DNA of 64,000 nt from Bacteroidaceae bacterium. GTDB lineage: Bacteria; Bacteroidota; Bacteroidia; Bacteroidales; Bacteroidaceae. Below, piece after piece: positions 1-64,000 of the stretch. The notes under the pieces were generated by a model, which was not told the origin of the DNA, did not search any database, and saw only the letters and a program-made list of their open reading frames with translations. Both the position numbers and the translations under genes were made by a program. The stretch lies in assembly GCA_017507385.1 (NCBI GenBank), contig JAFWAX010000052.1, forward strand, positions 1 through 64,000, read 5' to 3'. Numbering within the stretch: the first letter of the stretch is position 1; each line of letters starts with the position of its first letter.

Positions 1-267
1 ACGGTCAGATTTCTGTTCTTTGCGGATAGCTTCTTCTTCCTTGAACTGCTCCAATGTCTCAGCTTCCGTCTTGAGGAAAAGCACATAGTTTGAATAGCTT
101 ACTTTCAGGCGGAAAGGATATAGGTTTGAGGAATTCAAGAAGGTTGAAATGCGAACTGCGGCATTGCTTTCCAGTTTTATTTCATCTATGCTGGTGACAA
201 AGCTGATGGCTTCATCTACAGTCTTTGCTAAAAATTCGTGATCAAAATATCTAATGTATAAATTCAT
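1..267 (-). CDS. Conserved hypothetical protein, 3' end cut by window edge
   Basis: An open frame reads from ATG at 267 down to the window start without a stop, giving 89 residues beginning MNLYIRYFDHEFLA. The visible part has an alpha/beta look with several aromatic residues and ends in a charged, Lys/Glu-rich stretch. I do not recognise a characterised family; it resembles small conserved Bacteroidales proteins of unknown role. A canonical TAnnTTTG box 31 bases upstream of the ATG supports this start and independent transcription. The C-terminus is outside the window. Confidence 0.7.
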   Translation of the reverse strand, partial: MNLYIRYFDHEFLAKTVDEAISFVTSIDEIKLESNAAVRISTFLNSSNLYPFRLKVSYSNYVLFLKTEAETLEQFKEEEAIRKEQKSDR

Positions 268-297
268 CTGTGTTATCTTGCTTTGTTTTTCAAGATG

Positions 298-305
298 CAA
301 AGGTA
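298..305 (-). promoter_or_regulatory. Bacteroidetes -7 box upstream of the partial gene
   Basis: On the minus strand the sequence is TACCTTTG, an exact match to TAnnTTTG. It would place the transcript start near 291, about 24 bases before the ATG at 267. No clear -33 TTTG was found. Confidence 0.55.
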
Positions 306-381
306 AGAAAATAAATTGACAATTGACAATTGACAGTAGATAATTTTGTTATTCAAGCAGATAAATGTCTGTTGGCAATTG

Positions 382-1743
382 TTAATTCTTTCTGATTCTC
401 CATTTTGTGGGGTAAAGATTGTTGGCGCGATTCCCGATGTTCTTTGCAAAACCGAGCGGATGCCCCTGATAGCTAATCAGTACATACCCTTTGGGCGTGT
501 CGGAGGAAAGTTGCAGCGCCTCTGTGCGTAAGTAGGCAATGGCCTGTTTTTCATCTGTTTCTATGATGGGGAATGCGTTTTTGTTGAGGTCATAAGCCAT
601 CGCAAGACTTTGGCTGGGTTGCAGATTTTTACCTTTCAGCGTAGCAAGCTCAATACCGGCATGGAGCATTTTCAGATTGTTTTTTGACAAACGATAGAGA
701 TCGAGATGTTCCGTAGGGAAAGCAATGAAACAATCTTTCTCCGCAAGAAAGCTGAAGTTCTCATGGGTCGTCAGCCAGCCTTTTAATTCTGTTGGTATTT
801 TAGGAGATGGTGCACTTTTTCTGTCTTTTTTCTCTTTCTTTTTCCCATGAACAGCAGGTGCGTCTTCGTTTGTGGAGTTTTTGCGTAATATGCTGATAAA
901 GAAGCCTTCACCCTTTGTACGATGTGGGTAGAAATGCGTGTTTGCTGCTGTTAAATTCCATTCGGGTGCAGGAAAACACGACAAGACTTCTGCTCCTAAT
1001 GTTTCTGCAATCCATGCCACGTTCTCCTCATCCTCTTTCTTGTTGTAAGTGCATGTGCTATAGATGAATAGCCCGCCTTCTTTTAGCGTGTGCCAGATAT
1101 TGTTCACAATGTCCCGTTGTCTTTTCCAGCAAACTTCCACATTAGCAAGGCTCCATTCGCCAATGCTGTTGGGGTCTTTTCTGAACATGCCTTCACCTGA
1201 GCAGGGGGCATCGCAGATAATGAGGTCGAATTCATCGCTAAACGTTTGGAAATCTTCTGCATAGTTGTTTGTTACGATGCAGTTGGGGTTGCCCCATTTT
1301 GTTATGTTTTCTGCTAAAATGTTGGCACGTTGCCGCATCGCTTCATTGGCAATCAGCAATGAGCCTTGAGGCAGCGACGAAAGGGCTAAAGTGGATTTTC
1401 CTCCTGGGGCGGCACATAAATCGAGAGCCTTAACAGGTTCTTTTACATATTGTTGCAATATATGTGCTAAAAACATCGAAGAGGCCTCCTGCACATAATA
1501 GCAGCCTGCATGGAACAAGGGGTCGAACGTGAACTGTGGTCGTTCTGGAAGATAGTATCCATTCTTGCACCATGGCACACTTTCGGCATTGTCCAGTAGG
1601 GGAAGTTCGCCTTTCTTTGCTTTGTCTGTGTTGATTCTTACGCTTGTTGGTGCAGGCAAAGAAAGTGCATCGGCAAGTTGGTCCAACTCTTCCTTGCCGA
1701 GGTCATTGAGCATTGAATGCTGAAAGTCGAGAGGAAGATTCAT
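382..1743 (-). CDS. rsmF: RsmF/NOP2-Sun family rRNA cytosine-C5 methyltransferase
   Basis: 453 residues. The SAM-binding core carries LDLCAAPGGKS (about 108-118), the catalytic PC motif in CDAPCSGEGMF and a second conserved Cys in YSTCTYNKKEDEEN, the two-cysteine signature of m5C RNA methylases. The last 80 or so residues look like the PUA-like tail of the RsmF (YebU) group. A Lys/Arg-rich linker (about 300-315) separates the two. The likely substrate is 16S rRNA, but the exact target base cannot be read from sequence. The start overlaps the folA stop by 4 bases, so it is the last gene of a thyA-folA-rsmF transcript. Confidence 0.85.
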   Translation of the reverse strand: MNLPLDFQHSMLNDLGKEELDQLADALSLPAPTSVRINTDKAKKGELPLLDNAESVPWCKNGYYLPERPQFTFDPLFHAGCYYVQEASSMFLAHILQQYVKEPVKALDLCAAPGGKSTLALSSLPQGSLLIANEAMRQRANILAENITKWGNPNCIVTNNYAEDFQTFSDEFDLIICDAPCSGEGMFRKDPNSIGEWSLANVEVCWKRQRDIVNNIWHTLKEGGLFIYSTCTYNKKEDEENVAWIAETLGAEVLSCFPAPEWNLTAANTHFYPHRTKGEGFFISILRKNSTNEDAPAVHGKKKEKKDRKSAPSPKIPTELKGWLTTHENFSFLAEKDCFIAFPTEHLDLYRLSKNNLKMLHAGIELATLKGKNLQPSQSLAMAYDLNKNAFPIIETDEKQAIAYLRTEALQLSSDTPKGYVLISYQGHPLGFAKNIGNRANNLYPTKWRIRKN

Positions 1744-2228
1744 GCTTTTTTCTCCAAGTTCACAAACGCATACCGAAATGCATGCTTTTCGTCCACATCA
1801 TGCTCTTCTCTGAATGTCTCCACCCACTTATCTTCTTCTATTTCAGGAAAGAACGTGTCTGCCTTTTCAGGCGTGTCGTAGATATAGGTCAAGCACAGGC
1901 GGTCAGCAATGGGAAGTGCCTCTCCATATACGGATGCGCCGCCGATGATGTAAACATCCCCTTCGCATGAAGCCAAAGCGTCGGAAAGGTTAGGGTAGAG
2001 GTCTGTTCCTGGGAAGTCTTCAGCTTTCCCATTGCGTGAAAGCACGATGTTCCGCCGGTTAGGCAGAGCACCTTTGGGCAAGCTTTCAAACGTGCGTCTG
2101 CCCATGATGATGGTGTTGCCCGTGGTCAGTTCCTTGAACCGTTTCAGGTCGTTGGGTAACCAATAAATAAGTTTGTTCTCCGAACCAATCGCCCTGTTCT
2201 CTGCGATGGCTACAATAATTGAAATCAT
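1740..2228 (-). CDS. folA: Dihydrofolate reductase
   Basis: 162 residues, normal length. It makes tetrahydrofolate from dihydrofolate with NADPH, restoring the cofactor oxidised by the neighbouring thymidylate synthase. It begins MISIIVAIAENRAIG and shows the conserved substrate loop with LIYWLPNDLKRFKELT, the NADPH-binding GRRTFESLPKGALPNR segment and the IIGGASVY motif. The start lies 34 bases after the thyA stop and its end overlaps rsmF by 4 bases, so the three are probably cotranscribed from the thyA promoter. Confidence 0.95.
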   Translation of the reverse strand: MISIIVAIAENRAIGSENKLIYWLPNDLKRFKELTTGNTIIMGRRTFESLPKGALPNRRNIVLSRNGKAEDFPGTDLYPNLSDALASCEGDVYIIGGASVYGEALPIADRLCLTYIYDTPEKADTFFPEIEEDKWVETFREEHDVDEKHAFRYAFVNLEKKA

Positions 2229-2262
2229 TTCTTTTGACAGAATTACGTCAATATGTTATTTT

Positions 2263-3057
2263 TTACACGCTCACCGTTGCTTTGATGTGTGGATGTGGGT
2301 CATAGCCTACCAGCTCGAAATCCTCATATTGGAAATCGAAAATGCTCTTCACGTCAGGGTTTATCTTCATCTTCGGAAGTTTGCGTGGTTCACGAGTCAG
2401 CTGTAGCCTTGCTTGTTCAAGATGGTCAAGATACAGGTGCGTATCTCCTGTCGTATAAACGAAGTCGCCAGGTTTGAGGTCGCACACCTGAGCAACCATC
2501 ATGGTCAATAAGGCATAGGAGGCAATGTTGAAAGGCACGCCCAAGAATGTGTCTGCGCTGCGCTGATAGAGTTGGCAGCTTAACTTTCCATCTGCTACAT
2601 AGAACTGGAACAAGATGTGGCAAGGAGGCAGATTCATGTTGTCAATGTCTGCAACGTTCCATGCAGAAACAAGCAGTCTTCGCGAATTAGGATTGTTCTT
2701 GATTTGGTCAATTACTTCGCTAATCTGGTCAATATGTCCGCCGTTGTAGTCGGGCCAGCTGCGCCACTGATAGCCATAGATGTGTCCCAAATTGCCGTCC
2801 TCATCAGCCCATTCGTTCCAGATGCGCACACCACGTTCTTGCAGCCATTTGGCGTTTGTGTTCCCCTGCAAAAACCATAGCAGTTCGTAGATGATGGATT
2901 TGAGGTGAAGCTTCTTCGTGGTGAGAAGTGGAAAACCTTCTTCCAGATTGAAACGCATTTGGTTGCCAAAAACAGAAATCGTTCCCGTTCCTGTACGGTC
3001 TCCTTTCTGTGAACCTTCAGTCAGGATGCGGTCGAGCAGATTGAGATATTGTTTCAT
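2263..3057 (-). CDS. thyA: Thymidylate synthase
   Basis: 264 residues, the usual bacterial ThyA length. It converts dUMP to dTMP using methylene-tetrahydrofolate. The active-site Cys is in [12 protein letters not shown], followed by [18 protein letters not shown] and the C-terminal [13 protein letters not shown] tail. It is first of the thyA-folA-rsmF group, with ATG at 3057 and a TATCTTTG promoter box 27 bases upstream. Confidence 0.97.
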
Positions 3058-3083
3058 TGTTCCTCCAAATTTTAATCTTTTTG

Positions 3084-3091
3084 CAAAGATA
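3084..3091 (-). promoter_or_regulatory. Bacteroidetes -7 box for thyA-folA-rsmF
   Basis: TATCTTTG on the minus strand fits TAnnTTTG exactly. The predicted transcript start is about 20 bases before the thyA ATG. The -33 element is weak or absent. Confidence 0.6.
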
Positions 3092-3207
3092 GTGTAATTT
3101 GGACGAAGAAAAAAATTATAACCGTTTAAATTTTCTTATCTTGCCATACCAGATGCACGTTACCCGTTCTTGATGTATTGTTGTTAATGTAGCAGACAGG
3201 AATAAGT

Positions 3208-3368
3208 TATTAACGTGAGTTTGTCGTGCTCACGTTATTTTAATCACCGCCTACGAAACATCTAAAACACCGCCTACGAAATATTTCAAGCGCGGTGTTT
3301 TAAATATTATGCGCACGGTGGAACACGTAGGCGTCAACTGATTTCATGCGAATTTGTCAAACTCGAGT
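3208..3368. repeat. Composite intergenic repeat, copy A
   Basis: This fills most of the 3092-3470 gap between thyA and the exb operon, which has no convincing ORF. The left edge is a hairpin (AACGTGAG 3212-3219 with CTCACGTT 3229-3236). The core at 3277-3318 matches 33250-33291 over 42 bases with two differences. It is followed by an ACACGTAGGCG tail. The right edge, 3348-3364, reads GCGAATTTGTCAAACTC, an inverted relative of the motif at 33175-33191. Within the core, TAAAACACCGC and GCGGTGTTTTA can pair. Confidence 0.7.
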
Positions 3369-3470
3369 TTTTTTATTGGCGTATCTCTCTTTTAGCGTCT
3401 GTTGTATTGAGCGTTTAGCAGATGTGATGTAAAAAAGAGAAATTTGTGTGGCGTTTCCTGCGAGAATCAA

Positions 3471-3504
3471 AAAGAGCGGCTCCTTACATGAGGAACCGCT
3501 CTTC
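3471..3504 (-). terminator. Intrinsic terminator of the exb operon
   Basis: An inverted repeat built on AAGAGCGG and CCGCTCTT with a short loop. Read on the minus strand it lies just after the last exbD stop and is followed by TTTTGATT, so it fits a rho-independent terminator. Confidence 0.75.
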
Positions 3505-3526
3505 TCTGTTTGTATAGAAGTTGCTT

Positions 3527-3991
3527 TTACTGCTTTTTGTTTGCAGAGTAAACAATCTTGAGTGCGTAAGACTTACGGAGCACTTGCTTCACGTCGGTGA
3601 TGATACCCATCGGAGTGTTTTTGTCACACTTGAGTGAGATGGTGTAGAAAGGCTTGTCTGCCTCAGGAAGTTCACCACGGTCTGATGTGACGAAATCTTG
3701 TACTTCTGGAACTTCAGCGTACTTGTCATTGAGCTGAATACGATGTCCTGTACCATACTGAGCTCTCAGAGCGTCTGTTGGACGACCGATGTAGATGAAT
3801 GATGTACATGACTTACGTGCAAGTTTCTCAAGCTGAGTACCAACAGGTCTGTCAAATTTCACCTTAAGTGTCACTTCACGCATGGTGGTTACCATCATGA
3901 AGAAGAACAGGATGGTGAAAATCAAGTCAGGGAGTGATGAGGTGTTCAACTCGGGCATTTCCCTGCTGCCGTTCTTATTAAATCTACTCAT
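3527..3991 (-). CDS. exbD: ExbD/TolR-family biopolymer transport protein (second copy)
   Basis: 154 residues. It has a short basic cytoplasmic N-terminus, one membrane helix (about 20-42) containing the conserved Asp in SLPDLIFTILFFFMM, and a periplasmic domain ending in a Lys-rich tail. The Asp is the proton-path residue of ExbD/TolR. It is coded directly after a longer ExbD paralogue (the stop and start share one base) and probably forms a mixed ExbB-ExbD-ExbD motor that energises TonB. It differs from its partner in lacking the acidic C-terminal extension. Confidence 0.9.
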   Translation of the reverse strand: MSRFNKNGSREMPELNTSSLPDLIFTILFFFMMVTTMREVTLKVKFDRPVGTQLEKLARKSCTSFIYIGRPTDALRAQYGTGHRIQLNDKYAEVPEVQDFVTSDRGELPEADKPFYTISLKCDKNTPMGIITDVKQVLRKSYALKIVYSANKKQ

Positions 3992-4581
3992 TATTGCTGT
4001 CCTCCATATTTCTTTGGCTCAGCTTCCGAAATCTTCTGTGGATAAATTTCGCGGATGGCTTTCTGCTGGTCTGCTGTTAAGTGTTCGTAGCGACGGCCGA
4101 ATTCCTCCTTTGAAACTTCGTCACGAAGTTCTCCATAAGCTGCAACAAGCTCATCCTGTACTTCGAAGTACACTCCGTAGTCAGTACCACGGTCGGTCTG
4201 AACAGAGATAACGTGGTCTTTTGTGACCATCATTGTCTTTCCTAAGCCTTTGATTTTCTTAGGTGATAGTTCAGGCAGATTTGGCTTGTTCTCTGGGTTC
4301 TTGATAAACTCTTTAGCTCTCTCCTTCACATCAGCAAGTGTCGCAGGATCGTCGCCAATCATGATTTCATTGTCCTTGTTGATACGAATGTTGAGGATGT
4401 TACGTTCCTTAACTTTCATTTCGTTGGTCAATGTTTCATCCTCTGGTGGTTTTGGCAGTGTACGCGCAAGACCCTGATCGGTGTCCATTGATGTTGTTAC
4501 AAGGAAGAAGATGAGCAATATGAATGAGATATCCGCTGTTGAACTGGTGTTCAGTCCCGGCATTTTTCTTTTCTTTCCCAT
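3991..4581 (-). CDS. exbD: ExbD/TolR-family biopolymer transport protein (first, longer copy)
   Basis: 196 residues. A basic N-terminus with PGLNTSSTADISFILLIFF places the conserved Asp at the start of the single membrane helix. The rest is periplasmic and longer than usual for ExbD, with a charged C-terminal region (about 150-196) rich in Glu/Lys/Arg. It works with ExbB (5179-6021) as the proton-driven stator complex for TonB. Tandem exbD copies after exbB and a small membrane protein are a familiar Bacteroidales arrangement. Confidence 0.9.
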   Translation of the reverse strand: MGKKRKMPGLNTSSTADISFILLIFFLVTTSMDTDQGLARTLPKPPEDETLTNEMKVKERNILNIRINKDNEIMIGDDPATLADVKERAKEFIKNPENKPNLPELSPKKIKGLGKTMMVTKDHVISVQTDRGTDYGVYFEVQDELVAAYGELRDEVSKEEFGRRYEHLTADQQKAIREIYPQKISEAEPKKYGGQQ

Positions 4582-4604
4582 ATAATTTGCTCTGAGTTAA
4601 AGGT

Positions 4605-5117
4605 TTACTTCTTGTTAGTTGCCATGCTGAAGACGGTAACAATGATTGTGATGATTGTGAGAATCAAGATTGAAATCATTGAAGTGTCTGTCATGATAAT
4701 TTCTGTAGGCTCATTCCAGTCCTTACCGTTGACGAGCATAGATTCATCTTTGTTTGCAATACCTACTGCTGCACCAATGATGAGAGAGATGAGGCATGGT
4801 CCCCAAGCAATCCAGTTTGTCTTGCTGAGAAGGCCTTTCTCTTCATGCTTAGACTTGTTGCTTCCGTTAGCAAAGCTGTAGATTACAGCTGCTGTAGCAC
4901 TTACTGCTGTAGCAATAATCAGGAAGTATGTCCAGCAAAGAAGAAGGTCCAACATTTGTGGAGCGTTGAATGTAGGAATCTCCTCGTAAGGAGTATCATA
5001 TCCGACAAGGAGGAAGATGGCTGTCACAACGATAGAAATACCGATGAGACCCCAAAGCACAATCTTGGAGATTTTTTCCACCTTGTCTTGTGCGCTGATT
5101 ACTAGTGTATTCTTCAT
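4605..5117 (-). CDS. Four-helix membrane protein of the exb cluster
   Basis: 170 residues with four hydrophobic segments at about 18-40, 57-82, 103-120 and 145-165, and no recognised catalytic motif. It lies between exbB and the first exbD (23 bases before the latter), on the same strand, a position that Bacteroidales genomes often keep for a small membrane protein. A part in assembling or regulating the ExbB/ExbD motor is inferred from position only. Confidence 0.8.
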   Translation of the reverse strand: MKNTLVISAQDKVEKISKIVLWGLIGISIVVTAIFLLVGYDTPYEEIPTFNAPQMLDLLLCWTYFLIIATAVSATAAVIYSFANGSNKSKHEEKGLLSKTNWIAWGPCLISLIIGAAVGIANKDESMLVNGKDWNEPTEIIMTDTSMISILILTIITIIVTVFSMATNKK

Positions 5118-5178
5118 TTTATTTTCTCCTTTTAATTGATGAATAATTAGTTGGTGACTGAATCGAGTAGTCCTCTAA

Positions 5179-6021
5179 TTACTTCTTGTTGCTGTACTTC
5201 GCAACCATGTCAAGGAGAGAAATAGTTGAGTCTTCCATCTTAGCTGTAAGACCTTCGATTTCAGCGAGAATGTAGTTGTAGAACACCTGAAGGATAAGGG
5301 CTACGACGATACCGAAGATGGTTGTCAAGAGGGCAACCTTCATACCACCTGCAACGACTGTTGGAGAGATGTCACCTGCAGCCTGGATGTTGTCGAACGC
5401 CTGAACCATACCAATCACAGTTCCCAAGAATCCGAGAGATGGAGCCATGGCGATGAAGAGTGTGATCCAAGAGCAGCCGCTTTCGAGCTTAGAAGCCTGA
5501 ACTGCACCGTATGCTACAACAGACTTTTCAACCTGGTCAACGCCATCGTTGAGGCGGATGAGACCCTGATAGTAGATTGAAGCGATAGGACCGCGAGTGT
5601 CACGTGCGATAGCCTTTGCTGCTTCGATGTCACCCTTTTCGAGGAGAGCTTTCTCGATGTCTTCGATGAACTTCACTGTGTTGATTTTAGAAAGAGCGAG
5701 GTAGATAATACGCTCGATACAGAATGCAAGACCGAGGATGAGGGCGATTGCTACGATAGCCATGAAGCCTGCATCACCTTCGATGAACTTTGTCTTGATG
5801 TTCTTGTACATGCCTGTCTCAACTGGCTCAGATTCAACTGGCTCAGATTCTTCTACAACTGGAGCTGCTTCTGCTACAGAGTCAGCAGCCAAAGAGTCTG
5901 CTGCTACTGAATCAACCTGCTCAGTTGCTGCGTCTGCTGCTTCTTCCTGAGCTGAAACTGACTGTGTCATACCGAATGTAAACACACCCATCAATGCAAT
6001 AATTGCAAATACTTTTTTCAT
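5179..6021 (-). CDS. exbB: ExbB/TolQ/MotA proton-channel protein
   Basis: 280 residues. A cleavable-looking signal peptide ends near SVSAQEEAA, followed by an acidic Ala/Glu/Val-rich periplasmic linker with repeated EPVESEPVE units. Three membrane helices follow. The long cytoplasmic loop and the last two helices contain the MotA/ExbB signature (APSLGFLGTVIGMVQAF, then the GMKVALLTTIFGIVVALILQ region). It forms the pentameric channel for the ExbD pair downstream. The N-terminal signal plus acidic linker is an addition seen in Bacteroidetes ExbB. Confidence 0.93.
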   Translation of the reverse strand: MKKVFAIIALMGVFTFGMTQSVSAQEEAADAATEQVDSVAADSLAADSVAEAAPVVEESEPVESEPVETGMYKNIKTKFIEGDAGFMAIVAIALILGLAFCIERIIYLALSKINTVKFIEDIEKALLEKGDIEAAKAIARDTRGPIASIYYQGLIRLNDGVDQVEKSVVAYGAVQASKLESGCSWITLFIAMAPSLGFLGTVIGMVQAFDNIQAAGDISPTVVAGGMKVALLTTIFGIVVALILQVFYNYILAEIEGLTAKMEDSTISLLDMVAKYSNKK

Positions 6022-6093
6022 TGTGTTGAAAATTTTAAGATTAATAAATTATTTAATTTCTTTTTTTTTCATGCTGTGGCAATATTGCCATTG

Positions 6094-6181
6094 CGGAGAG
6101 AGGGGGATTCGAACCCCCGAAACGCTTTTGACGTTTACACGCTTTCCAGGCGTGCCTCTTCAGCCACTCGAGCATCTCTCC
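6094..6181 (-). tRNA. tRNA-Ser (anticodon GGA)
   Basis: Read on the minus strand, the acceptor stem GGAGAGA pairs with TCTCTCC and is followed by a G discriminator. The anticodon loop CTGGAAA has GGA, there is a long serine-type variable arm, and the T arm has GGTTCGAATCC. The length is 88 bases. No CCA is encoded. Confidence 0.95.
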
Positions 6182-6260
6182 TTGGTCAAAATGGGGGATT
6201 TTTCCCTCTTGGATAAGGCAATTTCGCAAGGATAACTTACCTTACCTCCATAATTCGACA

Positions 6261-6268
6261 CAAAAATA
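6261..6268 (-). promoter_or_regulatory. Possible -7 box for tRNA-Ser and exbB
   Basis: TATTTTTG on the minus strand fits TAnnTTTG and lies about 80 bases upstream of the tRNA. No matching box was found between the tRNA and exbB, so exbB may be cotranscribed with the tRNA; this is inference. Confidence 0.35.
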
Positions 6269-6310
6269 ATGATTTTTTTCTTATCATGTCTATTAAATGT
6301 GTGGAAAGTT

Positions 6311-7141
6311 TTAATTTTTGGCAAAAAAAGTTACTTTTTTGAAAACTTTTAATGTATTTTTTGTTGTTTGAAACGCAATGTTGTCAATATCGCAGCCATA
6401 AATGGCAGCCAGGGTTTCGGCTACATGCTTGACGTATGAACTTTCGTTTCGTTTCCCTCTGTTGGGCACGGGTGCCATGTAGGGAGCGTCGGTTTCAAGG
6501 ACAATTCTTGATAGCGGAATGGCATTTTTCACCACGTCTCTTAAGGTGGATTTCTTGAATGTCAATACTCCTCCAATCCCCAGCATGAAGTTAGGGAATG
6601 AGAGCAAATCGAGGGCTTCCTCTTCTGTTCCCGTGAAGCAATGGAAGACACCGTAAAGGTTTTTATGGCGATGGCGTTCCATGATTTCCATCATTTCTGT
6701 ATGGGCATTTCTTGTGTGAATGACTATTGGAAGGTCGTATTTCTCTGCCCACTCGATTTGTCTTTCAAAAACCTCGATTTGCTCATTCTTGTAGGTGGTG
6801 TCCCAATAAAGGTCAAGCCCCACTTCCCCTACAGCAACAATGGGTGTGTGGTTTTCAGAGGAGATGCTCTTCTCGTTTTCTATGTTAGAAAGGATGATTT
6901 GCTCCATCTGATCAAGAACCAGATTGTAATCTTCATCCATGATGTTTTCCGGGTGAAGTCCAACCATTGGGTGCAGATATCCTGCATGAGCTTGGCACAC
7001 TTGAAGCAGGTGAGGGGTGTCTTTGAGACAGGTTCCCGGGACGAGTATCTTTTCTATTCCTGCATTTTGGGCTCTTTGGATGACTTCTTCAAGGTCTTCA
7101 GCAAATTCGGGTCCGTCAATATGTGAATGTGTGTCAATCAT
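6311..7141 (-). CDS. tatD: TatD-family metal-dependent deoxyribonuclease
   Basis: 276 residues. Amidohydrolase-type metal ligands are visible in order: MIDTHSHID at the start, the Glu in VAVGEVGLD, PIVIHTRNA, GVFHCFTG, and LETDAPYMAP. TatD proteins are 3'-5' exonucleases acting on DNA or RNA. The gene starts 16 bases after the stop of the polyprenyl synthetase and is probably cotranscribed with it. Confidence 0.93.
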   Translation of the reverse strand: MIDTHSHIDGPEFAEDLEEVIQRAQNAGIEKILVPGTCLKDTPHLLQVCQAHAGYLHPMVGLHPENIMDEDYNLVLDQMEQIILSNIENEKSISSENHTPIVAVGEVGLDLYWDTTYKNEQIEVFERQIEWAEKYDLPIVIHTRNAHTEMMEIMERHRHKNLYGVFHCFTGTEEEALDLLSFPNFMLGIGGVLTFKKSTLRDVVKNAIPLSRIVLETDAPYMAPVPNRGKRNESSYVKHVAETLAAIYGCDIDNIAFQTTKNTLKVFKKVTFFAKN

Positions 7142-7157
7142 TTTACTTGTGGAGGGA

Positions 7158-8126
7158 TTAGTATTTCCTTCCCATTAACTTGTTGGCGAAGAGTCTTAGC
7201 TCGTTTTTCTTTTCGTCGGCAACTTTTACTTTGTCAAGACTTTGCAGCGAAATGGCAAAGAGTTCTTCGATTTTCTGCTGTGCAAGTTTGTCGATGCCTA
7301 ATATATTATATATATGTGTGATGGCTGCAATTTTCTCGTCAGCATCGAATGTTTTTGCTTGTATCCATTTGTCCATTTCTGCTTTCTGCGCAGGGGAAGC
7401 CAGTTGGTATGCGTTGATGAGCATGAATGTCTTTTTGTTGACAACGATGTCTCCGCCGAGCTTTTTCTGGAACTCTTGGGTGTTTCCGTACACATCGAGA
7501 TAGTCGTCTTGCAGCTGGAAGGCTAATCCCATTTTCTCTCCAAAGGTGTATAGATTCTGTGCATCTTCTTCATCTGCGCCGCCAAGAATGGCACCTATTT
7601 TCAGGGCATATCCCAGCAGAAGCGATGTTTTCAGCCGAATCATTTCCATGTATTCGTTTTCTGTCACGTCGTTTCTTGTCTCAAAGTCGATGTCATACTG
7701 CTGCCCTTCGCATACACCGAGGGTCGCATTGATGAATGCTGTGAGTGCAGCTTCGTTTTTCACGCCTTGGTTGAACAGCTGGTAGGCGATGATGAGCATC
7801 GTGTCGCCAGAAAGGATGGCCGTGTTGTCGTTCCACTTTTTGTGGACAGTCGGGTTGCCACGCCGCATGTCGCTCTTGTCCATCAAATCGTCATGCAGGA
7901 GAGTAAAGTTGTGGTAGGTTTCGAGGGCTAATGCGTTGTTGATGATGGGGTTGACATCGTCTTTGTATAGGTTGTAGCCTAATAGCATTAACACGGGTCG
8001 AATGCGTTTTCCGCCAATGGAGAGGATGTAGCGTATGGGGTCGTAGAGATTCTTGGGCTCTGTGCTGTACTGGATGTTTTCCACTTCCGTATTGATTCTC
8101 TCTGTGAGTTCGGCTATGGTGTACAT
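7158..8126 (-). CDS. Polyprenyl diphosphate synthase (trans-isoprenyl type)
   Basis: 322 residues from the ATG at 8126 (MYTIAELTERINTEV). An in-frame ATG further upstream (8243) would add a non-conserved 39-residue leader running into the terminator of tonB, so I reject it. The first Asp-rich motif is HDDLMDKSDMRRG and the second QDDYLDVYG, with GGKRIRP near the N-terminus. The enzyme condenses isopentenyl diphosphate to chains used for menaquinone side chains or undecaprenyl lipids; chain length cannot be assigned. Confidence 0.9.
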   Translation of the reverse strand: MYTIAELTERINTEVENIQYSTEPKNLYDPIRYILSIGGKRIRPVLMLLGYNLYKDDVNPIINNALALETYHNFTLLHDDLMDKSDMRRGNPTVHKKWNDNTAILSGDTMLIIAYQLFNQGVKNEAALTAFINATLGVCEGQQYDIDFETRNDVTENEYMEMIRLKTSLLLGYALKIGAILGGADEEDAQNLYTFGEKMGLAFQLQDDYLDVYGNTQEFQKKLGGDIVVNKKTFMLINAYQLASPAQKAEMDKWIQAKTFDADEKIAAITHIYNILGIDKLAQQKIEELFAISLQSLDKVKVADEKKNELRLFANKLMGRKY

Positions 8127-8210
8127 GTGTGCTAAGTAATGAAATGTGATGAAGATGTCTTTGTTTGTGGTTTGCTGCCTGCTGGTGGGGCGATGGGGCG
8201 CTGTTATAGA

Positions 8211-8244
8211 AATGCCGCACAGCAGATGTGTGTTGTGCGGCATT
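8211..8244 (-). terminator. Hairpin between tonB and polyprenyl synthase
   Basis: AATGCCGCAC (8211-8220) pairs perfectly with GTGCGGCATT (8235-8244) around a 14-base loop. It begins just after the tonB stop. The following minus-strand bases are not strongly T-rich, so it may be a weak or Rho-assisted terminator. Confidence 0.6.
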
Positions 8245-8268
8245 TCCTATATGGTTTTTTCTGCATGA

Positions 8269-8982
8269 TTATCGCAGGCGGAATGTTACAGGAAGTGTGA
8301 ATCGTACGCGTACTGGTTTGCCGCGCTGGCGACCTGGTGTCCATTTAGGCATGGCAGATACAACGCGCATTGCTTCCTTGTCGAGCGATGGGTCAACAGA
8401 ACGTATAACCTGAGGCTCTACGATTGAACCGTCCTTGTTTACAACGAACTGTACGAGTACACGGCCTTGAATGCCATTGTCCTGAGCGATAGAAGGATAC
8501 TTGAGGTTCTTCTTGAGGTATTCCATCAATGCTTCGTCACCTCCAGGGAATGCAGGGTTCACTTCTACAACCTCGAAGATTGTACCTTCGTCATTGCCTT
8601 CCTGAACTGGTGCTGGAGGGCCAACCATAACTGGGCCTGTTGGCGCAGTTGGACCTGTGATGGCTTCTGTTGTCGCTTCTGTAGATTCGATTTCTTCTTC
8701 TACAAGTTCTGTCTCGTTGTCAACGATTTCAAGGATTTCTGGAACCTTGGGAGCTTCAGCTGGTGGAGGTGGTGCAGCCTGGAAGATTGGCTGTGTGATA
8801 GGGATGATTTCCTCCTCTGAAACGTAAGGAACTGTAGCATAGACAACGTCAGTCTCCTTGTACTCTCGGGTGGTGTACTCAAAGCATGCGAACATGGCAG
8901 CGAGCGCTACGATGTATCCAATCAGCAAGCCGGTGCTTTTTTCACCTTCGAGATCTGCTTTTTTTGATTTTTTTACTTCCAT
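8269..8982 (-). CDS. tonB: TonB-family energy transducer
   Basis: 237 residues. A basic N-terminus and one membrane helix (about 18-36, LLIGYIVALAAMFACF) are followed by a periplasmic spacer rich in Pro, Glu and Thr. The C-terminal TonB domain has FPGGDEALMEYLKKNLKYP, GRVLVQFVV, and PVRVRFTLPVTFRLR at the end. It carries energy from the ExbB/ExbD motor a few genes downstream to outer-membrane receptors. The Bacteroidetes-type FPGG-KYP start of the domain is clear. Confidence 0.93.
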   Translation of the reverse strand: MEVKKSKKADLEGEKSTGLLIGYIVALAAMFACFEYTTREYKETDVVYATVPYVSEEEIIPITQPIFQAAPPPPAEAPKVPEILEIVDNETELVEEEIESTEATTEAITGPTAPTGPVMVGPPAPVQEGNDEGTIFEVVEVNPAFPGGDEALMEYLKKNLKYPSIAQDNGIQGRVLVQFVVNKDGSIVEPQVIRSVDPSLDKEAMRVVSAMPKWTPGRQRGKPVRVRFTLPVTFRLR

Positions 8983-9077
8983 AGATTATATTTATTTTTT
9001 AGTTATTTCTAAGTGCTGAAACCCTCATGGGCACACCTTCTCCTGACGATAGGGCGTACTTCTTCATGGTTTTGTGG

Positions 9078-9085
9078 CAAAAGTA
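9078..9085 (-). promoter_or_regulatory. Bacteroidetes -7 box for tonB
   Basis: TACTTTTG on the minus strand, with a predicted transcript start near 9071 and a leader of about 90 bases. Confidence 0.5.
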
Positions 9086-9246
9086 ACACTTTTTTTTGAT
9101 TTGTGAACTACAAATGCCGTTTTTTTTATCAAAAAAGTCTGTTTTTTTTCTTTGTGCGCTACTTCTTATCCTATTTTGTTCCAGATGGCATGCTGATATG
9201 TTGTTGCTTCTATTGCCAGCTCTTTGATGTGCTGTTTAGCCTAATT

Positions 9247-9320
9247 GCGATGAAGGGTGTGTCGTAATTAGGGTAGAGGGTGCTGCGTAATTATGGTGGA
9301 GGGTGCTGCGATGATGTGGC
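9247..9320. repeat. Three imperfect direct repeats of about 24 bp
   Basis: In the 8983-9330 gap, three consecutive units share GGGTG, a TCG or TGCG block and TAATTA or ATGATG endings. Two contain GAGGGTGCTGCG exactly (starting near 9276 and 9299); the third (near 9254) reads GAAGGGTGTGTCG. The rest of the gap is T-rich and holds no gene I can support. Confidence 0.5.
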
Positions 9321-9330
9321 AGTAAATGTG

Positions 9331-10107
9331 TCACTCGGCATCCATAAAGTTTTTTGCGTGCGTGATGAAAGATTTGCCGATGCGCATGGATTTTTTCCCT
9401 TCGCTGGCTCCTTCTTCAAGCACTTCTTCCATCAGGTCATCTTCGGTTACGGCATCTTCTGTGGCCTCCTCTTGGTCTTCTTCCATGAAGATTTCAATGC
9501 TGTATTTGACGTGGTGGGAAGTCTTGACGAGGCATCCTTTTATGCCTCCATTTCTGCGGAATTCCTGATAGGCTCGTTTCCTTTTTATGTGCGAGAGCTT
9601 CATGCTGCGCCAGCATCGCTTGAACCATTTCCATGTGGCGATAGCTCCTTTTTGAGTGAGTGTGCCTATTTTCTTGCAGGTTGAACGCAAGTGGATGATG
9701 CCTTGGATTGTTGCCTTGGCTCCAATGATAATGCCCTTCAAGGTGGATTTGGAAGTTGTCTTTAGCCCCTCCCAGCTTGCTTTCGCTCCGATTTTGAGGT
9801 ATTTAAGCGCTTCTTTATAGGCTATTTTTGACCATTCTGCCAATGTGGATGCAGCCTTTCTCAGTTCTGCTTTGGTTTTTTCCACTTTGGCTTGTGTGTC
9901 GTTGTCGTTCCACCAGGTATTGAGTTGCGTCCAGCCTTTTTCAATGGCTTGCAGGCACCACAATAATCCTTTCGCTGTTTTTTTGAAAAGCCAGATGGTG
10001 AATTTCCATATCAGGATGAGAATGAGGCGTAAGAGTTCGCGCGTCAATCGAACGATGCTTTCTCGTATATGTGCGTCTTTTTCGGTTGGTTTTTCTTTGT
10101 CAATCAT
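9331..10107 (-). CDS. Hypothetical helical protein with hydrophobic N-terminal segment
   Basis: 258 residues, not recognised. Residues about 27-45 (LILILIWKFTIWLFKK) could be a membrane anchor. The middle is strongly basic and helical with repeated Gly-Ala-Lys-Ala patterns (KIGAKASWEGLKTTSKSTLK, then IIGAKATIQG), which could form amphipathic helices. An acidic stretch follows at about 210-235 before a basic tail. The frame is uninterrupted and has its own ATG; a TAnnTTTG-like box with one mismatch (TAACTTCG) lies roughly 45 bases upstream. No function is proposed. Confidence 0.7.
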   Translation of the reverse strand: MIDKEKPTEKDAHIRESIVRLTRELLRLILILIWKFTIWLFKKTAKGLLWCLQAIEKGWTQLNTWWNDNDTQAKVEKTKAELRKAASTLAEWSKIAYKEALKYLKIGAKASWEGLKTTSKSTLKGIIIGAKATIQGIIHLRSTCKKIGTLTQKGAIATWKWFKRCWRSMKLSHIKRKRAYQEFRRNGGIKGCLVKTSHHVKYSIEIFMEEDQEEATEDAVTEDDLMEEVLEEGASEGKKSMRIGKSFITHAKNFMDAE

Positions 10108-10246
10108 GTAGAAGAAGAGGTGAAAGGTCTTTTTTCTGTTGCGAAGTTAATATAAAAAAACAAATGTTGCGATTTTTTGTACGTTAAAATGGATTTGTGT
10201 TGTGAATGTTGCTGAAAAAATGGAATTTAACCTGTTGGCAGGAGGG

Positions 10247-10954
10247 TTAGTCGTGCATGAAAAGCAGTATGGCAATGCTAATGAACAGAAGTCCTGTTAC
10301 AATGTTCAGCCATTGCTGAAAATGCTCGAATTTTGTGCTGATTGTTTCAGCCTTGTCCATTGCTTTTTTCATAAACCATGCAACGACGATTGTAGGAAGG
10401 CTTGCTGATATTCCGAAAGTTAGGGGTACCAGTATGCCGATGCTGCTTGAAATGCTGAGCGGTATCATCATGCCGAAATAAAAAATGGCGCTTTCGGGAC
10501 AGAGGATGAGGGCTAATGCCATGCCTAACACGAAAGACCCTAATGGGGCATTTCTTTTGATGATTTTTCCGCTGTTGTGGCAGGTTTCTCCATTGTGCTG
10601 ATGGCGATGAAATCCTCTGATTAACAGAAATATGCCGATAAGTATGAGCAGGAATGGAACACCTTTTTCTGCAAGGGATAGCACGTTCTGCATGGGCACG
10701 ATGTTCTTGCCTCCTCCGATGAGGCACATGGTAATCCATCCCAGCAGAGTGTAGGTGGCTGTTCTGCCCAATGTGTACATGATGATGTCGGCAAACGTCT
10801 TTCCTTGTCTGTACTCATAAGTGAGTGCAGATACGCAAATGGCTAATTGGCAGGGGTTTAGTGCAACAAGCAGCCCCAAAGCAGATGCAGCCAACAGGGG
10901 AAGGTCTGTTGACTGCGATATGTTGCTGAGTATCTGGTTGAAATCTAACTGCAT
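10247..10954 (-). CDS. DsbD/CcdA-like permease, ArsG-type efflux family
   Basis: 235 residues with about six membrane helices. The N-terminal [15 protein letters not shown] segment, with a Cys after Asn-Pro, resembles the DsbD/CcdA and ArsG-type efflux permeases (cytochrome c biogenesis transmembrane fold), and [16 protein letters not shown] gives the matching Cys-Pro in the second half. A His-rich loop ([14 protein letters not shown], about 110-123) could bind metal. Transport of an arsenical, metal or reducing equivalents is possible; the substrate is not known. The start overlaps the upstream transporter stop by 10 bases, implying translational coupling. Confidence 0.75.
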
Positions 10955-12654
10955 AGGAGTAGAATGATTACTTGCGCTGTAATGATGCGAAGGAACATTG
11001 ACAATGGGTAAACGGTTGAATAACCCACGGATGGAATGCCGTTATTGGCTGTCGCCGTGCTGAATGCCAATGCTGGAGGGTCGGTAGTGGCTCCACTCAT
11101 GATGCCCATGAGGAGGAAATAATTGATTTTCCATTTCACTCGGGCAAAAATCGCCATGATGAGCAGCGGTATAGTGGTGATGAGGAATCCTATCCAGACA
11201 TAGTGGATGCCGCCATTCATGACGGTATCGACAAAGTTTCCGCCTGCTTTTATGCCGACGCTGGCAAGGAACAGCACTAAGCCTATGTCTCTGATCATCA
11301 GTGAAGCAGAGTTGGTTGTGTAGGCGACGAGTTTCAGTTTGTAGCCAAAGCGTCCGAGCAGGATGGCGATGATGAGCGGACCTCCTGCCAAGCCTAATTT
11401 TACAGGAACGGACATTCCTGGAATCTCGATGGGGAGCATGCCAAAGATGATGCCGACCAGAATGCCCACGAAGAGTGTGAGAAGGTTGGGCTTGTCAAGC
11501 TGCTGCTTTTTGTCTCCAATCTTGTTGGCAAAACGATCTACTGCATCTTCTGGACCTACGACAGTGAGGATGTCGCCGACTTGCAGGATGACATTTGGAT
11601 TGGCAAATAGCTCGATGCCAGAACGATATAATCGAGTTACATTGACACCGTACATCGAACTGGGATGTAAGCTTCCCAGTGTCTTTCCGTTGATGTCGTC
11701 TTTTGTTACCGTATGCTTTCTTGACACCATCGGCACGTCCTGCTCGTCCCATTCCACTTCGACTTCGGGACCAATAAATGCGATGATGGCATCAGCGTCT
11801 TCTTCTGCGCAGACAATATAGAGCTTGTCGTCCACGTTGAGGAGTGTTTCCTTGTTGGGCACAACGACATGGCCGTTGTGAAGCATGCGTGAGCACACAA
11901 AGGCGCGGCCGATGAATCCTCTGACTTGCAGAATGGTTTTTCCTGCAATGGCGGGGTTGAAAACCTTTACCGTCATCAGATGCGGTTTGACAGCTTCCTG
12001 ATTGTTTTTCTTGTTGAAATGTTCTTCTTCTTCTTTGAAATTGATTTTGAAGATGATGCGGATTAGGATGATGCTGCAGATGATGCCTACCACTCCTAAA
12101 GGATAGGCACAGGCATATCCGTTGGCGATGACTGGCACTCCATTTCCAAAAGGCTTGACTTGGTTTATCTGCTCAAGAGCAGCATTTGCTGCACCCAATC
12201 CGGGGGTGTTGGTTACTGCTCCACACAGTGTGCCGACCATCATGGGAAGGTTGTTGACTGCAGGAATGAAATTGCGGAGTCCATAGTAGAGGGCAAGCAT
12301 GACTATGATGTTCAGCATCACTACGCCAGCTGCTACTCCGTTTGCTTTCAGGCCTCCTTGTTTCAATGATGTGAAGAACGAAGGTCCTACTTGAAGTCCG
12401 ATGCTGAAGACAAACAGAATCAGACCAAAGTCTTGAATGAAATTAATGACAGCAACGTTTTCCTGTATGTTTCCACGCATGAGCAAGTCGCCAGCCAAGA
12501 TTCCTATGAAAAGAATCCAAGTTACACCCAGCGAAATTCCGCCAAATTTGATTTTTTCACCAAGAAGAACGCCTAATGATATGACAATGGCATACAGTAT
12601 GACCGTATGCGCAACTCCGCCTCCTGATGTGAGTAGTTCAATTAACCAATCCAT
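10945..12654 (-). CDS. AspT/YidE/YbjL-family putative transporter
   Basis: 569 residues, built as two membrane halves with two TrkA-C-like regulatory domains between them (about 225-300 and 305-390; [15 protein letters not shown] and [14 protein letters not shown] begin them). Each half shows the family duplication: [20 protein letters not shown] in the first and [18 protein letters not shown] in the second. Relatives include the aspartate:alanine exchanger AspT, but most members have unknown substrates. It is first in a two-gene unit with the ArsG-like permease. Confidence 0.88.
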
Positions 12655-12694
12655 TTTCCTTAAATTGCTGATAAATCACTATGCGGCATCCCCA

Positions 12695-12767
12695 AAAATC
12701 GATGTGCCCCACACCGGTGCATTGATGTGCCCCACATCGATTCATCGGTGTGGGGCACATCGATTTT
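12695..12767. repeat. 22-bp perfect inverted repeat built from three GATGTGCCCCAC units
   Basis: Units GATGTGCCCCACACC at 12701-12715, GATGTGCCCCACATC at 12724-12738 and the inverse of the first at 12747-12761. The outer arms 12695-12716 and 12746-12767 are perfect inverted repeats over 22 bases. Read on the minus strand the last arm runs into TTTTT, so it may terminate the GH28 operon, or sit in the leader of the AspT transporter. It fills much of the 12655-12838 gap. Confidence 0.8.
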
Positions 12768-12830
12768 GAGAATGATTCTACATCTCTATTTTGACATAGC
12801 CGCTATGATGTTTTTTATTGAAAAGCGTTG

Positions 12831-12838
12831 CAAAGTTA
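12831..12838 (-). promoter_or_regulatory. Possible -7 box for the AspT-type transporter
   Basis: TAACTTTG on the minus strand directly abuts the GH28 stop codon (12839-12841). It would give a leader of about 170 bases containing the 22-bp inverted repeat. Confidence 0.4.
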
Positions 12839-14191
12839 TTACTTTTTTTCGGCTTTCACATTCTTTACGGTGAAATTTTCCACATATTCCGTGTGGAAAT
12901 CTGTATTCTTTGCTTTTATAGACAGATTCTCGAATGTGAAGTTGCTAAGATGGTACTGCTCTTCTTGCTGTTTCACGTTGAAGAAGACATCGCAGTCAAA
13001 AGTGATGTTTCTCATCGTGATATGGTCAGAATATGACATGGGGATGCTTTCTCGCCCTTTTAAGTCGTAGAACTGAGTCCATGGGGCAATGAGGATGAAG
13101 TTCTTGCCGTTGCCTGCGATGTCTTCAACCAGCACATGTTCATATTGTTGCGGAGTGTCAGGACGCATCTTTAGCCACAGGAGGTTGTTGGCTTTGTCCA
13201 CTTTGATGCGCCGCAAAATGATGTTGTGGTCATATACGGATTCGCTTCCCAAAGTGAGGCAGCCATGGCAGAATCCGTATTCGCAGTCTTCGATGAGGAT
13301 GTTCGTGTTTCCGCCATTGCCAATGACTTCTGGAAACTTGCTGATATCTATGCCGCTATAAGGGTTTTTCCAGTGGTCTGCATAAGGTCCTTTTCCACCT
13401 TTGATGGCTATTGCATCGTCGTTGACGCTCATGTAGCAGTCTTTTACAAGGACATTCTTCACAACGTCGAGATCGATGGCATCTGTACTTGGAGCTTTGA
13501 CGGGCTTTTCGGGCGAATAGATGTGTAGGCGCAGAAGCTTTACGTTCTCGCTATTATATATATGTGTGGTCCAGAATGCGGAATTCTGCAATTTCACACC
13601 GTCAATCTGCACGTTTTTGCAGTTGCTCACATAGACAAGTCGGGGACGTTGCTCATCCTTGTTGGTGCATTTAGGATTCCATGTCCTTCGTTCCCAGAAA
13701 TGCTTCCAGAACGTATAGCCATTGCCGTCTATTGTCCCTTTGCCAGAGATGGTGAATCCGTCTATCCCGTCGGCATTGATGAGAGCAGAATAGTAAAGGC
13801 AGGTTTCTCCTTCAATACGCGTTTTGACTATAGGGTAGTCGCTGGGGTTATTGCTTCCCATCAGCACTCCACCGTCGTTCAGGTAAAGATGTACGCCTTG
13901 CTTGAAGAATAGGGCGCCTGTCATGTATGTTCCTTCAGGTACGACTACCACGCCGCCTCCTGCAGCAGCAATGTCATCAATCAGTTTCTGGAGTTTTTCC
14001 GTGTGCAGCTTACCGTCGTTGACAACTCCATAATCCGTGATGCGGTATTGCTTCCCCAATTCTGCCAGTTCAACAGGGGCTGTTTGCTTGAACCATTCGC
14101 TGATTTTGCTTCCGTCGGGCCAGCGTTCTGCTTTAGTCAAAGATGGTATGCACAAGAGTGTGCATACCATTAGTAAGGTTTTGATATTCAT
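12839..14191 (-). CDS. Glycoside hydrolase family 28 (polygalacturonase-like), secreted
   Basis: 450 residues from the ATG at 14191; a TTG four codons earlier is not needed. A signal peptide covers about residues 1-22. The GH28 beta-helix core shows STDAIDLD, NDDAIAIK, the histidine motif in FCHGCLTLGSE, and LWLKMRPD in place of the usual RIK. GH28 enzymes hydrolyse pectic galacturonans or rhamnogalacturonan. The ATG is one base past the preceding gene's stop codon (about 2 bases of separation), so translation is probably coupled. It is last of the 21817-12839 operon. Confidence 0.88.
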   Translation of the reverse strand: MNIKTLLMVCTLLCIPSLTKAERWPDGSKISEWFKQTAPVELAELGKQYRITDYGVVNDGKLHTEKLQKLIDDIAAAGGGVVVVPEGTYMTGALFFKQGVHLYLNDGGVLMGSNNPSDYPIVKTRIEGETCLYYSALINADGIDGFTISGKGTIDGNGYTFWKHFWERRTWNPKCTNKDEQRPRLVYVSNCKNVQIDGVKLQNSAFWTTHIYNSENVKLLRLHIYSPEKPVKAPSTDAIDLDVVKNVLVKDCYMSVNDDAIAIKGGKGPYADHWKNPYSGIDISKFPEVIGNGGNTNILIEDCEYGFCHGCLTLGSESVYDHNIILRRIKVDKANNLLWLKMRPDTPQQYEHVLVEDIAGNGKNFILIAPWTQFYDLKGRESIPMSYSDHITMRNITFDCDVFFNVKQQEEQYHLSNFTFENLSIKAKNTDFHTEYVENFTVKNVKAEKK

Positions 14192-14192
14192 T

Positions 14193-16718
14193 TTATTCAA
14201 CAAAAATCTTCTTGCTTGAACCGTCTTTGTATTTGATGATGTTGACTCCTTGTTGAACCTTTTGTAAACGCATTCCTCCAGGAGTGTAGATGCCGGCTAT
14301 TGATGGCGAATTGTAGCCGTTCTCATCAGCCGTTACTGATTCTATGTCTGTGGCAATGGCTATTTGGCGATAAGCCTCCAACTCATCCTCGCTGATGATA
14401 ATCCATTGCTGTGCTGTGGCGTTATCGCTGTAGTCAAATGTTTTTTGGTTGATGGAGCCATAGCCAGTGATTTTACCTAATGTGTTGGCTGACATTGACT
14501 TGAAATCGCCTTTGTTGACAGTCCATGTGAACCAGTATCCATGTGTGGTTATTTTGTTGCTGCCTTTTCCGATGGTGACGTTGGTGCGGTCAGGCATCAG
14601 CTGGAAGCGTTCGGAAATGCCAGGGGTTGAGGTGGTCTTTAGAGTAACGTTGGAGTTGCTGGTGTTATGTGTGAGATACTTGCCGGTTGCCGCGTTCTTG
14701 AACATGTAGTAGCCTGCTTGAGGATTGAACTCTATGTACCACGCTGCAGAGTCGCTGATTGTTTCTTGAACCAAGTTGGGTTGCCAAGCAATAGCAGAAC
14801 TTGTGCGCTGGAAGAGCAATCCTTCTCCTAATCCACATTCTGTATTCTTGTTCATCAGATAGTACTTCTTCGTCTCATCAAAGTTGTACGTATATCCGGA
14901 AATACCGTTGTTTTCAGTTACCCACCACTGGCTTGATGTTGGGTCGAGACCATCGATGAAGAGACCGTAGAGAAGTATACATCCACCGATATATTGTAAC
15001 TCTAAATGTTTGTCTGTGTGTGAACCGTTAACGAACCAGTCGTAGGTGGCATTCGTTCCCCAGCCATGTGTTCCATCTCCTACCATGACGTATTCGGAAT
15101 TACCTTCCTTGTTCTCAAGGAATTGGAAGATTTTGTTGGCTTCTCTGCCTTTCCACTCCCAGTCGTGAACATTTGTGTCTGACCATCGTGGATGTGTGCC
15201 TACGCCAACACCATGTCCTGTTTCATGCAATACGGTTCCAACGGCTTGATTGGCAGCATTCTGACTGATTCTCATCCAACCGCCATAGGAACAATCGGCA
15301 GTGCCACCGCCAGCACCTGCACCAGGCACATAATGTCCTGAAAGGTGGAATCCTCTCACGCCTGTCCATTCATTGAAGAGGTCGATTGTTTCTTGGAGGG
15401 CTTTTCTGCATCGTTCGTTAGCATCTGCAGGGCCTGCATCATCCCATGACCATGTGCATGTGCCTTGGGGATGAGTCACAATCTTTACTTCATCACCATA
15501 AGCCACAGTGTAGGTTTTGTTCATGACGTAAGGACGCAGGTAATAGACTGTGGCAGGTTTCAATCCTTTCACATGGAAAATGTATCCATTGAGGGAGAAA
15601 TTCTTTGTGGTACGATTGTCCAGCACTGTGGGATTTCGTTCTGTACTCCAGCATACGCCACGTTCCAGAATGTTGCTGCCTGTCATCGTGGCACGCATCA
15701 GCGCTTCTGTTGCGCCTGTTGCCACGTACTGATTCGTGGCGGTTACTTTAGGTGCTATGCCTGAGCCTGGGGTGGCATTGGCAATGCAGAATGTTAATGC
15801 GGCTTTCTCCAAAATTTCGATTTCTGATTCCAAATCAGCAGAGGTGGCATCTGCATTTCCTGCCAATTCGTAGGCTTTGTCAATTTCTTGCTTGAGAGTG
15901 GCTCCGCCTTCTTTAGTTTCGTAGTCTTCGCCAACAGTTGCTTCTGTTTCCTTAATTTTATTCAGAAGTGCAGCATATTCTTCCGCTGATTCTAAAGCTG
16001 CGTTGTCCGCAGATTGCAATGTTTTCACTGCTGCCTGAAATTCTTCTTCTGTGGAATTTGTGTTCAATAGTTTGGCATTGTCAAGCGCATCCTTTAGCGC
16101 ATTAGCGGCAGTGTTAGACATCATGCTGTTGGCAGTATTACGACCTTCAATCTCTTCAATCATGCTTTTCACTTCTGCTAACAGCTCTTCTGTACTCAAG
16201 TTGCCGATTTGATATAAACGGAAATTGTCTACTGCAATCCAGTTTCCTGTAGCTTTGTCGGCAATGAAGCCGATTTCTACATCGCCGGTAATGTTTGTGA
16301 ATGTGACGGAATAATCATTGGGCGTGTAAATGGTCTCTTTCTTCTCACCCGCAAAGATATAGGCGCCAGTGTTCTTCTTGGATGTGGATGACTCGGTGTA
16401 GTTCTGTGCGCTTGCTGTCAATTGATAGATGCCAACAGGAAGATTTGTGATGGTCTGTTTTGCGTAGCCATCTCCTACAGCTCCAGAACCAGTCCATTTT
16501 TCCAAATAGACATCTCCTGCTTTTTTTGTAAATGATGTATTTGTTTGAGTGTCAAGCAGTTCGCTTTCCCATCCGTTCATGTTGTCCTCAAAGCTTGGGT
16601 TTACGATGTATGAAGTTCTGTCAATCGGATTCTCTTCCGTCGCAGGTTGGCTGCTGTTGCTGGCCTGTGTGTACAAAACTATTAGTGTCAGTATGTTAGT
16701 TAGTAATATTTTTTTCAT
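14193..16718 (-). CDS. Secreted multidomain HExxH metallopeptidase with ricin-like and sorting domains
   Basis: 841 residues from ATG 16718 (MKKILLTNILTLIVLYTQAS), the first start followed by a proper signal peptide; an upstream in-frame ATG adds 13 non-signal residues. In order: a jelly-roll-like binding domain (about 25-185), a helical region (about 190-320), a fibronectin-like domain (about 330-420), a peptidase domain with HETGHGVGVGTH near residue 498, a ricin-type beta-trefoil-like domain (about 620-770), and a short C-terminal tail like a T9SS type A sorting signal. HExxH is the zinc-binding core, but the third His is one residue further than in classic metzincins. The carbohydrate-binding parts suggest glycoprotein or cell-wall targets (inference). 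Confidence 0.8.
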   Translation of the reverse strand: MKKILLTNILTLIVLYTQASNSSQPATEENPIDRTSYIVNPSFEDNMNGWESELLDTQTNTSFTKKAGDVYLEKWTGSGAVGDGYAKQTITNLPVGIYQLTASAQNYTESSTSKKNTGAYIFAGEKKETIYTPNDYSVTFTNITGDVEIGFIADKATGNWIAVDNFRLYQIGNLSTEELLAEVKSMIEEIEGRNTANSMMSNTAANALKDALDNAKLLNTNSTEEEFQAAVKTLQSADNAALESAEEYAALLNKIKETEATVGEDYETKEGGATLKQEIDKAYELAGNADATSADLESEIEILEKAALTFCIANATPGSGIAPKVTATNQYVATGATEALMRATMTGSNILERGVCWSTERNPTVLDNRTTKNFSLNGYIFHVKGLKPATVYYLRPYVMNKTYTVAYGDEVKIVTHPQGTCTWSWDDAGPADANERCRKALQETIDLFNEWTGVRGFHLSGHYVPGAGAGGGTADCSYGGWMRISQNAANQAVGTVLHETGHGVGVGTHPRWSDTNVHDWEWKGREANKIFQFLENKEGNSEYVMVGDGTHGWGTNATYDWFVNGSHTDKHLELQYIGGCILLYGLFIDGLDPTSSQWWVTENNGISGYTYNFDETKKYYLMNKNTECGLGEGLLFQRTSSAIAWQPNLVQETISDSAAWYIEFNPQAGYYMFKNAATGKYLTHNTSNSNVTLKTTSTPGISERFQLMPDRTNVTIGKGSNKITTHGYWFTWTVNKGDFKSMSANTLGKITGYGSINQKTFDYSDNATAQQWIIISEDELEAYRQIAIATDIESVTADENGYNSPSIAGIYTPGGMRLQKVQQGVNIIKYKDGSSKKIFVE

Positions 16719-16746
16719 TTTGTTAGTGTTTTTTATATTGTTGAAT

Positions 16747-17463
16747 CTATAATTCAATAGCTGTTTCTAATGCTAATTTCATCATGTCGGTAAAAGATTT
16801 TTGTCTTTCTTCTGCTGATAGTTCCACTTTGTCAACAAACGAATCGCTGATGGTGAGCAGACATGCAGCCCTTTTACCCAGTGCGTTGGCATTGTGGAAT
16901 AAGGCAAAGCTTTCCATTTCCACGCAATCAGTACCAGTCCTTTCTGCTAAATCTTGCCATGATTCTTGTGAGGAATCGGCATAGAAGACGTCACTTGAAT
17001 GCACAACACTCATTTTGCATTCTATTTTCATCTGTTCAGCTTTCTTTATAATAGCGTCATTGAGTTCTTTGCTGGGCTTAATGCTGTGTGTTGTCACACC
17101 TCCTTGCCTTAGAGCAAATGTAGAATCGCTGTAGGCACACTTTGCTAGCGTCACATCCATAACCTTTAGCCAGTCGCGATAGCTTCCGGCCGAACCAATA
17201 CGGATGATGTTTTCCACATCATAAAATTTGAACAGTTCGTATGAGTAGATGCCAATGCTTGGCATTCCCATTCCACTTGCCATTACGGAAACGTTGGTAC
17301 CTTTATATGAACCAGTATATCCCAGCACATTGCGAACAGAAGTAACCAGTTTGGGATTGCTCAAGAAATTTTCTGCAATAAATTGTGCTCTCAGAGGATC
17401 TCCAGGCATTAGTACTGTTTTGGCGAAAGCGCCTTCAAGTGCTGATATGTGAGGTGTTGGCAT
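16747..17463 (-). CDS. deoD: Purine-nucleoside phosphorylase DeoD type
   Basis: 238 residues from ATG 17463 (MPTPHISALEGAFAKTVLMP). A TTG nine codons upstream adds residues not typical of the family and is rejected. It shows the phosphate loop VLMPGDPLRAQFIAENFL, the GMGMPSIGIYSYEL motif, and the substrate region VEMESFALF with the later SDSFVD catalytic Asp. It cleaves purine nucleosides to base and ribose-1-phosphate. This cytoplasmic salvage enzyme sits inside an operon of secreted hydrolases, with gaps of 30 and 28 bases to its neighbours. Confidence 0.93.
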   Translation of the reverse strand: MPTPHISALEGAFAKTVLMPGDPLRAQFIAENFLSNPKLVTSVRNVLGYTGSYKGTNVSVMASGMGMPSIGIYSYELFKFYDVENIIRIGSAGSYRDWLKVMDVTLAKCAYSDSTFALRQGGVTTHSIKPSKELNDAIIKKAEQMKIECKMSVVHSSDVFYADSSQESWQDLAERTGTDCVEMESFALFHNANALGKRAACLLTISDSFVDKVELSAEERQKSFTDMMKLALETAIEL

Positions 17464-17493
17464 ATTTGTCTTGAATTTAGTTTGTTGCAAATT

Positions 17494-20343
17494 TTATTTA
17501 ACAAGAATTTTTTTACTCAAGCCATTAGCTCGAACAATGTAGAAGCCTGGAGTGAGAACCATGTTGGATGGCAGTTTACGACCTGTGATGCTGTAGAGGT
17601 CGAATTGTGATGCACCATTTACATGAACTTTGCCATTGACAATTCGTATCTGAAAGGATGATTTGTCTGTGGCATTGGCATTGCTGATGTTTGTAGGGGC
17701 AGAGCTTCCTTCTACATAAGTGGAAATGGCTATCCAACCCATTTGATCGCGGTAAGCGCTGTATTTGTCGAGACCAGAAGATGAGGATATTGTTTCCCCG
17801 TCCACTTCAATCTCGTGTTCAAGTATGCGTTTGATTTTCACTCCAGTTGTCCATGTTGTTCCGCTTTCGTCGTTTTGTGTGATGTTTGTACGGCGAAGCA
17901 TGCTCGCAACTGGATAGTTGTTGGTTTGGAGTGCTGTCAGCACGGTTGGCGAATAGAGCCGGAGCGGTTCTTCTGTGCCGTCTGCATAGAAGAAGTTTTC
18001 GCGCATGGTGACTCCATAGATTGGACTATCTGTTCCATGTCCTGCGGAAATGATGATTTCCTGTTCGCTATCTACAGTTCCGATACCTGGAGTGATGGCG
18101 AGGTATTGTACTTTTTGGGCAATAGCGACTTTGCGTGATGAAGCTTCTTCAGAATAGATGATGAACTTGAATCCAGTGTTGGTTACATCGAAGACTCTTG
18201 TGGTAAGCGATGTTTTGTTGGTACTGGATGTTGTATAGCTTGGATTGCGTATTTCTGCGAATACAACAGGGATAACTCCTTCTGGGAAAGGCTTTTGGAA
18301 AGTTACTTCAGTAATATCTGTCCATGGATTTGAGCTTGTGGCTTTGTTTGAAGTTACAACACCAACTTCGCAATTGAGGTCACCGAATTGGTGCAGTCCT
18401 TCTTGCAGAGCCAAAAAGGGCACTTCTTCTGTGCTGGAGAGGTTATCTTCTTTAGTTGTAACCCATGGCATGAATTGATAAACAAAGTTTGTTTTATTAT
18501 TCTTCACGATGCTGCCTGCGTAGAACTTGGTGTTTTTGTTGGTTGCTGCGCCAGTAAATACGCATGGAGTTTCGTCGAAAGTTCCTGAATAGTAGGTTGT
18601 TGTGGCTTCTGTGCTGCCTATAGTGAGCTTGCCGTATTGGAACTTGTCTGTTCCTTTGGCGGGGGCAACGTTGATGGTAACTTCTTCTGTCGTGATTTTT
18701 TTATTGTTGTGGGCAACTGCTTGGATTCGATAGATATAGGCTCCTGATTCACTTACAGTATCTGTATAGGCGTAAGAGATTCCTTCTGCACTATTCTTGT
18801 CTTTTGGTGTAATAGTGGCAATGGTCTTGAAAAGAGTCTCTTCTGGAAGTTTGCACTGCACATTTATGGTTTCGATAAGGTCTCCATTAGGGTCAGTCCA
18901 CTTGAGTGCAACAGTTTCTTTGGCGCGGTTGTATGTGCTGCTGAAATAAGAGAGACCTTCCAGACGAGTTTCTCTTGGAATAAACTCATTGGCAGGGTTG
19001 TAGCCCAAGCCAACATCCATGGTTGCATAAAACTTTCCTAAATCTGTTAAAGAATTGCCTTCATAAATATGGGCTGTCCTTTCGCTGTTCCAATAGGCAT
19101 AACGTTCAACGCATGTCATGCTATTGAGATTTTCCAATATACGTTGAGTGGTGGCAAGAACTTGAGCGTTGGTCACATTGTTTGCAAATGCACCATTGCT
19201 GTTCCATGAAGCACCCCAGATCCATTCTGATATCCAGATGGGGCGGTGCATGTTGGGGAACCAGTAATTTTTCAAGTGGTTGAAATTGCCTTCATCCCAA
19301 TACCCATGGGCATCTACGATGTCGCATCTCCATCCGCGAGCATCGATTGAATCAAGGAATGTCTTGATGAATCCTGTTCCGTTCCAGTAGTCGCTGCCAT
19401 CCCACGAAGCAGGAGAACAGAGACGCATGCCTGTACGCATGAGGTTTTGCCAGTTGTCAAGGATTGTTGAAAGTTCCTGCGGGTGATCGTCGCTTGGGTT
19501 TTTGGGCTCATTATTAGTTTTCATGTGGCAAGAACCCGTTACGCTTCCGCAGGTGGCAGAAGATGGCCAGTCTTCGTAGATGTGATTGGGCACCCATTCC
19601 GTGTCAGGAAGGTTGTTGGCATTGCCTTGAGCCCAGTCGTAGCACCATGATGTGTTCAGTGCCTGATTGGCGGCAAAGTCTCCGTTGCTTGCCAATCCTG
19701 CCTTGTGTGCGTTGAACCATTTGAAGATGCGGTAAGAAGTGATGCGCTGGTCAAGAATGCTGGGAAGTGTCTTGACTTCGAGGTCTTCCTGATCTGCGAT
19801 GAAGCATCGGCTGTATCCCCAGCCGCTTGTACCTATGGCGAAAGTAACCATGTATCCGCGCTTCAGTTTGAAAGAGCGAATCTGGTTGTTGAGCAATGAC
19901 GCATTAAGGGTCTTCATGTAGCCTCCGCTATGTCCTTCTGTGTAGTCGCTGCATGATTCGCCCCCAAAATTCTGTTCCGTGTAGCAAGTCAGTGGAGCCA
20001 TATCTTTGCCGTAAGGGAAGATGATGGTGCCACGTCCATACATTTTTACTTGACAGTTTTCGCCATCAATGGCTTTCTCTCCGTTGATGTAGATGTATGA
20101 CAACCAGTTGTTTATGACTTTGCTTGGTTTTGTCTGCGAGATGATGACTACGGCATGCTCTGTGTTTACGATGTCAATACTTCCTACCGTTGCAAATGGT
20201 TTCTCGTCTGTGATGATATAGTCAACATCTGTGGTTAGCTGTACAGATTCTGTCACTTGAGTAACCGTTATCTTTTCGTTGGCAGCATTGGTTATCATGC
20301 TGAAAGATAAGCATATTGCGGCTGTTAATAATTTGATTGTCAT
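17494..20343 (-). CDS. Secreted glycoside hydrolase, Asl1/GH128-like, with T9SS-type tail
   Basis: 949 residues. A signal peptide (about 1-20) is followed by an N-terminal beta-domain, then a catalytic domain (about 205-440) like the Asl1-type glycosyl hydrolases (GH128, endo-beta-1,3-glucanases). Candidate acid/base Glu is in TNNEPKNP (about 279) and nucleophile Glu in WISEWIWG (about 373), with DAHGYW between. After this come a fibronectin-like domain, a beta-domain resembling H-type lectins (about 670-760), and a C-terminal sorting-like tail (SITGRKLPSNMVLTPGFYIV). It is 28 bases downstream of the M64 peptidase gene. The exact GH family is probable, not certain. Confidence 0.8.
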   Translation of the reverse strand: MTIKLLTAAICLSFSMITNAANEKITVTQVTESVQLTTDVDYIITDEKPFATVGSIDIVNTEHAVVIISQTKPSKVINNWLSYIYINGEKAIDGENCQVKMYGRGTIIFPYGKDMAPLTCYTEQNFGGESCSDYTEGHSGGYMKTLNASLLNNQIRSFKLKRGYMVTFAIGTSGWGYSRCFIADQEDLEVKTLPSILDQRITSYRIFKWFNAHKAGLASNGDFAANQALNTSWCYDWAQGNANNLPDTEWVPNHIYEDWPSSATCGSVTGSCHMKTNNEPKNPSDDHPQELSTILDNWQNLMRTGMRLCSPASWDGSDYWNGTGFIKTFLDSIDARGWRCDIVDAHGYWDEGNFNHLKNYWFPNMHRPIWISEWIWGASWNSNGAFANNVTNAQVLATTQRILENLNSMTCVERYAYWNSERTAHIYEGNSLTDLGKFYATMDVGLGYNPANEFIPRETRLEGLSYFSSTYNRAKETVALKWTDPNGDLIETINVQCKLPEETLFKTIATITPKDKNSAEGISYAYTDTVSESGAYIYRIQAVAHNNKKITTEEVTINVAPAKGTDKFQYGKLTIGSTEATTTYYSGTFDETPCVFTGAATNKNTKFYAGSIVKNNKTNFVYQFMPWVTTKEDNLSSTEEVPFLALQEGLHQFGDLNCEVGVVTSNKATSSNPWTDITEVTFQKPFPEGVIPVVFAEIRNPSYTTSSTNKTSLTTRVFDVTNTGFKFIIYSEEASSRKVAIAQKVQYLAITPGIGTVDSEQEIIISAGHGTDSPIYGVTMRENFFYADGTEEPLRLYSPTVLTALQTNNYPVASMLRRTNITQNDESGTTWTTGVKIKRILEHEIEVDGETISSSSGLDKYSAYRDQMGWIAISTYVEGSSAPTNISNANATDKSSFQIRIVNGKVHVNGASQFDLYSITGRKLPSNMVLTPGFYIVRANGLSKKILVK

Positions 20344-20371
20344 AGGTCTTTCGGTTGTTTTTTTGTTTTTG

Positions 20372-21817
20372 TTATTTTGCGGTGTAGAAGTCAGTGATAC
20401 GCTGAATGGCTCTTGTGCATACAGGACAGAAGTCTTCCACTTCGTTGATTTTCATTCTGCATTCTTGAGCAGGACGGTAGCATCCTTTGCTTTGGTAGCC
20501 TGCTCCCTCAAATACTCCCACAATCTGTGTGCTCTTGTTGAGAATTTCCATAGCTTTCTTGTCGTTTTTATCAACAGTCTTGAAGTTAGGAACTTTGGGG
20601 TCAAGCGGTGTGGGAATAGGCTGTTTCTTTGGCATCATGTCAGCCCATTTTGAATCAAAATCTTTCAAGGTTGTGATGTTGGGTTCCCATGGCTCTGTGT
20701 CAGCAGGATACCATTCTGAAGTTTGGTCGTCGTAAGCATATTCGTCTGCTAATCCACCATAGCCATGTCCGAACTCATGTACAAAAACTTCCTTAAACGT
20801 GGGATGGTTGGTGGTTGAAACCGTTACTTGGTTGTAGATGCCACCTCCTCCATACGTGTCGGAGTTGACGAGAACGATGATGTGCTCGAATGGAACGCCT
20901 GAAAGAATGTCGTAGAGTTTGTGCATCTCCTGTGTCATGAGGTAGCGGTCTGAATAGAATGTGTCATAGTGGGTTCCTGCAGCGGTGCTGTTCCACACAC
21001 CCTCGTGAGGTACTGTCGGACCAGAACCTTGCGAAGGTGCAGCTACGGCTACTACGTTGAAGCGGTTCTTCAGAGACTTGAATGGCTCTCTCTCGAAAAG
21101 GGCGTCGGTTGCTCGCTGGCAATCGTGGTAGAACTTGCCCATCTGCTCCTGTGTGTATCCTTCAGCTACGATTGCCAAGTCGATGCAGTCTGTGATGTTC
21201 ACATCCTTGAATGGGTCGTATGCTGTGGCAACATAGTTGCGTCCTTTGCCGTTGCGCGGTTCGTTGCTTGCTGTCCATGTAGTTCCTTCTGTGGCAGTTT
21301 GCATACCCTTCCAGATATAGTGGAATGGAATGCCGTTTGTACCTACAGGCCTGATGAGGATGTCTTGAGGGTTGACGATATGGGTCATCTCTGCAACTAC
21401 TGCCTGATGATTGTCAGTGAGAGTGACCGTGATGTCTATCTCCTTCTTAGGGAAAGGAATATTGTAAGATGTTTCAAAAGCCTTGTCTATCTTGTTGGCT
21501 TCTTCTTGCAGAAGCCACTCCTGAAACAATGTTGAGAATGTGGTGACGTATATCACTTGTTGTGATGCGTGGTCTTTAACGGTCACTTGTCCGTTCCCGT
21601 TCAGGAATTTCTCTGCCAATCGACTTTTGCGGCCGGCCCATTTATCTTGTTTTTTTAAGCCTTCCAAATAAATGCTTTGTTTTTTGCTGTTGCCCGCGAA
21701 AATGTAGTCAAGTCTGAGAGTCGCATCTTCAAAATATTCGTCAAAGGTCTGTGCCTTCGCATGCGGACTGGCAATGTAGATTAAGGTGGTTAATAAAATA
21801 GCAGTAAGTTTTTTCAT
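20372..21817 (-). CDS. Secreted M64 (IgA-type) metallopeptidase
   Basis: 481 residues from ATG 21817 (MKKLTAILLTTLIYIASPHA), which gives a good signal peptide; an in-frame ATG 42 codons upstream overlaps the promoter and is rejected. An N-terminal beta-domain (about 20-160) precedes the peptidase domain, whose zinc motif is HEFGHGYGGLADEY (about 347-360). M64 enzymes include a Clostridium IgA peptidase and Bacteroides homologues; substrates here are unknown. First gene of the five-gene secreted-enzyme operon. Confidence 0.9.
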   Translation of the reverse strand: MKKLTAILLTTLIYIASPHAKAQTFDEYFEDATLRLDYIFAGNSKKQSIYLEGLKKQDKWAGRKSRLAEKFLNGNGQVTVKDHASQQVIYVTTFSTLFQEWLLQEEANKIDKAFETSYNIPFPKKEIDITVTLTDNHQAVVAEMTHIVNPQDILIRPVGTNGIPFHYIWKGMQTATEGTTWTASNEPRNGKGRNYVATAYDPFKDVNITDCIDLAIVAEGYTQEQMGKFYHDCQRATDALFEREPFKSLKNRFNVVAVAAPSQGSGPTVPHEGVWNSTAAGTHYDTFYSDRYLMTQEMHKLYDILSGVPFEHIIVLVNSDTYGGGGIYNQVTVSTTNHPTFKEVFVHEFGHGYGGLADEYAYDDQTSEWYPADTEPWEPNITTLKDFDSKWADMMPKKQPIPTPLDPKVPNFKTVDKNDKKAMEILNKSTQIVGVFEGAGYQSKGCYRPAQECRMKINEVEDFCPVCTRAIQRITDFYTAK

Positions 21818-21846
21818 GATAAGTATGTTTGTTATTTTCTGAATTG

Positions 21847-21854
21847 CAAAGATA
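21847..21854 (-). promoter_or_regulatory. Bacteroidetes -7 box for the secreted-enzyme operon
   Basis: TATCTTTG on the minus strand, about 30 bases before the M64 ATG. It supports transcription of the five genes down to 12839 from here. Confidence 0.6.
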
Positions 21855-21908
21855 CAAAAAAAAATAATGTGAAAGAATTTTACTTGTTTTTCTTCCACAT
21901 TATTTATA

Positions 21909-22080
21909 TAATTAACGTGAATTCGCTGGATTCTTATCATCATCTTGATTGCTATGATGGCAGAATAATAACAAATAATTAACCGTACCCCTCGGGTGCG
22001 ATTTTATAGAAAGGCGCATTTCTGCTTGGTCTTCAGCATGAGTTCAATAATTGGGGACATAAGCTGATTCGTCGAACTCG
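21909..22080. repeat. Composite intergenic repeat with inverted terminal motifs
   Basis: In the 21855-22085 gap. The left edge is AATTAACGTGAATTCGCTGG. The right edge, 22063-22079, reads GCTGATTCGTCGAACTC, inverse of the motif at 33175-33191 with two mismatches in 17. Between them is one copy (21984-22000) of the CGTACCCCTCGGGTGCG unit that forms triplets at 24990 and 39185. No ORF is supported here. Confidence 0.6.
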
Positions 22081-22085
22081 CTTGA

Positions 22086-24917
22086 TTATTTCCATTTCTC
22101 TTGCAGAAATTGCCCAGTGTAGCTATATGCGCACCGGGCTATTTCCTCAGGAGTGCCTGTTGCCACCACATTGCCGCCTGCTTGTCCACCTTCAGGCCCA
22201 AGGTCTATGATGTGGTCTGCGCATTTGATGATGTCCATGTTATGTTCGATGATGATGACGGTGTGCCCACGCATGATTAGCGCATTGAAGGCATGTAGCA
22301 GTTTCTGGATGTCGTGAAAATGCAGTCCTGTTGTAGGTTCGTCAAAAATGAACATCGTGGGTTTTGCTCTTTCTTGGCTGAGGTAGTATGCAAGTTTGAT
22401 GCGCTGATTTTCTCCGCCGGATAGGGTGGAGGAAGTTTGGCCTAATTTGATATAGCCTAGACTAACCTCTTGCAATGGCTTCAATTTATCCACAATATTC
22501 TTTTGTTTGTGTTGGGTGAAGAAATCAATAGCTTGCTGAATGGTCATGTCAAGCATTTCATAGGCATTGACGCCCTCGTACCTCACCTCCAGGATTTCAT
22601 TCTTGAATCGTTTGCCATGGCATTGCTCGCACTCTAATATGAGGTCGTTCATGAATTGCATCTCAATTCTGACAGTTCCTTCGCCTTTGCATTCTTCGCA
22701 TCTGCCACCTTCCGTATTGAAAGAGAAATAGGCAGGTGTATAACCGAACTGTTTGGCAAGTTGCTGATTGGCAAATAATTTGCGAATCTCGTCCCATGCG
22801 CCGATATAGGTTGCTGGATTGGAACGAGAAGATGTTCCAATAGGATTTTGGTTGATGAAGTCGATATGTTTTACCATGTCAAGATCGCCTTCTATGCTTG
22901 AGAACAGCCCAGGCTTTTCAGCTGTTTCCCCCAGTTGCCGCTTCATGGCAAGATAGAGTATGTCTCTTACCAATGTGGACTTTCCTGACCCCGATACCCC
23001 AGTCACGCAAGTCATTGCATTAAGCGGGAATTTTACGTCTATCCCTTTGAGATTATTGGCACGTGCATTCTTTACGCAGATGTAGTTGTTCCATGGGCGT
23101 CGGCTGGCAGGAATGCTGATGGTCTCTTTCCCCGTGAGATAATCCAGTGTGTGAGAAGTGGTGTCTGATGTGTGCTTTTCTTGGAGGGTTAGCGGTGGGC
23201 CCGCATACATGATTTCTCCGCCCCATTGCCCAGCGTCTGGACCAATATCGATAATGTAGTCGGCAGCCCTCATTATTTCTTCGTCGTGTTCCACAACTAT
23301 CACGGTATTGCCCAGTTTCTGTAATTGTCTCAGTACATGAATCAGCCGCTGAGTGTCGCGCGAATGCAAACCGATGCTCGGTTCGTCAAGAATGTACATG
23401 CTGCCCACCAATGATGAGCCTAAACTGGTGGCGAGATTGATGCGCTGGCTCTCTCCTCCTGACAATGAGTTGCTTAGGCGAGATAACGTCAAATAGCTCA
23501 GTCCTACATCCATTAAAAACTTTAGCCTGCTTTTAATCTCTATCAATATTCGTCCTGCAACTTTCTCCTCTTGTTTTGTCACTTTTAGTTTGCGGAAAAA
23601 CTCATCCAGCTCATTTACAGTTAATTCGCAAAGCTCAGTGATGCTTTTCCCGCCAATCTTTACGTATTCTGCCTCCTTTTTCAATCTCCTTCCGTGACAC
23701 GTTGGACATGATGTTTTTCCTCTGTAGCGTGCAAGCATTACTCGATACTGGATTTTGTGCTGATTTTCTTTCAACATGCGGAAAAATTCATCAATACAAA
23801 TAGACACATTTCCCCATTCATTTACTTCAGGTACCCCATGCCATAGGAGGTCTTTTTCTTTCTCTGTCAATTGGTTGTAAGGTGTAAAAATAGGGAATCC
23901 GTATCTTTCAGCGTTGCGTACAAATTCTCTCTTCCATTCCGACATTTTTTCACCCTTCCAGCACACGACTGCACCATCATAGACGGATAGGTCTGGGTCA
24001 GGGATGACCATGCTCTCGTCAATGCCGATAATCTTTCCGTATCCTTCACACTCGGGGCAAGCGCCCACGGGCGAATTGAACGAAAACATCTGGTCTGTGG
24101 GTTCTTCAAATGTTATGCCATCTGCTTCAAATCTCAACGAGAACTCTTCTGTTTTTCCATCCTCAAATTTTAGAATGCACTTTCCGTCACCTTCATACAT
24201 GGCGGTGTTTGCGGAATCTGCCAGACGATTAATTGTTGTCTTTTCGTTCGAGATTTTTAGGCGGTCAATGATTAGGTTTATATTCAGATTGTCGGACGTG
24301 GATTCCATGGCCAGGAAATCGGTAATCCTCATCATTTCGCTATTTACTTCAATCCTCTGAAATCCAGTCTTGTAATTGATGTCCAGCTGTTCATTCAAAG
24401 ACCGTCCATTCCTTGTTACCAGCGGTGTCATTACTATCAGACGTTCACCTTCCTGATGCTCTTGCATGGAACGGATGATGTCGTCTGTTGTATGTTTTTT
24501 CACTTCCTTTCCGCTGATGGGCGAGAACGTCCTTCCTATTCTGGCATACAGCATTCTCAGATAGTCATAAATCTCAGTACTTGTGCCCACTGTTGAGCGT
24601 GGATTCCTGCTGCTTACTTTCTGTTCGATGGCAATAGCTGGCGAAATGCCTTCGATGAAATCGCATTCGGGCTTTGCCATCCTGCCTAAAAACTGTCTTG
24701 CATACGTTGACAGGCTTTCTACGTATCTGCGTTGCCCTTCAGCATAGAGTGTGTCGAATGCCAGTGACGATTTCCCGCTGCCCGATACGCCCGTGATAAC
24801 CACCAGCTTGTTGTGCGGAATCTTTACGTCAACATCTTTCAGGTTGTTGACTCTTGCTCCCCTTATGCTGATGTAATCTTTCAAATCTGCATATTTCTTT
24901 GTTATTCTTGTAGTCAT
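22086..24917 (-). CDS. uvrA: Excinuclease ABC subunit A
   Basis: 943 residues, full length. Damage recognition subunit of nucleotide excision repair, a DNA-binding ABC ATPase. Two ATP sites are seen: GVSGSGKSSLAFDTLY (near 40) and GVSGSGKSTLVRDILY (near 635), with signature motifs LSGGESQRINLA and LSGGENQRIKLA. Cys pairs of the zinc modules appear in CPECEGYG, CPTCHGRR and CEECKGEGT. A promoter box ends 5 bases before the ATG, so the mRNA is probably leaderless. Confidence 0.97.
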   Translation of the reverse strand: MTTRITKKYADLKDYISIRGARVNNLKDVDVKIPHNKLVVITGVSGSGKSSLAFDTLYAEGQRRYVESLSTYARQFLGRMAKPECDFIEGISPAIAIEQKVSSRNPRSTVGTSTEIYDYLRMLYARIGRTFSPISGKEVKKHTTDDIIRSMQEHQEGERLIVMTPLVTRNGRSLNEQLDINYKTGFQRIEVNSEMMRITDFLAMESTSDNLNINLIIDRLKISNEKTTINRLADSANTAMYEGDGKCILKFEDGKTEEFSLRFEADGITFEEPTDQMFSFNSPVGACPECEGYGKIIGIDESMVIPDPDLSVYDGAVVCWKGEKMSEWKREFVRNAERYGFPIFTPYNQLTEKEKDLLWHGVPEVNEWGNVSICIDEFFRMLKENQHKIQYRVMLARYRGKTSCPTCHGRRLKKEAEYVKIGGKSITELCELTVNELDEFFRKLKVTKQEEKVAGRILIEIKSRLKFLMDVGLSYLTLSRLSNSLSGGESQRINLATSLGSSLVGSMYILDEPSIGLHSRDTQRLIHVLRQLQKLGNTVIVVEHDEEIMRAADYIIDIGPDAGQWGGEIMYAGPPLTLQEKHTSDTTSHTLDYLTGKETISIPASRRPWNNYICVKNARANNLKGIDVKFPLNAMTCVTGVSGSGKSTLVRDILYLAMKRQLGETAEKPGLFSSIEGDLDMVKHIDFINQNPIGTSSRSNPATYIGAWDEIRKLFANQQLAKQFGYTPAYFSFNTEGGRCEECKGEGTVRIEMQFMNDLILECEQCHGKRFKNEILEVRYEGVNAYEMLDMTIQQAIDFFTQHKQKNIVDKLKPLQEVSLGYIKLGQTSSTLSGGENQRIKLAYYLSQERAKPTMFIFDEPTTGLHFHDIQKLLHAFNALIMRGHTVIIIEHNMDIIKCADHIIDLGPEGGQAGGNVVATGTPEEIARCAYSYTGQFLQEKWK

Positions 24918-24922
24918 GGTGG

Positions 24923-24930
24923 CAAAGTTA
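24923..24930 (-). promoter_or_regulatory. -7 box placing uvrA transcript start at its ATG
   Basis: On the minus strand TAACTTTG is followed by CCACC and then ATG. With the usual spacing the transcript would begin at or next to the A of the start codon. Confidence 0.6.
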
Positions 24931-24989
24931 AGGAAAAAATATGGGATGGGCGAATAAAAGATGAGAAAGATATATTTATTGGAAGAAAG

Positions 24990-25052
24990 CGCACCCCTCG
25001 GGTACGCCGTGGTGGACCCGAGGGGTGCGAGATGCCGTACCCGAGGGGTACG
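24990..25052. repeat. Triplet of a 17-bp CCCCTCGGG palindromic unit
   Basis: Units at 24990-25006 (CGCACCCCTCGGGTACG), 25013-25029 (inverse, one end varied) and 25036-25052 (CGTACCCGAGGGGTACG, inverse orientation). It lies in the 24931-25085 gap between pyrF and uvrA and may serve as the pyrF terminator. The order (+,-,-) and spacing match the 39185 locus. Confidence 0.85.
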
Positions 25053-25085
25053 CTTATTGTATATAAAGATTTTGGGAAACTTCGA

Positions 25086-25910
25086 TTAGTTTTTCGGAGG
25101 CAAGAGCTGAGCCATTTGTAACGCAACTTTTTTAGCTTCTTCTGATGCGACGTTGGCGAAGTTTTCGGTGCTGTCAGCATAAATAATGGCGCGTGAAGAA
25201 TTGACAATGAGTCCACACTCGGGAGTCATGCCGTATTTGCATACGTCTTCAAGACTTCCGCCTTGCGCACCGACGCCTGGCACCAGAAGGAAATGATTGG
25301 GGACAATTTTACGGATGTCTTCAAACATTTTGCCTTGTGTTGCTCCCACAACATACATCATGTTGTCTGCGTTTCCCCATTCTTGACTTTTGCGGAGTAC
25401 TTTTTCAAAGAGGCGTTCTCCCTCTGTGTCTGCCGTGAGTTGGAAATCGTGGCTTCCCTTGTTGGAAGTGAGCGCAAGGAGAATGACCCACTTGCCCTTG
25501 TACTGCAGGAAGGGCGTAACGCTGTCTTCACCCATGTAGGGAGCGACTGTAAGGGAATGGATGTTCATCTCTTCGAAGAAAGTGCGGGCATACATGGCGC
25601 TGGTGTTGCCAATGTCACCGCGTTTGGCATCGGCGATGATGAAGTGGTTGGGGTAGTTCTCGTTGAGATACGTGATGGTCTTCTCAAAAGAAATCCAGCC
25701 TTTTACGCCCATGCTTTCGTAAAAAGCGAGATTGGGTTTGTAAGCTACGCAGTAAGGCGCTGTGGCATCGATGATGGCTTTGTTAAAGGAGAAGATGGGG
25801 TCTTCCTCCTTCAGCAGATGTTGTGGTATTTTCTTGATGTCGGTGTCGAGTCCTACGCAGAGGAATGTTTTTTTCTCGAAAATCTGTTCGATGAGTTCTT
25901 GGCGTGTCAT
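25086..25910 (-). CDS. pyrF: Orotidine 5'-phosphate decarboxylase (type 2)
   Basis: 274 residues, the length of the longer type 2 enzymes. Final step of UMP synthesis, decarboxylating [17 protein letters not shown] opens the barrel and the catalytic Lys/Asp cluster is in [25 protein letters not shown] and the Arg in [11 protein letters not shown] bind phosphate. It follows the DNA methylase gene by 9 bases and ends the purM-prfA-methylase-pyrF run. Confidence 0.95.
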
Positions 25911-25919
25911 GATTGATGT

Positions 25920-26873
25920 TTATTTTTTAGGAGATTGATATTTCATTTGTAGGTTTGAAGTGTTTCTTTCCCAAAAAGTACCGTCAGTGTATCCCTGGAT
26001 GTCGGCGTCTTTTTCGGCTAAGAAGAGGCGCTTTTCGGCCCAGCAGCAATATTCGGTGTTAATCTCTATGCCACAGTAGCGGCGCTTGAGTTTTTTTGCG
26101 ACAACGCAACTGGTTCCGCTTCCGAGGAATGGATCAAAGATGATGTCATTCTCTTTGGACGAAGCCAGAATTAATTTGGCATATAGTTTTTCTGGCTTTT
26201 GGGTCGGATGCTCTGTGTTTTCTGGCATAGACCAGAAGGGAATGCTGATGTCATCCCAGAAGTTGGATGGATACGTTGTCCTGAATTTCCCGAGGGGGGT
26301 ATCTTCCCAATCCTTGGGCTGGTTGTCTGTCTTGTATGGGGCGATGACTTTGCGGCGCAGTTTGACGTTTTCAACGTTGAAATAGTAGTGTTTAGGGTCT
26401 TTTACTGCAAACCAAATGTCTTCCATCCCATTTTTCCAGTTGTTGGCAGCTCCTCGCCCTTTTTCACGTTGCCATGTAATGCGGTTGATAATGTGAAGAT
26501 GCTCTGAGAGCACTTGCTGCAGAGCAGAGGTGCTTCGCCAATCACCGCAAAGATAAAGAGAGCCTGTTGGCTTGAGCTTTGCCACGACATCGGGCATCCA
26601 TCCTCTTAGGTAGTCAATATATGCTTGCTCTGTTCTGGCAGAGAATGTCGTTCCGTGGAAATCTTTTGTGAGGTTATAGGGTGGGTCTATGATGATGAGG
26701 TCGGCAAATAGGTCTGGTATGAAAGGCAATGCTTTTTTTGTGTCGGCATTGATGACTTTATTGATGGTGTCGATGCCAAAGGAAAGGTCTGACTCGGATA
26801 GCAGGCGGGTCTTGTAGTCAGCTCGCTCTTTTTCTGTCAGAGTCAGGGTCCGATTCCTTGGTGCCTTTGCCAT
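25920..26873 (-). CDS. Site-specific DNA methyltransferase (N6-adenine or N4-cytosine), beta-class order
   Basis: 317 residues. The catalytic motif IIDPPYNLTKDFHGTTF (DPPY, about 65) comes before the SAM-binding FDPFLGSGTSCVVAKK (about 245), the order of the beta class in the N6/N4 methylase family. DPPY favours adenine methylation. No restriction endonuclease gene adjoins it: the neighbours are prfA (13 bases upstream) and pyrF (9 bases downstream). It is therefore probably an orphan methylase with a regulatory or housekeeping role (inference). Its recognition sequence cannot be told from here. Confidence 0.88.
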   Translation of the reverse strand: MAKAPRNRTLTLTEKERADYKTRLLSESDLSFGIDTINKVINADTKKALPFIPDLFADLIIIDPPYNLTKDFHGTTFSARTEQAYIDYLRGWMPDVVAKLKPTGSLYLCGDWRSTSALQQVLSEHLHIINRITWQREKGRGAANNWKNGMEDIWFAVKDPKHYYFNVENVKLRRKVIAPYKTDNQPKDWEDTPLGKFRTTYPSNFWDDISIPFWSMPENTEHPTQKPEKLYAKLILASSKENDIIFDPFLGSGTSCVVAKKLKRRYCGIEINTEYCCWAEKRLFLAEKDADIQGYTDGTFWERNTSNLQMKYQSPKK

Positions 26874-26886
26874 GGTTGTGCGTCTT

Positions 26887-27987
26887 TTAAAGTTCGGCCT
26901 CCTTCATTCTTTCCGCATTCTCTGCAACGATGAGATGGTCGATGCAATCTTGTATGTCACCATCCATGAATGCTGCGAGATTGTAGATGGTGTAGTTGAT
27001 GCGGTGGTCTGTGATGCGTCCCTGTGGATAGTTGTACGTGCGGATTTTGGCAGAACGGTCGCCTGTGGAGACGAGAGTTTTGCGCCTTGAAGCGATATCG
27101 TCAATATACTTCTGATGTTCGCGGTCATAAATATAGGTACGCAAACGTGCAAGAGCACGCTCCTTGTTTTTCGGCTGGTCGCGTGTTTCGGTGCACTCAA
27201 CGAGAATCTCTTCTGTCTCGCCTGTGTTGGGGTTCTTCCACATGTAGCGAGCACGAACACCCGATTCAACTTTGTTCACGTTCTGTCCTCCTGCACCCGA
27301 ACTGCGGAAAGTGTCCCACTTGATTTCTCCTTCATTGATCTGGACGTCAAATGGTTCTGCTTCTGGCAATACAGCAACGGTGGCAGCAGAAGTGTGTACT
27401 CGCCCTTGGGTTTCTGTGGCAGGCACACGCTGTACGCGGTGCACTCCTGATTCATATTTCATGGTGCCATAGACATTCTCGCCAGTGATGCTGGCGATGA
27501 TTTCCTTGTAGCCGCCTACAGCACCTTCTGACATGGATGAAACAACCATGTGCCAACCTTTTATTTCACAATACTTTGTGTACATGCGGAAGAGGTCTCC
27601 TGCAAAAAGAGCGGCTTCGTCACCGCCTGTTCCACCGCGGATTTCAAGGGTTACGTTTTTGCTGTCTTCCGGGTCGGCAGGAATGAGCAAAAGCTTTATC
27701 TCCTCCTCCAGCTCAGGAATACGTTTTTCATTGGCTGTGATTTCTTCGCGAGCCATTTCCTTCATGTCAGGGTCGTCTTCGATAACCAATAGCTCTTTCG
27801 CCTCTTCCAACCCCTTCATGGCATGGATGTAATCCTTGCGGGCATTCATGATGTCTTCGAGGTTCTTGTATTCCTTTGTCAGCTGAACATATCGCTTTTG
27901 GTCGGCAATGACGTTGGGGTCAGTGATGAGGGTTGACACTTCCTCGAATCGGGGCACCAGCCCTTCCAATTTTTCTAGAATATCCAT
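26887..27987 (-). CDS. prfA: Peptide chain release factor 1
   Basis: 366 residues. Releases finished peptides at UAA and UAG. The catalytic GGQ is in SSGAGGQNVNKVESGVR. The codon-recognition region contains PATETQGRVHTSAATVAVLP, with PAT as the tripeptide expected for RF1. Domain order and length are normal. The ATG at 27987 shares its last base with the purM stop, so translation may be coupled. Confidence 0.96.
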   Translation of the reverse strand: MDILEKLEGLVPRFEEVSTLITDPNVIADQKRYVQLTKEYKNLEDIMNARKDYIHAMKGLEEAKELLVIEDDPDMKEMAREEITANEKRIPELEEEIKLLLIPADPEDSKNVTLEIRGGTGGDEAALFAGDLFRMYTKYCEIKGWHMVVSSMSEGAVGGYKEIIASITGENVYGTMKYESGVHRVQRVPATETQGRVHTSAATVAVLPEAEPFDVQINEGEIKWDTFRSSGAGGQNVNKVESGVRARYMWKNPNTGETEEILVECTETRDQPKNKERALARLRTYIYDREHQKYIDDIASRRKTLVSTGDRSAKIRTYNYPQGRITDHRINYTIYNLAAFMDGDIQDCIDHLIVAENAERMKEAEL

Positions 27988-29162
27988 TAATAGTTGAACT
28001 CTCCAAATTCAGATTTAATAGTGAGCGATTTTTTGCCTTCTTCAATTCTTCCAACAATCTGAGCGTCAATGTTGAAGGATTTACTGATGGCGATAACTTT
28101 TTCGGCATGCTCAGGTGCGAGATATACCTCGAGTCGGTGGCCCATGTTGAAAACTTTATACATTTCTGCCCAGTCTGTTCCTGATTCTCTGGCAATTGCT
28201 TTGAAAAGTGGCGGAACGGGGAACATGTTGTCCTTGATGACACGGCAGTTGTCATTTACGAAGTGAAGTACTTTTGTTTGTGCGCCACCAGTACAGTGCA
28301 CCATACCGTGAATGTCTGAACGCATTTCGTCAAGTAGTTTTTTAACCACAGGAGCGTATGTACGTGTTGGAGAAAGAACGAGTTTTCCAGCATTGATAGG
28401 CGCACCTTCTACTGGGTCTGTCAGTTTGTAGGAGCCTGAATAAACAAGTTCGTTTGGTACAGCTTTGTCGAAAGATTCTGGATATTTCTCAGCAAGGTAT
28501 TTGGCGAATACGTCATGCCGAGCTGAAGTCAATCCGTTGCTGCCCATGCCGCCATTGTATTCTTTTTCGTATGTTGCTTGTCCACAAGAAGATAATCCAA
28601 CGATAACATCGCCTGGGCGGATGTTGGCATTGTCAATGACATCGCTGCGCTTCATGCGGCAAGTGACGGTACTGTCAACGATGATTGTACGTACAAGGTC
28701 TCCTACGTCTGCTGTTTCACCTCCTGTCGCATAGATGCCGATACCCATGTTGCGCATTTCGGCAAGCAATTCGTCTGTTCCGTTAATGATTGCAGAAATT
28801 ACTTCGCCTGGAATAAGCATCTTATTGCGTCCAATTGTGCTGGAAACCAAAATGTTGTCAACTGCTCCAACACAAAGAAGGTCGTCGGTGTTCATGATGA
28901 GTGCATCCTGAGCAATTCCTTTCCAAACGGAAATGTCGCCCGTTTCTTTCCAGTACATATATGCAAGACTGGACTTTGTGCCAGCTCCGTCAGCATGCAT
29001 AATGTTACAGTAGTCGGGGTCGCCTCCGAGGATGTCCGGGATGATTTTACAGAAAGCTTGTGGGAAGATTCCTTTGTCTATGTTCTTAATGGCGTTATGC
29101 ACGTCTTCTTTTGCTGCGCTTACACCACGCATCATGTATCTCTGCTTGTTGTCTATTGCCAT
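27987..29162 (-). CDS. purM: Phosphoribosylformylglycinamidine cyclo-ligase, long Bacteroidetes form
   Basis: 391 residues, longer than the roughly 345 of the E. coli enzyme, as in other Bacteroidetes. It makes aminoimidazole ribonucleotide in purine synthesis. Seen are MRGVSAAKEDVHNAIKN at the start, HADGAGTKSSLAYMYW, the substrate loop around QDALIMNTDDLLCVGA, and the Gly-rich YATGGETADVGDLVR. First gene of the purM-prfA-methylase-pyrF unit and divergent from lpxD. Confidence 0.92.
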   Translation of the reverse strand: MAIDNKQRYMMRGVSAAKEDVHNAIKNIDKGIFPQAFCKIIPDILGGDPDYCNIMHADGAGTKSSLAYMYWKETGDISVWKGIAQDALIMNTDDLLCVGAVDNILVSSTIGRNKMLIPGEVISAIINGTDELLAEMRNMGIGIYATGGETADVGDLVRTIIVDSTVTCRMKRSDVIDNANIRPGDVIVGLSSCGQATYEKEYNGGMGSNGLTSARHDVFAKYLAEKYPESFDKAVPNELVYSGSYKLTDPVEGAPINAGKLVLSPTRTYAPVVKKLLDEMRSDIHGMVHCTGGAQTKVLHFVNDNCRVIKDNMFPVPPLFKAIARESGTDWAEMYKVFNMGHRLEVYLAPEHAEKVIAISKSFNIDAQIVGRIEEGKKSLTIKSEFGEFNY

Positions 29163-29202
29163 TTTTCTATTGTTTTTAGTCGTTTTCTACTTTTTTATGA
29201 TG

Positions 29203-29210
29203 CAAAGGTA
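29203..29210 (-). promoter_or_regulatory. -7 box for purM operon
   Basis: TACCTTTG on the minus strand, 40 bases before the purM ATG. It lies back to back with the lpxD box at 29254-29261. Confidence 0.65.
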
Positions 29211-29253
29211 ATGAAAATTTAGGATAAATTATCGTTATGTCGAATTTCTTTCT

Positions 29254-29261
29254 TAAATTTG
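29254..29261 (+). promoter_or_regulatory. -7 box for lpxD operon
   Basis: TAAATTTG on the plus strand, 30 bases before the lpxD ATG at 29292. The -33 element is not clear. Confidence 0.5.
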
Positions 29262-29291
29262 CAATCTATTATATTGTTAAAATGTAATTAA

Positions 29292-30332
29292 ATGGTATTT
29301 ACAGCACAACAGATAGCAGGTTATACTGGCGGAATCGTTGATGGAGACCCCGATGCGACTATCAGTACTTTCGCCAAGATTGAAGAGGGAAAAGAAGGTG
29401 CCCTTTCTTTTCTGGCTAACCCCCAATATGAACAATATATTTATGAGACGGAATCAAGTGTAGTGCTCGTCAATAAAGATTTTCAGCCTTCGCAGAAAGT
29501 GAGTGCCACTTTGGTTCGTGTGGAGAATGCATACGAGTCTGTGGCAAAATTGTTGCAACTTTATCAGAGCATGCAGCAAAAGCGTGTGGGTATTGATTCA
29601 TTGGCTTTTATCGACCCATCTGCAAAAATCGGTGAAAATTGTTATATTGGTCCTTTTGTTGCGATTGCAGAAGGTGTAGAAATTGGAGATGGCGTTGTGT
29701 TGCACCCACATGTTACAATTGGCCGTAATGCGAAAGTGGGCAGCAATACAGAGATATATAGTAACGCTGTGATTTATCACGATTGCGTTGTTGGTGAGAA
29801 TTGCATTCTTCATGCAGGCTGTGTAATTGGTGCAGATGGATTTGGATTCGCGCCAACTCCTAATGGATATGACAAGATTCCTCAGATAGGCAACGTGGTT
29901 GTTGAGGATGATGTGGAGATTGGGGCAAATACATGCATAGACCGTTCGACAATGGGAAGCACAATTATTCGTCGAGGTGTGAAGTTAGATAATCTTGTGC
30001 AGATAGCCCATAATGTGGAAGTCGGACAAAATACAGTTATGTCAGCGCAAGTTGGTGTGGCTGGTAGCTCAAAAGTGGGCGAATGGTGTATGTTTGCTGG
30101 GCAAGTAGGTATTGCTGGACACTTGAAAGTGGGTGACCGCACGATAATGGGTGCGCAAGCTGGTTTGGCGGGAGGAAACCTTGCTCGTAAAGGTGGTGCA
30201 ACCCTTATGGGTTATCCTGCAATTGAACATAAGAAGTTCGCTAAAAATATGGCAGCTCTTAATTCTTTGCCGGAATTGCTGAAAGAGGTTGCAGCATTGA
30301 AGAAAGAAATTGAAGAACTTAAAAATAAATAA
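29292..30332 (+). CDS. lpxD: UDP-3-O-acylglucosamine N-acyltransferase
   Basis: 346 residues. Third enzyme of lipid A synthesis, adding the N-linked acyl chain. An N-terminal uridine-binding domain (about 1-100) is followed by a long left-handed beta-helix of hexapeptide repeats ([20 protein letters not shown] onward) and a short helical C-terminus. The catalytic His is in [20 protein letters not shown]. It opens the lpxD-lpxC/fabZ-lpxA cluster. Confidence 0.95.
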
Positions 30333-30415
30333 TATAGGTAATAAGTGGACAAGAAACTTTTAACATTTAGTCATGGATAGTTATTAGTTCGATTGTCGTT
30401 ATTTGACTCGTTAAT

Positions 30416-31798
30416 ATGCAAAAGCAACAAACTCTAAAAGAGGCTTTTACTCTAAAAGGAAAGGGATTGCATACAGGACAGGTTATTACAGCTGTTTTCA
30501 ATCCTGCAGAAGAGAACTACGGATATAAAATTCAAAGAACAGATATGGAAGGTCAGCCAATCATTGAATGTAATGCTGACTTGGTGGGTGATACTCAGCG
30601 TGGCACTGTTCTTGTGAAAAATGATATAAAAATCAGTACAATAGAGCATGCTATGGCTGCTCTGTATGCTAGTGGCATAGATAATTGCCTGATTCAATTG
30701 GATGGTCCTGAAATGCCAATTCTGGATGGTAGTGCTATGCCTTTTATCGAAGAGATACAAAGAGTTGGGCTTTCGGAGCAGAATGCAAAGAAGGATTATT
30801 ATGTGGTGAAGCAGAAAATGGAAGTGAAAGGCGGAAATGGAGAGCATCTGATTCTTTTGCCAGATGAACGCTTCTGTGTGAATGCTCAAATTGCTTTTGA
30901 TTCAAAGATCCTGGACAACCAGTTTGCGAATCTTGAAGATATGGCCGATTTCCCAAGCGAAGTAGCTTCTGCTCGTACATTTGTTTTTGTTCGTGAAATA
31001 GAGCCTTTGTTGAATATGGGTCTTATCAAGGGAGGCGATCTTGACAATGCAATTGTCATTTATGAGAGAGAATTGCCGCAAGACCGTTATGACAAGCTTG
31101 CAGACACGCTTGGAATTCCTCACATGGATGCAACCAAGCTTGGCTACATTAACCATAAGCCATTGGCATGGGACAATGAGACTGCTCGACATAAGCTGCT
31201 TGATGTTATTGGCGATTTGGCACTTGTGGGAAAACCAATTAAAGGGCGCGTTATTGCGACCAAGCCAGGGCATACAATCAATAATAAGTTCGCGCGTGCT
31301 ATCAAGAAAGACATCAAGAGGCATGAGGTACAGTGTCCTGTGTATGACCCCAATGAAGCACCATTGATGGATGTGAACAAAATCCGTAGTCTTCTTCCCC
31401 ATCGCTATCCGATGCAGTTGGTTGATAAGGTGATTGCTGTGGATGAGACTGAAATAGTTGCTGTTAAGAATGTGACCAGCAATGAGCCATTCTTTACAGG
31501 ACATTTCCCTCAGGAACCCGTGATGCCAGGTGTGCTTATTGTTGAGGCAATGGCGCAGGCAGGTGGTTTGCTGGTGTTGAATAATGTGGAAGAGCCAGAA
31601 CGTTGGTCCACATATTTCATGAAAATTGATAATGTAAAATTCCGTCGTAAAGTTGTTCCGGGCGATACGCTTATATTTAGAGTGAAGATGACTGAGAATC
31701 TGCGACGTGGTATAGCTTCTATGGCAGGTCTCGTGTTTGTTGGAGAAACCATAGCTGCTGAAGCAGAATTTACAGCTCAGATTGTAAAAAATAAGTAA
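30416..31798 (+). CDS. lpxC/fabZ: Bifunctional LpxC deacetylase / FabZ dehydratase
   Basis: 460 residues. The N-terminal part (about 1-300) is LpxC, the zinc deacetylase of lipid A synthesis, with TIEHAMAALYASGIDN as a zinc-ligand region and later HKPLAWDNETARHKLLDVIGD. The C-terminal part (about 315-460) is FabZ, 3-hydroxyacyl-ACP dehydratase, with LLPHRYPMQLVDKV holding the catalytic His and GHFPQEPVMPGVLIVEAMAQ the catalytic Glu. This fusion is known from Bacteroidetes and links use of 3-hydroxyacyl-ACP for lipid A or chain elongation. Confidence 0.96.
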   Translation: MQKQQTLKEAFTLKGKGLHTGQVITAVFNPAEENYGYKIQRTDMEGQPIIECNADLVGDTQRGTVLVKNDIKISTIEHAMAALYASGIDNCLIQLDGPEMPILDGSAMPFIEEIQRVGLSEQNAKKDYYVVKQKMEVKGGNGEHLILLPDERFCVNAQIAFDSKILDNQFANLEDMADFPSEVASARTFVFVREIEPLLNMGLIKGGDLDNAIVIYERELPQDRYDKLADTLGIPHMDATKLGYINHKPLAWDNETARHKLLDVIGDLALVGKPIKGRVIATKPGHTINNKFARAIKKDIKRHEVQCPVYDPNEAPLMDVNKIRSLLPHRYPMQLVDKVIAVDETEIVAVKNVTSNEPFFTGHFPQEPVMPGVLIVEAMAQAGGLLVLNNVEEPERWSTYFMKIDNVKFRRKVVPGDTLIFRVKMTENLRRGIASMAGLVFVGETIAAEAEFTAQIVKNK

Positions 31799-31826
31799 TG
31801 ATAGTTAACTTTTAATACTTGAAGAT

Positions 31827-32600
31827 ATGTCAAAAATTAGTCCTTTAGCATTCATAGACCCAGAAGCTAAAATAGGTGAAAATTGTGAGATCGGTCCATT
31901 CTGCTTTATCGACAAGAATGTGGTAATAGGTGATAAAAATGTGTTGATGAATAGTGTAACTTTGTTGTCGGGCACTCGTATGGGCAATGGAAATACCCTT
32001 TTCCCTGGCGCAGTGATAGCCGCAGTTCCTCAGGACTTGAAGTTTAAGGGCGAAGACACTACAGTTGAAATTGGCGACAACAATAAGATTCGTGAGAATG
32101 TGACCATTCATCGTGGTACTGCAAGCAAGGGAAAAACAGTTGTCGGCAGCAATAACTTAATTATGGAGAATGCTCATATTGCCCATGACTGCGTGTTTGG
32201 CAGTGGCATTATTATGGGTAATTCTACGAAGTTGGCGGGTGAGGTGATTGTGGATGACAATGCAATCATTTCTGCAGTAGTGTTGGTGCATCAGTTCTGC
32301 CGAATTGGCGGGTATGTGATGGTGCAGGGAGGAACACGAACCAGCAAGGACATTCCTCCTTTTGTCATGGCAGGTCGTGAACCAGTGGCATACGCAGGCT
32401 TGAATATTATAGGTTTGCGCCGTCGTGGTTTCAGTCGTGAAGTCATTGATAATATCACGCATGCTTATCGTTTGATTTACCAGTGCAACTTGACTGCTAA
32501 TGAGGCTATTGAGGCTATCAAGAGAGAAGTTCCGATGAGCAAGGAGATAGAATACATCATTGAATTCGTCTCTAATTCAGAGAGAGGAATCATCAGGTAA
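31827..32600 (+). CDS. lpxA: Acyl-ACP--UDP-N-acetylglucosamine O-acyltransferase
   Basis: 257 residues, normal length. First step of lipid A synthesis, 3-O-acylation of UDP-GlcNAc in the cytoplasm. A left-handed beta-helix of hexapeptides (IDPEAKIGENCEIGPFCFID onward) carries the catalytic His in ENAHIAHDCVFGSGI and VLVHQFCRIGGYVMVQGG. A helical C-terminus starts near GFSREVIDNITHAYRLIYQ. It follows lpxC/fabZ by 28 bases and precedes a small gene by 3 bases. Confidence 0.96.
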   Translation: MSKISPLAFIDPEAKIGENCEIGPFCFIDKNVVIGDKNVLMNSVTLLSGTRMGNGNTLFPGAVIAAVPQDLKFKGEDTTVEIGDNNKIRENVTIHRGTASKGKTVVGSNNLIMENAHIAHDCVFGSGIIMGNSTKLAGEVIVDDNAIISAVVLVHQFCRIGGYVMVQGGTRTSKDIPPFVMAGREPVAYAGLNIIGLRRRGFSREVIDNITHAYRLIYQCNLTANEAIEAIKREVPMSKEIEYIIEFVSNSERGIIR

Positions 32601-32603
32601 AAT

Positions 32604-33143
32604 ATGATATACAGATTCACCATTATTTCAGACGAAGCGGAAGGCTTCATGCGTGAAATTAAGATAGATGCAGATGCTAAGTTCTTAGAGTTGCATCAGT
32701 TGATTCTTGATTCATGTGGCTATGAAGACAATCAGTTAACGTCTTTTACCATCTGTGAAAATGGCTGGGAAAAAGGTCAGGAAATCACTCTCGAAGAGAT
32801 GGACACGGATGCAGATGAGGATTGCTTCATTATGGCGGAAACAGAATTGAGCGAGTTTCTTGAAGACGAGAAACAGCATCTTCTTTACACATTCGATCCT
32901 CTTGCTGACCGAGTTTTCTTTATCGAATTGTCTGAAATCATAACAGGCAAGAACCTTCCTGTAGGCAAGATTACTCGCTCTTTAGGTGATGCTCCTGTGC
33001 AAGTCTTAGATTTTGATGAGATGTTTGCTCGCAATCCGATAGTCTCCGATCCTCTGCTTATGGATGATGACGGGATGTTTGGAGATGAGGTGGATGCTGA
33101 AGAAATAGATTTTGAAGGGTTTGATGTCAGCGACGAATTTTAA
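32604..33143 (+). CDS. pRiA4b ORF-3-like / IS1096 passenger-like protein
   Basis: 179 residues, strongly acidic C-terminus. The N-terminal 140 residues (IYRFTIISDEAEGFMREIKI, then LELHQLILDSCGYEDNQLTS) resemble the pRiA4b ORF-3 family, once named after a mobile element but common as a stand-alone cellular protein of unknown function. It lies 3 bases after lpxA and before miaA, a position that looks housekeeping rather than mobile. No transposase is nearby. Confidence 0.75.
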   Translation: MIYRFTIISDEAEGFMREIKIDADAKFLELHQLILDSCGYEDNQLTSFTICENGWEKGQEITLEEMDTDADEDCFIMAETELSEFLEDEKQHLLYTFDPLADRVFFIELSEIITGKNLPVGKITRSLGDAPVQVLDFDEMFARNPIVSDPLLMDDDGMFGDEVDAEEIDFEGFDVSDEF

Positions 33144-33167
33144 TTGATTCAACGTGTGCCATTTATA

Positions 33168-33360
33168 ATAACGTGAGTTAGACGAATTAGCATAAAGCAT
33201 GCCGTTCCCTACGTGTCCACCGTGCGCATAATATTTAAAACACTGTGTGCGAAATATTTCAAACACGGTGTTTTAAATATTATGCGCACGGCGTATGCTA
33301 AAGCAACGTGAATATTATTTTTGTTATGATTCATGCAGCTTTTCATTCGTCGGACTTGCG
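33168..33360. repeat. Composite intergenic repeat, copy B, with 24-bp inverted repeat
   Basis: Between the pRiA4b-like gene and miaA. The arms 33220-33243 and 33268-33291 are perfect inverted repeats over 24 bases around a 24-base loop that itself contains GAAATATTTC. The outer edges are 33175-33191 (GAGTTAGACGAATTAGC) and 33344-33360, an inverted relative. The right half matches copy A (3277-3318). The element may also end the lpx transcript. The rest of the gap to 33449 is A/T-rich. Confidence 0.8.
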
Positions 33361-33449
33361 TTGTGATGGTAGAAAGATTTATAGAAGTTATTATAAATGA
33401 TACATTTATTATATATTGTTCCATTGTTTTTTTACGATTGTAGCATGTG

Positions 33450-34373
33450 ATGAAAAACCTTCTTGTACTTATTGGCCCGACAGGAGTAGGTAAGACTGCA
33501 TTGAGCTTGCAGCTTGCAGAGTTTCTCCATTGCCCCATCATCAATGCAGACTCTCGACAAATCTACAAGGGAATAAAGATAGGAACAGCTGCGCCTACTG
33601 TGGAGGAGCTGACTCGTGTTAAGCACTATTTTGTTCATACTCTTGAATTAGACGAATATTATAGTGCAGCGGAATACGAGAAGGATGTGTTGAGTTTGTT
33701 GTCAGAACTTTTCCAAAAGTATGATACTGTGATTCTTTCAGGTGGCAGCATGATGTATATTGATGCCGTAACCAAAGGAATAGATGATATTCCGACGGTG
33801 GATGAGGAGACTCGTGAGATGATGAAACAGCGTTTTGAGGCGGAAGGAGTGGAGCCTTTGCTGAAAGAACTGAAGCTCTTAGATCCTCAGTATTACGAAA
33901 TTGTTGACAAACGCAATCACAAGCGAGTGGTTCATGCCTTGGAAATCTGTTATATGACAGGAAGAAGCTATACTTCTTTTCGCACCAACGCATCCAAAGA
34001 ACGTCCTTTCCGAATCGTGAAATTCGGCTTGAATCGTGACCGCGAAAACTTATTCATGCGTATCAATGAACGAGTTGAAAAGATGATGCGTGATGGATTC
34101 TTTAACGAGGCGAAAATGGTTTATCCATTGCGTCATTTAAATTCCCTCAATACTGTAGGTTATAAAGAACTTTTCCGTGTTATAGATGGGGAATGGGAAT
34201 TGCCGATGGCAGTGGAACGCATTAAAAAGAACACACGAGTGTATGCCAAGAAGCAGCTTACATGGTATAAGCATGATGCCGATGTCCATTGGCTGGATGC
34301 GGACAGAATGACGGTTCACGATATGATTCAGCAAATAGAGTCTGAGTTGATGAAGGAAGAATCTGCTTGTTGA
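33450..34373 (+). CDS. miaA: tRNA dimethylallyltransferase
   Basis: 307 residues from ATG 33450 ([16 protein letters not shown]); the GTG one codon earlier is less likely. It adds a dimethylallyl group to A37 of tRNAs reading UNN codons. The P-loop GPTGVGKT, the DSRQIYKG segment, the [18 protein letters not shown] region and the [15 protein letters not shown] tail are all present. No strong TAnnTTTG box was found upstream. Confidence 0.94.
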
Positions 34374-34437
34374 ATCCGCAATCTTATCCGGATTGAATTT
34401 CTTGAAAGGTGAAATGCTTCAGAAAGAACATGGCTTC

Positions 34438-35169
34438 TTAGTTGTTCCAGAAGTCCCATGAAGCAAGAGCTTGAAGGTGGAGCATCTCCAAGCCATTTTT
34501 CACCGTAGCTCCTCTGGCTGCTCCTTTTTTCATGAATAGAGTTTCTTCTGGATTATATACGAGGTCATAAAGGAGATGAGCCGCATTCATCGCTTCGTAG
34601 GGCAGGGAAGGGCACTCATTCGCATGAGGGAACATGCCCACAGGCGAGCAGTTCACAATCACTTCATATTCTTGCAGCATGTCTGCTGTCACATCCTTGT
34701 ATGTAATGATGCCTTCATGGGCTTTCCTGCTGACAAACAGCGTTTCTATGCCCAGTTTCTCCTCCAATCCGTAGCGGATAGCCTTTGATGCACCTCCTGT
34801 TCCGAGAATCAGTGCTTTCTTGTGGTGAGACTTCAAAAGCGGCTTGATGCTGTTGACAAATCCAATGACGTCGCTGTTGTAGCCCGTCAAGCCTTCCTTT
34901 CCCACTTTCACCACATTCACCGCTCCAATCGCCTTTGCTTCCTCGCTGATGTCATCCAGATACTGCATTACCTGCTGCTTGTAGGGGATGGTCACATTCA
35001 ACCCTCTCAACGTCGGGTTGTTCTTGATGGTATTAGGAAACTCCTCAATGCTTGGAATCTCAAAGTTCAGATACTGCGCGTCAATGCCCTCCTTCTCAAA
35101 TTTCTCCGTGAAGAACTTTCGAGAAAAGGAATGTCCAAGGGGGTAGCCAATAAGTCCGTATGTGTCCAT
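34438..35169 (-). CDS. aroE: Shikimate dehydrogenase
   Basis: 243 residues, slightly short for AroE (about 270) but complete. It reduces 3-dehydroshikimate with NADPH in the aromatic amino acid pathway. Conserved: MDTYGLIGYPLGHSFS at the start, LNVTIPYKQ with the catalytic Lys, GYNSDVIGF with the catalytic Asp, and the NADP loop LGTGGASKAIRYGL. The start is 3 bases after the S41 peptidase stop, so it ends the phoH-purC-menG-S41-aroE run. Confidence 0.94.
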   Translation of the reverse strand: MDTYGLIGYPLGHSFSRKFFTEKFEKEGIDAQYLNFEIPSIEEFPNTIKNNPTLRGLNVTIPYKQQVMQYLDDISEEAKAIGAVNVVKVGKEGLTGYNSDVIGFVNSIKPLLKSHHKKALILGTGGASKAIRYGLEEKLGIETLFVSRKAHEGIITYKDVTADMLQEYEVIVNCSPVGMFPHANECPSLPYEAMNAAHLLYDLVYNPEETLFMKKGAARGATVKNGLEMLHLQALASWDFWNN

Positions 35170-35172
35170 GTT

Positions 35173-36270
35173 TCAGTTTGTTTTATTTGTTTTCAAGTCC
35201 TCTGCCACCCACAGCACCCACTCGTCGATGTTGTTGGTGAGGTGCTTGGGATATGGCAGAGTAATGCGGATGTCTGGGAGGATGCCTGTCATGTCAACGG
35301 TAGTACCTTTCTCATAGCGCATAGAATAGGTCGTTGAGTATTGGATGATTAGCGGTTTTTGGGCAGACTCGAAAATGCAGCAGTTGCCCGTGTCAATGCA
35401 CCCCATTGTGTTGTCGTGTCCATATATCTTTGTACGGTGGCTTGCAGAACGGACATTCAAAACCATTTGCTCACCAGAACTGGCAACCATGTTGTCGATG
35501 ATGAGTGCTGCTTTCTTGGGGTATTGACTGATAGTGTCAAAAGTGACAGGCACCCCGTCAGCGTTTTTCACGATGTATTCGGGGGCGTTGTTGATGTCAC
35601 TTGGGAAGCCTAAATCCTCCAAGTCCTCTTTCGTCCAGCCTTGCCGCTCGACATTCCCCTTGGTATAACGAAAAATAACCCCGTCTCTAGCGCCGTCAGG
35701 ATTGTCATACAGCAATTGAAGTAACGGCCAGAAGCTTTCGTCCTGCCCGCCCGAATTTCCACGAATGTCAATGATGAGGTTAGGGCATCCAGAGTTTTTG
35801 TAATCGAGAACGAATTTCTCCGCCAATTCCTGTGTCCCGTTGCATGATGGGAAGCGAATGAGGTACGTATTATCGTCAACTTTGCCTGACAGCATCTTTG
35901 GATCGTATGCATCCATCAACGTATGGTAGTCAATGCGTTTCCTGGCATATTTGTAGTAGTTTCCCGTGATTCCATCATTGCCATATACACCGAAGTGGAA
36001 ATCACCGAACCATCCAACGTAAGCGCAGATTGCATCCTGCCAAGTTCTCCTCTGCTTCTTGATGTCTTTGACAAGCGACTTCTTGAACGCCTCGTATTCC
36101 TTGCGGTTGGCATTCGTCACTTTGAACTTGAATGCTGCATAGTCTTTTTCTGCCACCTGTACAATAGTATCGAAATCTGCCAATTTCTGCTTGATGCTGT
36201 CGGGAACGGCGGCATTTGCGGCAAAGCAGACGATGGCAAATAAGATGGTGATGATTATCTTCTTCTTCAT
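35173..36270 (-). CDS. Exported S41-family serine peptidase (Ser/His type)
   Basis: 365 residues with a signal peptide (about 1-20, ending NAA). The S41 core is marked by IDIRGNSGGQDESFW and by VASSGEQMVLN, where the first Ser aligns with the catalytic serine. The Lys of classical Ctp proteases is replaced. DFHFGVYG supplies a His, as in tricorn- or nisin-resistance-like members that use Ser/His, so it is probably active (inference). It is 4 bases after the menG stop and 3 before aroE. Substrate unknown. Confidence 0.82.
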   Translation of the reverse strand: MKKKIIITILFAIVCFAANAAVPDSIKQKLADFDTIVQVAEKDYAAFKFKVTNANRKEYEAFKKSLVKDIKKQRRTWQDAICAYVGWFGDFHFGVYGNDGITGNYYKYARKRIDYHTLMDAYDPKMLSGKVDDNTYLIRFPSCNGTQELAEKFVLDYKNSGCPNLIIDIRGNSGGQDESFWPLLQLLYDNPDGARDGVIFRYTKGNVERQGWTKEDLEDLGFPSDINNAPEYIVKNADGVPVTFDTISQYPKKAALIIDNMVASSGEQMVLNVRSASHRTKIYGHDNTMGCIDTGNCCIFESAQKPLIIQYSTTYSMRYEKGTTVDMTGILPDIRITLPYPKHLTNNIDEWVLWVAEDLKTNKTN

Positions 36271-36274
36271 GTCT

Positions 36275-37015
36275 TTATTTTTCTGCTGTATAAAGAATAC
36301 ACATGCCGAAAGCGAGGCGACGGAAGTTCACGTTGTGGAAACCTGCCTGTTGGATGATGTGCTGCATGCGTTCGGCTTGAGGAACGGCATCCATCGTGTC
36401 GGGCAGGTAGGTGTAGGCGGTTTTGTCTTTCGAGAGGAGTTTTCCTAATGTGGGCATGATGGCTTTCTTGTAGAGCCAGAAGAGTTGCTTCATGGGAAAG
36501 GCGACAGGGGCGCAGAGGTCGATGACGGAGAGGTGTCCGTTTTCGTTCAGCACACGATGCATCTCCTTGAGGCACTCATCAAGATTTTGGAAATTGCGGA
36601 GGGCAAAGGCAGAGATGACGGCATCAAAGGAGTTGTCGGGAAAGGACATCTTCGCGCAATCTTCTTTCTGAAAAGTGATGGATTGGGCGAGACCTAATCT
36701 TGCCACTTTTTCTCTGCCGATGGCCATCATCCCCTCGCTGATGTCGATGCCCACAACCTTCTTGGCTTTCAGCTTTTTAGCAGCAAGGATAGCGAAGTCG
36801 CCAGTGCCAGTGGCAATGTCGAGTACGCTATCCGTGCTTTGTCTGTGTTTAAGCAGAAAGTCGATGGCGTTATTCCTCCAGATGCGGTCAACACCGAAAC
36901 TGAGGGTATGGTTAAGCGTGTCGTAGGAGTGGGCGATGTTGTCAAACATCTGCTCCACCTGCTCACGTTTCGTTCCCTCCTCGCCGTATGGCTTTATCTG
37001 CTCTTGTTTGTACAT
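36275..37015 (-). CDS. menG: Demethylmenaquinone methyltransferase
   Basis: 246 residues. UbiE/MenG family SAM methylase making menaquinone from its demethyl precursor. NIAHSYDTLNHTLSFGVDRIWR begins the conserved N-terminus (shown here only by its flanks), VLDIATGTGDFAI is motif I, and FDAVISAFALRNF and the Tyr-rich C-terminus follow. The start codon shares one base with the purC stop. Bacteroidales respire with menaquinone, so MenG is preferred over UbiE. Confidence 0.9.
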   Translation of the reverse strand: MYKQEQIKPYGEEGTKREQVEQMFDNIAHSYDTLNHTLSFGVDRIWRNNAIDFLLKHRQSTDSVLDIATGTGDFAILAAKKLKAKKVVGIDISEGMMAIGREKVARLGLAQSITFQKEDCAKMSFPDNSFDAVISAFALRNFQNLDECLKEMHRVLNENGHLSVIDLCAPVAFPMKQLFWLYKKAIMPTLGKLLSKDKTAYTYLPDTMDAVPQAERMQHIIQQAGFHNVNFRRLAFGMCILYTAEK

Positions 37016-37962
37016 TATTTGCTTGCCAAATAGGCGTTTACGTTCTTTTCGATGCGAGCAGCGATGTCTTCATCTCCCTCTGCCTTCACGAATTTCTCGC
37101 CAATGATGTGCTCGTAAAGCTCGATGTAGCGGTCTGATACAGACTCGGCATACTCGTCTGTGATTTCAGGCATCACTTGCCCTGGCTGATTCATGAAGTT
37201 GTGGTCGATGAGCCACTGGCGCACAAACTCTTTAGAGAGCTGTTTCTGAGGTTCTCCCTTTTCAAACTTCTCTTCGTAGCCTTCTGCGTAGAAGTAGCGG
37301 CTGGAGTCTGGGGTGTGCACCTCATCGATGAGGTAAACCTTGCCGTCGCGCTTTCCGAACTCATATTTTGTATCTACGAGAATCAGCCCCTTCTCTGCAG
37401 CCATCTTTGTGCCCAGTTCGAAGAGGGCGTAGGTGTACTTCTCCATTACCTCGTAGTCTTCTTTGCTCACCAGTCCTTGGGCGATGATTTCCTCCTTCGA
37501 GATGTTCTCGTCGTGACCCTCGTCTGCTTTAGTAGTAGGTGTGATGATTGGCTTTTCAAATTTCTGGTTCTCCTTCATGCCTTCAGGCAGCGTGATGCCG
37601 CAAAGCGTGCGGTTGCCTGCCTTGTATTCGCGCCATGCAGAGCCTGTCAGGTAACCGCGAATAATCATTTCCACGCGGAATCCTTCGCACTTCAATCCCA
37701 CTGTTACCATAGGGTCGGGTGTGGCCAGTTTCCAGTTGGGCACGATGTCGGCTGAGGCATCAAGGAACTTCGCTGCAATTTGGTTGAGCACCTGACCCTT
37801 GAATGGAATGCCCTTAGGTAGCACTACGTCGAATGCGGAGATGCGGTCGGATGCCACCATTACCATCAAATCGTCGTTGATGTTATACACGTCACGAACC
37901 TTGCCGTGATACACTTCCTTCTGTCCTGGGAAGTTGAAATCTGTTCTTGTTAAAGCTTTCAT
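37015..37962 (-). CDS. purC: Phosphoribosylaminoimidazole-succinocarboxamide synthase
   Basis: 315 residues, the longer PurC form. Joins aspartate to CAIR in purine synthesis with ATP. Recognisable are [37 protein letters not shown], the [10 protein letters not shown] motif, and [13 protein letters not shown] with [13 protein letters not shown]. It lies 30 bases after the phoH stop. Confidence 0.95.
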
Positions 37963-37992
37963 ATTTGAGGTTTAAGTTTTTGAGCTATTAAG

Positions 37993-38985
37993 TTATTGGT
38001 TGTCTGTTGCTTGTTGCCTGTCTTCATTGAAAAGCGGATACTTCTTTTCGCTTTCGTACTTGTGATACGCATTTACGATTCTTGTCACCAGCTTGTGGCG
38101 TACAATGTCCTTTTCGTCCATCTCCACAAATGCAATTCCCTTCACGCTTCCCAGCACTTCTTTTGCCTCCTTCAGACCGCTCTTTACGTTGCGCGGCAAG
38201 TCAATCTGCGTCAGGTCGCCTGTAATAATCATCTTCGTGTTTTGGCCCATGCGTGTGAGGAACATTTTGATTTGCTGTGTGGTTGTATTCTGAGCCTCGT
38301 CCAGAATCACCACGGCGTCATTCAGCGTGCGTCCTCTCATGAATGCCAGCGGAGCAATTTGAATCACGTTCTGTTCCATATATTCCGTCAACTTCTGTAC
38401 CGGAATCATGTCTTGCAAAGCGTCATAGAGCGGTTGCAGATAAGGGTCAATCTTCTCTTTCATGTCGCCTGGCAGAAATCCCAGTTTCTCGCCAGCTTCT
38501 ACGGCAGGTCGGCTCAGAATGATTTTTCTGATTTCTTTGTTTTTCAACGCTCTTACCGCCAAAGCAATCGATACATACGTCTTTCCCGATCCTGCGGGGC
38601 CAATGGCAAACAGCATGTCATTCATGTTGTATGCATCCACCAGTGTCTTCTGGTTTTCCGAGCGAGCCGCAATCGCCTTGCCCGTTACGCTGTAGCAGAT
38701 GGCATTCCCTTCGCCTGCGTGACAGCCTGGAATCTCACCTTTGACAATCTGCAAAATGGTTTCCTCATTCAACGAATTATACTTTGTACAATGCTCCTGC
38801 ATTTTGGCGACATTCTCCTCAAACGCGCACATTTCTTCCTCGTCACCCATCACCTTGATGATGTTCCCTCTCGCCACGATTCTCAATTTCGGATACAGCG
38901 CCTTGATCATCTGCAAATGCACATTCTGTACCCCATAAAACGTGACGAGGTCAATATCCTCCAAAACAATATGCTTTTCTATCAT
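37993..38985 (-). CDS. phoH: PhoH-family ATPase
   Basis: 330 residues. The N-terminus looks like a small nucleic-acid binding (KH-like) segment. The ATPase core has AIGPAGSGKTYVSIALAVRA (Walker A, near 130), VVILDEAQNTTTQQIKMFLT (Walker B) and MIITGDLTQIDLP. PhoH proteins are often linked to RNA metabolism with YbeY, which is not seen here. The promoter box at 38990-38997 ends 4 bases before the ATG, suggesting a leaderless transcript for this five-gene unit. Confidence 0.9.
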   Translation of the reverse strand: MIEKHIVLEDIDLVTFYGVQNVHLQMIKALYPKLRIVARGNIIKVMGDEEEMCAFEENVAKMQEHCTKYNSLNEETILQIVKGEIPGCHAGEGNAICYSVTGKAIAARSENQKTLVDAYNMNDMLFAIGPAGSGKTYVSIALAVRALKNKEIRKIILSRPAVEAGEKLGFLPGDMKEKIDPYLQPLYDALQDMIPVQKLTEYMEQNVIQIAPLAFMRGRTLNDAVVILDEAQNTTTQQIKMFLTRMGQNTKMIITGDLTQIDLPRNVKSGLKEAKEVLGSVKGIAFVEMDEKDIVRHKLVTRIVNAYHKYESEKKYPLFNEDRQQATDNQ

Positions 38986-38989
38986 GATG

Positions 38990-38997
38990 CAAAGTTA
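38990..38997 (-). promoter_or_regulatory. -7 box placing phoH transcript start at its ATG
   Basis: On the minus strand TAACTTTG is followed by CATC and ATG. It mirrors the arrangement at uvrA. Confidence 0.6.
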
Positions 38998-39184
38998 AAA
39001 AAAAAGAACGAAAGATTTTCACTTTTCAGTGGCAAAATTCATAAATTCACACATTGTGTAATTGCAGATAGAATGTTCTTGATTTGTAGTTGAATGGTAT
39101 TTGGTTGGATTTCAAAGGAATATTTGTATTCAGAATGGTTGATTCGGTATTTAAGAAAGGAAGAATGTGCTTTCCTAATAAAAG

Positions 39185-39247
39185 CGCACCCCTCGGGTAC
39201 GATATGGCGTACCCGAGGGGTGCGATGCGTCGTACCCGAGGGGTACG
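39185..39247. repeat. Triplet of a 17-bp CCCCTCGGG palindromic unit, second locus
   Basis: Units at 39185-39201 (CGCACCCCTCGGGTACG), 39208-39224 (CGTACCCGAGGGGTGCG) and 39231-39247 (CGTACCCGAGGGGTACG), order (+,-,-), as at 24990-25052. It lies in the 38998-39414 gap between phoH and queF. The remainder of that gap shows no gene I can support. Confidence 0.85.
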
Positions 39248-39414
39248 GTTAATTAGTTCTGCCATCATCGTGATAAAAATGATGGTATGGATTCATCGAA
39301 TTTGTGTTGCTAAGTCTTTTGTGTCAAAGTTTTGTGTCTATTGGCAGGTCGGACAAAGCTGCTTTCAATGTTTTTCAACTTTGCTGTTGAGAGAAGTTGC
39401 GTGTTTGAGCCGCA

Positions 39415-39879
39415 TTACATATTGTGGTTCATCATCCTGTAGTTTGCCATCTCTTCGTATTTTGTGCCCGGGCGGCCGTAGTTGGCATAGGGGTAAATGC
39501 TGATGCCGCCGCGAGGCGTAAAGATGCCGGTAACCTCAATGTATTTAGGATCCATTAAGCGGATGAGGTCTTTCATGATGGTGTTGACGCAGTCCTCGTG
39601 AAAGTCTCCGTGATTGCGGAAGGAGAATAGGTAGAGTTTGAGCGATTTGCTCTCTACCATGCGCTGGTCTGGCAGATAGGAGATGCGTATTTCGGCAAAG
39701 TCGGGCTGCCCAGTGATGGGGCAGAGGGAAGTGAACTCGGGGCAGTTGAACCGTACCCAGTAGTCGTTTCCCGGATGTTTGTTCTGAAAGGTTTCCAAAA
39801 CTTCGGGCGCGTAGTCTTGGCGGTAGGATGTGGTGCTGCCGAGTGCTGATAGTCCTTCTGTTTCTCGCTGATTTTTCAT
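39415..39879 (-). CDS. queF: NADPH-dependent 7-cyano-7-deazaguanine reductase
   Basis: 154 residues, the short single-domain QueF type. It reduces preQ0 to preQ1 in queuosine synthesis. Catalytic and binding motifs are [17 protein letters not shown] (nucleophilic Cys and Asp), [20 protein letters not shown] and [12 protein letters not shown]. The start is 3 bases after the yhhQ stop, so both are read from one transcript whose leader carries the triple 30-nt repeat. Confidence 0.95.
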
Positions 39880-39882
39880 GTG

Positions 39883-40614
39883 TTATATGTCTTTGATGTT
39901 GAATGCGTTGTAGCTTATCTTTTCGTCGTACACATCTGTGTGCTCTGTCTTCTTGACATATTGCACGATACGGATGGTGAATGGCAGTGCGATAATTTCG
40001 TATAGGGTCTTGGCAATGACTTGTGTGACCATGAGGCCGAACATGATGTCGAGCGTGAGAACAGGCGCGCCTTGGAAAAGGAACGGGAAAAGGTAAAATG
40101 CCAGAGGGAAGAAGATGATGGAGTCGGCGCTTTCACCGATGACAGTGGAGAGGATGGCGCGCATGGAAAAGTGATAAGTGAAATGACCTTTGTTGCGGTC
40201 GCGCATTTTCATCTTGCTCATGATGAGTGCATTGAGAAATGAACCGACAATGAAGGCGATGAGGCTTGCCGCAACGATTTGAGGGGCAAAGGCGAACACT
40301 TGCTTGAAGGCTTCGTCGGAGCCAGGCAGAATGGGAGGAAGGGCGCATGCAATGCCTCCGAGAGCCATGACGAAAAAGTTCATGGCAAAGCCGACCCAAA
40401 TGATGAGGCGGGCTTTGCGGTAGCCCCACACTTCGGCTATGACGTCGTTAAGGATGTAGGAGATGGGAAATACAATGAAACCGCATGTGAGGGAAAGGGA
40501 TTCCCATACTTTGAATACTTTGGTTTCGAGCAGATTGGCTGTCACGAGACAGATGCAGAAGAGGATTCCTGCCAACATGAAGGAAACGCTCACTTGCTTT
40601 TGGGCATTTTTCAT
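39883..40614 (-). CDS. yhhQ: Queuosine precursor transporter (YhhQ family)
   Basis: 243 residues from ATG 40614 (MKNAQKQVSVSFMLAG). Six or so membrane helices; conserved parts include GFIVFPISYILNDVIAEVWG and the FLNALIMSKMK and STVIGESADSIIFF segments. The family imports preQ0/preQ1-type precursors. The frame stays open a further 50 codons upstream, coding a 10-residue repeat, but the only upstream start is a TTG lying inside the promoter box, so I place the start at 40614 and the repeats in the leader. Coupled to queF. Confidence 0.9.
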   Translation of the reverse strand: MKNAQKQVSVSFMLAGILFCICLVTANLLETKVFKVWESLSLTCGFIVFPISYILNDVIAEVWGYRKARLIIWVGFAMNFFVMALGGIACALPPILPGSDEAFKQVFAFAPQIVAASLIAFIVGSFLNALIMSKMKMRDRNKGHFTYHFSMRAILSTVIGESADSIIFFPLAFYLFPFLFQGAPVLTLDIMFGLMVTQVIAKTLYEIIALPFTIRIVQYVKKTEHTDVYDEKISYNAFNIKDI

Positions 40615-40620
40615 TTGTTC

Positions 40621-40710
40621 TTGTTTTTTACGAGGTTTTTCAAGCACTCGCTGGTTTTTAACGTGGTAATCTGGTACACGCCTGTTTTTTATGAGGTAAT
40701 CAGGCACTCG
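40621..40710 (-). repeat. Three contiguous 30-nt repeats in the yhhQ-queF leader, possible structured RNA
   Basis: Units 40681-40710, 40651-40680 and 40621-40650 in transcript order, ending 6 bases before the ATG. In the RNA each has a short stem, a loop of about 11-12 bases and an A-rich tail. Stem pairs are GAG/CTC in unit 1, CGTG/CACG in unit 2 and CGAG/CTCG in unit 3, so units 2 and 3 show a compensatory change. Loop CCTG pairs with tail CAGG in unit 1 and CTTG with CAAG in unit 3; unit 2 lacks this pairing. The layout resembles preQ1-I riboswitches, but the specificity C is not evident. Confidence 0.65.
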
Positions 40711-40761
40711 GGGTATTGCCTTGGCATTCTTTCTTTTCGGGTTGCCTTGACAATCTGGCTG

Positions 40762-40769
40762 CAAAGTTA
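40762..40769 (-). promoter_or_regulatory. -7 box for yhhQ-queF
   Basis: TAACTTTG on the minus strand, giving a transcript start near 40755 and a leader of about 140 bases that contains the triple repeat. Confidence 0.55.
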
Positions 40770-40810
40770 CGAAAAAGGGTGGAGGTGTGGAATAAAAAAG
40801 ATGGAAAAGT

Positions 40811-40842
40811 TTTGTTTCTTTACTTGATTATGGCTATCTTTG
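40811..40842 (+). promoter_or_regulatory. Full Bacteroidetes promoter for the GT2-HIT/SpoIID operon
   Basis: TTTG at 40811-40814, a 20-base spacer, then TATCTTTG at 40835-40842. It is the best -33/-7 pair in the window. The leader to the ATG at 40926 is about 77 bases. Confidence 0.75.
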
Positions 40843-40925
40843 CATTATTCTGGTGAACGGATGAGGCATGTAAATATGTCCTGGTTTGCCTTTCCGGTAG
40901 ATAACAATCTAAAAAAACGAAAGAT

Positions 40926-43463
40926 ATGAGTAATACAATTAAGAAGGGCGTCGATTGTTTTGTCGTGTATGCCGATGCTGAAACAACGCTGGTGACGTTG
41001 AAACAGTTGAAGGCCGAACCTTTGGTGAGAAAGATTTTTGTGCTGATGAGAGGTGAGGAAGAGTGTCCGTTTATAGGCTGTGATGTCATCCGCATCAGCA
41101 GCATGGATAATTCGGATACAATCAGACAGATTGCCAATGCCGTTGAAGCGCCTTATGCGCTGGTGTGCTTCCAGCCCGTGAAGATAACGTTTGGTTATCA
41201 GGCTATTAAAAGAATGGTTTCAGTGGCAGAGAGTGTTGTTCCTGCGGCAGTGTATGCAGACCGCTATCAGGTGAGAGATGGGAAGAAAGTGCCTTCGCCA
41301 ACGATGGACTTTTATTATGGAAGTGTGCGTGATGACTTTGATTTTGGCCCTGTTACGCTTTTTAGCTCTTCTGCTCTCAAAATGTATGTGGAGGAGTATC
41401 CTGATTTGGCATACCAGTATTCATGCTGGTATGATTTGCAGCTGTTCTATCTGCGCAGAAAGCGTTTGGCATCTATCTTCCATGTGTGTGAATATCTCTA
41501 TGCAGAAGAGGCCGTAGATCTGAGAAAGAGTGGCGAGAAGCAGTTTGACTATGTTGACCCTCGCAATCGGGCTGTGCAGATGGAACGTGAGTTGGTTTTC
41601 ACGAACCACTTGAAGCATATCGGTGCTTATATTGAGCCGGACAGCATTGTGGAGGTGTCGGTGGAGAAACACTCGTTCGATAAGGAAGCCTCGGTCATCA
41701 TTCCCGTGCGTAATCGTGTGAAGACCATAGAGGATGCCATCAGAAGTGCACTGTCCCAGAAGACGTCATTTGAGTTTAATGTGCTGGTGGTGGACAATCA
41801 TTCCACAGACGGAACAAGTGAGGTGATTGCAAGGCTGGCGGATTCGGACTCTCGTGTGGTGCACATCGTTCCTCAACGTGATGACCTCGGCATTGGCGGA
41901 TGCTGGGGACTTGCGTTTAATGACAGCCGTTGCGGGCGTTTTGCCGTGCAGCTTGACAGTGATGACTTGTATAGCGGGCCTGACACGTTGCAGAAGATTG
42001 TGGACAAGTTCTACGAGGGTCATTGTGGCATGGTGATAGGGTCATACCGTATGTGCAACTTCCAACTGGAAACATTGCCTCCAGGACTGATTGACCACCG
42101 TGAGTGGACTGACGAGAATGGTCACAACAACGCATTGAGAATTAACGGGCTTGGCGCCCCTCGTGCCTTTTATACTCCGCTGCTGCGCAAGATAGGTATG
42201 CCAAACACATCCTATGGCGAGGATTATGCTGTAGGGCTTGCTTTTAGCCGAAAATACAAGATTGGAAGAATTTATGAGGAGTTGTATCTTTGCCGCCGCT
42301 GGGAAGGTAATAGTGATGCTGCGTTGTCTCCAGAGCAGGTGAACAGGAACAATATCTACAAGGATAGTTTGCGAACGATGGAGATTGTTGACCGCTGCAA
42401 ACTCAATGAATATTGGCAGAAAAACATGACGAATGAGCGTATATACCATCTCTTTGAAATGCAGCTCTCTACATGGATGTTGGCTCGTGAGCATTACAAG
42501 CAACTGAAAAATGCCCGTGTTAACACTTTGGATGTCGATGGCTGCCAACTTGCAGCTCAGTTCAATCCTGCCCGTATCGTGTCAACGAATGCGAAGATTG
42601 ATGCCGAAGCGCTCAGGCAAAGACCTTGTTTCCTTTGCGAGGTGAATCGTCCGGATGAGCAGTTCTGCTACCCTATGCTGAAGAAATATTATTTATTGCT
42701 CAACCCGAACCCCATTCTGCCTAAGCATTTCACGATTCCGCTGCGCCATCATCGCGACCAGCAGATTCTTGATTACTATGAGGATATGATGGAGATTGCT
42801 GTACAAATGGATGGACTGATGGTGTTTTACAATGGTCCTAAGTGTGGCGCAAGTGCTCCAGACCATCTGCATTTCCAAGCAGGAAGTCGTGGCGTAGTTC
42901 CTTTGGAGCGTGATTGGCTGGAGTATTATCAGCCTCGACGTTCTCGCATTTGGCCTATCAGTGAGGAAGAGTGCATGGAGGCTCTCAAGCTGGAGGATAT
43001 CGCGGATAGTACTGGCGTATTCTGTTTGCGCGACTATGTCTGTCCTGGATTCGTGATTATTACCAGAACGCCATACGCTAATAAGGTGCTGTTCGATAAA
43101 CTTTATCATTCTCTGCCATTAGAAGAAGACCATACGGAACCGATGATGAACATCTTGGCGTGGGTGCAGCCCAGTTCTTTCGATGGCTCGCAGCGTATTG
43201 TGAGTGTTGTGATACCTCGTTCAAAGCATCGTCCAGATTGCTACTACAAGGACGAAGCGGAACAGGTATTGGTGAGTCCTGGCGCGCTCGATATGGCAGG
43301 TTTGCTGGTTGTTCCTCGTGAAAAGGATTTCCGAAGAATCGATGCTGGCATGGCAAAAGAAATCATTTGCGAATGTGGCATTTCTCGCGACGAAGAGCTC
43401 GCTACGGTGATGAAATTTAAGGGGGGGGTAATTTTGGAGCAAGAAGTCAAGAAGATGCTTTAA
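40926..43463 (+). CDS. Family 2 glycosyltransferase fused to a DUF4922 HIT-like domain
   Basis: 845 residues. Residues 1-250 look like a divergent GT-A-like domain. A second, clear GT2 domain starts at about 254 (ASVIIPVRNRVKTIEDAI) with the metal-binding QLDSDDLY near 342. The C-terminal part (about 560-845, DUF4922) has PCFLCEVNRPDEQ, LPKHFTIPLRHH and GASAPDHLHFQAG, where HLHFQ (near 646) matches the His-x-His-x-Gln centre of HIT/GalT-like nucleotidyl phosphorylases. The cytoplasmic enzyme may make or use a nucleotide sugar. It is first of four tightly packed genes. An eight-G run lies near its 3' end (43421-43428). Confidence 0.85.
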   Translation: MSNTIKKGVDCFVVYADAETTLVTLKQLKAEPLVRKIFVLMRGEEECPFIGCDVIRISSMDNSDTIRQIANAVEAPYALVCFQPVKITFGYQAIKRMVSVAESVVPAAVYADRYQVRDGKKVPSPTMDFYYGSVRDDFDFGPVTLFSSSALKMYVEEYPDLAYQYSCWYDLQLFYLRRKRLASIFHVCEYLYAEEAVDLRKSGEKQFDYVDPRNRAVQMERELVFTNHLKHIGAYIEPDSIVEVSVEKHSFDKEASVIIPVRNRVKTIEDAIRSALSQKTSFEFNVLVVDNHSTDGTSEVIARLADSDSRVVHIVPQRDDLGIGGCWGLAFNDSRCGRFAVQLDSDDLYSGPDTLQKIVDKFYEGHCGMVIGSYRMCNFQLETLPPGLIDHREWTDENGHNNALRINGLGAPRAFYTPLLRKIGMPNTSYGEDYAVGLAFSRKYKIGRIYEELYLCRRWEGNSDAALSPEQVNRNNIYKDSLRTMEIVDRCKLNEYWQKNMTNERIYHLFEMQLSTWMLAREHYKQLKNARVNTLDVDGCQLAAQFNPARIVSTNAKIDAEALRQRPCFLCEVNRPDEQFCYPMLKKYYLLLNPNPILPKHFTIPLRHHRDQQILDYYEDMMEIAVQMDGLMVFYNGPKCGASAPDHLHFQAGSRGVVPLERDWLEYYQPRRSRIWPISEEECMEALKLEDIADSTGVFCLRDYVCPGFVIITRTPYANKVLFDKLYHSLPLEEDHTEPMMNILAWVQPSSFDGSQRIVSVVIPRSKHRPDCYYKDEAEQVLVSPGALDMAGLLVVPREKDFRRIDAGMAKEIICECGISRDEELATVMKFKGGVILEQEVKKML

Positions 43464-43473
43464 AGGTGCTGAT

Positions 43474-44658
43474 ATGGGGCAAGAAGGGCATGTCAGAGTA
43501 GGCGTCGTCAAAGCGAAAAGTTTGACTGTCATTTTCCATTCGGCGTATCAGTCGGATGGAAAATGTTTTGTTGGCGAACACACTTTTGTGGCTGATGGCA
43601 AGGAGCGGGATTTCCAGCCAATGGCTGATGGCGCTTCTTTCACGCTGAAAGATGTTGTGATTGGAGTGAATTTTCATTGGGAGAGAAAAGAGAATCAGAC
43701 TTTTCTTGGAGCCTTGCGACTGTTGAGTGAAGAGGAATGTGTGCAGGCTGTCAATGTGCTTCCTGTCGAGGAGTATCTAACCAGTGTTATCAGTAGCGAA
43801 ATGAGTGCCAATGCTTCTCTCGAATTTTTGAAGGCTCATGCCGTCATTTCTCGCAGCTGGCTGATGGCGATGATGCAGAAGGCTGGAACACAACATGGAG
43901 CGGCGGCTCTGCATGAGCAAGTGAGTGATAACTGTGTTGTCAGGTGGTATGACAGTGAGGCGCATCAGCGTTTTGATGTGTGTGCTGATGACCATTGCCA
44001 GCGTTTTCAGGGAGTGACAAGGGTTTCAAATCCTCGTGTGTGTGAAGCTGTTGACGCTACTCGCGGGATGGTGCTCGTTCATGATGGAGAGATTTGCGAT
44101 GCGCGCTTTTCAAAGTGCTGTGGAGGAATGACGGAGATGTTTGAGTCATGTTGGGAAGATGTGCCTCATCCTTATCTGGTGTCAAAGGAAGACCCTTATT
44201 GCCGTATCAGCGATTCGACGTTATTGTCCCGTATCCTCAACAATTTTGATCAGGAAACGGTGGACTTCTATCGTTGGAAAGTGGAATATACGACAGAGGA
44301 ACTGACGGAACTCGTGTGCAGAAAATCAGGAATGGACTTAGGTCGAATTTTGGATATAGTGCCGCTTTCAAGAAGCTTTTCTGGCCGAATTATTTTGTTG
44401 AAATTAATAGGTGAAAAACGTAGCGTTGTTGTAGGTAAAGAACTGGAAATCAGAAGATGGCTTAGTGAAACGCACTTGTATTCTTCTGCCTTTGAAGTGG
44501 AAAAGACATCAAATGGTTTTGTGCTTCATGGCAAAGGGTGGGGACATGGTGTCGGACTTTGCCAAATCGGTGCGGCTGTGATGGGTGAACAGGGGAAGTC
44601 TTGTGAGGAAATATTGAAGTTCTATTATCCTGGAGCAGAGCTGATGAAAAAATGGTAG
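43474..44658 (+). CDS. SpoIID/LytB-domain protein without signal peptide
   Basis: 394 residues. The SpoIID core begins with VNVLPVEEYLTSVISSEM, whose Glu matches the catalytic residue of SpoIID lytic transglycosylases, and continues through AVISRSWLMAMM. The C-terminal signature GKGWGHGVGLCQIGAAVMG is near residue 355. SpoIID enzymes cleave peptidoglycan glycan strands lacking stem peptides. The N-terminus (MGQEGHVRVGVVKAKS) has no signal peptide, so it appears cytoplasmic, unusual for a wall enzyme and consistent with processing of imported wall fragments (inference). It starts 10 bases after the upstream stop and overlaps the next gene by 7. Confidence 0.83.
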   Translation: MGQEGHVRVGVVKAKSLTVIFHSAYQSDGKCFVGEHTFVADGKERDFQPMADGASFTLKDVVIGVNFHWERKENQTFLGALRLLSEEECVQAVNVLPVEEYLTSVISSEMSANASLEFLKAHAVISRSWLMAMMQKAGTQHGAAALHEQVSDNCVVRWYDSEAHQRFDVCADDHCQRFQGVTRVSNPRVCEAVDATRGMVLVHDGEICDARFSKCCGGMTEMFESCWEDVPHPYLVSKEDPYCRISDSTLLSRILNNFDQETVDFYRWKVEYTTEELTELVCRKSGMDLGRILDIVPLSRSFSGRIILLKLIGEKRSVVVGKELEIRRWLSETHLYSSAFEVEKTSNGFVLHGKGWGHGVGLCQIGAAVMGEQGKSCEEILKFYYPGAELMKKW

Positions 44659-45959
44659 ATAAAAAACGACATAGTCCATGGTTGTGGATACCATGCTTGT
44701 GTGCAGCAGAAGAGATTCCTTTTGCTGTGGTGACTTATGTGGCTTTGCTGATGTTCTTGCAGTTTGGAGCCTCTGAAACTATGGCGGCAGTATATGGGGG
44801 ACTGTTGTTTTTGCCGCTGTTATTGAAGTCATTCTTCTATAACTGGGCAAGAAGTACGGGTTTCAAGTGGCGTATTTATGTAGTTGAATTTCTCGTGTTT
44901 CTCTGCTTGATGCAGGTTGCTTTTTATCTGAATGAAAGTGTCGTGGAACAATGGATGTTGTTTGTGCATTTGTTTGTTCTTTCCATTCTGTGTGCTTGGC
45001 ATGAGCTGTATTCTCGCCTTTATTACCACAGTATGTTGCAGCCGCGCGAACAGCATATATTCAGGAGTACAAAGATGGCTGCATCTCTGGTGGCATTGAT
45101 GCTCACTTATGGACTGCTCATCATCATTGTGGGTTTTTTCGAGGTGTTCTTTCGCAGCTATCAGAAAGCTTGGGCTATGGAGAGTGCTTTGGTGGCAGGT
45201 GTGTTTCTGCTTGTTTGTGTGCTTAATGTCATCGTGTTGCGACCTCCTTTCAGAAAGCGTATGTGCCATTTGCTGCAAGGTCATAGCGAGGATTTTCCAT
45301 GCAGTCATGACGGGCATGTCTTTGGACGAATACGTCGTAATCCTCGTGTGCTGGGCGTGCTGGCTTGCCTTTTTCTTTTGCTGCTGCCTCAATCGTTGAT
45401 GTTCCATGTCCGTGTCTTTTTCCTGATGTCTCCAGTGGAAGAAGGTGGCTTGGGATGTTCTGTGCAGGAGGTGGGTTTTGCTCAGGGAACAATAGGAGTG
45501 CTTGCTTTTTCTGTCGGTTTGATAGCGGGGCGTTATCTTTCCATTGTGAAAGGTAAAGACAGGCTCTTTTGGCCAGCCGCTGTTGTGCTCACTCTTTCTC
45601 CTTGCCTCTATATGCTGATGTCTCTGAATCCTCAGCCCGGCAACCTTTTCTTGCTCTGCTGCATGACTTTCTTTGCGCAGCTTTTCTTCGGCTTCGGACT
45701 CAATGCCTGTATGATGTTCATCTCGTATTTGTCTGGAAATCGCTATAGTAGCATTGTCAACTACATTCATGTTCCTATGGTGGCGGGATTGATGTTGGTG
45801 CCTATCATGCTATCAGGATGGTTGGTGACGGAATTAGGTTATAGCGACTACTTCGTTTTCAGCACGCTGCTGGCACCTGTAGCATGGATTGTCTTGGCGA
45901 TAAGCGGAACGAAAGAAAAAATAAGTAATGAATCTGTAACTTCGTTTTTAAAGCAATAG
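44652..45959 (+). CDS. MFS permease, divergent AmpG-like
   Basis: 435 residues with about 12 membrane helices. It opens SPWLWIPCLCAAEEIPFAVV, a layout shared with the next protein (AWVPSLYLGEALPFSAVM), and is probably a diverged paralogue of it. Charged residues typical of AmpG substrate paths are less clear, and its specificity is unknown. It overlaps the SpoIID gene by 7 bases and is followed by the second permease after one base. Confidence 0.8.
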   Translation: MVDKKRHSPWLWIPCLCAAEEIPFAVVTYVALLMFLQFGASETMAAVYGGLLFLPLLLKSFFYNWARSTGFKWRIYVVEFLVFLCLMQVAFYLNESVVEQWMLFVHLFVLSILCAWHELYSRLYYHSMLQPREQHIFRSTKMAASLVALMLTYGLLIIIVGFFEVFFRSYQKAWAMESALVAGVFLLVCVLNVIVLRPPFRKRMCHLLQGHSEDFPCSHDGHVFGRIRRNPRVLGVLACLFLLLLPQSLMFHVRVFFLMSPVEEGGLGCSVQEVGFAQGTIGVLAFSVGLIAGRYLSIVKGKDRLFWPAAVVLTLSPCLYMLMSLNPQPGNLFLLCCMTFFAQLFFGFGLNACMMFISYLSGNRYSSIVNYIHVPMVAGLMLVPIMLSGWLVTELGYSDYFVFSTLLAPVAWIVLAISGTKEKISNESVTSFLKQ

Positions 45960-45960
45960 T

Positions 45961-47220
45961 ATGAAGAACAAACCTTATGCATGGGTGCCCTCCCTTTATT
46001 TAGGTGAGGCGTTGCCTTTCTCGGCGGTGATGCTCATTTCCGTCATCATGTTTCAGGAGCTGGGACTGACAGACGCGCAAATCACTTACTATACAGGTTG
46101 GCTCGGACTTCCTTGGGTCATCAAGCCTCTCTGGAGCCCTGTCATTGACAACATGAAAACCAAGCGCTGGTGGATTGTCTCGATGCAGTTCCTCATGGGA
46201 GTGGCGTTGGCTCTTGTCGCATTTACTCTTCCTACGGCGTTTTGGCTGCAGGGGACGCTTGCGGTCTTCATGCTTATAGCCTTTGCCAGTGCAACGCATG
46301 ATATTTCTGCTGACGGCTTCTATATCATCGGATTGGCAGATAAAGATCAGGAACTCTATGTGGGTGTGCGCAACACGTTCTATCGCATAGGTATGGTGAT
46401 TGGCCAGGGTGGGCTTGTCTTATTGGCAGGCTATATGCAGCAAGGTTTGTTTGGAGAAGCGTTGCAGTCACTCACATCGTCGTGGATGGCAGTTTTCGTC
46501 ATTCTTGGTGTGCTGATGTTCTTTTTGGGGTTGTATCATGCTTTCGTCTTGCCCAAAGTGGAAAAAGTGCTGCATGACCGTTTTGATTTTATGGAGCAGA
46601 TGCGTGAGTTTTGGCTTACGCTGAAAGTGTTTGCCACCAAGCCTCATATTATTTCCGCCCTTTGTTTTATTTTGCTGTTCCGTCTTCCTGAAGGACTTCT
46701 CACGAAGATTGTTCCTCTTTTCCTCAAGCGCAGCACTGCTGAAGGAGGTTTAGGCATGAGCGATGTGGATTTTGGTTTTATTTATGGAACGCTTGGAGTC
46801 ATCGGTTTGTTGCTGGGCGGTCTGCTGGGCGGATGGGCTGTTTCCCGTTGGGGCTTGAAGAAATGTCTCTGGCCTTTGGTTCTGTGTATCACGCTGCCCG
46901 ACATCGTCTATGTTTACCTGAGCTATTATCCAACCGAAAGCCTTTGGCTCATCGGTTCATGCGTCTGTGTCGAGCAGTTGGGCTACGGACTTGGTTTTGC
47001 TGCCTATACGCTTTTCTTGGTTCACTTTTCTCGTGGCGAACGCTCTACAGCGGTGTTCTCCATCTGCACGGCTGGTCAGTACCTTGGTGGCGTGATGCTT
47101 CCAGGCATGGTGTCTGGTCTTATCTCCGACAGTATTGGCTACCAGAATTTCTTTTGGCTCATCATGCTGCTCTGCCTTGTTACCTTCGCTGTCACAGCAT
47201 GGGTGAAGATTGAGGATTAA
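45961..47220 (+). CDS. AmpG-like MFS permease
   Basis: 419 residues with about 12 membrane helices. YLGEALPFSAVMLISVIMFQ, GWLGLPWVIKPLWSPVIDN and ATHDISADGFYI fit the AmpG/PAT group, which imports anhydro-muropeptides into the cytoplasm. The gene ends the four-gene operon; a GC-rich hairpin follows at 47272-47298. With the cytoplasmic SpoIID-like and HIT-like proteins it suggests uptake and use of wall-derived sugars (inference). Confidence 0.85.
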   Translation: MKNKPYAWVPSLYLGEALPFSAVMLISVIMFQELGLTDAQITYYTGWLGLPWVIKPLWSPVIDNMKTKRWWIVSMQFLMGVALALVAFTLPTAFWLQGTLAVFMLIAFASATHDISADGFYIIGLADKDQELYVGVRNTFYRIGMVIGQGGLVLLAGYMQQGLFGEALQSLTSSWMAVFVILGVLMFFLGLYHAFVLPKVEKVLHDRFDFMEQMREFWLTLKVFATKPHIISALCFILLFRLPEGLLTKIVPLFLKRSTAEGGLGMSDVDFGFIYGTLGVIGLLLGGLLGGWAVSRWGLKKCLWPLVLCITLPDIVYVYLSYYPTESLWLIGSCVCVEQLGYGLGFAAYTLFLVHFSRGERSTAVFSICTAGQYLGGVMLPGMVSGLISDSIGYQNFFWLIMLLCLVTFAVTAWVKIED

Positions 47221-47271
47221 TCCTGTTTCAGCCTCTCGACAAACCCGGTTCACGGCTTTTGTACAGAAGTT

Positions 47272-47298
47272 CCCGAGTGTCTCCATTGGATACTCGGG
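47272..47298 (+). terminator. Hairpin after the AmpG-like gene
   Basis: CCCGAGT (47272-47278) pairs with ACTCGGG (47292-47298). It is followed by TCTCCTTTG. The 47221-47434 gap contains no gene I can support. Confidence 0.5.
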
Positions 47299-47434
47299 TC
47301 TCCTTTGTTGCCTGCTGCAGCGCCTCCGTGAAGGTGCTTGTTCCGTTGCTGCACAAAATGGTTGTCTTTGCTATCGGATGCGCGCATGGCTCGGAATAGT
47401 TGAAAAACGATGAAACCAACAAATACAATCAGAA

Positions 47435-48466
47435 ATGAGAGAAAATACTCGAGATTTGCTCGCAAAGTTAGATGCAGACGTGTGCCGTCTGCTGCAGTTG
47501 CTGTCTTCTGGTCTGTACGGCAGAGACAGCATGGAGTCGGAAACAGTGATGGGCACTGCAGCTGCAGGCTGGAAGGATTGCAGCTTTTTCTTTTTCATGG
47601 AGACGTGTATCGAAAGCCTGAATGCGCAGGGAAGGCATCGCACCGCCGAGGCCTATGCATCAGCACTTAACAGCTTTGTCCGATTCCGTGAGGGGAAGGA
47701 TATAGCGTTTTCTGACATGGACTCCTCCCTGCTGCAGGACTATGAGGCGTATCTGCACCGTGGCGGCGTGAAGCCTAACTCCTCATCGTTCTATATGCGC
47801 ATACTCCGTGCCGTGTACAACAAGGGCGCAGCAAAGGGGCTCGCTCCTCGCAATCATCCCTTTGGACAGGTCTACACCGGAGTGGCGAAGACGGCAAAGC
47901 GGGCTATCCCGGTGTCTGCAATCCGCCAAATCAAAGAGATGGATCTGTCGGGCAATGCCGCATCCGATTATGCGCGCGACATGTTCCTCTTCTCTTTATA
48001 CACGCGCGGCATGTCCTTCGTCGATATGGCACATCTGCTGAAAACCGATTTGCATCGGGGCATCCTGACCTACAGTCGGAAGAAAACGGGGCGGCAACTG
48101 CACATCAGGTGGGAGCAGTGCATGCAGGACATCATTGACAAGTACGACAATCCGCAGTCGCCTTATTTGCTGCCCATCGTCGACTGGCGTTCCGGAACGG
48201 ACGTGCGCAGGCAGTACATCTATGCAGCCCACAGCATCAACCGGTGCTTGAAGAAAATTGGTGAAGCTCTTCATCTGCCTATCCCGCTAACCATGTATGT
48301 CAGCCGCCATACATGGGCAAGCGCAGCCCGAAGCCGCAATGTGCCCTTGTCGGTCATCAGCGAAGGCATGGGCCATGATTCCGAAGCTACCACGCGCATA
48401 TACCTGGCGTCGTTGGACACGGCTGCGATTGACGATGCAAACAGCCTCATATTGGAGTTATTGTAG
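47435..48466 (+). CDS. Tyrosine-type site-specific recombinase (Bacteroidetes integrase family)
   Basis: 343 residues. An N-terminal SAM-like core-binding domain (about 50-150) precedes the catalytic domain. Candidate active-site residues: Arg191 in YTRGMSF, Lys216 or Lys217 in SRKKTGR, Arg291 in MYVSRHTWAS, His314 in EGMGHDSEATTR and the nucleophile Tyr323 in RIYLASLD. Tyr288 stands where many integrases have His, as is common in Bacteroidetes members that flip promoters. No att-type tRNA, prophage or conjugative genes are nearby. Its stop is 115 bases from an 18-bp inverted repeat bounding the leader of the giant surface protein, so it is the likely inverting enzyme (inference). Confidence 0.9.
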   Translation: MRENTRDLLAKLDADVCRLLQLLSSGLYGRDSMESETVMGTAAAGWKDCSFFFFMETCIESLNAQGRHRTAEAYASALNSFVRFREGKDIAFSDMDSSLLQDYEAYLHRGGVKPNSSSFYMRILRAVYNKGAAKGLAPRNHPFGQVYTGVAKTAKRAIPVSAIRQIKEMDLSGNAASDYARDMFLFSLYTRGMSFVDMAHLLKTDLHRGILTYSRKKTGRQLHIRWEQCMQDIIDKYDNPQSPYLLPIVDWRSGTDVRRQYIYAAHSINRCLKKIGEALHLPIPLTMYVSRHTWASAARSRNVPLSVISEGMGHDSEATTRIYLASLDTAAIDDANSLILELL

Positions 48467-48581
48467 AGTCGGAAATGCTTGAAGGTGTTGCGCTTTGTAG
48501 CCATGCAACGTTCCTTTATGAATAATTATAGCAGATTGATAGTCAAAAACTTATTTGATATTGTTTTTAACTCGTGAGGAA

Positions 48582-48872
48582 ATCTCTTCGCAAGAGAGGT
48601 GTAGCAATATTTCTCATTAAATGATACAAATTTCCTCCCAATGCTATTTTACCTCCAAAAGCCCTTCAATTGGCAATAAAAAAATTGCAATCTTTGCAAT
48701 GTGGATGTTGCAAAATCTATTCAACAAGAAAAAAAAATAAAACAAATTAAATGTTTTTAAGAAAAAAGGATGGAACGTTAACTAAAGTTGACCGAATCGG
48801 TCGTAATTTTGTAACAAAATTTTAACTATTTAATTCTTTTGCGAAGAGATTTGTCCTCTCTTGCGAAGAGAT
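48582..48872. repeat. Candidate invertible segment bounded by perfect 18-bp inverted repeats
   Basis: Left repeat 48582-48599 reads ATCTCTTCGCAAGAGAGG; right repeat 48855-48872 is its exact reverse complement. Each repeat contains a small dyad (TCTCTT-CGC-AAGAGA), and a partial third copy lies at 48839-48850. The 255 bases between are A/T-rich, hold the only TAnnTTTG box in the leader (48804-48811) and a dyad GACCG-AAT-CGGTC (48790-48802). No gene is coded inside. Position between a tyrosine recombinase and a surface-protein gene suggests DNA inversion. Confidence 0.7.
48804..48811 (+). promoter_or_regulatory. -7 box inside the candidate invertible segment
   Basis: TAATTTTG points toward the surface-protein gene, 132 bases before its ATG. 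A TTG lies at 48788-48790, but the spacing (13) is short. If the segment flips, this box would face the recombinase instead. Confidence 0.45.
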
Positions 48873-48942
48873 GTAGATGTATATGTATTTTATTAACTAT
48901 TACTATTATTTTTATTATTTTATTAACTTAATTTTTCAATCA

Positions 48943-51900
48943 ATGAGACTAAAGCAGTTTTTATTGACCTTAGTGGCGATGCTAAGTTTCGTTATTTCAG
49001 GTTTTGCGCAAACTACGGTTAGTAGTGAAGCTGACTTGAAATCGATTCTTACATCAGCTACAGGAGGCAATGTTGTCTTAGGAGGCAACATTGAAACAAC
49101 TTCGGAAATCTCGATTCCGAAGGGAGCCGCAGTGACATTAGATCTTAATGGTCATTCGATTACCGGTACTCATACTGGTATTTTGATTAAAGTTAATGGC
49201 TCTTTGGTTATTAACGACTCCCAAGGTACAGGTGTGATAACAGGTAAATCTTACGTGTTGCACAGTGCGGGAGGTAGTAGTATTACCCTTAATGCAGGTA
49301 AGATTTACCGTGCATCTAGCTGGGCAGTTTATACTACTGGTGTATTTACTGTCAATGGTGGTTCTGTTGAGACTCCAGATGGTAGTGCGGCTATTCGTGT
49401 AGCAGGTAGTGGTTCTGTCAACCTCGAAGGCGGTACTGTTACATCTGTACAGGTTACTTCAGGTGCACTGAATATTACAGATTCAGATGCGACTGTTACA
49501 AATGGAGTTACTATTGAAGATGGTGCCAAGGAGGTTAATATTTCATCTGGTACTATCAAAGGTGAGGTGAATGTTGAAACAGGTGCAGAAGAAAAGATTA
49601 CAATCTCTGGTGGTGCATTCTCTGACGACGTCAGTGATTACTTAGATGGTAATAAGGCTGTCATTAAGAATGAGGATGGTAGCTATGAGGTTGTTGCTGG
49701 TTTGATAAAGATTGCTGATAAGTATTATGGAACTGTTAAAGATGCTCTTGATGCCGTAGGAAACGGACAGACAATAGAAATTCTTGAGGCTGCTGCTGGT
49801 GATGAGAGTAAAACTGAGATAGACTTCACTAAGCATATCAACTTCACTATCACAGGTAAAGCACCAAACCATGCTCTTCCTGTTATCACATTCCAGAATG
49901 CGACAGTGAACATCAAGGATGCTCACATCCTGATTCCAGAGCTTGATGCTCGCCAGAACGCAACTATCAACGTTATCAATTCTAAAGTTGACGATGCTGG
50001 TGGTAATTCTATCGCTAAGTCATACTACAACGGTACGATTAACATCGACGAGACATCTACAGTATACATGATGCAGGTAACCACAATGGGTTATATCAAC
50101 GTTAAAGGTACATTGAACGCTACATGGCAGACAAACGTGTATGGCAACGGTATGATTACTGTGACTGATGATGCTACATTCAACACTGCTGCTCTCCACA
50201 TCACAGGTAAGGATTACAGTGGTCGTGACAACACAGATGCTGGCCGTGTAGGCAAGCCTGCTCTTGTTGTAGTTGATAAAGCAAACTTCAACGTAGGTAA
50301 GGTGTTGTCAAACAATGGTGCTGACTACAGCTACAACTCATCTAAGGGTATCAACATTGGTACTATCGAAGGCAAGAAAGGTGTTCTTGATATTAAGAAT
50401 GGTGCTAAGGTTAACATCTACATGGCTAACGGCGAGACAGCCAATATCGGTGCTGATGGTACTGTAAATGTTAACGCTTCTACATTCAACGTTGCATGCC
50501 GTGCAGCTGGTGGTACTGCAACACTTGCCAATGCTGGTACCGTATATACAACAGGCGAAGCAAACCTCGCTGTTGCTGTTACAGGTGCCGGTTGGTTCTA
50601 CATGAATGGTGTTACACTTGATGCTGATACTAAGCTCGATGGTGCTAAGGTTGCTTTCATCAATGGTACTAACGACATCGTTGGCTCAACAATCGAAAAT
50701 GGATTCTTTAATGTAGGTGTTGGTAAGAATAATGATGCTGTTACTGTCGCTACTTTTGCAAAAACTAATAGCATTACACTTGGTGATGTTACTGTAAATG
50801 TTTCTGAAGCAACTATCGGTGCCGAAGGTGCAGCTTATGCAGGCTGGGTAGGTAGTGCATACAGCGCAGATAAGACACAAAAGAAATATGCATTGAACAT
50901 AAAAAATTCATTGGCAACATTCGGTTACTTGCACATCTCTAAGGATGGTGCTTTGAACGTTAATGGTCACAGCACTAATAAGTACACCAATGACAATGCG
51001 AATGTTGACTTCTACGCTGGTGAATTTATCATCAACGGTACAGCCACATTCGATGGAACAGACGCTTGGGCTAAGTACACTAAGATGTCTGTTGACCATG
51101 CTGACGCTGTATTGAACATCAGCAATGGCACTGATTATGAGGCAAGCATCCACAATGGTTCTACTACTGGTACTGCTCTCAAGTTCTGGAAGGCAGGTAA
51201 GGTCAAAGTTGACAATACTTCTGTTGTTGAAATCGACAATCAAACAGTGCTTGTTGAGGGTGCAGAATTGAACATCGCAGGTGCTGTAACTGCTAAAGGT
51301 ACTGTTTCTGGAGCCGGCTCAATCACGTTGGGAGCCGAAACTGCTAAACTTACTACAGCAACTACAGGTTTGTCAGTTAACACTTCGCTTGAGGAAAGGA
51401 TTGTGAAGTATGTTGATGGCGCTTACCAGGTTACTACTATAACTGCAACTGTTGGCGGAGTAAGCTACGAAACTCTCCAGGAGGCTATCAATGCTGCAAC
51501 TAATGGTGCAGTGATTACTCTTACTGCCGACTGTGCTGAGAACGTAACCGTTACTCAGGCTGAAGGTGTGAAGTTCACAATCGATGGTGCAAATCACACT
51601 ATGACTGGTGCTATCACTGTGGATGGTAAGAGCGCAGTTTATGCAACTGCTGGCATTACTATCAAGAACGTGAAGTTCTATGCTTCGGCTATCACAACAG
51701 ATGCTTGCATCAACCTTGGTGTAAGTGGCAACAGCAATACTCGCTACACAAGCAATGTTACTGTTGACAGCTGTACTTTCACCGGTGGTAACAAAGAGAA
51801 GGTAGCTGTTAAGTCATACACAGGTGGTGACAAGAACTTGACTATTACCAACTGTACTGTTGACAGTACTATGCATAGCCTCCTGCAGGCTTCTGGTATC

Positions 51901-54900
51901 GATGGTGTTACTATAGATAAGTGTACTGTAAACTCTAAGAATGGTATCAACCTCAATTCTTCTGAGAACGTAACAATTAGCAACTCTGAAATTGCGGTTA
52001 GTGGTTATGCTGTTCGAGCTGGTGCTGGTTCTGAAGGTGGAAGTGGTAAGATTGAACTTACTAACAACACTTTGAAGACAGATAACACTGAAGGTGACGC
52101 CGTTGTTGTAATCCGTGGCAATGCTTCTGAGCAGATTGATTTGACTATGACACAGAACGTAGTTTCTGGTACTACTCACATCAGCGGTACAACTGCATCT
52201 ACAAGCATCTCTGCTGATGCCAACTACTGGGATGGTAAGGACGCTCCTGTAGTGTCTGATGGTGCGACTGCTGTTACTGTCAACTCATACTACAGCGATG
52301 TTGATCGTAGTACCCTCGTACGCAATCCGAAGGGTTCTATCTATGCTTATACATGGGCAAATAAGATTACTGGCGACGTTACGACCAATGCTGCATATAG
52401 CATCAAGATTGAGGTTCTCGGCGCTGATAATACAGTGATTGGTACTGTTGAGTGTGAGAAGTCAGAATACATGATTGGTACTTCCAATACTCTCACATGG
52501 CGTATCAACTTCGGTGATGACGACAGCGACTCTTGGAAGATGACATGGAACGAAGGTGCTCCTTCTGTCAACAACATGCCTACAAGCGTTAAGCTCTATG
52601 TTGACGGTGTTGAAAAGGCAACATCTAATATCAAGTTGATGCAGAATGGTGACGGCCAGAACTCTGTTCTTGGTGCTGTTAGCAATGCCGAAGGCATCAT
52701 CAAGAGCATGATTGTTTGCGAAGGATACAATTATACTAATGCCGACGCAGCATTGAAAGCTGCTGTTGCAGCTGCTGAGACTGGTGATGAGATTACCATT
52801 ATCAAGGCTGGCACTTACAAACTTCCTGGGTTTGCTGGTAAGAATTTGACAATCACAGGTAATGTTGACGGTGTAGTATTCGATAATATCGGTGCTTTCA
52901 ATATGGGAGGTGTCAGTGTTACATTCAACAAAGTAACATTCGACTACTATCCAAACGCCAACTACACTGGTCTCCAGCATGCCAATACAATGGTTTACAA
53001 CAACTGTATTTTCAACGGTCAGGTATTCCTCTATGGTGTGAGCGAGACATTCAACAACTGTACTTTCAATCAGGAAAGCTCTGATGCTTACAACGTATGG
53101 ACATACGGTGCTAAGGCTGTTGCATTCAATGGCTGTACATTCGAATCTGCCGGTAAGTCTGTATTGATTTATAGCGAGCAGACCGACTTGGTTAACAACG
53201 TTACTGTAACTAATTCTACATTCAACGCTTCTAAAACTGTTGAAGGTAAGGCAGCTATCGAAATGGATGCAAGCCTTACAGCTGGTATCAACTTGACTAT
53301 CGATACAAATACAACTGCTACAGGTTTCGCTGACGGTAGCGTTTCTGGCAACAGCCTCTGGAACAACAAGAAGGGTAATGCTGATGCTGCTAACAACGAC
53401 ATCACTGTAGTTGTAGGTGGTGAGAAAGTATTGTGTCCAGTTTATGAGGCTAAGATTGGTGAGGTTAAGTACAGAACTATCGAAGAGGCTTTCGCAGCTG
53501 CTGTAGAAGGTGAAACAATCACTTTGGTAGACGATGTAACTCCTGAGCTTACAAGCCAGCGTGCTATCACCAAGGCTGCTGTTATTGACTTGAATGGCAA
53601 GACTATGACCTTGACAGAGGATGACCTCTACTGGGGTACTACTACATTCAAGAACGGTAACATCGTGGTTGACCCATCTGTGGTAGCAAGCACAGCAGTA
53701 TTCTGGATGTTCGAGAATCAGACATTGACACTCGATTCAGTGAAGCTCACAGCTACAGGCGTGACAGGTACATATCTCATTGGTATCAATGGTGGAACAG
53801 GTTCTGCTGTTAAATTGATCAATGGTTCTGAGATTGTTATTGGCAATGAGACTCAGGCTGATTTAAGTGCTGTAATCGCTGACAATGGTACGGGCAACAG
53901 CGTTGAGATAGAAGGATCTACCATCAATGTAAAGAACATCAAAGGCCGCTTCTATCTTGGTGGTACTAACGGTGATGTTGTTGTTGATAACACAACAGCT
54001 ACTTTGAACGGTGTTAAGGAAGGTTTCTATCTCTGCGCAGGTCAGTCACTGGCTATTAATGGAACTTCTAACGTTTCAGTAACGCTCAATGACACAAACG
54101 GTCGTTATGGTATCAACCTGACCGATATCACTGCTAACTATACAAAGGCAGAAACTGCAACAGTAGATGCAACTCTCTTCGAGAAATGTGATGCTAAGAT
54201 TGGCAGTGACAAGTATGCTACTCTCGTTGATGCCATCGCAGCTGCTCAGGAAGGTCAGACTATTGTACTCAATAGAGACGTTACAATGGACTATGGTGCT
54301 CGTGAAGCATTTGCTAATAACGGTGCTACTGTTACTATCGATGGTAATGGTCATACTCTGACTCTGAACCAGACTAATAGTGACTGGTCTTCATTCGGAT
54401 TGGCAAACAACACGACGGTGATATTCAACAACATGACTATCGAAAAGACCGGCTACGGAGACACAAACGGTGCTTGGAACAAACACGCAATCATCTTCAG
54501 CACTCCTGTTGAGATGAATAACGTGACTGTTAACAACTCTATGGCTGTTCAGGCTGGTGCTACACTCAAGAATGTAACTATCAACGAGGCTAATGGTTAC
54601 TATGGTTTGTGGATTAACGGTAACGGTCAGACTGTAACTGTGGAAGGTGGTTCTATCACTGCTACTAACGGCGGTCGCGGTATCAAGATTGCAGATCAGT
54701 ACATCGATGCTCCTGCACAGGTTAACTTGACTGTTAATGGTATGACATTCAGCACAGCTAAGAAGGCTGCGGTTCTCGTTACTTCTACTGCAGGTGCTAA
54801 GATTACTGCAAGCAACGTAAACATCGAGAATGTTGCTGAAGACAAAACTAACTTTGTGTGGGTTGACGAGGATCGCGCTGCAAACTACGCAGCAGTAGAA

Positions 54901-57378
54901 GTAACTGGTGCTGATGTTGCACAGGAAGCTGTAGAATCATTCCCAATCGTTGTTAAGAACGGTGAAAAGATTCAAAGTTACTTCAAGAATTTGCAAGCTG
55001 CATTTGATGCTGTTCAGGAGGGTGAGACTATCGTGCTGGTGAATGACATCACAGCTACTGAGACTGTTGTAGCAAACGCAACAGCTACTCTCGACCTCAA
55101 TGGATTCACTGTTTCAATGGAGGATGCTTCAAGTGCAACAGCTGCTTTGATCAAGAACAATGGTAACCTTACTATTGTTGACGGCAGTGAGGCTAAGGCA
55201 GGTAAACTCTACTTCAAATCTATTACACCGAGTGCAACCAATGCTTATGCAAGCAATGTTATCAGCAACTACGGCACAATCACTATCAATGGCGGTACTA
55301 TCGAAAACGCTACTGTTGGTGGCGCATGCTATGCGCTCGACAACTACGCTGGTAGCACAGCTACTATCGAAGGTGGTAAGCTCATTGCTGCCAATACAGC
55401 TGTTCGTATCTACAACTGGACAGACGGTGAGGCAGCAAAAGCTACACTCAACATCACTGGTGGTGAAATCGTTAGCGAGGATGGCTATGGTGTCAATGTG
55501 AACTCAGGCAACACTCCGTACGTAGCTCTTAACATCAGCGGTGGTACAATCACTACCAACGATACTGACTACAACCTTGCTGTCTATGTTATCAACAAGG
55601 GCAATGCCGCTAACTTCACTGCTAATGTAACTGGCGGTACTCTCAACGGCAACTTCGCTCTCAACGGTGTTACATCAACAACAATGGCTGAAGATGCAGT
55701 ATCTGTATCAGACGGTACATTAGAAGGTGTGATTTGCAACGCTGATCCTGCTTATGGATTCGTCTCTGGCGGTACATTCTCTTCTGCTGTAAACGAGGCT
55801 TACTGTGCTGCAGGCTACATCCCAACAGTTAATGTCGATGGCACATACGGAGTTAAGTCAGGTGTTTACGTAGCTCGCATTGACGGTGTTGGTTACGAAT
55901 CACTCCAGGAGGCTTACGATGCAGTGGCTGACGGTGGCACAATCACTCTCGACACTGATGCTACTGGTGCGGGCCTTGTTGTCAAGAAGAACGTGACTAT
56001 CGACTTCAACGGCAAGACTTACACTGTAAACGATGCTGTTGGTTCAACAGGTACTGCTACACTCGCATTCCAGGTTCTCGCTGGTGCTAATGCTACTCCT
56101 TACAACGTGACATTCAAGAACGGTAAAATCGCCGTTACTAACGACGTAGTTGCAGGAAGCAAGAAGCTTAAGGTAGTTGTTATGAACTACAGCAACCTCA
56201 CTCTCGATGGCATGACTATCGACGGTACAGGTAGCGATGAAATGATTTACGGTGTAGTTGCTAACAACGGTGAGCTCACACTCGCTGGTGAAACGACTAT
56301 CACTGTTGCTGAAGGCGACTGTGCTCTCGATATCGACGGTTCACAGAAATACTACGGTGTTGTAACTGCTAACATCGGTGAAGGCGTAGAAATAAATGGT
56401 GATGTAGATATCTACGGTGAAGAAGCATCTGTAGAAATCACCGGCGGTACGTTCAAGGGAGACTTCAGCATTAAGCCAGAAGCTTATGTGCTGATTACCG
56501 GCGGCGCATTCTACGACAATGACGACGAGGACGTGCTTCTCCACTTGGCTTATGGCTATCAGCTGACGGGCAGTGCTGCTCCATACGCTGTAGAGAACAC
56601 AGGAACTACTGACTTGGTGAAAATCGAGGATAATGGCAACTGCACAGAATTCTACGTGGATAAAAAGTATGAAGTGGTTGAGCTCGTTTACACTCGCACC
56701 CTGAAGGCTACCAACACCTGGTATCCATTGTATGTCCCATTCCAGATTCCAGTAACAGATGAGTTGCTGCAGGACTATGATGTGACATACATCAACGACG
56801 TTCACTCTTACGATGAAGACAACAACGGCGAGATTGACAAGATGCAGATGGAGGTGTTGAATATTGCTGCAGGCAATACGCTCAAGGCTAATTATCCATA
56901 TCTCTTCCGTGCCAAGAATGAGGATGCGAAGAATATGGAGCTTGTGCTTGAGAATACGACGCTGTATCCAACCGAGGAGAACTCAATTGAATGTTCTTCT
57001 GTGTTCATGAAGTTTAAGGTGACCGGTATCTATGAAGAAAAAACCTTTGGCGAGCTTGGAAAGCTTGATGAGGTGATGGGTATGTCTGGCGGTAGCTGGA
57101 AGTATGCTACCGATGAAAGCGTAACGCTTCCTGCATTCCGCCTCTACCTCACAGTTACATCTCTGGATGGCTCTCCAGTTGCGGTTGACCCAGCCGCGTT
57201 GGCTAAAATCCGTATCTGTCTCCGCGGCGAGGAAGGCGATGCCACCGGCATCATCTCTCCAGCAACCATGGAGTCAGCAGCCGGCGCTGCTATCTACGAC
57301 CTCATGGGCCGTCAGGTTGTAGCTCCTGAAAAGGGACGCATCTACATCATGAACGGAAAGAAAGTGATATTTAAATAA
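48943..57378 (+). CDS. Giant repetitive beta-helix surface protein, T9SS-type cargo
   Basis: 2811 residues from ATG 48943 (MRLKQFLLTLVAMLSFVISG), chosen because it gives a clean signal peptide; an ATG 22 codons earlier adds a Tyr/Phe run. The body is rich in Gly, Thr, Asn and Val, with parallel beta-helix patterns. About eight modules begin with a Y-x-T-L-x-E-A-like line followed by G-x-T-I-x-L and a D-x-N-G-x-T element, near genome positions 49020, 49705, 51454, 52717, 53455, 54199, 54967 and 55879. The C-terminus (from about 57240) ends YDLMGRQVVAPEKGRIYIM plus a basic tail, like a T9SS type A sorting signal. A cell-surface adhesin or glycan-binding role is inferred. Confidence 0.85.
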   Translation: MRLKQFLLTLVAMLSFVISGFAQTTVSSEADLKSILTSATGGNVVLGGNIETTSEISIPKGAAVTLDLNGHSITGTHTGILIKVNGSLVINDSQGTGVITGKSYVLHSAGGSSITLNAGKIYRASSWAVYTTGVFTVNGGSVETPDGSAAIRVAGSGSVNLEGGTVTSVQVTSGALNITDSDATVTNGVTIEDGAKEVNISSGTIKGEVNVETGAEEKITISGGAFSDDVSDYLDGNKAVIKNEDGSYEVVAGLIKIADKYYGTVKDALDAVGNGQTIEILEAAAGDESKTEIDFTKHINFTITGKAPNHALPVITFQNATVNIKDAHILIPELDARQNATINVINSKVDDAGGNSIAKSYYNGTINIDETSTVYMMQVTTMGYINVKGTLNATWQTNVYGNGMITVTDDATFNTAALHITGKDYSGRDNTDAGRVGKPALVVVDKANFNVGKVLSNNGADYSYNSSKGINIGTIEGKKGVLDIKNGAKVNIYMANGETANIGADGTVNVNASTFNVACRAAGGTATLANAGTVYTTGEANLAVAVTGAGWFYMNGVTLDADTKLDGAKVAFINGTNDIVGSTIENGFFNVGVGKNNDAVTVATFAKTNSITLGDVTVNVSEATIGAEGAAYAGWVGSAYSADKTQKKYALNIKNSLATFGYLHISKDGALNVNGHSTNKYTNDNANVDFYAGEFIINGTATFDGTDAWAKYTKMSVDHADAVLNISNGTDYEASIHNGSTTGTALKFWKAGKVKVDNTSVVEIDNQTVLVEGAELNIAGAVTAKGTVSGAGSITLGAETAKLTTATTGLSVNTSLEERIVKYVDGAYQVTTITATVGGVSYETLQEAINAATNGAVITLTADCAENVTVTQAEGVKFTIDGANHTMTGAITVDGKSAVYATAGITIKNVKFYASAITTDACINLGVSGNSNTRYTSNVTVDSCTFTGGNKEKVAVKSYTGGDKNLTITNCTVDSTMHSLLQASGIDGVTIDKCTVNSKNGINLNSSENVTISNSEIAVSGYAVRAGAGSEGGSGKIELTNNTLKTDNTEGDAVVVIRGNASEQIDLTMTQNVVSGTTHISGTTASTSISADANYWDGKDAPVVSDGATAVTVNSYYSDVDRSTLVRNPKGSIYAYTWANKITGDVTTNAAYSIKIEVLGADNTVIGTVECEKSEYMIGTSNTLTWRINFGDDDSDSWKMTWNEGAPSVNNMPTSVKLYVDGVEKATSNIKLMQNGDGQNSVLGAVSNAEGIIKSMIVCEGYNYTNADAALKAAVAAAETGDEITIIKAGTYKLPGFAGKNLTITGNVDGVVFDNIGAFNMGGVSVTFNKVTFDYYPNANYTGLQHANTMVYNNCIFNGQVFLYGVSETFNNCTFNQESSDAYNVWTYGAKAVAFNGCTFESAGKSVLIYSEQTDLVNNVTVTNSTFNASKTVEGKAAIEMDASLTAGINLTIDTNTTATGFADGSVSGNSLWNNKKGNADAANNDITVVVGGEKVLCPVYEAKIGEVKYRTIEEAFAAAVEGETITLVDDVTPELTSQRAITKAAVIDLNGKTMTLTEDDLYWGTTTFKNGNIVVDPSVVASTAVFWMFENQTLTLDSVKLTATGVTGTYLIGINGGTGSAVKLINGSEIVIGNETQADLSAVIADNGTGNSVEIEGSTINVKNIKGRFYLGGTNGDVVVDNTTATLNGVKEGFYLCAGQSLAINGTSNVSVTLNDTNGRYGINLTDITANYTKAETATVDATLFEKCDAKIGSDKYATLVDAIAAAQEGQTIVLNRDVTMDYGAREAFANNGATVTIDGNGHTLTLNQTNSDWSSFGLANNTTVIFNNMTIEKTGYGDTNGAWNKHAIIFSTPVEMNNVTVNNSMAVQAGATLKNVTINEANGYYGLWINGNGQTVTVEGGSITATNGGRGIKIADQYIDAPAQVNLTVNGMTFSTAKKAAVLVTSTAGAKITASNVNIENVAEDKTNFVWVDEDRAANYAAVEVTGADVAQEAVESFPIVVKNGEKIQSYFKNLQAAFDAVQEGETIVLVNDITATETVVANATATLDLNGFTVSMEDASSATAALIKNNGNLTIVDGSEAKAGKLYFKSITPSATNAYASNVISNYGTITINGGTIENATVGGACYALDNYAGSTATIEGGKLIAANTAVRIYNWTDGEAAKATLNITGGEIVSEDGYGVNVNSGNTPYVALNISGGTITTNDTDYNLAVYVINKGNAANFTANVTGGTLNGNFALNGVTSTTMAEDAVSVSDGTLEGVICNADPAYGFVSGGTFSSAVNEAYCAAGYIPTVNVDGTYGVKSGVYVARIDGVGYESLQEAYDAVADGGTITLDTDATGAGLVVKKNVTIDFNGKTYTVNDAVGSTGTATLAFQVLAGANATPYNVTFKNGKIAVTNDVVAGSKKLKVVVMNYSNLTLDGMTIDGTGSDEMIYGVVANNGELTLAGETTITVAEGDCALDIDGSQKYYGVVTANIGEGVEINGDVDIYGEEASVEITGGTFKGDFSIKPEAYVLITGGAFYDNDDEDVLLHLAYGYQLTGSAAPYAVENTGTTDLVKIEDNGNCTEFYVDKKYEVVELVYTRTLKATNTWYPLYVPFQIPVTDELLQDYDVTYINDVHSYDEDNNGEIDKMQMEVLNIAAGNTLKANYPYLFRAKNEDAKNMELVLENTTLYPTEENSIECSSVFMKFKVTGIYEEKTFGELGKLDEVMGMSGGSWKYATDESVTLPAFRLYLTVTSLDGSPVAVDPAALAKIRICLRGEEGDATGIISPATMESAAGAAIYDLMGRQVVAPEKGRIYIMNGKKVIFK

Positions 57379-57390
57379 AAAAAAGAGACT

Positions 57391-57422
57391 CGCCTCCTCC
57401 CTCGGCTGCGATGGAGGAGGCG
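57391..57422. other. 10-bp stem-loop between the surface protein and the small peptide gene
   Basis: CGCCTCCTCC (57391-57400) pairs perfectly with GGAGGAGGCG (57413-57422). It follows the adhesin stop after an A-run, so it reads as a terminator with a T-run only on the minus strand. It could limit read-through into the peptide gene or stabilise the mRNA end. Confidence 0.5.
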
Positions 57423-57470
57423 AAAGCCTCGAAAGATAAAGAATCAGAAATTTTTATAAAATCAAAGAGT

Positions 57471-57638
57471 ATGAAAGAAAAGTATGTAAAGCCAGAATTA
57501 CATGTGGAAAAGATTGAATTGGATCTGTGTTTATTAGGCGGAAGTAAGGTAGACATAGGGGATGGTACAAGTAATAACTTTAACGAAGCAGACATCCGTG
57601 AAATATTTGAGGATACAGACAATGGAAGTTTGTGGTAA
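57471..57638 (+). CDS. Small peptide with Bacteroidales PE-LLGGS-type leader
   Basis: 55 residues from ATG 57471 (MKEKYVKPELHVEKIELD), preferred over an ATG 20 codons upstream that lies in the hairpin. The pattern K-Y-x-x-P-E-L...LDLCLLGGS followed by a polar, Asp/Asn/Gly-rich tail is shared by many small Bacteroidales proteins of unknown role. The Gly-Gly after a hydrophobic stretch looks like the cleavage site of double-glycine leader peptides. It has no signal peptide. It sits 92 bases after the adhesin stop and is closed by a strong terminator. Confidence 0.7.
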   Translation: MKEKYVKPELHVEKIELDLCLLGGSKVDIGDGTSNNFNEADIREIFEDTDNGSLW

Positions 57639-57673
57639 AACCACGACGGATAGTATCCCATTTTTAAAGGATA

Positions 57674-57714
57674 GGGGCAGATTCTTGCAATGGAGAATCT
57701 GCCCCTGCTTTTTG
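57674..57714 (+). terminator. Strong intrinsic terminator
   Basis: A 12-bp stem: GGGGCAGATTCT (57674-57685) pairs with AGAATCTGCCCC (57694-57705), followed by TGCTTTTTG. It closes the adhesin/small-peptide unit. Confidence 0.85.
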
Positions 57715-57840
57715 TGTGGTGGCGTGACATATTTTTTGTACAGTGCAGACTTCTTTTTTCTCAGAATAGGTAGCCAGAATACCTTTTTACATCATCTATA
57801 CTCACACACCGTATGCACGTTATTTTACCCATCTTTCTGC

Positions 57841-57926
57841 ACCTCAAAAGGGGTGAGACTCTTACCTATACCATAGGTGAGAGTCTCACGTGTACCATAG
57901 GTGAGACTCTCACCCCTTTTGAGGTG
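57841..57926. repeat. Large imperfect inverted repeat made of three GGTGAGACTCTCAC-like units
   Basis: Outer arms 57841-57867 and 57900-57926 are inverted repeats with a few mismatches and begin with ACCTCAAAAGGGGTGAGA. The middle contains a further copy (near 57875-57890), and TACCATAGGTGAGA is present twice in direct orientation. It lies in the 57715-58024 gap, with no coding support. Confidence 0.75.
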
Positions 57927-57934
57927 CTGGAACT

Positions 57935-57985
57935 ATCTTAAACATGGTATTTTAAATACTATGCGCACGATGAGCACGTAGGGGC
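57935..57985. repeat. Composite intergenic repeat, partial copy C
   Basis: The segment resembles copies A and B: a TTTTAAATACTATGCGCACG core followed by a GAGCACGTAGGGG tail corresponding to the GAACACGTAGGCG tail of copy A. It is more diverged than A and B are from each other. Confidence 0.55.
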
Positions 57986-58024
57986 GGAAGGCGATACCTT
58001 TTGCCGATACGGAAAGGAAACGTG

Positions 58025-58074
58025 ATAAATAAGGACGGGAACATGTCGATTGGCATATTCCCGTCCTTATTTAT
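58025..58074 (-). terminator. 17-bp hairpin downstream of the Ala/Glu-rich lipoprotein gene
   Basis: The stem ATAAATAAGGACGGGAA (58025-58041) pairs with its exact complement at 58058-58074 around a 16-base loop. It lies 32 bases past the lipoprotein stop. Confidence 0.7.
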
Positions 58075-58106
58075 TTTTAGCAAAATTCTTTTGTGGGGTA
58101 GTGAAA

Positions 58107-58688
58107 TTACAAGCCAAGCTTATCCTTGATGGCGTTCTTTGCGTCTTCTGCAGCTTTGTCAACAGCTTCATTTGCAGCTTCCTTGGCTTTTTCTTCAGCC
58201 TCTTCTACAGCTTCCTTAACCTGTTCCTCTGCTTCTTCCACAGCTTCGCTGCCGGCAGCCTTTGCCTCTTCTACAGCAGTTTCTGTGTCTGCCGCAATGT
58301 TGTTGGCAACGTCTAATGCGTCAGCTGGGATAGCTTTGATGGTTGCAACAATGTTTGAAATAGTCTCGTTGCCTGCTGCGAATTCGTTGATTTTCTCTTC
58401 GTTTTCAGCGATGTACTCCTGAACTTTTACGAGATAAGCCTTTGCTTCTTCGATTTTGCCTTCTTTCTGAAGCTGAGTGATGTAGTCCTTTGCTTTTGTG
58501 AGGACAGACTTTGCATCTTCTGCGCTTGCAGATTCAATTGCTGTTGAGAGTTCGCTGATTGCTTCGTTTGCTTTTTCTGTTGCGACAGCTGCGATAGAGT
58601 CTGTTTCAGATCCGCCTTTTGCTGTGCCGTCACATGCGGAGAAAGTGATAGCTGCTACAGCCATGATTGCAAGAAAAATTTTTTTCAT
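58107..58688 (-). CDS. Ala/Glu/Lys-rich helical lipoprotein
   Basis: 193 residues. The signal peptide ends in a lipobox-like ITFSAC with Cys at about 19, so it is probably a lipoprotein. The mature part is almost all predicted helix. The last 60 residues repeat E-x-V-E-E-A and K-E-A-x-E-A patterns, similar in composition to coiled-coil or LEA-like proteins. No known domain is recognised. It is divergent from the S41-like gene, with both genes having close promoter boxes. Confidence 0.8.
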   Translation of the reverse strand: MKKIFLAIMAVAAITFSACDGTAKGGSETDSIAAVATEKANEAISELSTAIESASAEDAKSVLTKAKDYITQLQKEGKIEEAKAYLVKVQEYIAENEEKINEFAAGNETISNIVATIKAIPADALDVANNIAADTETAVEEAKAAGSEAVEEAEEQVKEAVEEAEEKAKEAANEAVDKAAEDAKNAIKDKLGL

Positions 58689-58756
58689 TTTTTGCTAAAT
58701 TAAATAGTTAGACAATAATAGATGATTGAATAAATGATTAAGTTCCTAAACCATTG

Positions 58757-58764
58757 CAAAGATA
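58757..58764 (-). promoter_or_regulatory. -7 box for the helical lipoprotein gene
   Basis: TATCTTTG on the minus strand, 69 bases before the ATG at 58688. Confidence 0.55.
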
Positions 58765-58777
58765 ACGAGTTTTTTCT

Positions 58778-58785
58778 TAACTTTG
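58778..58785 (+). promoter_or_regulatory. -7 box for the S41-like gene
   Basis: TAACTTTG on the plus strand, 26 bases before the ATG at 58811. Confidence 0.55.
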
Positions 58786-58810
58786 CAAAGTCATATCATT
58801 TTTTACGGAA

Positions 58811-60130
58811 ATGCGAAGCTTTTTTACCTATTTGATAGCTTTTTTGGGTTTTTTCCTGTCTTTCTCTTGTGGGGAAGACCGTACCTATGAGTATGAAGAG
58901 AAAACGAGACATAATCATTGGATGCAGGAGGTGGTGCTGGACAAGTATCTTTGGGCTGATACGTTGGCGAATTTTGAACCTGCATGGAAAAACTATTTTG
59001 AAACTCCTTCTCAATTTCTTTCCACCTTAGTGAAGAAGAGCGGGCAGAAAGATGCGTGGTCATACGTGGAAATGGATACGCTGAATGAGGACAGCCATGA
59101 AAGAGGAAATTTTAACCATATAGATTCTTATGGCTTTGATTTTCTGATGATGACAGATCCTACAGGGCATACGACAAAGCAGGTCTTGCGTGTGCTGACG
59201 GTTTACCCCAACAGCCCTGCTGAGAGAGCCGGATTGAAGCGTAACGATTATATCTGCTCGTATGATTCCTACAAGATAACAAAGAAGAATATGACGAAAC
59301 TCCAAAAAGGGGAAGGACGGCTGTTGGAAGTTTGTCATTTGGCTGAAAACGAATCGGATGCAACACTTTACTGGGATGATACTTTGATGGTCTCTTTAGG
59401 GGCATCCGGGTATGTGGAAGATGTAGCCTTCCCCGTGGTGCGAGTGCTGGAAGCTGGCGGCATGAAGATTGGGTATTTGATGTGTACTCGATTGCTGGAA
59501 TATCCTGTTGAGAAAGGATTGGTTGGCAGTGGTGTCTATCGCGACATGCTGGATGCGGCGATGAATCAGTTGAAGTTGGCTGGCGTGGAAGAGGTGGTGC
59601 TGGATTTGCGTTTATGCAATGATGGTACGATAGAGATGGCGCAGCGATTGGCAAGTTATGTGGTTGATCCACAAAAGTATTCTGCAAAGTTTGCTAAGAC
59701 ATTCTGGAATCATTCAAATCGCTCCAACAACATGGAATATCCTTACGACCAGTCTGTTGAAAATCTGGGCTTGCATCGTGTCCATATTCTCACGAGTGCC
59801 TATACGCAAGGTGCAGCAGAGTGGCTTATTCATGCTTTGCAGCATACAATGGGAACCGATAATGTTGTTTTGATAGGTAAGGCTACGGCAGGCCAGAATG
59901 TGATGACAATGCAAGTGGCGCATGAGTATCACATCCGTTTGTTCCCGGCTGTGGCGTATGTTGCAGACGGTGGAGGAAATTATGACTATGGAAGTTTGAT
60001 GCCAACAGTTGAAATCGATGAGTTTTCTTTCGTGAATCTGGGTGAATATGGTTCAATGGATGAAATCTTGCTATTTACAGCAGTTGATTATATACTGAAT
60101 AATGGACAAAATGACGGTTTGTGGGAGTGA
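58811..60130 (+). CDS. S41-like PDZ lipoprotein lacking the Ser/Lys dyad
   Basis: 439 residues. Signal peptide with a lipobox ending FLSFSC (Cys near 20). A PDZ-like domain (about 110-185; VYPNSPAERAGLKRNDYIC) precedes the S41 fold (EEVVLDLRLCNDG, about 260). Where Ctp proteases have Thr-Ala-Ser-Ala-Ser-Glu this protein has TQGAAE, replacing the catalytic Ser by Gly. The usual FGKG Lys is Gln in TAGQNV. It therefore looks like a non-catalytic binding protein of the periplasm or outer membrane. Alignment was done by eye. Confidence 0.82.
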   Translation: MRSFFTYLIAFLGFFLSFSCGEDRTYEYEEKTRHNHWMQEVVLDKYLWADTLANFEPAWKNYFETPSQFLSTLVKKSGQKDAWSYVEMDTLNEDSHERGNFNHIDSYGFDFLMMTDPTGHTTKQVLRVLTVYPNSPAERAGLKRNDYICSYDSYKITKKNMTKLQKGEGRLLEVCHLAENESDATLYWDDTLMVSLGASGYVEDVAFPVVRVLEAGGMKIGYLMCTRLLEYPVEKGLVGSGVYRDMLDAAMNQLKLAGVEEVVLDLRLCNDGTIEMAQRLASYVVDPQKYSAKFAKTFWNHSNRSNNMEYPYDQSVENLGLHRVHILTSAYTQGAAEWLIHALQHTMGTDNVVLIGKATAGQNVMTMQVAHEYHIRLFPAVAYVADGGGNYDYGSLMPTVEIDEFSFVNLGEYGSMDEILLFTAVDYILNNGQNDGLWE

Positions 60131-60153
60131 AATCATGACAGTTTGTCATGATT
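60131..60153 (+). terminator. 10-bp hairpin directly after the S41-like stop
   Basis: AATCATGACA (60131-60140) pairs with TGTCATGATT (60144-60153) around GTT. No T-run follows, so termination would be weak. Confidence 0.45.
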
Positions 60154-60176
60154 GAATTAGTGGAATGATAGTTGCA

Positions 60177-60199
60177 GGTTGTTTGGGTGATAAACAACC
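60177..60199 (+). promoter_or_regulatory. Stem-loop in the clpB leader
   Basis: GGTTGTTT (60177-60184) pairs with AAACAACC (60192-60199), loop of 7, ending 20 bases before the ATG. It may influence translation; no TAnnTTTG box was found in the gap. Confidence 0.4.
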
Positions 60200-60219
60200 A
60201 AAACATAAAAACTGCAACT

Positions 60220-62307
60220 ATGAACTTCAATAATCAAAATCAAAATGGCCAGCAACAGACTGGTAAAGAGGTTCTTGAAAGGTATGCAACGAACCTCGTA
60301 GAGCGTGCTAAGAATGGAAAGCTTGATCCTGTCATAGGTCGTGACGAGGAAATCAGACGAATTTTGCAGATTCTTAGCCGACGAACTAAGAACAATCCTA
60401 TACTGATTGGCGAACCTGGTACAGGTAAGACCGCTATTGTGGAAGGTCTTGCAGGGCGTATTGTACGCGGTGATGTTCCAGAGAATCTTCGAGATAAGCA
60501 ACTCTATTCGCTGGATATGGGTGCTCTCATTGCTGGTGCCAAATATCAGGGCGAATTTGAAGAGCGGCTCAAAGCTGTGGTAAAAGCCGTTGTGGAGAGC
60601 GATGGAAAAATCATCCTTTTTATAGATGAAATCCATACTCTTGTTGGAGCTGGGCAGACGAGTGGAGCAATGGATGCTGCCAACATCCTCAAGCCCGCCT
60701 TGGCACGCGGAGAATTACGTTCCATTGGTGCTACAACTCTTGATGAGTATCAGAAGTATTTTGAGAAGGACAAGGCGTTGGAACGCCGTTTCCAGACAGT
60801 GATGGTTGATGAGCCTGATGTACCTTCCTCTATATCCATTCTCCGTGGCTTGAAAGAACGTTACGAGAATCATCACAAAGTGCGTATCAAGGATGAAGCA
60901 ATTATTGCTGCTGTTGAACTCAGCAACCGCTATATCACAGACCGTTTTTTGCCAGATAAGGCGATAGACTTGATGGATGAGGCGGCTGCAAAGCTTCGTA
61001 TGGAACGTGATTCTGTTCCGGAACAGCTTGATGAATTGAGCCGTAGGCTGAAGCAGCTTGAAATTGAACGTGAAGCAATTAAGCGTGAAGGCGACAAAGA
61101 AAAACTCGCAGAATTAAATCGAATTATCGATACGCTGAAGGCTGATGAGCAGAAACAGCGTGACAAGTGGGAAGGCGAGAGGGCTTTGCTCAATCAAATC
61201 CAGAGTGATAAGCAGCAGATGGAACAGCTGAAGTTTGAAGCTGATAAGGCAGAACGTGAAGGTAATTATGGGCTTGTTGCGGAAATTCGTTATGGAAAAC
61301 TTCAGCATCTGGAGGAAGACATCAAAGCTGTTCAAGAGAAGTTGGCAGAAGCTCAGGGTGGGGAAGCGCTTGTGAAAGAGGAGGTTGAAAGTGAAGACAT
61401 TGCTGATGTGGTGAGTCGATGGACGGGTATTCCTGTGAACAAGATGCAGACTTCTGAACGTACAAAACTTGTTCATTTGGAGGAGGAGCTTCATAAGCGT
61501 GTGATAGGCCAAGATGAGGCTATTCGTGCAGTGAGTGACGCTGTGCGTCGTAGCCGGGCTGGGCTTCAAGACCCTAAGCGTCCTATTGGTTCTTTCATTT
61601 TCTTGGGTACAACAGGTGTGGGAAAGACCGAGCTTGCTAAGGCTTTGGCAGACTATCTCTTTGATGATGAAGCGATGATGACGCGTATCGACATGAGCGA
61701 ATATCAAGAGAAGTTCAGCGTGACTCGGCTCATTGGAGCACCTCCTGGCTACATTGGCTATGAAGAAGGTGGTCAACTCACTGAAGCAGTACGCAGGAAA
61801 CCCTATTCTGTTGTGCTGTTTGACGAGATAGAGAAAGCGCATCCAGACGTTTTCAACACGTTGCTGCAGGTGCTTGATGATGGTCGTCTGACAGACAATA
61901 AGGGACGTGTGGTTAACTTCAAAAATACAATTATCATCATGACCAGCAATGCGCAACGTGACCAGCTTCGTAGCATTTTCCGTCCAGAATTTCTTAATCG
62001 AATAGATGACGTTATTACTTTCTTGCCGCTTAATGAGACGGAAATTCTGCAGATTGTAAGTTTGCAGATAGAGAAAGTGGTCAAGATGCTTTCACAGAAT
62101 GGAATCGTGCTTAAGGTTTCAGATGAGGCTATGGCTCTTATAGCTAAGGCTGGCTATGATCCGCAATTTGGTGCTCGCCCTGTCAAACGGGCCATTCAGG
62201 ACAAGTTGCTCAATGAACTTAGTAAGCGTATCATTAGCGGTGCAATTGTTCACGAGAAGCCGGTCTGTGTCAAGGCAAATGGTGGGGAACTTGTGTTTGA
62301 ACAATGA
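60220..62307 (+). CDS. clpB: ClpB-like disaggregase lacking the N-terminal domain
   Basis: 695 residues from ATG 60220 ([18 protein letters not shown]); usual ClpB is about 860. The Clp N-domain is absent and the protein starts at the first ATPase domain ([17 protein letters not shown]; Walker A GEPGTGKT near 64). The M-domain coiled coil (about 255-385) is present, so it is ClpB rather than ClpA. The second ATPase has GTTGVGKT near 463 and a short link from IIMTSN to [10 protein letters not shown], where many ClpB proteins carry about 20 more residues. It remodels protein aggregates with DnaK. Confidence 0.88.
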
Positions 62308-62351
62308 GGTGGCAGGCTTTTTTCCTATGCGAAATAGGGAAAATCCCATTG

Positions 62352-62378
62352 TTGTATGGCAGAAATTCCATACCTTTG
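62352..62378 (+). promoter_or_regulatory. Promoter of the META lipoprotein gene
   Basis: TTG at 62352-62354, a 16-base spacer, then TACCTTTG at 62371-62378. The leader to the ATG is about 58 bases. Confidence 0.6.
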
Positions 62379-62442
62379 TAGCTGAAAATTAGGAAGTATA
62401 TGACACAAAGTGTGAAAATACTGATTTGTTTAATTTAATAAT

Positions 62443-62865
62443 ATGAAAATGAAGAAGTTATTTGCAATTTCAATGGTTTGTGCGCTGCTTGGAAGCTGTG
62501 GCTCAGGCGAGAAGAAAATTGAAGGAAATGTTGAAAATATTAAAGGCGACTGGCTGATAGAGGAAGCGATGGGCAAAAGTACTGCAGGTGGAGAAAAAGA
62601 AGCTTTTATCAGTTTTGGAGAAGATGGGAAATTCAATGGGAATACGACTGTCAATTCGTTCTTTGGCGAATATAGTGTCGTTGTTGAAGGGGACAGCCTG
62701 AAGCTTGCTAATATTGGAATGACACGCATGATGGGTCCTACAATGGAAATAGAGGATGCTATTGTGAAAGCTCTTGGCAGTTATAGCACAGTGAATGTGT
62801 CAGATAGTACAGCTGTAATGCTGGACGAAAAAGGTGAGGCTGTTTTGAAACTTCGCAAGAAATAA
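62443..62865 (+). CDS. META-domain lipoprotein
   Basis: 140 residues. A lipobox-like CALLGSC (Cys near 19) gives a lipoprotein. The remainder looks like a META (HslJ-like) domain: GDWLIEEAMGKS, then GKFNGNTTVNSFFGEYSV, and SLKLANIGMTRMMGP with a following acidic stretch. META-domain proteins are linked to stress or antibiotic resistance in some bacteria, but the biochemical role is not known. An ATG two codons later (62449) is an alternative start. Confidence 0.8.
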   Translation: MKMKKLFAISMVCALLGSCGSGEKKIEGNVENIKGDWLIEEAMGKSTAGGEKEAFISFGEDGKFNGNTTVNSFFGEYSVVVEGDSLKLANIGMTRMMGPTMEIEDAIVKALGSYSTVNVSDSTAVMLDEKGEAVLKLRKK

Positions 62866-62893
62866 TGCTTCAATTCATCTTCAGATGAGCATA

Positions 62894-62933
62894 TACATGA
62901 AGCGGTGGCACAGCTGTGCCACCGCTTCATGTA
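62894..62933. terminator. Perfect 40-bp palindrome between convergent genes
   Basis: Every base from 62894 to 62913 pairs with 62914 to 62933, with no spacer; the centre is GGCACAG/CTGTGCC. It lies between the META lipoprotein (plus) and the DUF5606 gene (minus) and probably serves as a bidirectional terminator. Confidence 0.8.
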
Positions 62934-62956
62934 CTATATGGTTTGTTGATAAACTG

Positions 62957-63400
62957 TTATGCATTGGCTTCTTCGGAATTCTCTTCTTGATTCTCCTCTT
63001 CCTTGTTCACAAATTCTGTTATTCCATTGTTTACAAGAATGTTGTACCATGAAAGCACTTTGCGCATGTCGGAGACCCGAACGCGGTCTGTGTCGTAGTT
63101 TGGAAGTACTTTGGCAAAAAACGCAATGATATCATTCTGATCAGCTTTCTTGGGAGAGAGGTCTACAGCCTTTCCATCGTAGTTCTGTTTGATAGAGTCG
63201 AATACGGATGCAAGGCTCACTTCGTTGTCGTCATTTGTGTAGATAGAAATGTCGCCCAAGGATACAACTTGGTCAGCACCAAAAGCTGGCATACGCTTTT
63301 TTTGCGCGTCAATTGTTTCAACGATAAGGTTGTTTGTGCCGCGTGATACGAGCTTGTAAAGCCCCGGTTTGCCTGAAATGGCGAGAATTTTCTTCATCAT
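62957..63400 (-). CDS. DUF5606 family protein
   Basis: 147 residues. It opens MMKKILAISGKPGLYKLVSR, with the family pattern of a small beta-domain, followed by a helical part (VLPNYDTDRVRVSDMRKVLS) and a very acidic Glu/Asn-rich tail. The family is conserved in Bacteroidetes without assigned function. It follows coaE on the same strand by 41 bases, so both may be one transcript. The second ATG (63397) is an equally good start. Confidence 0.82.
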   Translation of the reverse strand: MMKKILAISGKPGLYKLVSRGTNNLIVETIDAQKKRMPAFGADQVVSLGDISIYTNDDNEVSLASVFDSIKQNYDGKAVDLSPKKADQNDIIAFFAKVLPNYDTDRVRVSDMRKVLSWYNILVNNGITEFVNKEEENQEENSEEANA

Positions 63401-63441
63401 AATCTTATTTTTATTTTTACGATTTTACAATTGGTTGATAT

Positions 63442-64000
63442 TTATTTTTTTGATTGTACAATTTGGGAGATTATAAACTCTATTTGTTCTTCGATATTGG
63501 TGGCTCCGTCGTTGATGATGCAGAAGTCTGCACGGTGGCGTTTCTCTTCTTCGTCCATTTGCTGCGCCATGCGAGATTTTATTTGCTGGGCGGAGGATTT
63601 GTCGCGTGCGATGGCTCTTTCCAATCGAACCTCAGTAGGTGCATAGACTTCTATTGTGATATCAACAGATTTGTCAAAGTTGGACTCGAATAGCAATGCG
63701 TTCTCTTGAACAACGATGCCGCTATCCTGTTTGTTTGCCCAATCAATAAAGTCTTGCTTGACAACAGGATGTACGATGCTGTTGATGATAGCTGCATTCT
63801 TATCATTGGCGAATAGGAATTTCGCAATGGCAGGTTTATTCAGAGCATTATCGTGAGTGTATGCATTTTCGCCAATGATCTGTGTCAGTTTTTTCTTTAT
63901 GAGCGGGCTGTTCCCCATCAGCCTTTTTGCCTCTTCGTCGCAATTGTAAACAGGTATCCCTCTCTGCTTTAATAAGTTGCAGATATATGATTTCCCTGCA
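63442..64000 (-). CDS. coaE: Dephospho-CoA kinase, 5' end beyond the window
   Basis: The open frame continues to the window edge, adding AGKSYICNLLKQRGIPVYNC and more before an internal Met at 63918. The AGKS is the end of the P-loop, so the true start lies a few codons outside. Typical CoaE features follow: YNCDEEAKRLM, SIVHPVVKQDFIDWA, VVQENALLFES and the Arg-rich VRLERAIARDKSS lid. It phosphorylates dephospho-CoA in the last step of CoA synthesis. Confidence 0.92.
   Translation of the reverse strand, partial: AGKSYICNLLKQRGIPVYNCDEEAKRLMGNSPLIKKKLTQIIGENAYTHDNALNKPAIAKFLFANDKNAAIINSIVHPVVKQDFIDWANKQDSGIVVQENALLFESNFDKSVDITIEVYAPTEVRLERAIARDKSSAQQIKSRMAQQMDEEEKRHRADFCIINDGATNIEEQIEFIISQIVQSKK

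Follow-up and report, generated by a model that had tools for sequence, protein, structure and literature searches.

The analyzed window, a stretch of DNA of 64,000 nucleotides, contains a locus that is probably a promoter inverton of known kind, phase-varying a giant beta-helical surface-type protein. We consider it quite likely that the locus is a self-contained Bacteroidota tyrosine-recombinase (Tsr) phase-variation cassette, inverting the promoter before the giant gene. The following features were distinguished:

47435..48466, forward strand: tyrosine recombinase, presumed invertase, 343 aa, with Pfam matches and invariant residues
48582..48599, forward strand: left inverted repeat, core TCTCTT-CGC-AAGAGA at 48583-48597
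48600..48854, no strand: presumed invertible segment, 255 bp, 72% A+T; inversion is shown for relatives only
48790..48802, no strand: palindrome GACCGA-A-TCGGTC, directly upstream of the box
48804..48811, forward strand: TAATTTTG, Bacteroides-type -7 box, facing the giant gene, unusual within the family
48835..48849, reverse strand: third, inner site copy with 1 mismatch, in tandem with the right site
48855..48872, reverse strand: right inverted repeat, core 48857-48871
48943..57378, forward strand: giant surface-type protein, 2811 aa, N-terminus signal-peptide-like by eye
57471..57638, forward strand: ORF of a 55-aa peptide; in the sister locus L042, a giant gene is likewise followed by a similar ORF

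Both large ORFs claimed by an earlier sequence-only reading, those of the recombinase and the giant protein, were present, and the recombinase frame was intact. The recombinase matched the Pfam families Phage_int_SAM_5 (7.8e-20) and Phage_integrase (2.5e-6). Residues R191, K217, R291, H314, and Y323, presumably catalytic, did not vary among 16 aligned sequences, that of the window included. Only four XerA/XerC/XerD-type models matched the tyrosine recombinase, each under its cut-off. No other full-length relative was found in its own genome (E 0.001). The long branch of the recombinase in the tree (0.81) was counted against the inverton reading.

The two 18-bp arms were confirmed as 100% complementary and 255 nt apart, and the A/T richness of the enclosed segment was likewise evident (72% A+T vs. 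55% in the window). Two properties had been overlooked: each arm is itself a palindrome, symmetric around a 3-nt center, and there is a third, inner copy, which runs in the same direction as the right arm, with 22 bp between their starts. All three sites share the palindromic core TCTCTT-CGC-AAGAGA, with one mismatch in the inner copy. Three core-like sites (no more than 2 mismatches) were found in the window vs. 0.19 expected, and none of 100 shuffles gave three. Exact copies elsewhere in the 78%-complete genome were not found; this confinement of the exact site to one place fits the proposal of a recombinase self-contained with its target. Exact tandem sites were rare, being found in 5 of 349 family genomes, a count that leaves out the window itself because of the mismatch in its inner copy.

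The same motif accompanied the recombinase in its relatives. In 51 of the 64 named loci with at least 450 bp of downstream sequence, the first 1 kb after the recombinase contained at least two sites TCTCTT-NNN-AAGAGA (no more than 1 mismatch), while an upstream site was found in 0 of 63 named loci and two sites occurred by chance in 0 of 1280 composition-shuffled regions. The first and last triplets were inverse matches in 48 of the 51 switches. The pair was absent downstream in the other 13 of the 64 named loci and in 41 of 81 loci of a second set, also with at least 450 bp downstream; both counts were held against the inverton reading. The idea that the triplet barcodes the individual switches of a genome was rejected, as no avoidance of sharing was shown (3 of 20 within-genome switch pairs, all in G118, vs. 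44 of 883 between-genome pairs). A site match at L010 (G002) was also set aside; it is a single site that, judged by eye, falls where a lipoprotein-like gene begins.

Near-identical switches were observed across genera (L084, L088, L090, L094, L096, L097, and L102), hinting at horizontal spread. Such spread would suit a reading of the recombinase as the integrase of a mobile element, with the repeats as element ends or chance occurrences. We regard that reading as extremely improbable: the stretch between the repeats is short, A/T-rich, and gene-free, the pairs occur 3' of the recombinase and never on its 5' side in the sets tested, and inversion was demonstrated within the recombinase family.

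The latter was revealed by two pairs of genomes with recombinases 51-54% identical to that of the window. Loci L158 and L161 had flanks of 96-98% identity and recombinases of 95.6%, and their inner segments were 95% identical when reversed (alignment score of 144 reversed vs. 7.5 unreversed). For L177 and L180, the corresponding values were 92-93%, 93.6%, and 94% (148 vs. 17). Since the flanks are conserved and the segment aligns only when reversed in both pairs, we conclude that this recombinase family inverts. The opposite orientation between conserved flanks, proposed earlier as something to look for in relatives, was found in two family pairs but not for the window's own locus: the 44 other genomes of the genus gave no usable match to the window's switch DNA, only one of 39 bases. 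Contig ends lay within 500 bp of the recombinase downstream in 16 of 80 loci vs. upstream in 1 of 80, an excess such as mixed orientations would cause. Near-copies of a switch (groups of 7 and 4 loci) had a single orientation throughout, which was counted against inversion. Contig ends C2 and C7 of G219 share a segment and a flank (98.5% identity) whose relative orientation is opposite; they were left out of the inversion evidence, because a second copy or a strain mix would look the same as inversion.

From sequence, we infer that the window copy flips, where strands are exchanged, and which promoter is used. The recombinase would pair the left site with either of the two right sites and, by strand exchange in or close to the central TT-CGC-AA, invert the promoter segment of about 255 bp before the giant gene. 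The assembled orientation would be ON, its sole promoter-like box facing the giant gene, and the flipped one OFF, with the box facing the recombinase. As two sites stand at the right end, the choice of the inner or outer one would give up to four arrangements, two ON and two OFF; the ON states would differ in having one or two sites between promoter and gene, so that the set may grade the expression level. When assigned by box direction, all four tandem-site arrangements were represented across the window and its relatives: ON with the tandem on the promoter side (the window, L070, and L167), OFF with the tandem left (L055, L056, and L065), OFF with the tandem right (L192), and ON with the tandem left (L048, L095, and L116).

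TAATTTTG was indeed the sole exact TAnnTTTG box on both strands of the leader (48467-48942). However, the window contains 51 such boxes on both strands, one in a leader being weak evidence alone. TAnnTTTG boxes of the family show upstream conservation and lie 12-17 bp inside the core, mostly 13-15 bp, whereas TAATTTTG lies 23 bp from the nearest core. By a leave-one-out profile it scored -2.6 vs. a median of 21.4, with rank 1 of 72, and was indistinguishable from background boxes. The promoter as originally stated was therefore not upheld, while the proposed class of mechanism, a recombinase-driven promoter switch, was supported by the relatives' recombinase, the motif and place of the sites, and the orientations. 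The palindrome at 48790-48802 was ruled out as a regulon operator: its single occurrence in its own genome means that there is no regulon.

This atypical box, the mismatch in the inner site, and the long branch of the recombinase would all fit a decayed or locked switch, its recombinase and sites inherited from an active inverton, whose promoter was lost or moved and whose giant gene depends on a regulated or unrecognized promoter. We consider such decay unlikely, as all 18 bp of the left and outer right sites still agree and the recombinase retains its frame and invariant residues. A far smaller probability is assigned to the sites acting as operators or 5'-UTR hairpins, with the giant gene regulated and no inversion involved. 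Every site is palindromic, TCTCTT-N3-AAGAGA being able to self-pair, two sites lie between the box and the giant gene, and in B. fragilis, according to the available text of PMC4747536, more repeats between promoter and gene accompany less transcription. On the other hand, the predicted RNA structure of 48815-48960 did not exceed shuffled sequences in stability (z 0.43), and relatives invert across such sites, with which regulation of this kind is in any case compatible.

The giant protein, a presumed output of the promoter inverton together with the 55-aa peptide, has a beta-helical N-terminal part and a C-terminal domain common to other proteins of the genus. No family of Pfam or NCBIfam was matched at E 0.001. 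As to its description as T9SS-like, no C-terminal sorting domain was recognized by NCBIfam at this threshold, though the C-terminus is conserved within the genus; the host encodes the SprA translocon (model, 2689 bits). A structure model of the C-terminal 492 residues was set aside (mean pLDDT 37). The position of the 55-aa peptide suggests its co-expression with the giant protein. At L247, a homologous giant gene had no site in 5 kb upstream; this was counted against the inverton reading.

In the tree, the sister of the recombinase (L042/L265, outside the window) is accompanied by a switch flanked by a divergent pair of giant genes whose leaders are nearly identical; the switch contains one strong promoter and is apparently an either/or selector. 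We tentatively suggest, as a doubtful possibility, a clade of invertons devoted to giant, beta-helical proteins of T9SS type and capable of either/or control, the window being the one-sided form. If so, inversion at the sister locus would exchange its two giant coat proteins, cells would alternate between such coats, and, given the tandem site, a switch of this sort would determine the choice of giant as well as its amount. The window's locus would extend promoter inversion to a beta-helical surface-type protein of 2811 residues. Such switches can be found by sequence alone from their signature: a tyrosine recombinase, then TCTCTT-N3-AAGAGA pairs with matched triplets and a box mostly 13-15 bp inside.

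Tyrosine site-specific recombinases reportedly invert regions affecting outer surface proteins of B. fragilis (Weinacht 2004); judging by the title, those systems have the same kind of enzyme and class of target as the window. A literature search that included the AAGAGA arm found no papers. Among the matches listed for type IX secretion combined with phase variation, and among those listed for divergent genes at invertible promoters, titles and the beginnings of abstracts revealed nothing on this arrangement. The Bacteroidota invertons of hCom2 (PhaseFinderDC), as far as the available text describes them, lie beside tyrosine-type invertase genes, carry the Bacteroides promoter, and have surface genes as targets (PMC11892184); the likeness to the window lies in the adjacent invertase gene and the surface-type target. 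Reads showed those invertons in both orientations, whereas we infer that of the window. Regarding Tsr19 (BF2766) of B. fragilis, whose deletion abolishes inversion (PMC4747536, available text), the likeness is one of arrangement. According to the accessible parts of its descriptions, Tsr19 controls exopolysaccharide genes (the large-capsule promoter switch) and a distant second promoter, unlike the window, where the presumed target is a giant protein and the 78%-complete genome revealed no further exact site. As with the presumed switch of the window, the Tsr19 recombinase gene directly precedes an invertible promoter (IVp-I), and the repeats are duplicated, at one end in NCTC 9343 or at both in YCH46 (PMC4747536, PMC3090145, parts available). 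Together with the inversion in relatives, this published parallel leads us to place the window's locus as a probable further promoter inverton of that kind.

The sequence-only reading had proposed a recombinase-driven promoter switch, and the recombinase gene, the two perfect arms, the A/T-rich segment and the giant open reading frame were all found where it had placed them:

47435-48466, tyrosine recombinase gene
48582-48599, left 18-bp arm
48600-48854, A/T-rich inner segment of 255 bp
48855-48872, right 18-bp arm
48943-57378, giant surface-type protein of 2811 aa
57471-57638, short ORF of 55 aa

The palindromic core TCTCTT-CGC-AAGAGA was present inside each arm, and a third copy with one mismatch (48835-48849) was in tandem with the right arm. 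Core-like sites in the 64-kb window numbered 3 versus 0.19 expected from shuffling. Across the 84 contigs of the window's own genome (78% complete), this switch was the only place with the exact site; with two mismatches allowed, there were 4 other matching places versus 5 for a control pattern. The sites resemble mosaics of halves: of the left site, the outer half (AAATCTCTT) agrees with the inner right copy and the remaining half (AAGAGAGG) with the outer right copy. Judging by these few informative bases, this is the pattern that a central exchange would leave.

The recombinase (343 aa) contained Phage_int_SAM_5 and Phage_integrase domains. R191, K217, R291, H314, and Y323, which we take to be its catalytic residues, were invariant in an alignment of 16 sequences. 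No other full-length relative was found in its own genome, only a 76-residue partial match (30%). Among the matches listed, relatives at E 1e-30 or lower came from 137 of 301 family genomes. The named set comprised 80 loci (designated L, their genomes G), the best 80 of 587 relatives from a profile search of genome contigs; the profile was built mostly from loci with repeats already seen, so this set may lean to switch-bearing relatives. A second set of 93 further loci, partly overlapping the first (e.g., L048 and L206), was hand-picked from genomes with at least two matches among those listed.

Pairs of sites with the same core recurred beside the recombinase in the first 30 loci scanned, where minus-strand loci were left unturned and their left-side pairs are therefore downstream. 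In the named set (best 80 of 587), 64 loci had at least 450 bp downstream; at least two sites within 1 kb downstream were found in 51 of these, one site in 3, and none in 10, while upstream sites were found in 0 of the 63 named loci with enough sequence. Composition-shuffled regions never contained two sites (0/1280). The central triplets of the first and last sites were inversely matched in 48 of the 51 loci, the three exceptions having an additional site or another switch; 26 kinds of triplet occurred among 59 loci, the window counted. In the second set, drawn from the matches listed, a downstream pair was present in 40 of the 81 loci with at least 450 bp and an upstream pair in 0 of 93. All loci together had a pair in 102 of 174 cases, giving 79 non-redundant segments.

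The box TAnnTTTG, a Bacteroides-type -7 promoter element, was counted within 25 bp of the core, one representative per group. Its direction was clear in 71 segments: it faced the recombinase (OFF) in 57 of the 79 and outward (ON) in 12, including the window; 2 groups held both directions, and 8 had no clear direction. The box ended 12–17 bp inside the core in 70 of the 71 segments (14 bp in 41, 13–15 bp in 64), the window being the single outlier at 23 bp. Against a profile of 72 promoters, with a leave-one-out 10th percentile of 13.3, the window's box scored -2.6; the background median was -6.6, and 35% of 343 background boxes scored as well. With this spacing and a score close to background, the promoter of the window copy is unproven. 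The palindrome GACCGA-A-TCGGTC (48790-48802), unique in the genome, lies directly upstream of it.

Inner-segment orientation was compared in six locus pairs. In L158/L161 (G318, G278), the inner segments aligned, at 95%, only after one was reversed, with flanks at 95.6% over 366 bp (left) and 98.2% over 600 bp (right) and recombinases at 95.6%. L177/L180 (G234, G127), whose sites have two arm positions different from the core, likewise aligned only with one reversed (inner segment, 94.1%; left flank, 91.9% over 37 bp; right flank, 93.3% over 600 bp; recombinase, 93.6%). L159/L162 and L160/L184 had a single orientation, as did each near-copy group (7 L084-like and 4 L106-like loci); L143/L145 and L213/L224 were too diverged for a call. 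Among the best 80 of 587, contig ends lay no more than 500 bp from the recombinase on its downstream side in 16 loci versus 1 on its upstream side (binomial p 0.0003); for 2 kb the counts were 20 versus 9 (p 0.06). Such an excess is the expected assembly effect of mixed orientations; other repeats could contribute. Two G219 contigs (C2 end, L250; C7 start, L249) break off at one and the same base and have in common, at 98.5% identity, a switch segment and flank in opposite relative orientation, as a second copy or a mix of strains could also give.

With one left and two right sites, the left site would pair with either right one, giving four arrangements. All four, judged by box direction, were found among the window and its relatives, OFF with the tandem copy on the right in L192 only. 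Runs of 10 N, scaffold gaps or masking, lay between tandem sites in three G127 switches. In B. fragilis, a passage of PMC4747536 reports less transcription with more repeats between promoter and genes; a passage of PMC3090145 describes repeats duplicated at one or both ends and calls the effect on inversion there unknown.

The first downstream ORF was scanned for 40 named switch loci (best 80 of 587), leaving out near-copies (L088, L090, L094, L096, L097, L102, and L112-L114) and loci lacking a usable ORF. Among the matches listed, DUF3575 was found in 12, ResIII in 6, NusG in 5, and a TonB receptor plug in 2; 25 of 39 families altogether were among those matches. Judging by these families, switches stand before genes for surface-linked proteins and NusG-type regulators as well as restriction or helicase genes. 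ORFs of about 1085–1680 aa follow the switches of L071, L079, L080, L106, L112-L115, and L117. Switches with long ORFs or helicase and restriction targets may phase-vary defence systems.

By identity, the closest recombinase among the matches listed was L049 (64%). In the tree (LG+C20, PMSF; 80 recombinases; a locus with an internal stop was left out), the window's recombinase and that of L042 formed a pair (support 98/83), the window's on a long branch (0.81). No site was found beside the L042 recombinase; 7 kb on, two giant genes diverge from a region that holds a pair of sites plus a tandem copy (15944, 15966, 16425). Giant 1 (2133 aa) matched the window's giant at 34% identity (E 4e-55; 514 positions, C-terminal); giant 2 is an open frame of 298 codons running to the contig end. 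Their leaders are perfect inverted repeats of 120 bp, and the sole box beside the sites, TACCTTTG, points to giant 2. Identical leaders could also mislead an assembler. L265:1-8086 (L042:9394-16903) possibly represents an either/or selector, in which one strong promoter and a tandem-site switch serve divergent giants. The 59-aa ORF after giant 1 resembles the window's 55-aa ORF (10/25 residues); the short ORFs at window 57471-57638 and L042 9142-9321 (minus strand), each behind a giant gene, have a similar start, MK-Y--PE--V-KI. Among other giant homologues, that in L247 had no site in the 5 kb before the gene, and the upstream side of that in L248 lies outside the visible sequence. The genome of L059, near the window in the tree, had no switch on the recombinase contig. 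Within 6 kb, locus L267 contained four exact TCTCTT-NNN-AAGAGA sites (6331, 8028, 10633, 12381), each with a triplet of its own; none had an inverted partner at up to 2 mismatches, and the contig stops 2 bp past the last site.

The most interesting lead is the possible either/or selection at the sister locus L042/L265. The window's switch is probably a further example of the known Bacteroidota tyrosine-recombinase promoter invertons; its candidate promoter is atypical and its target unusual.
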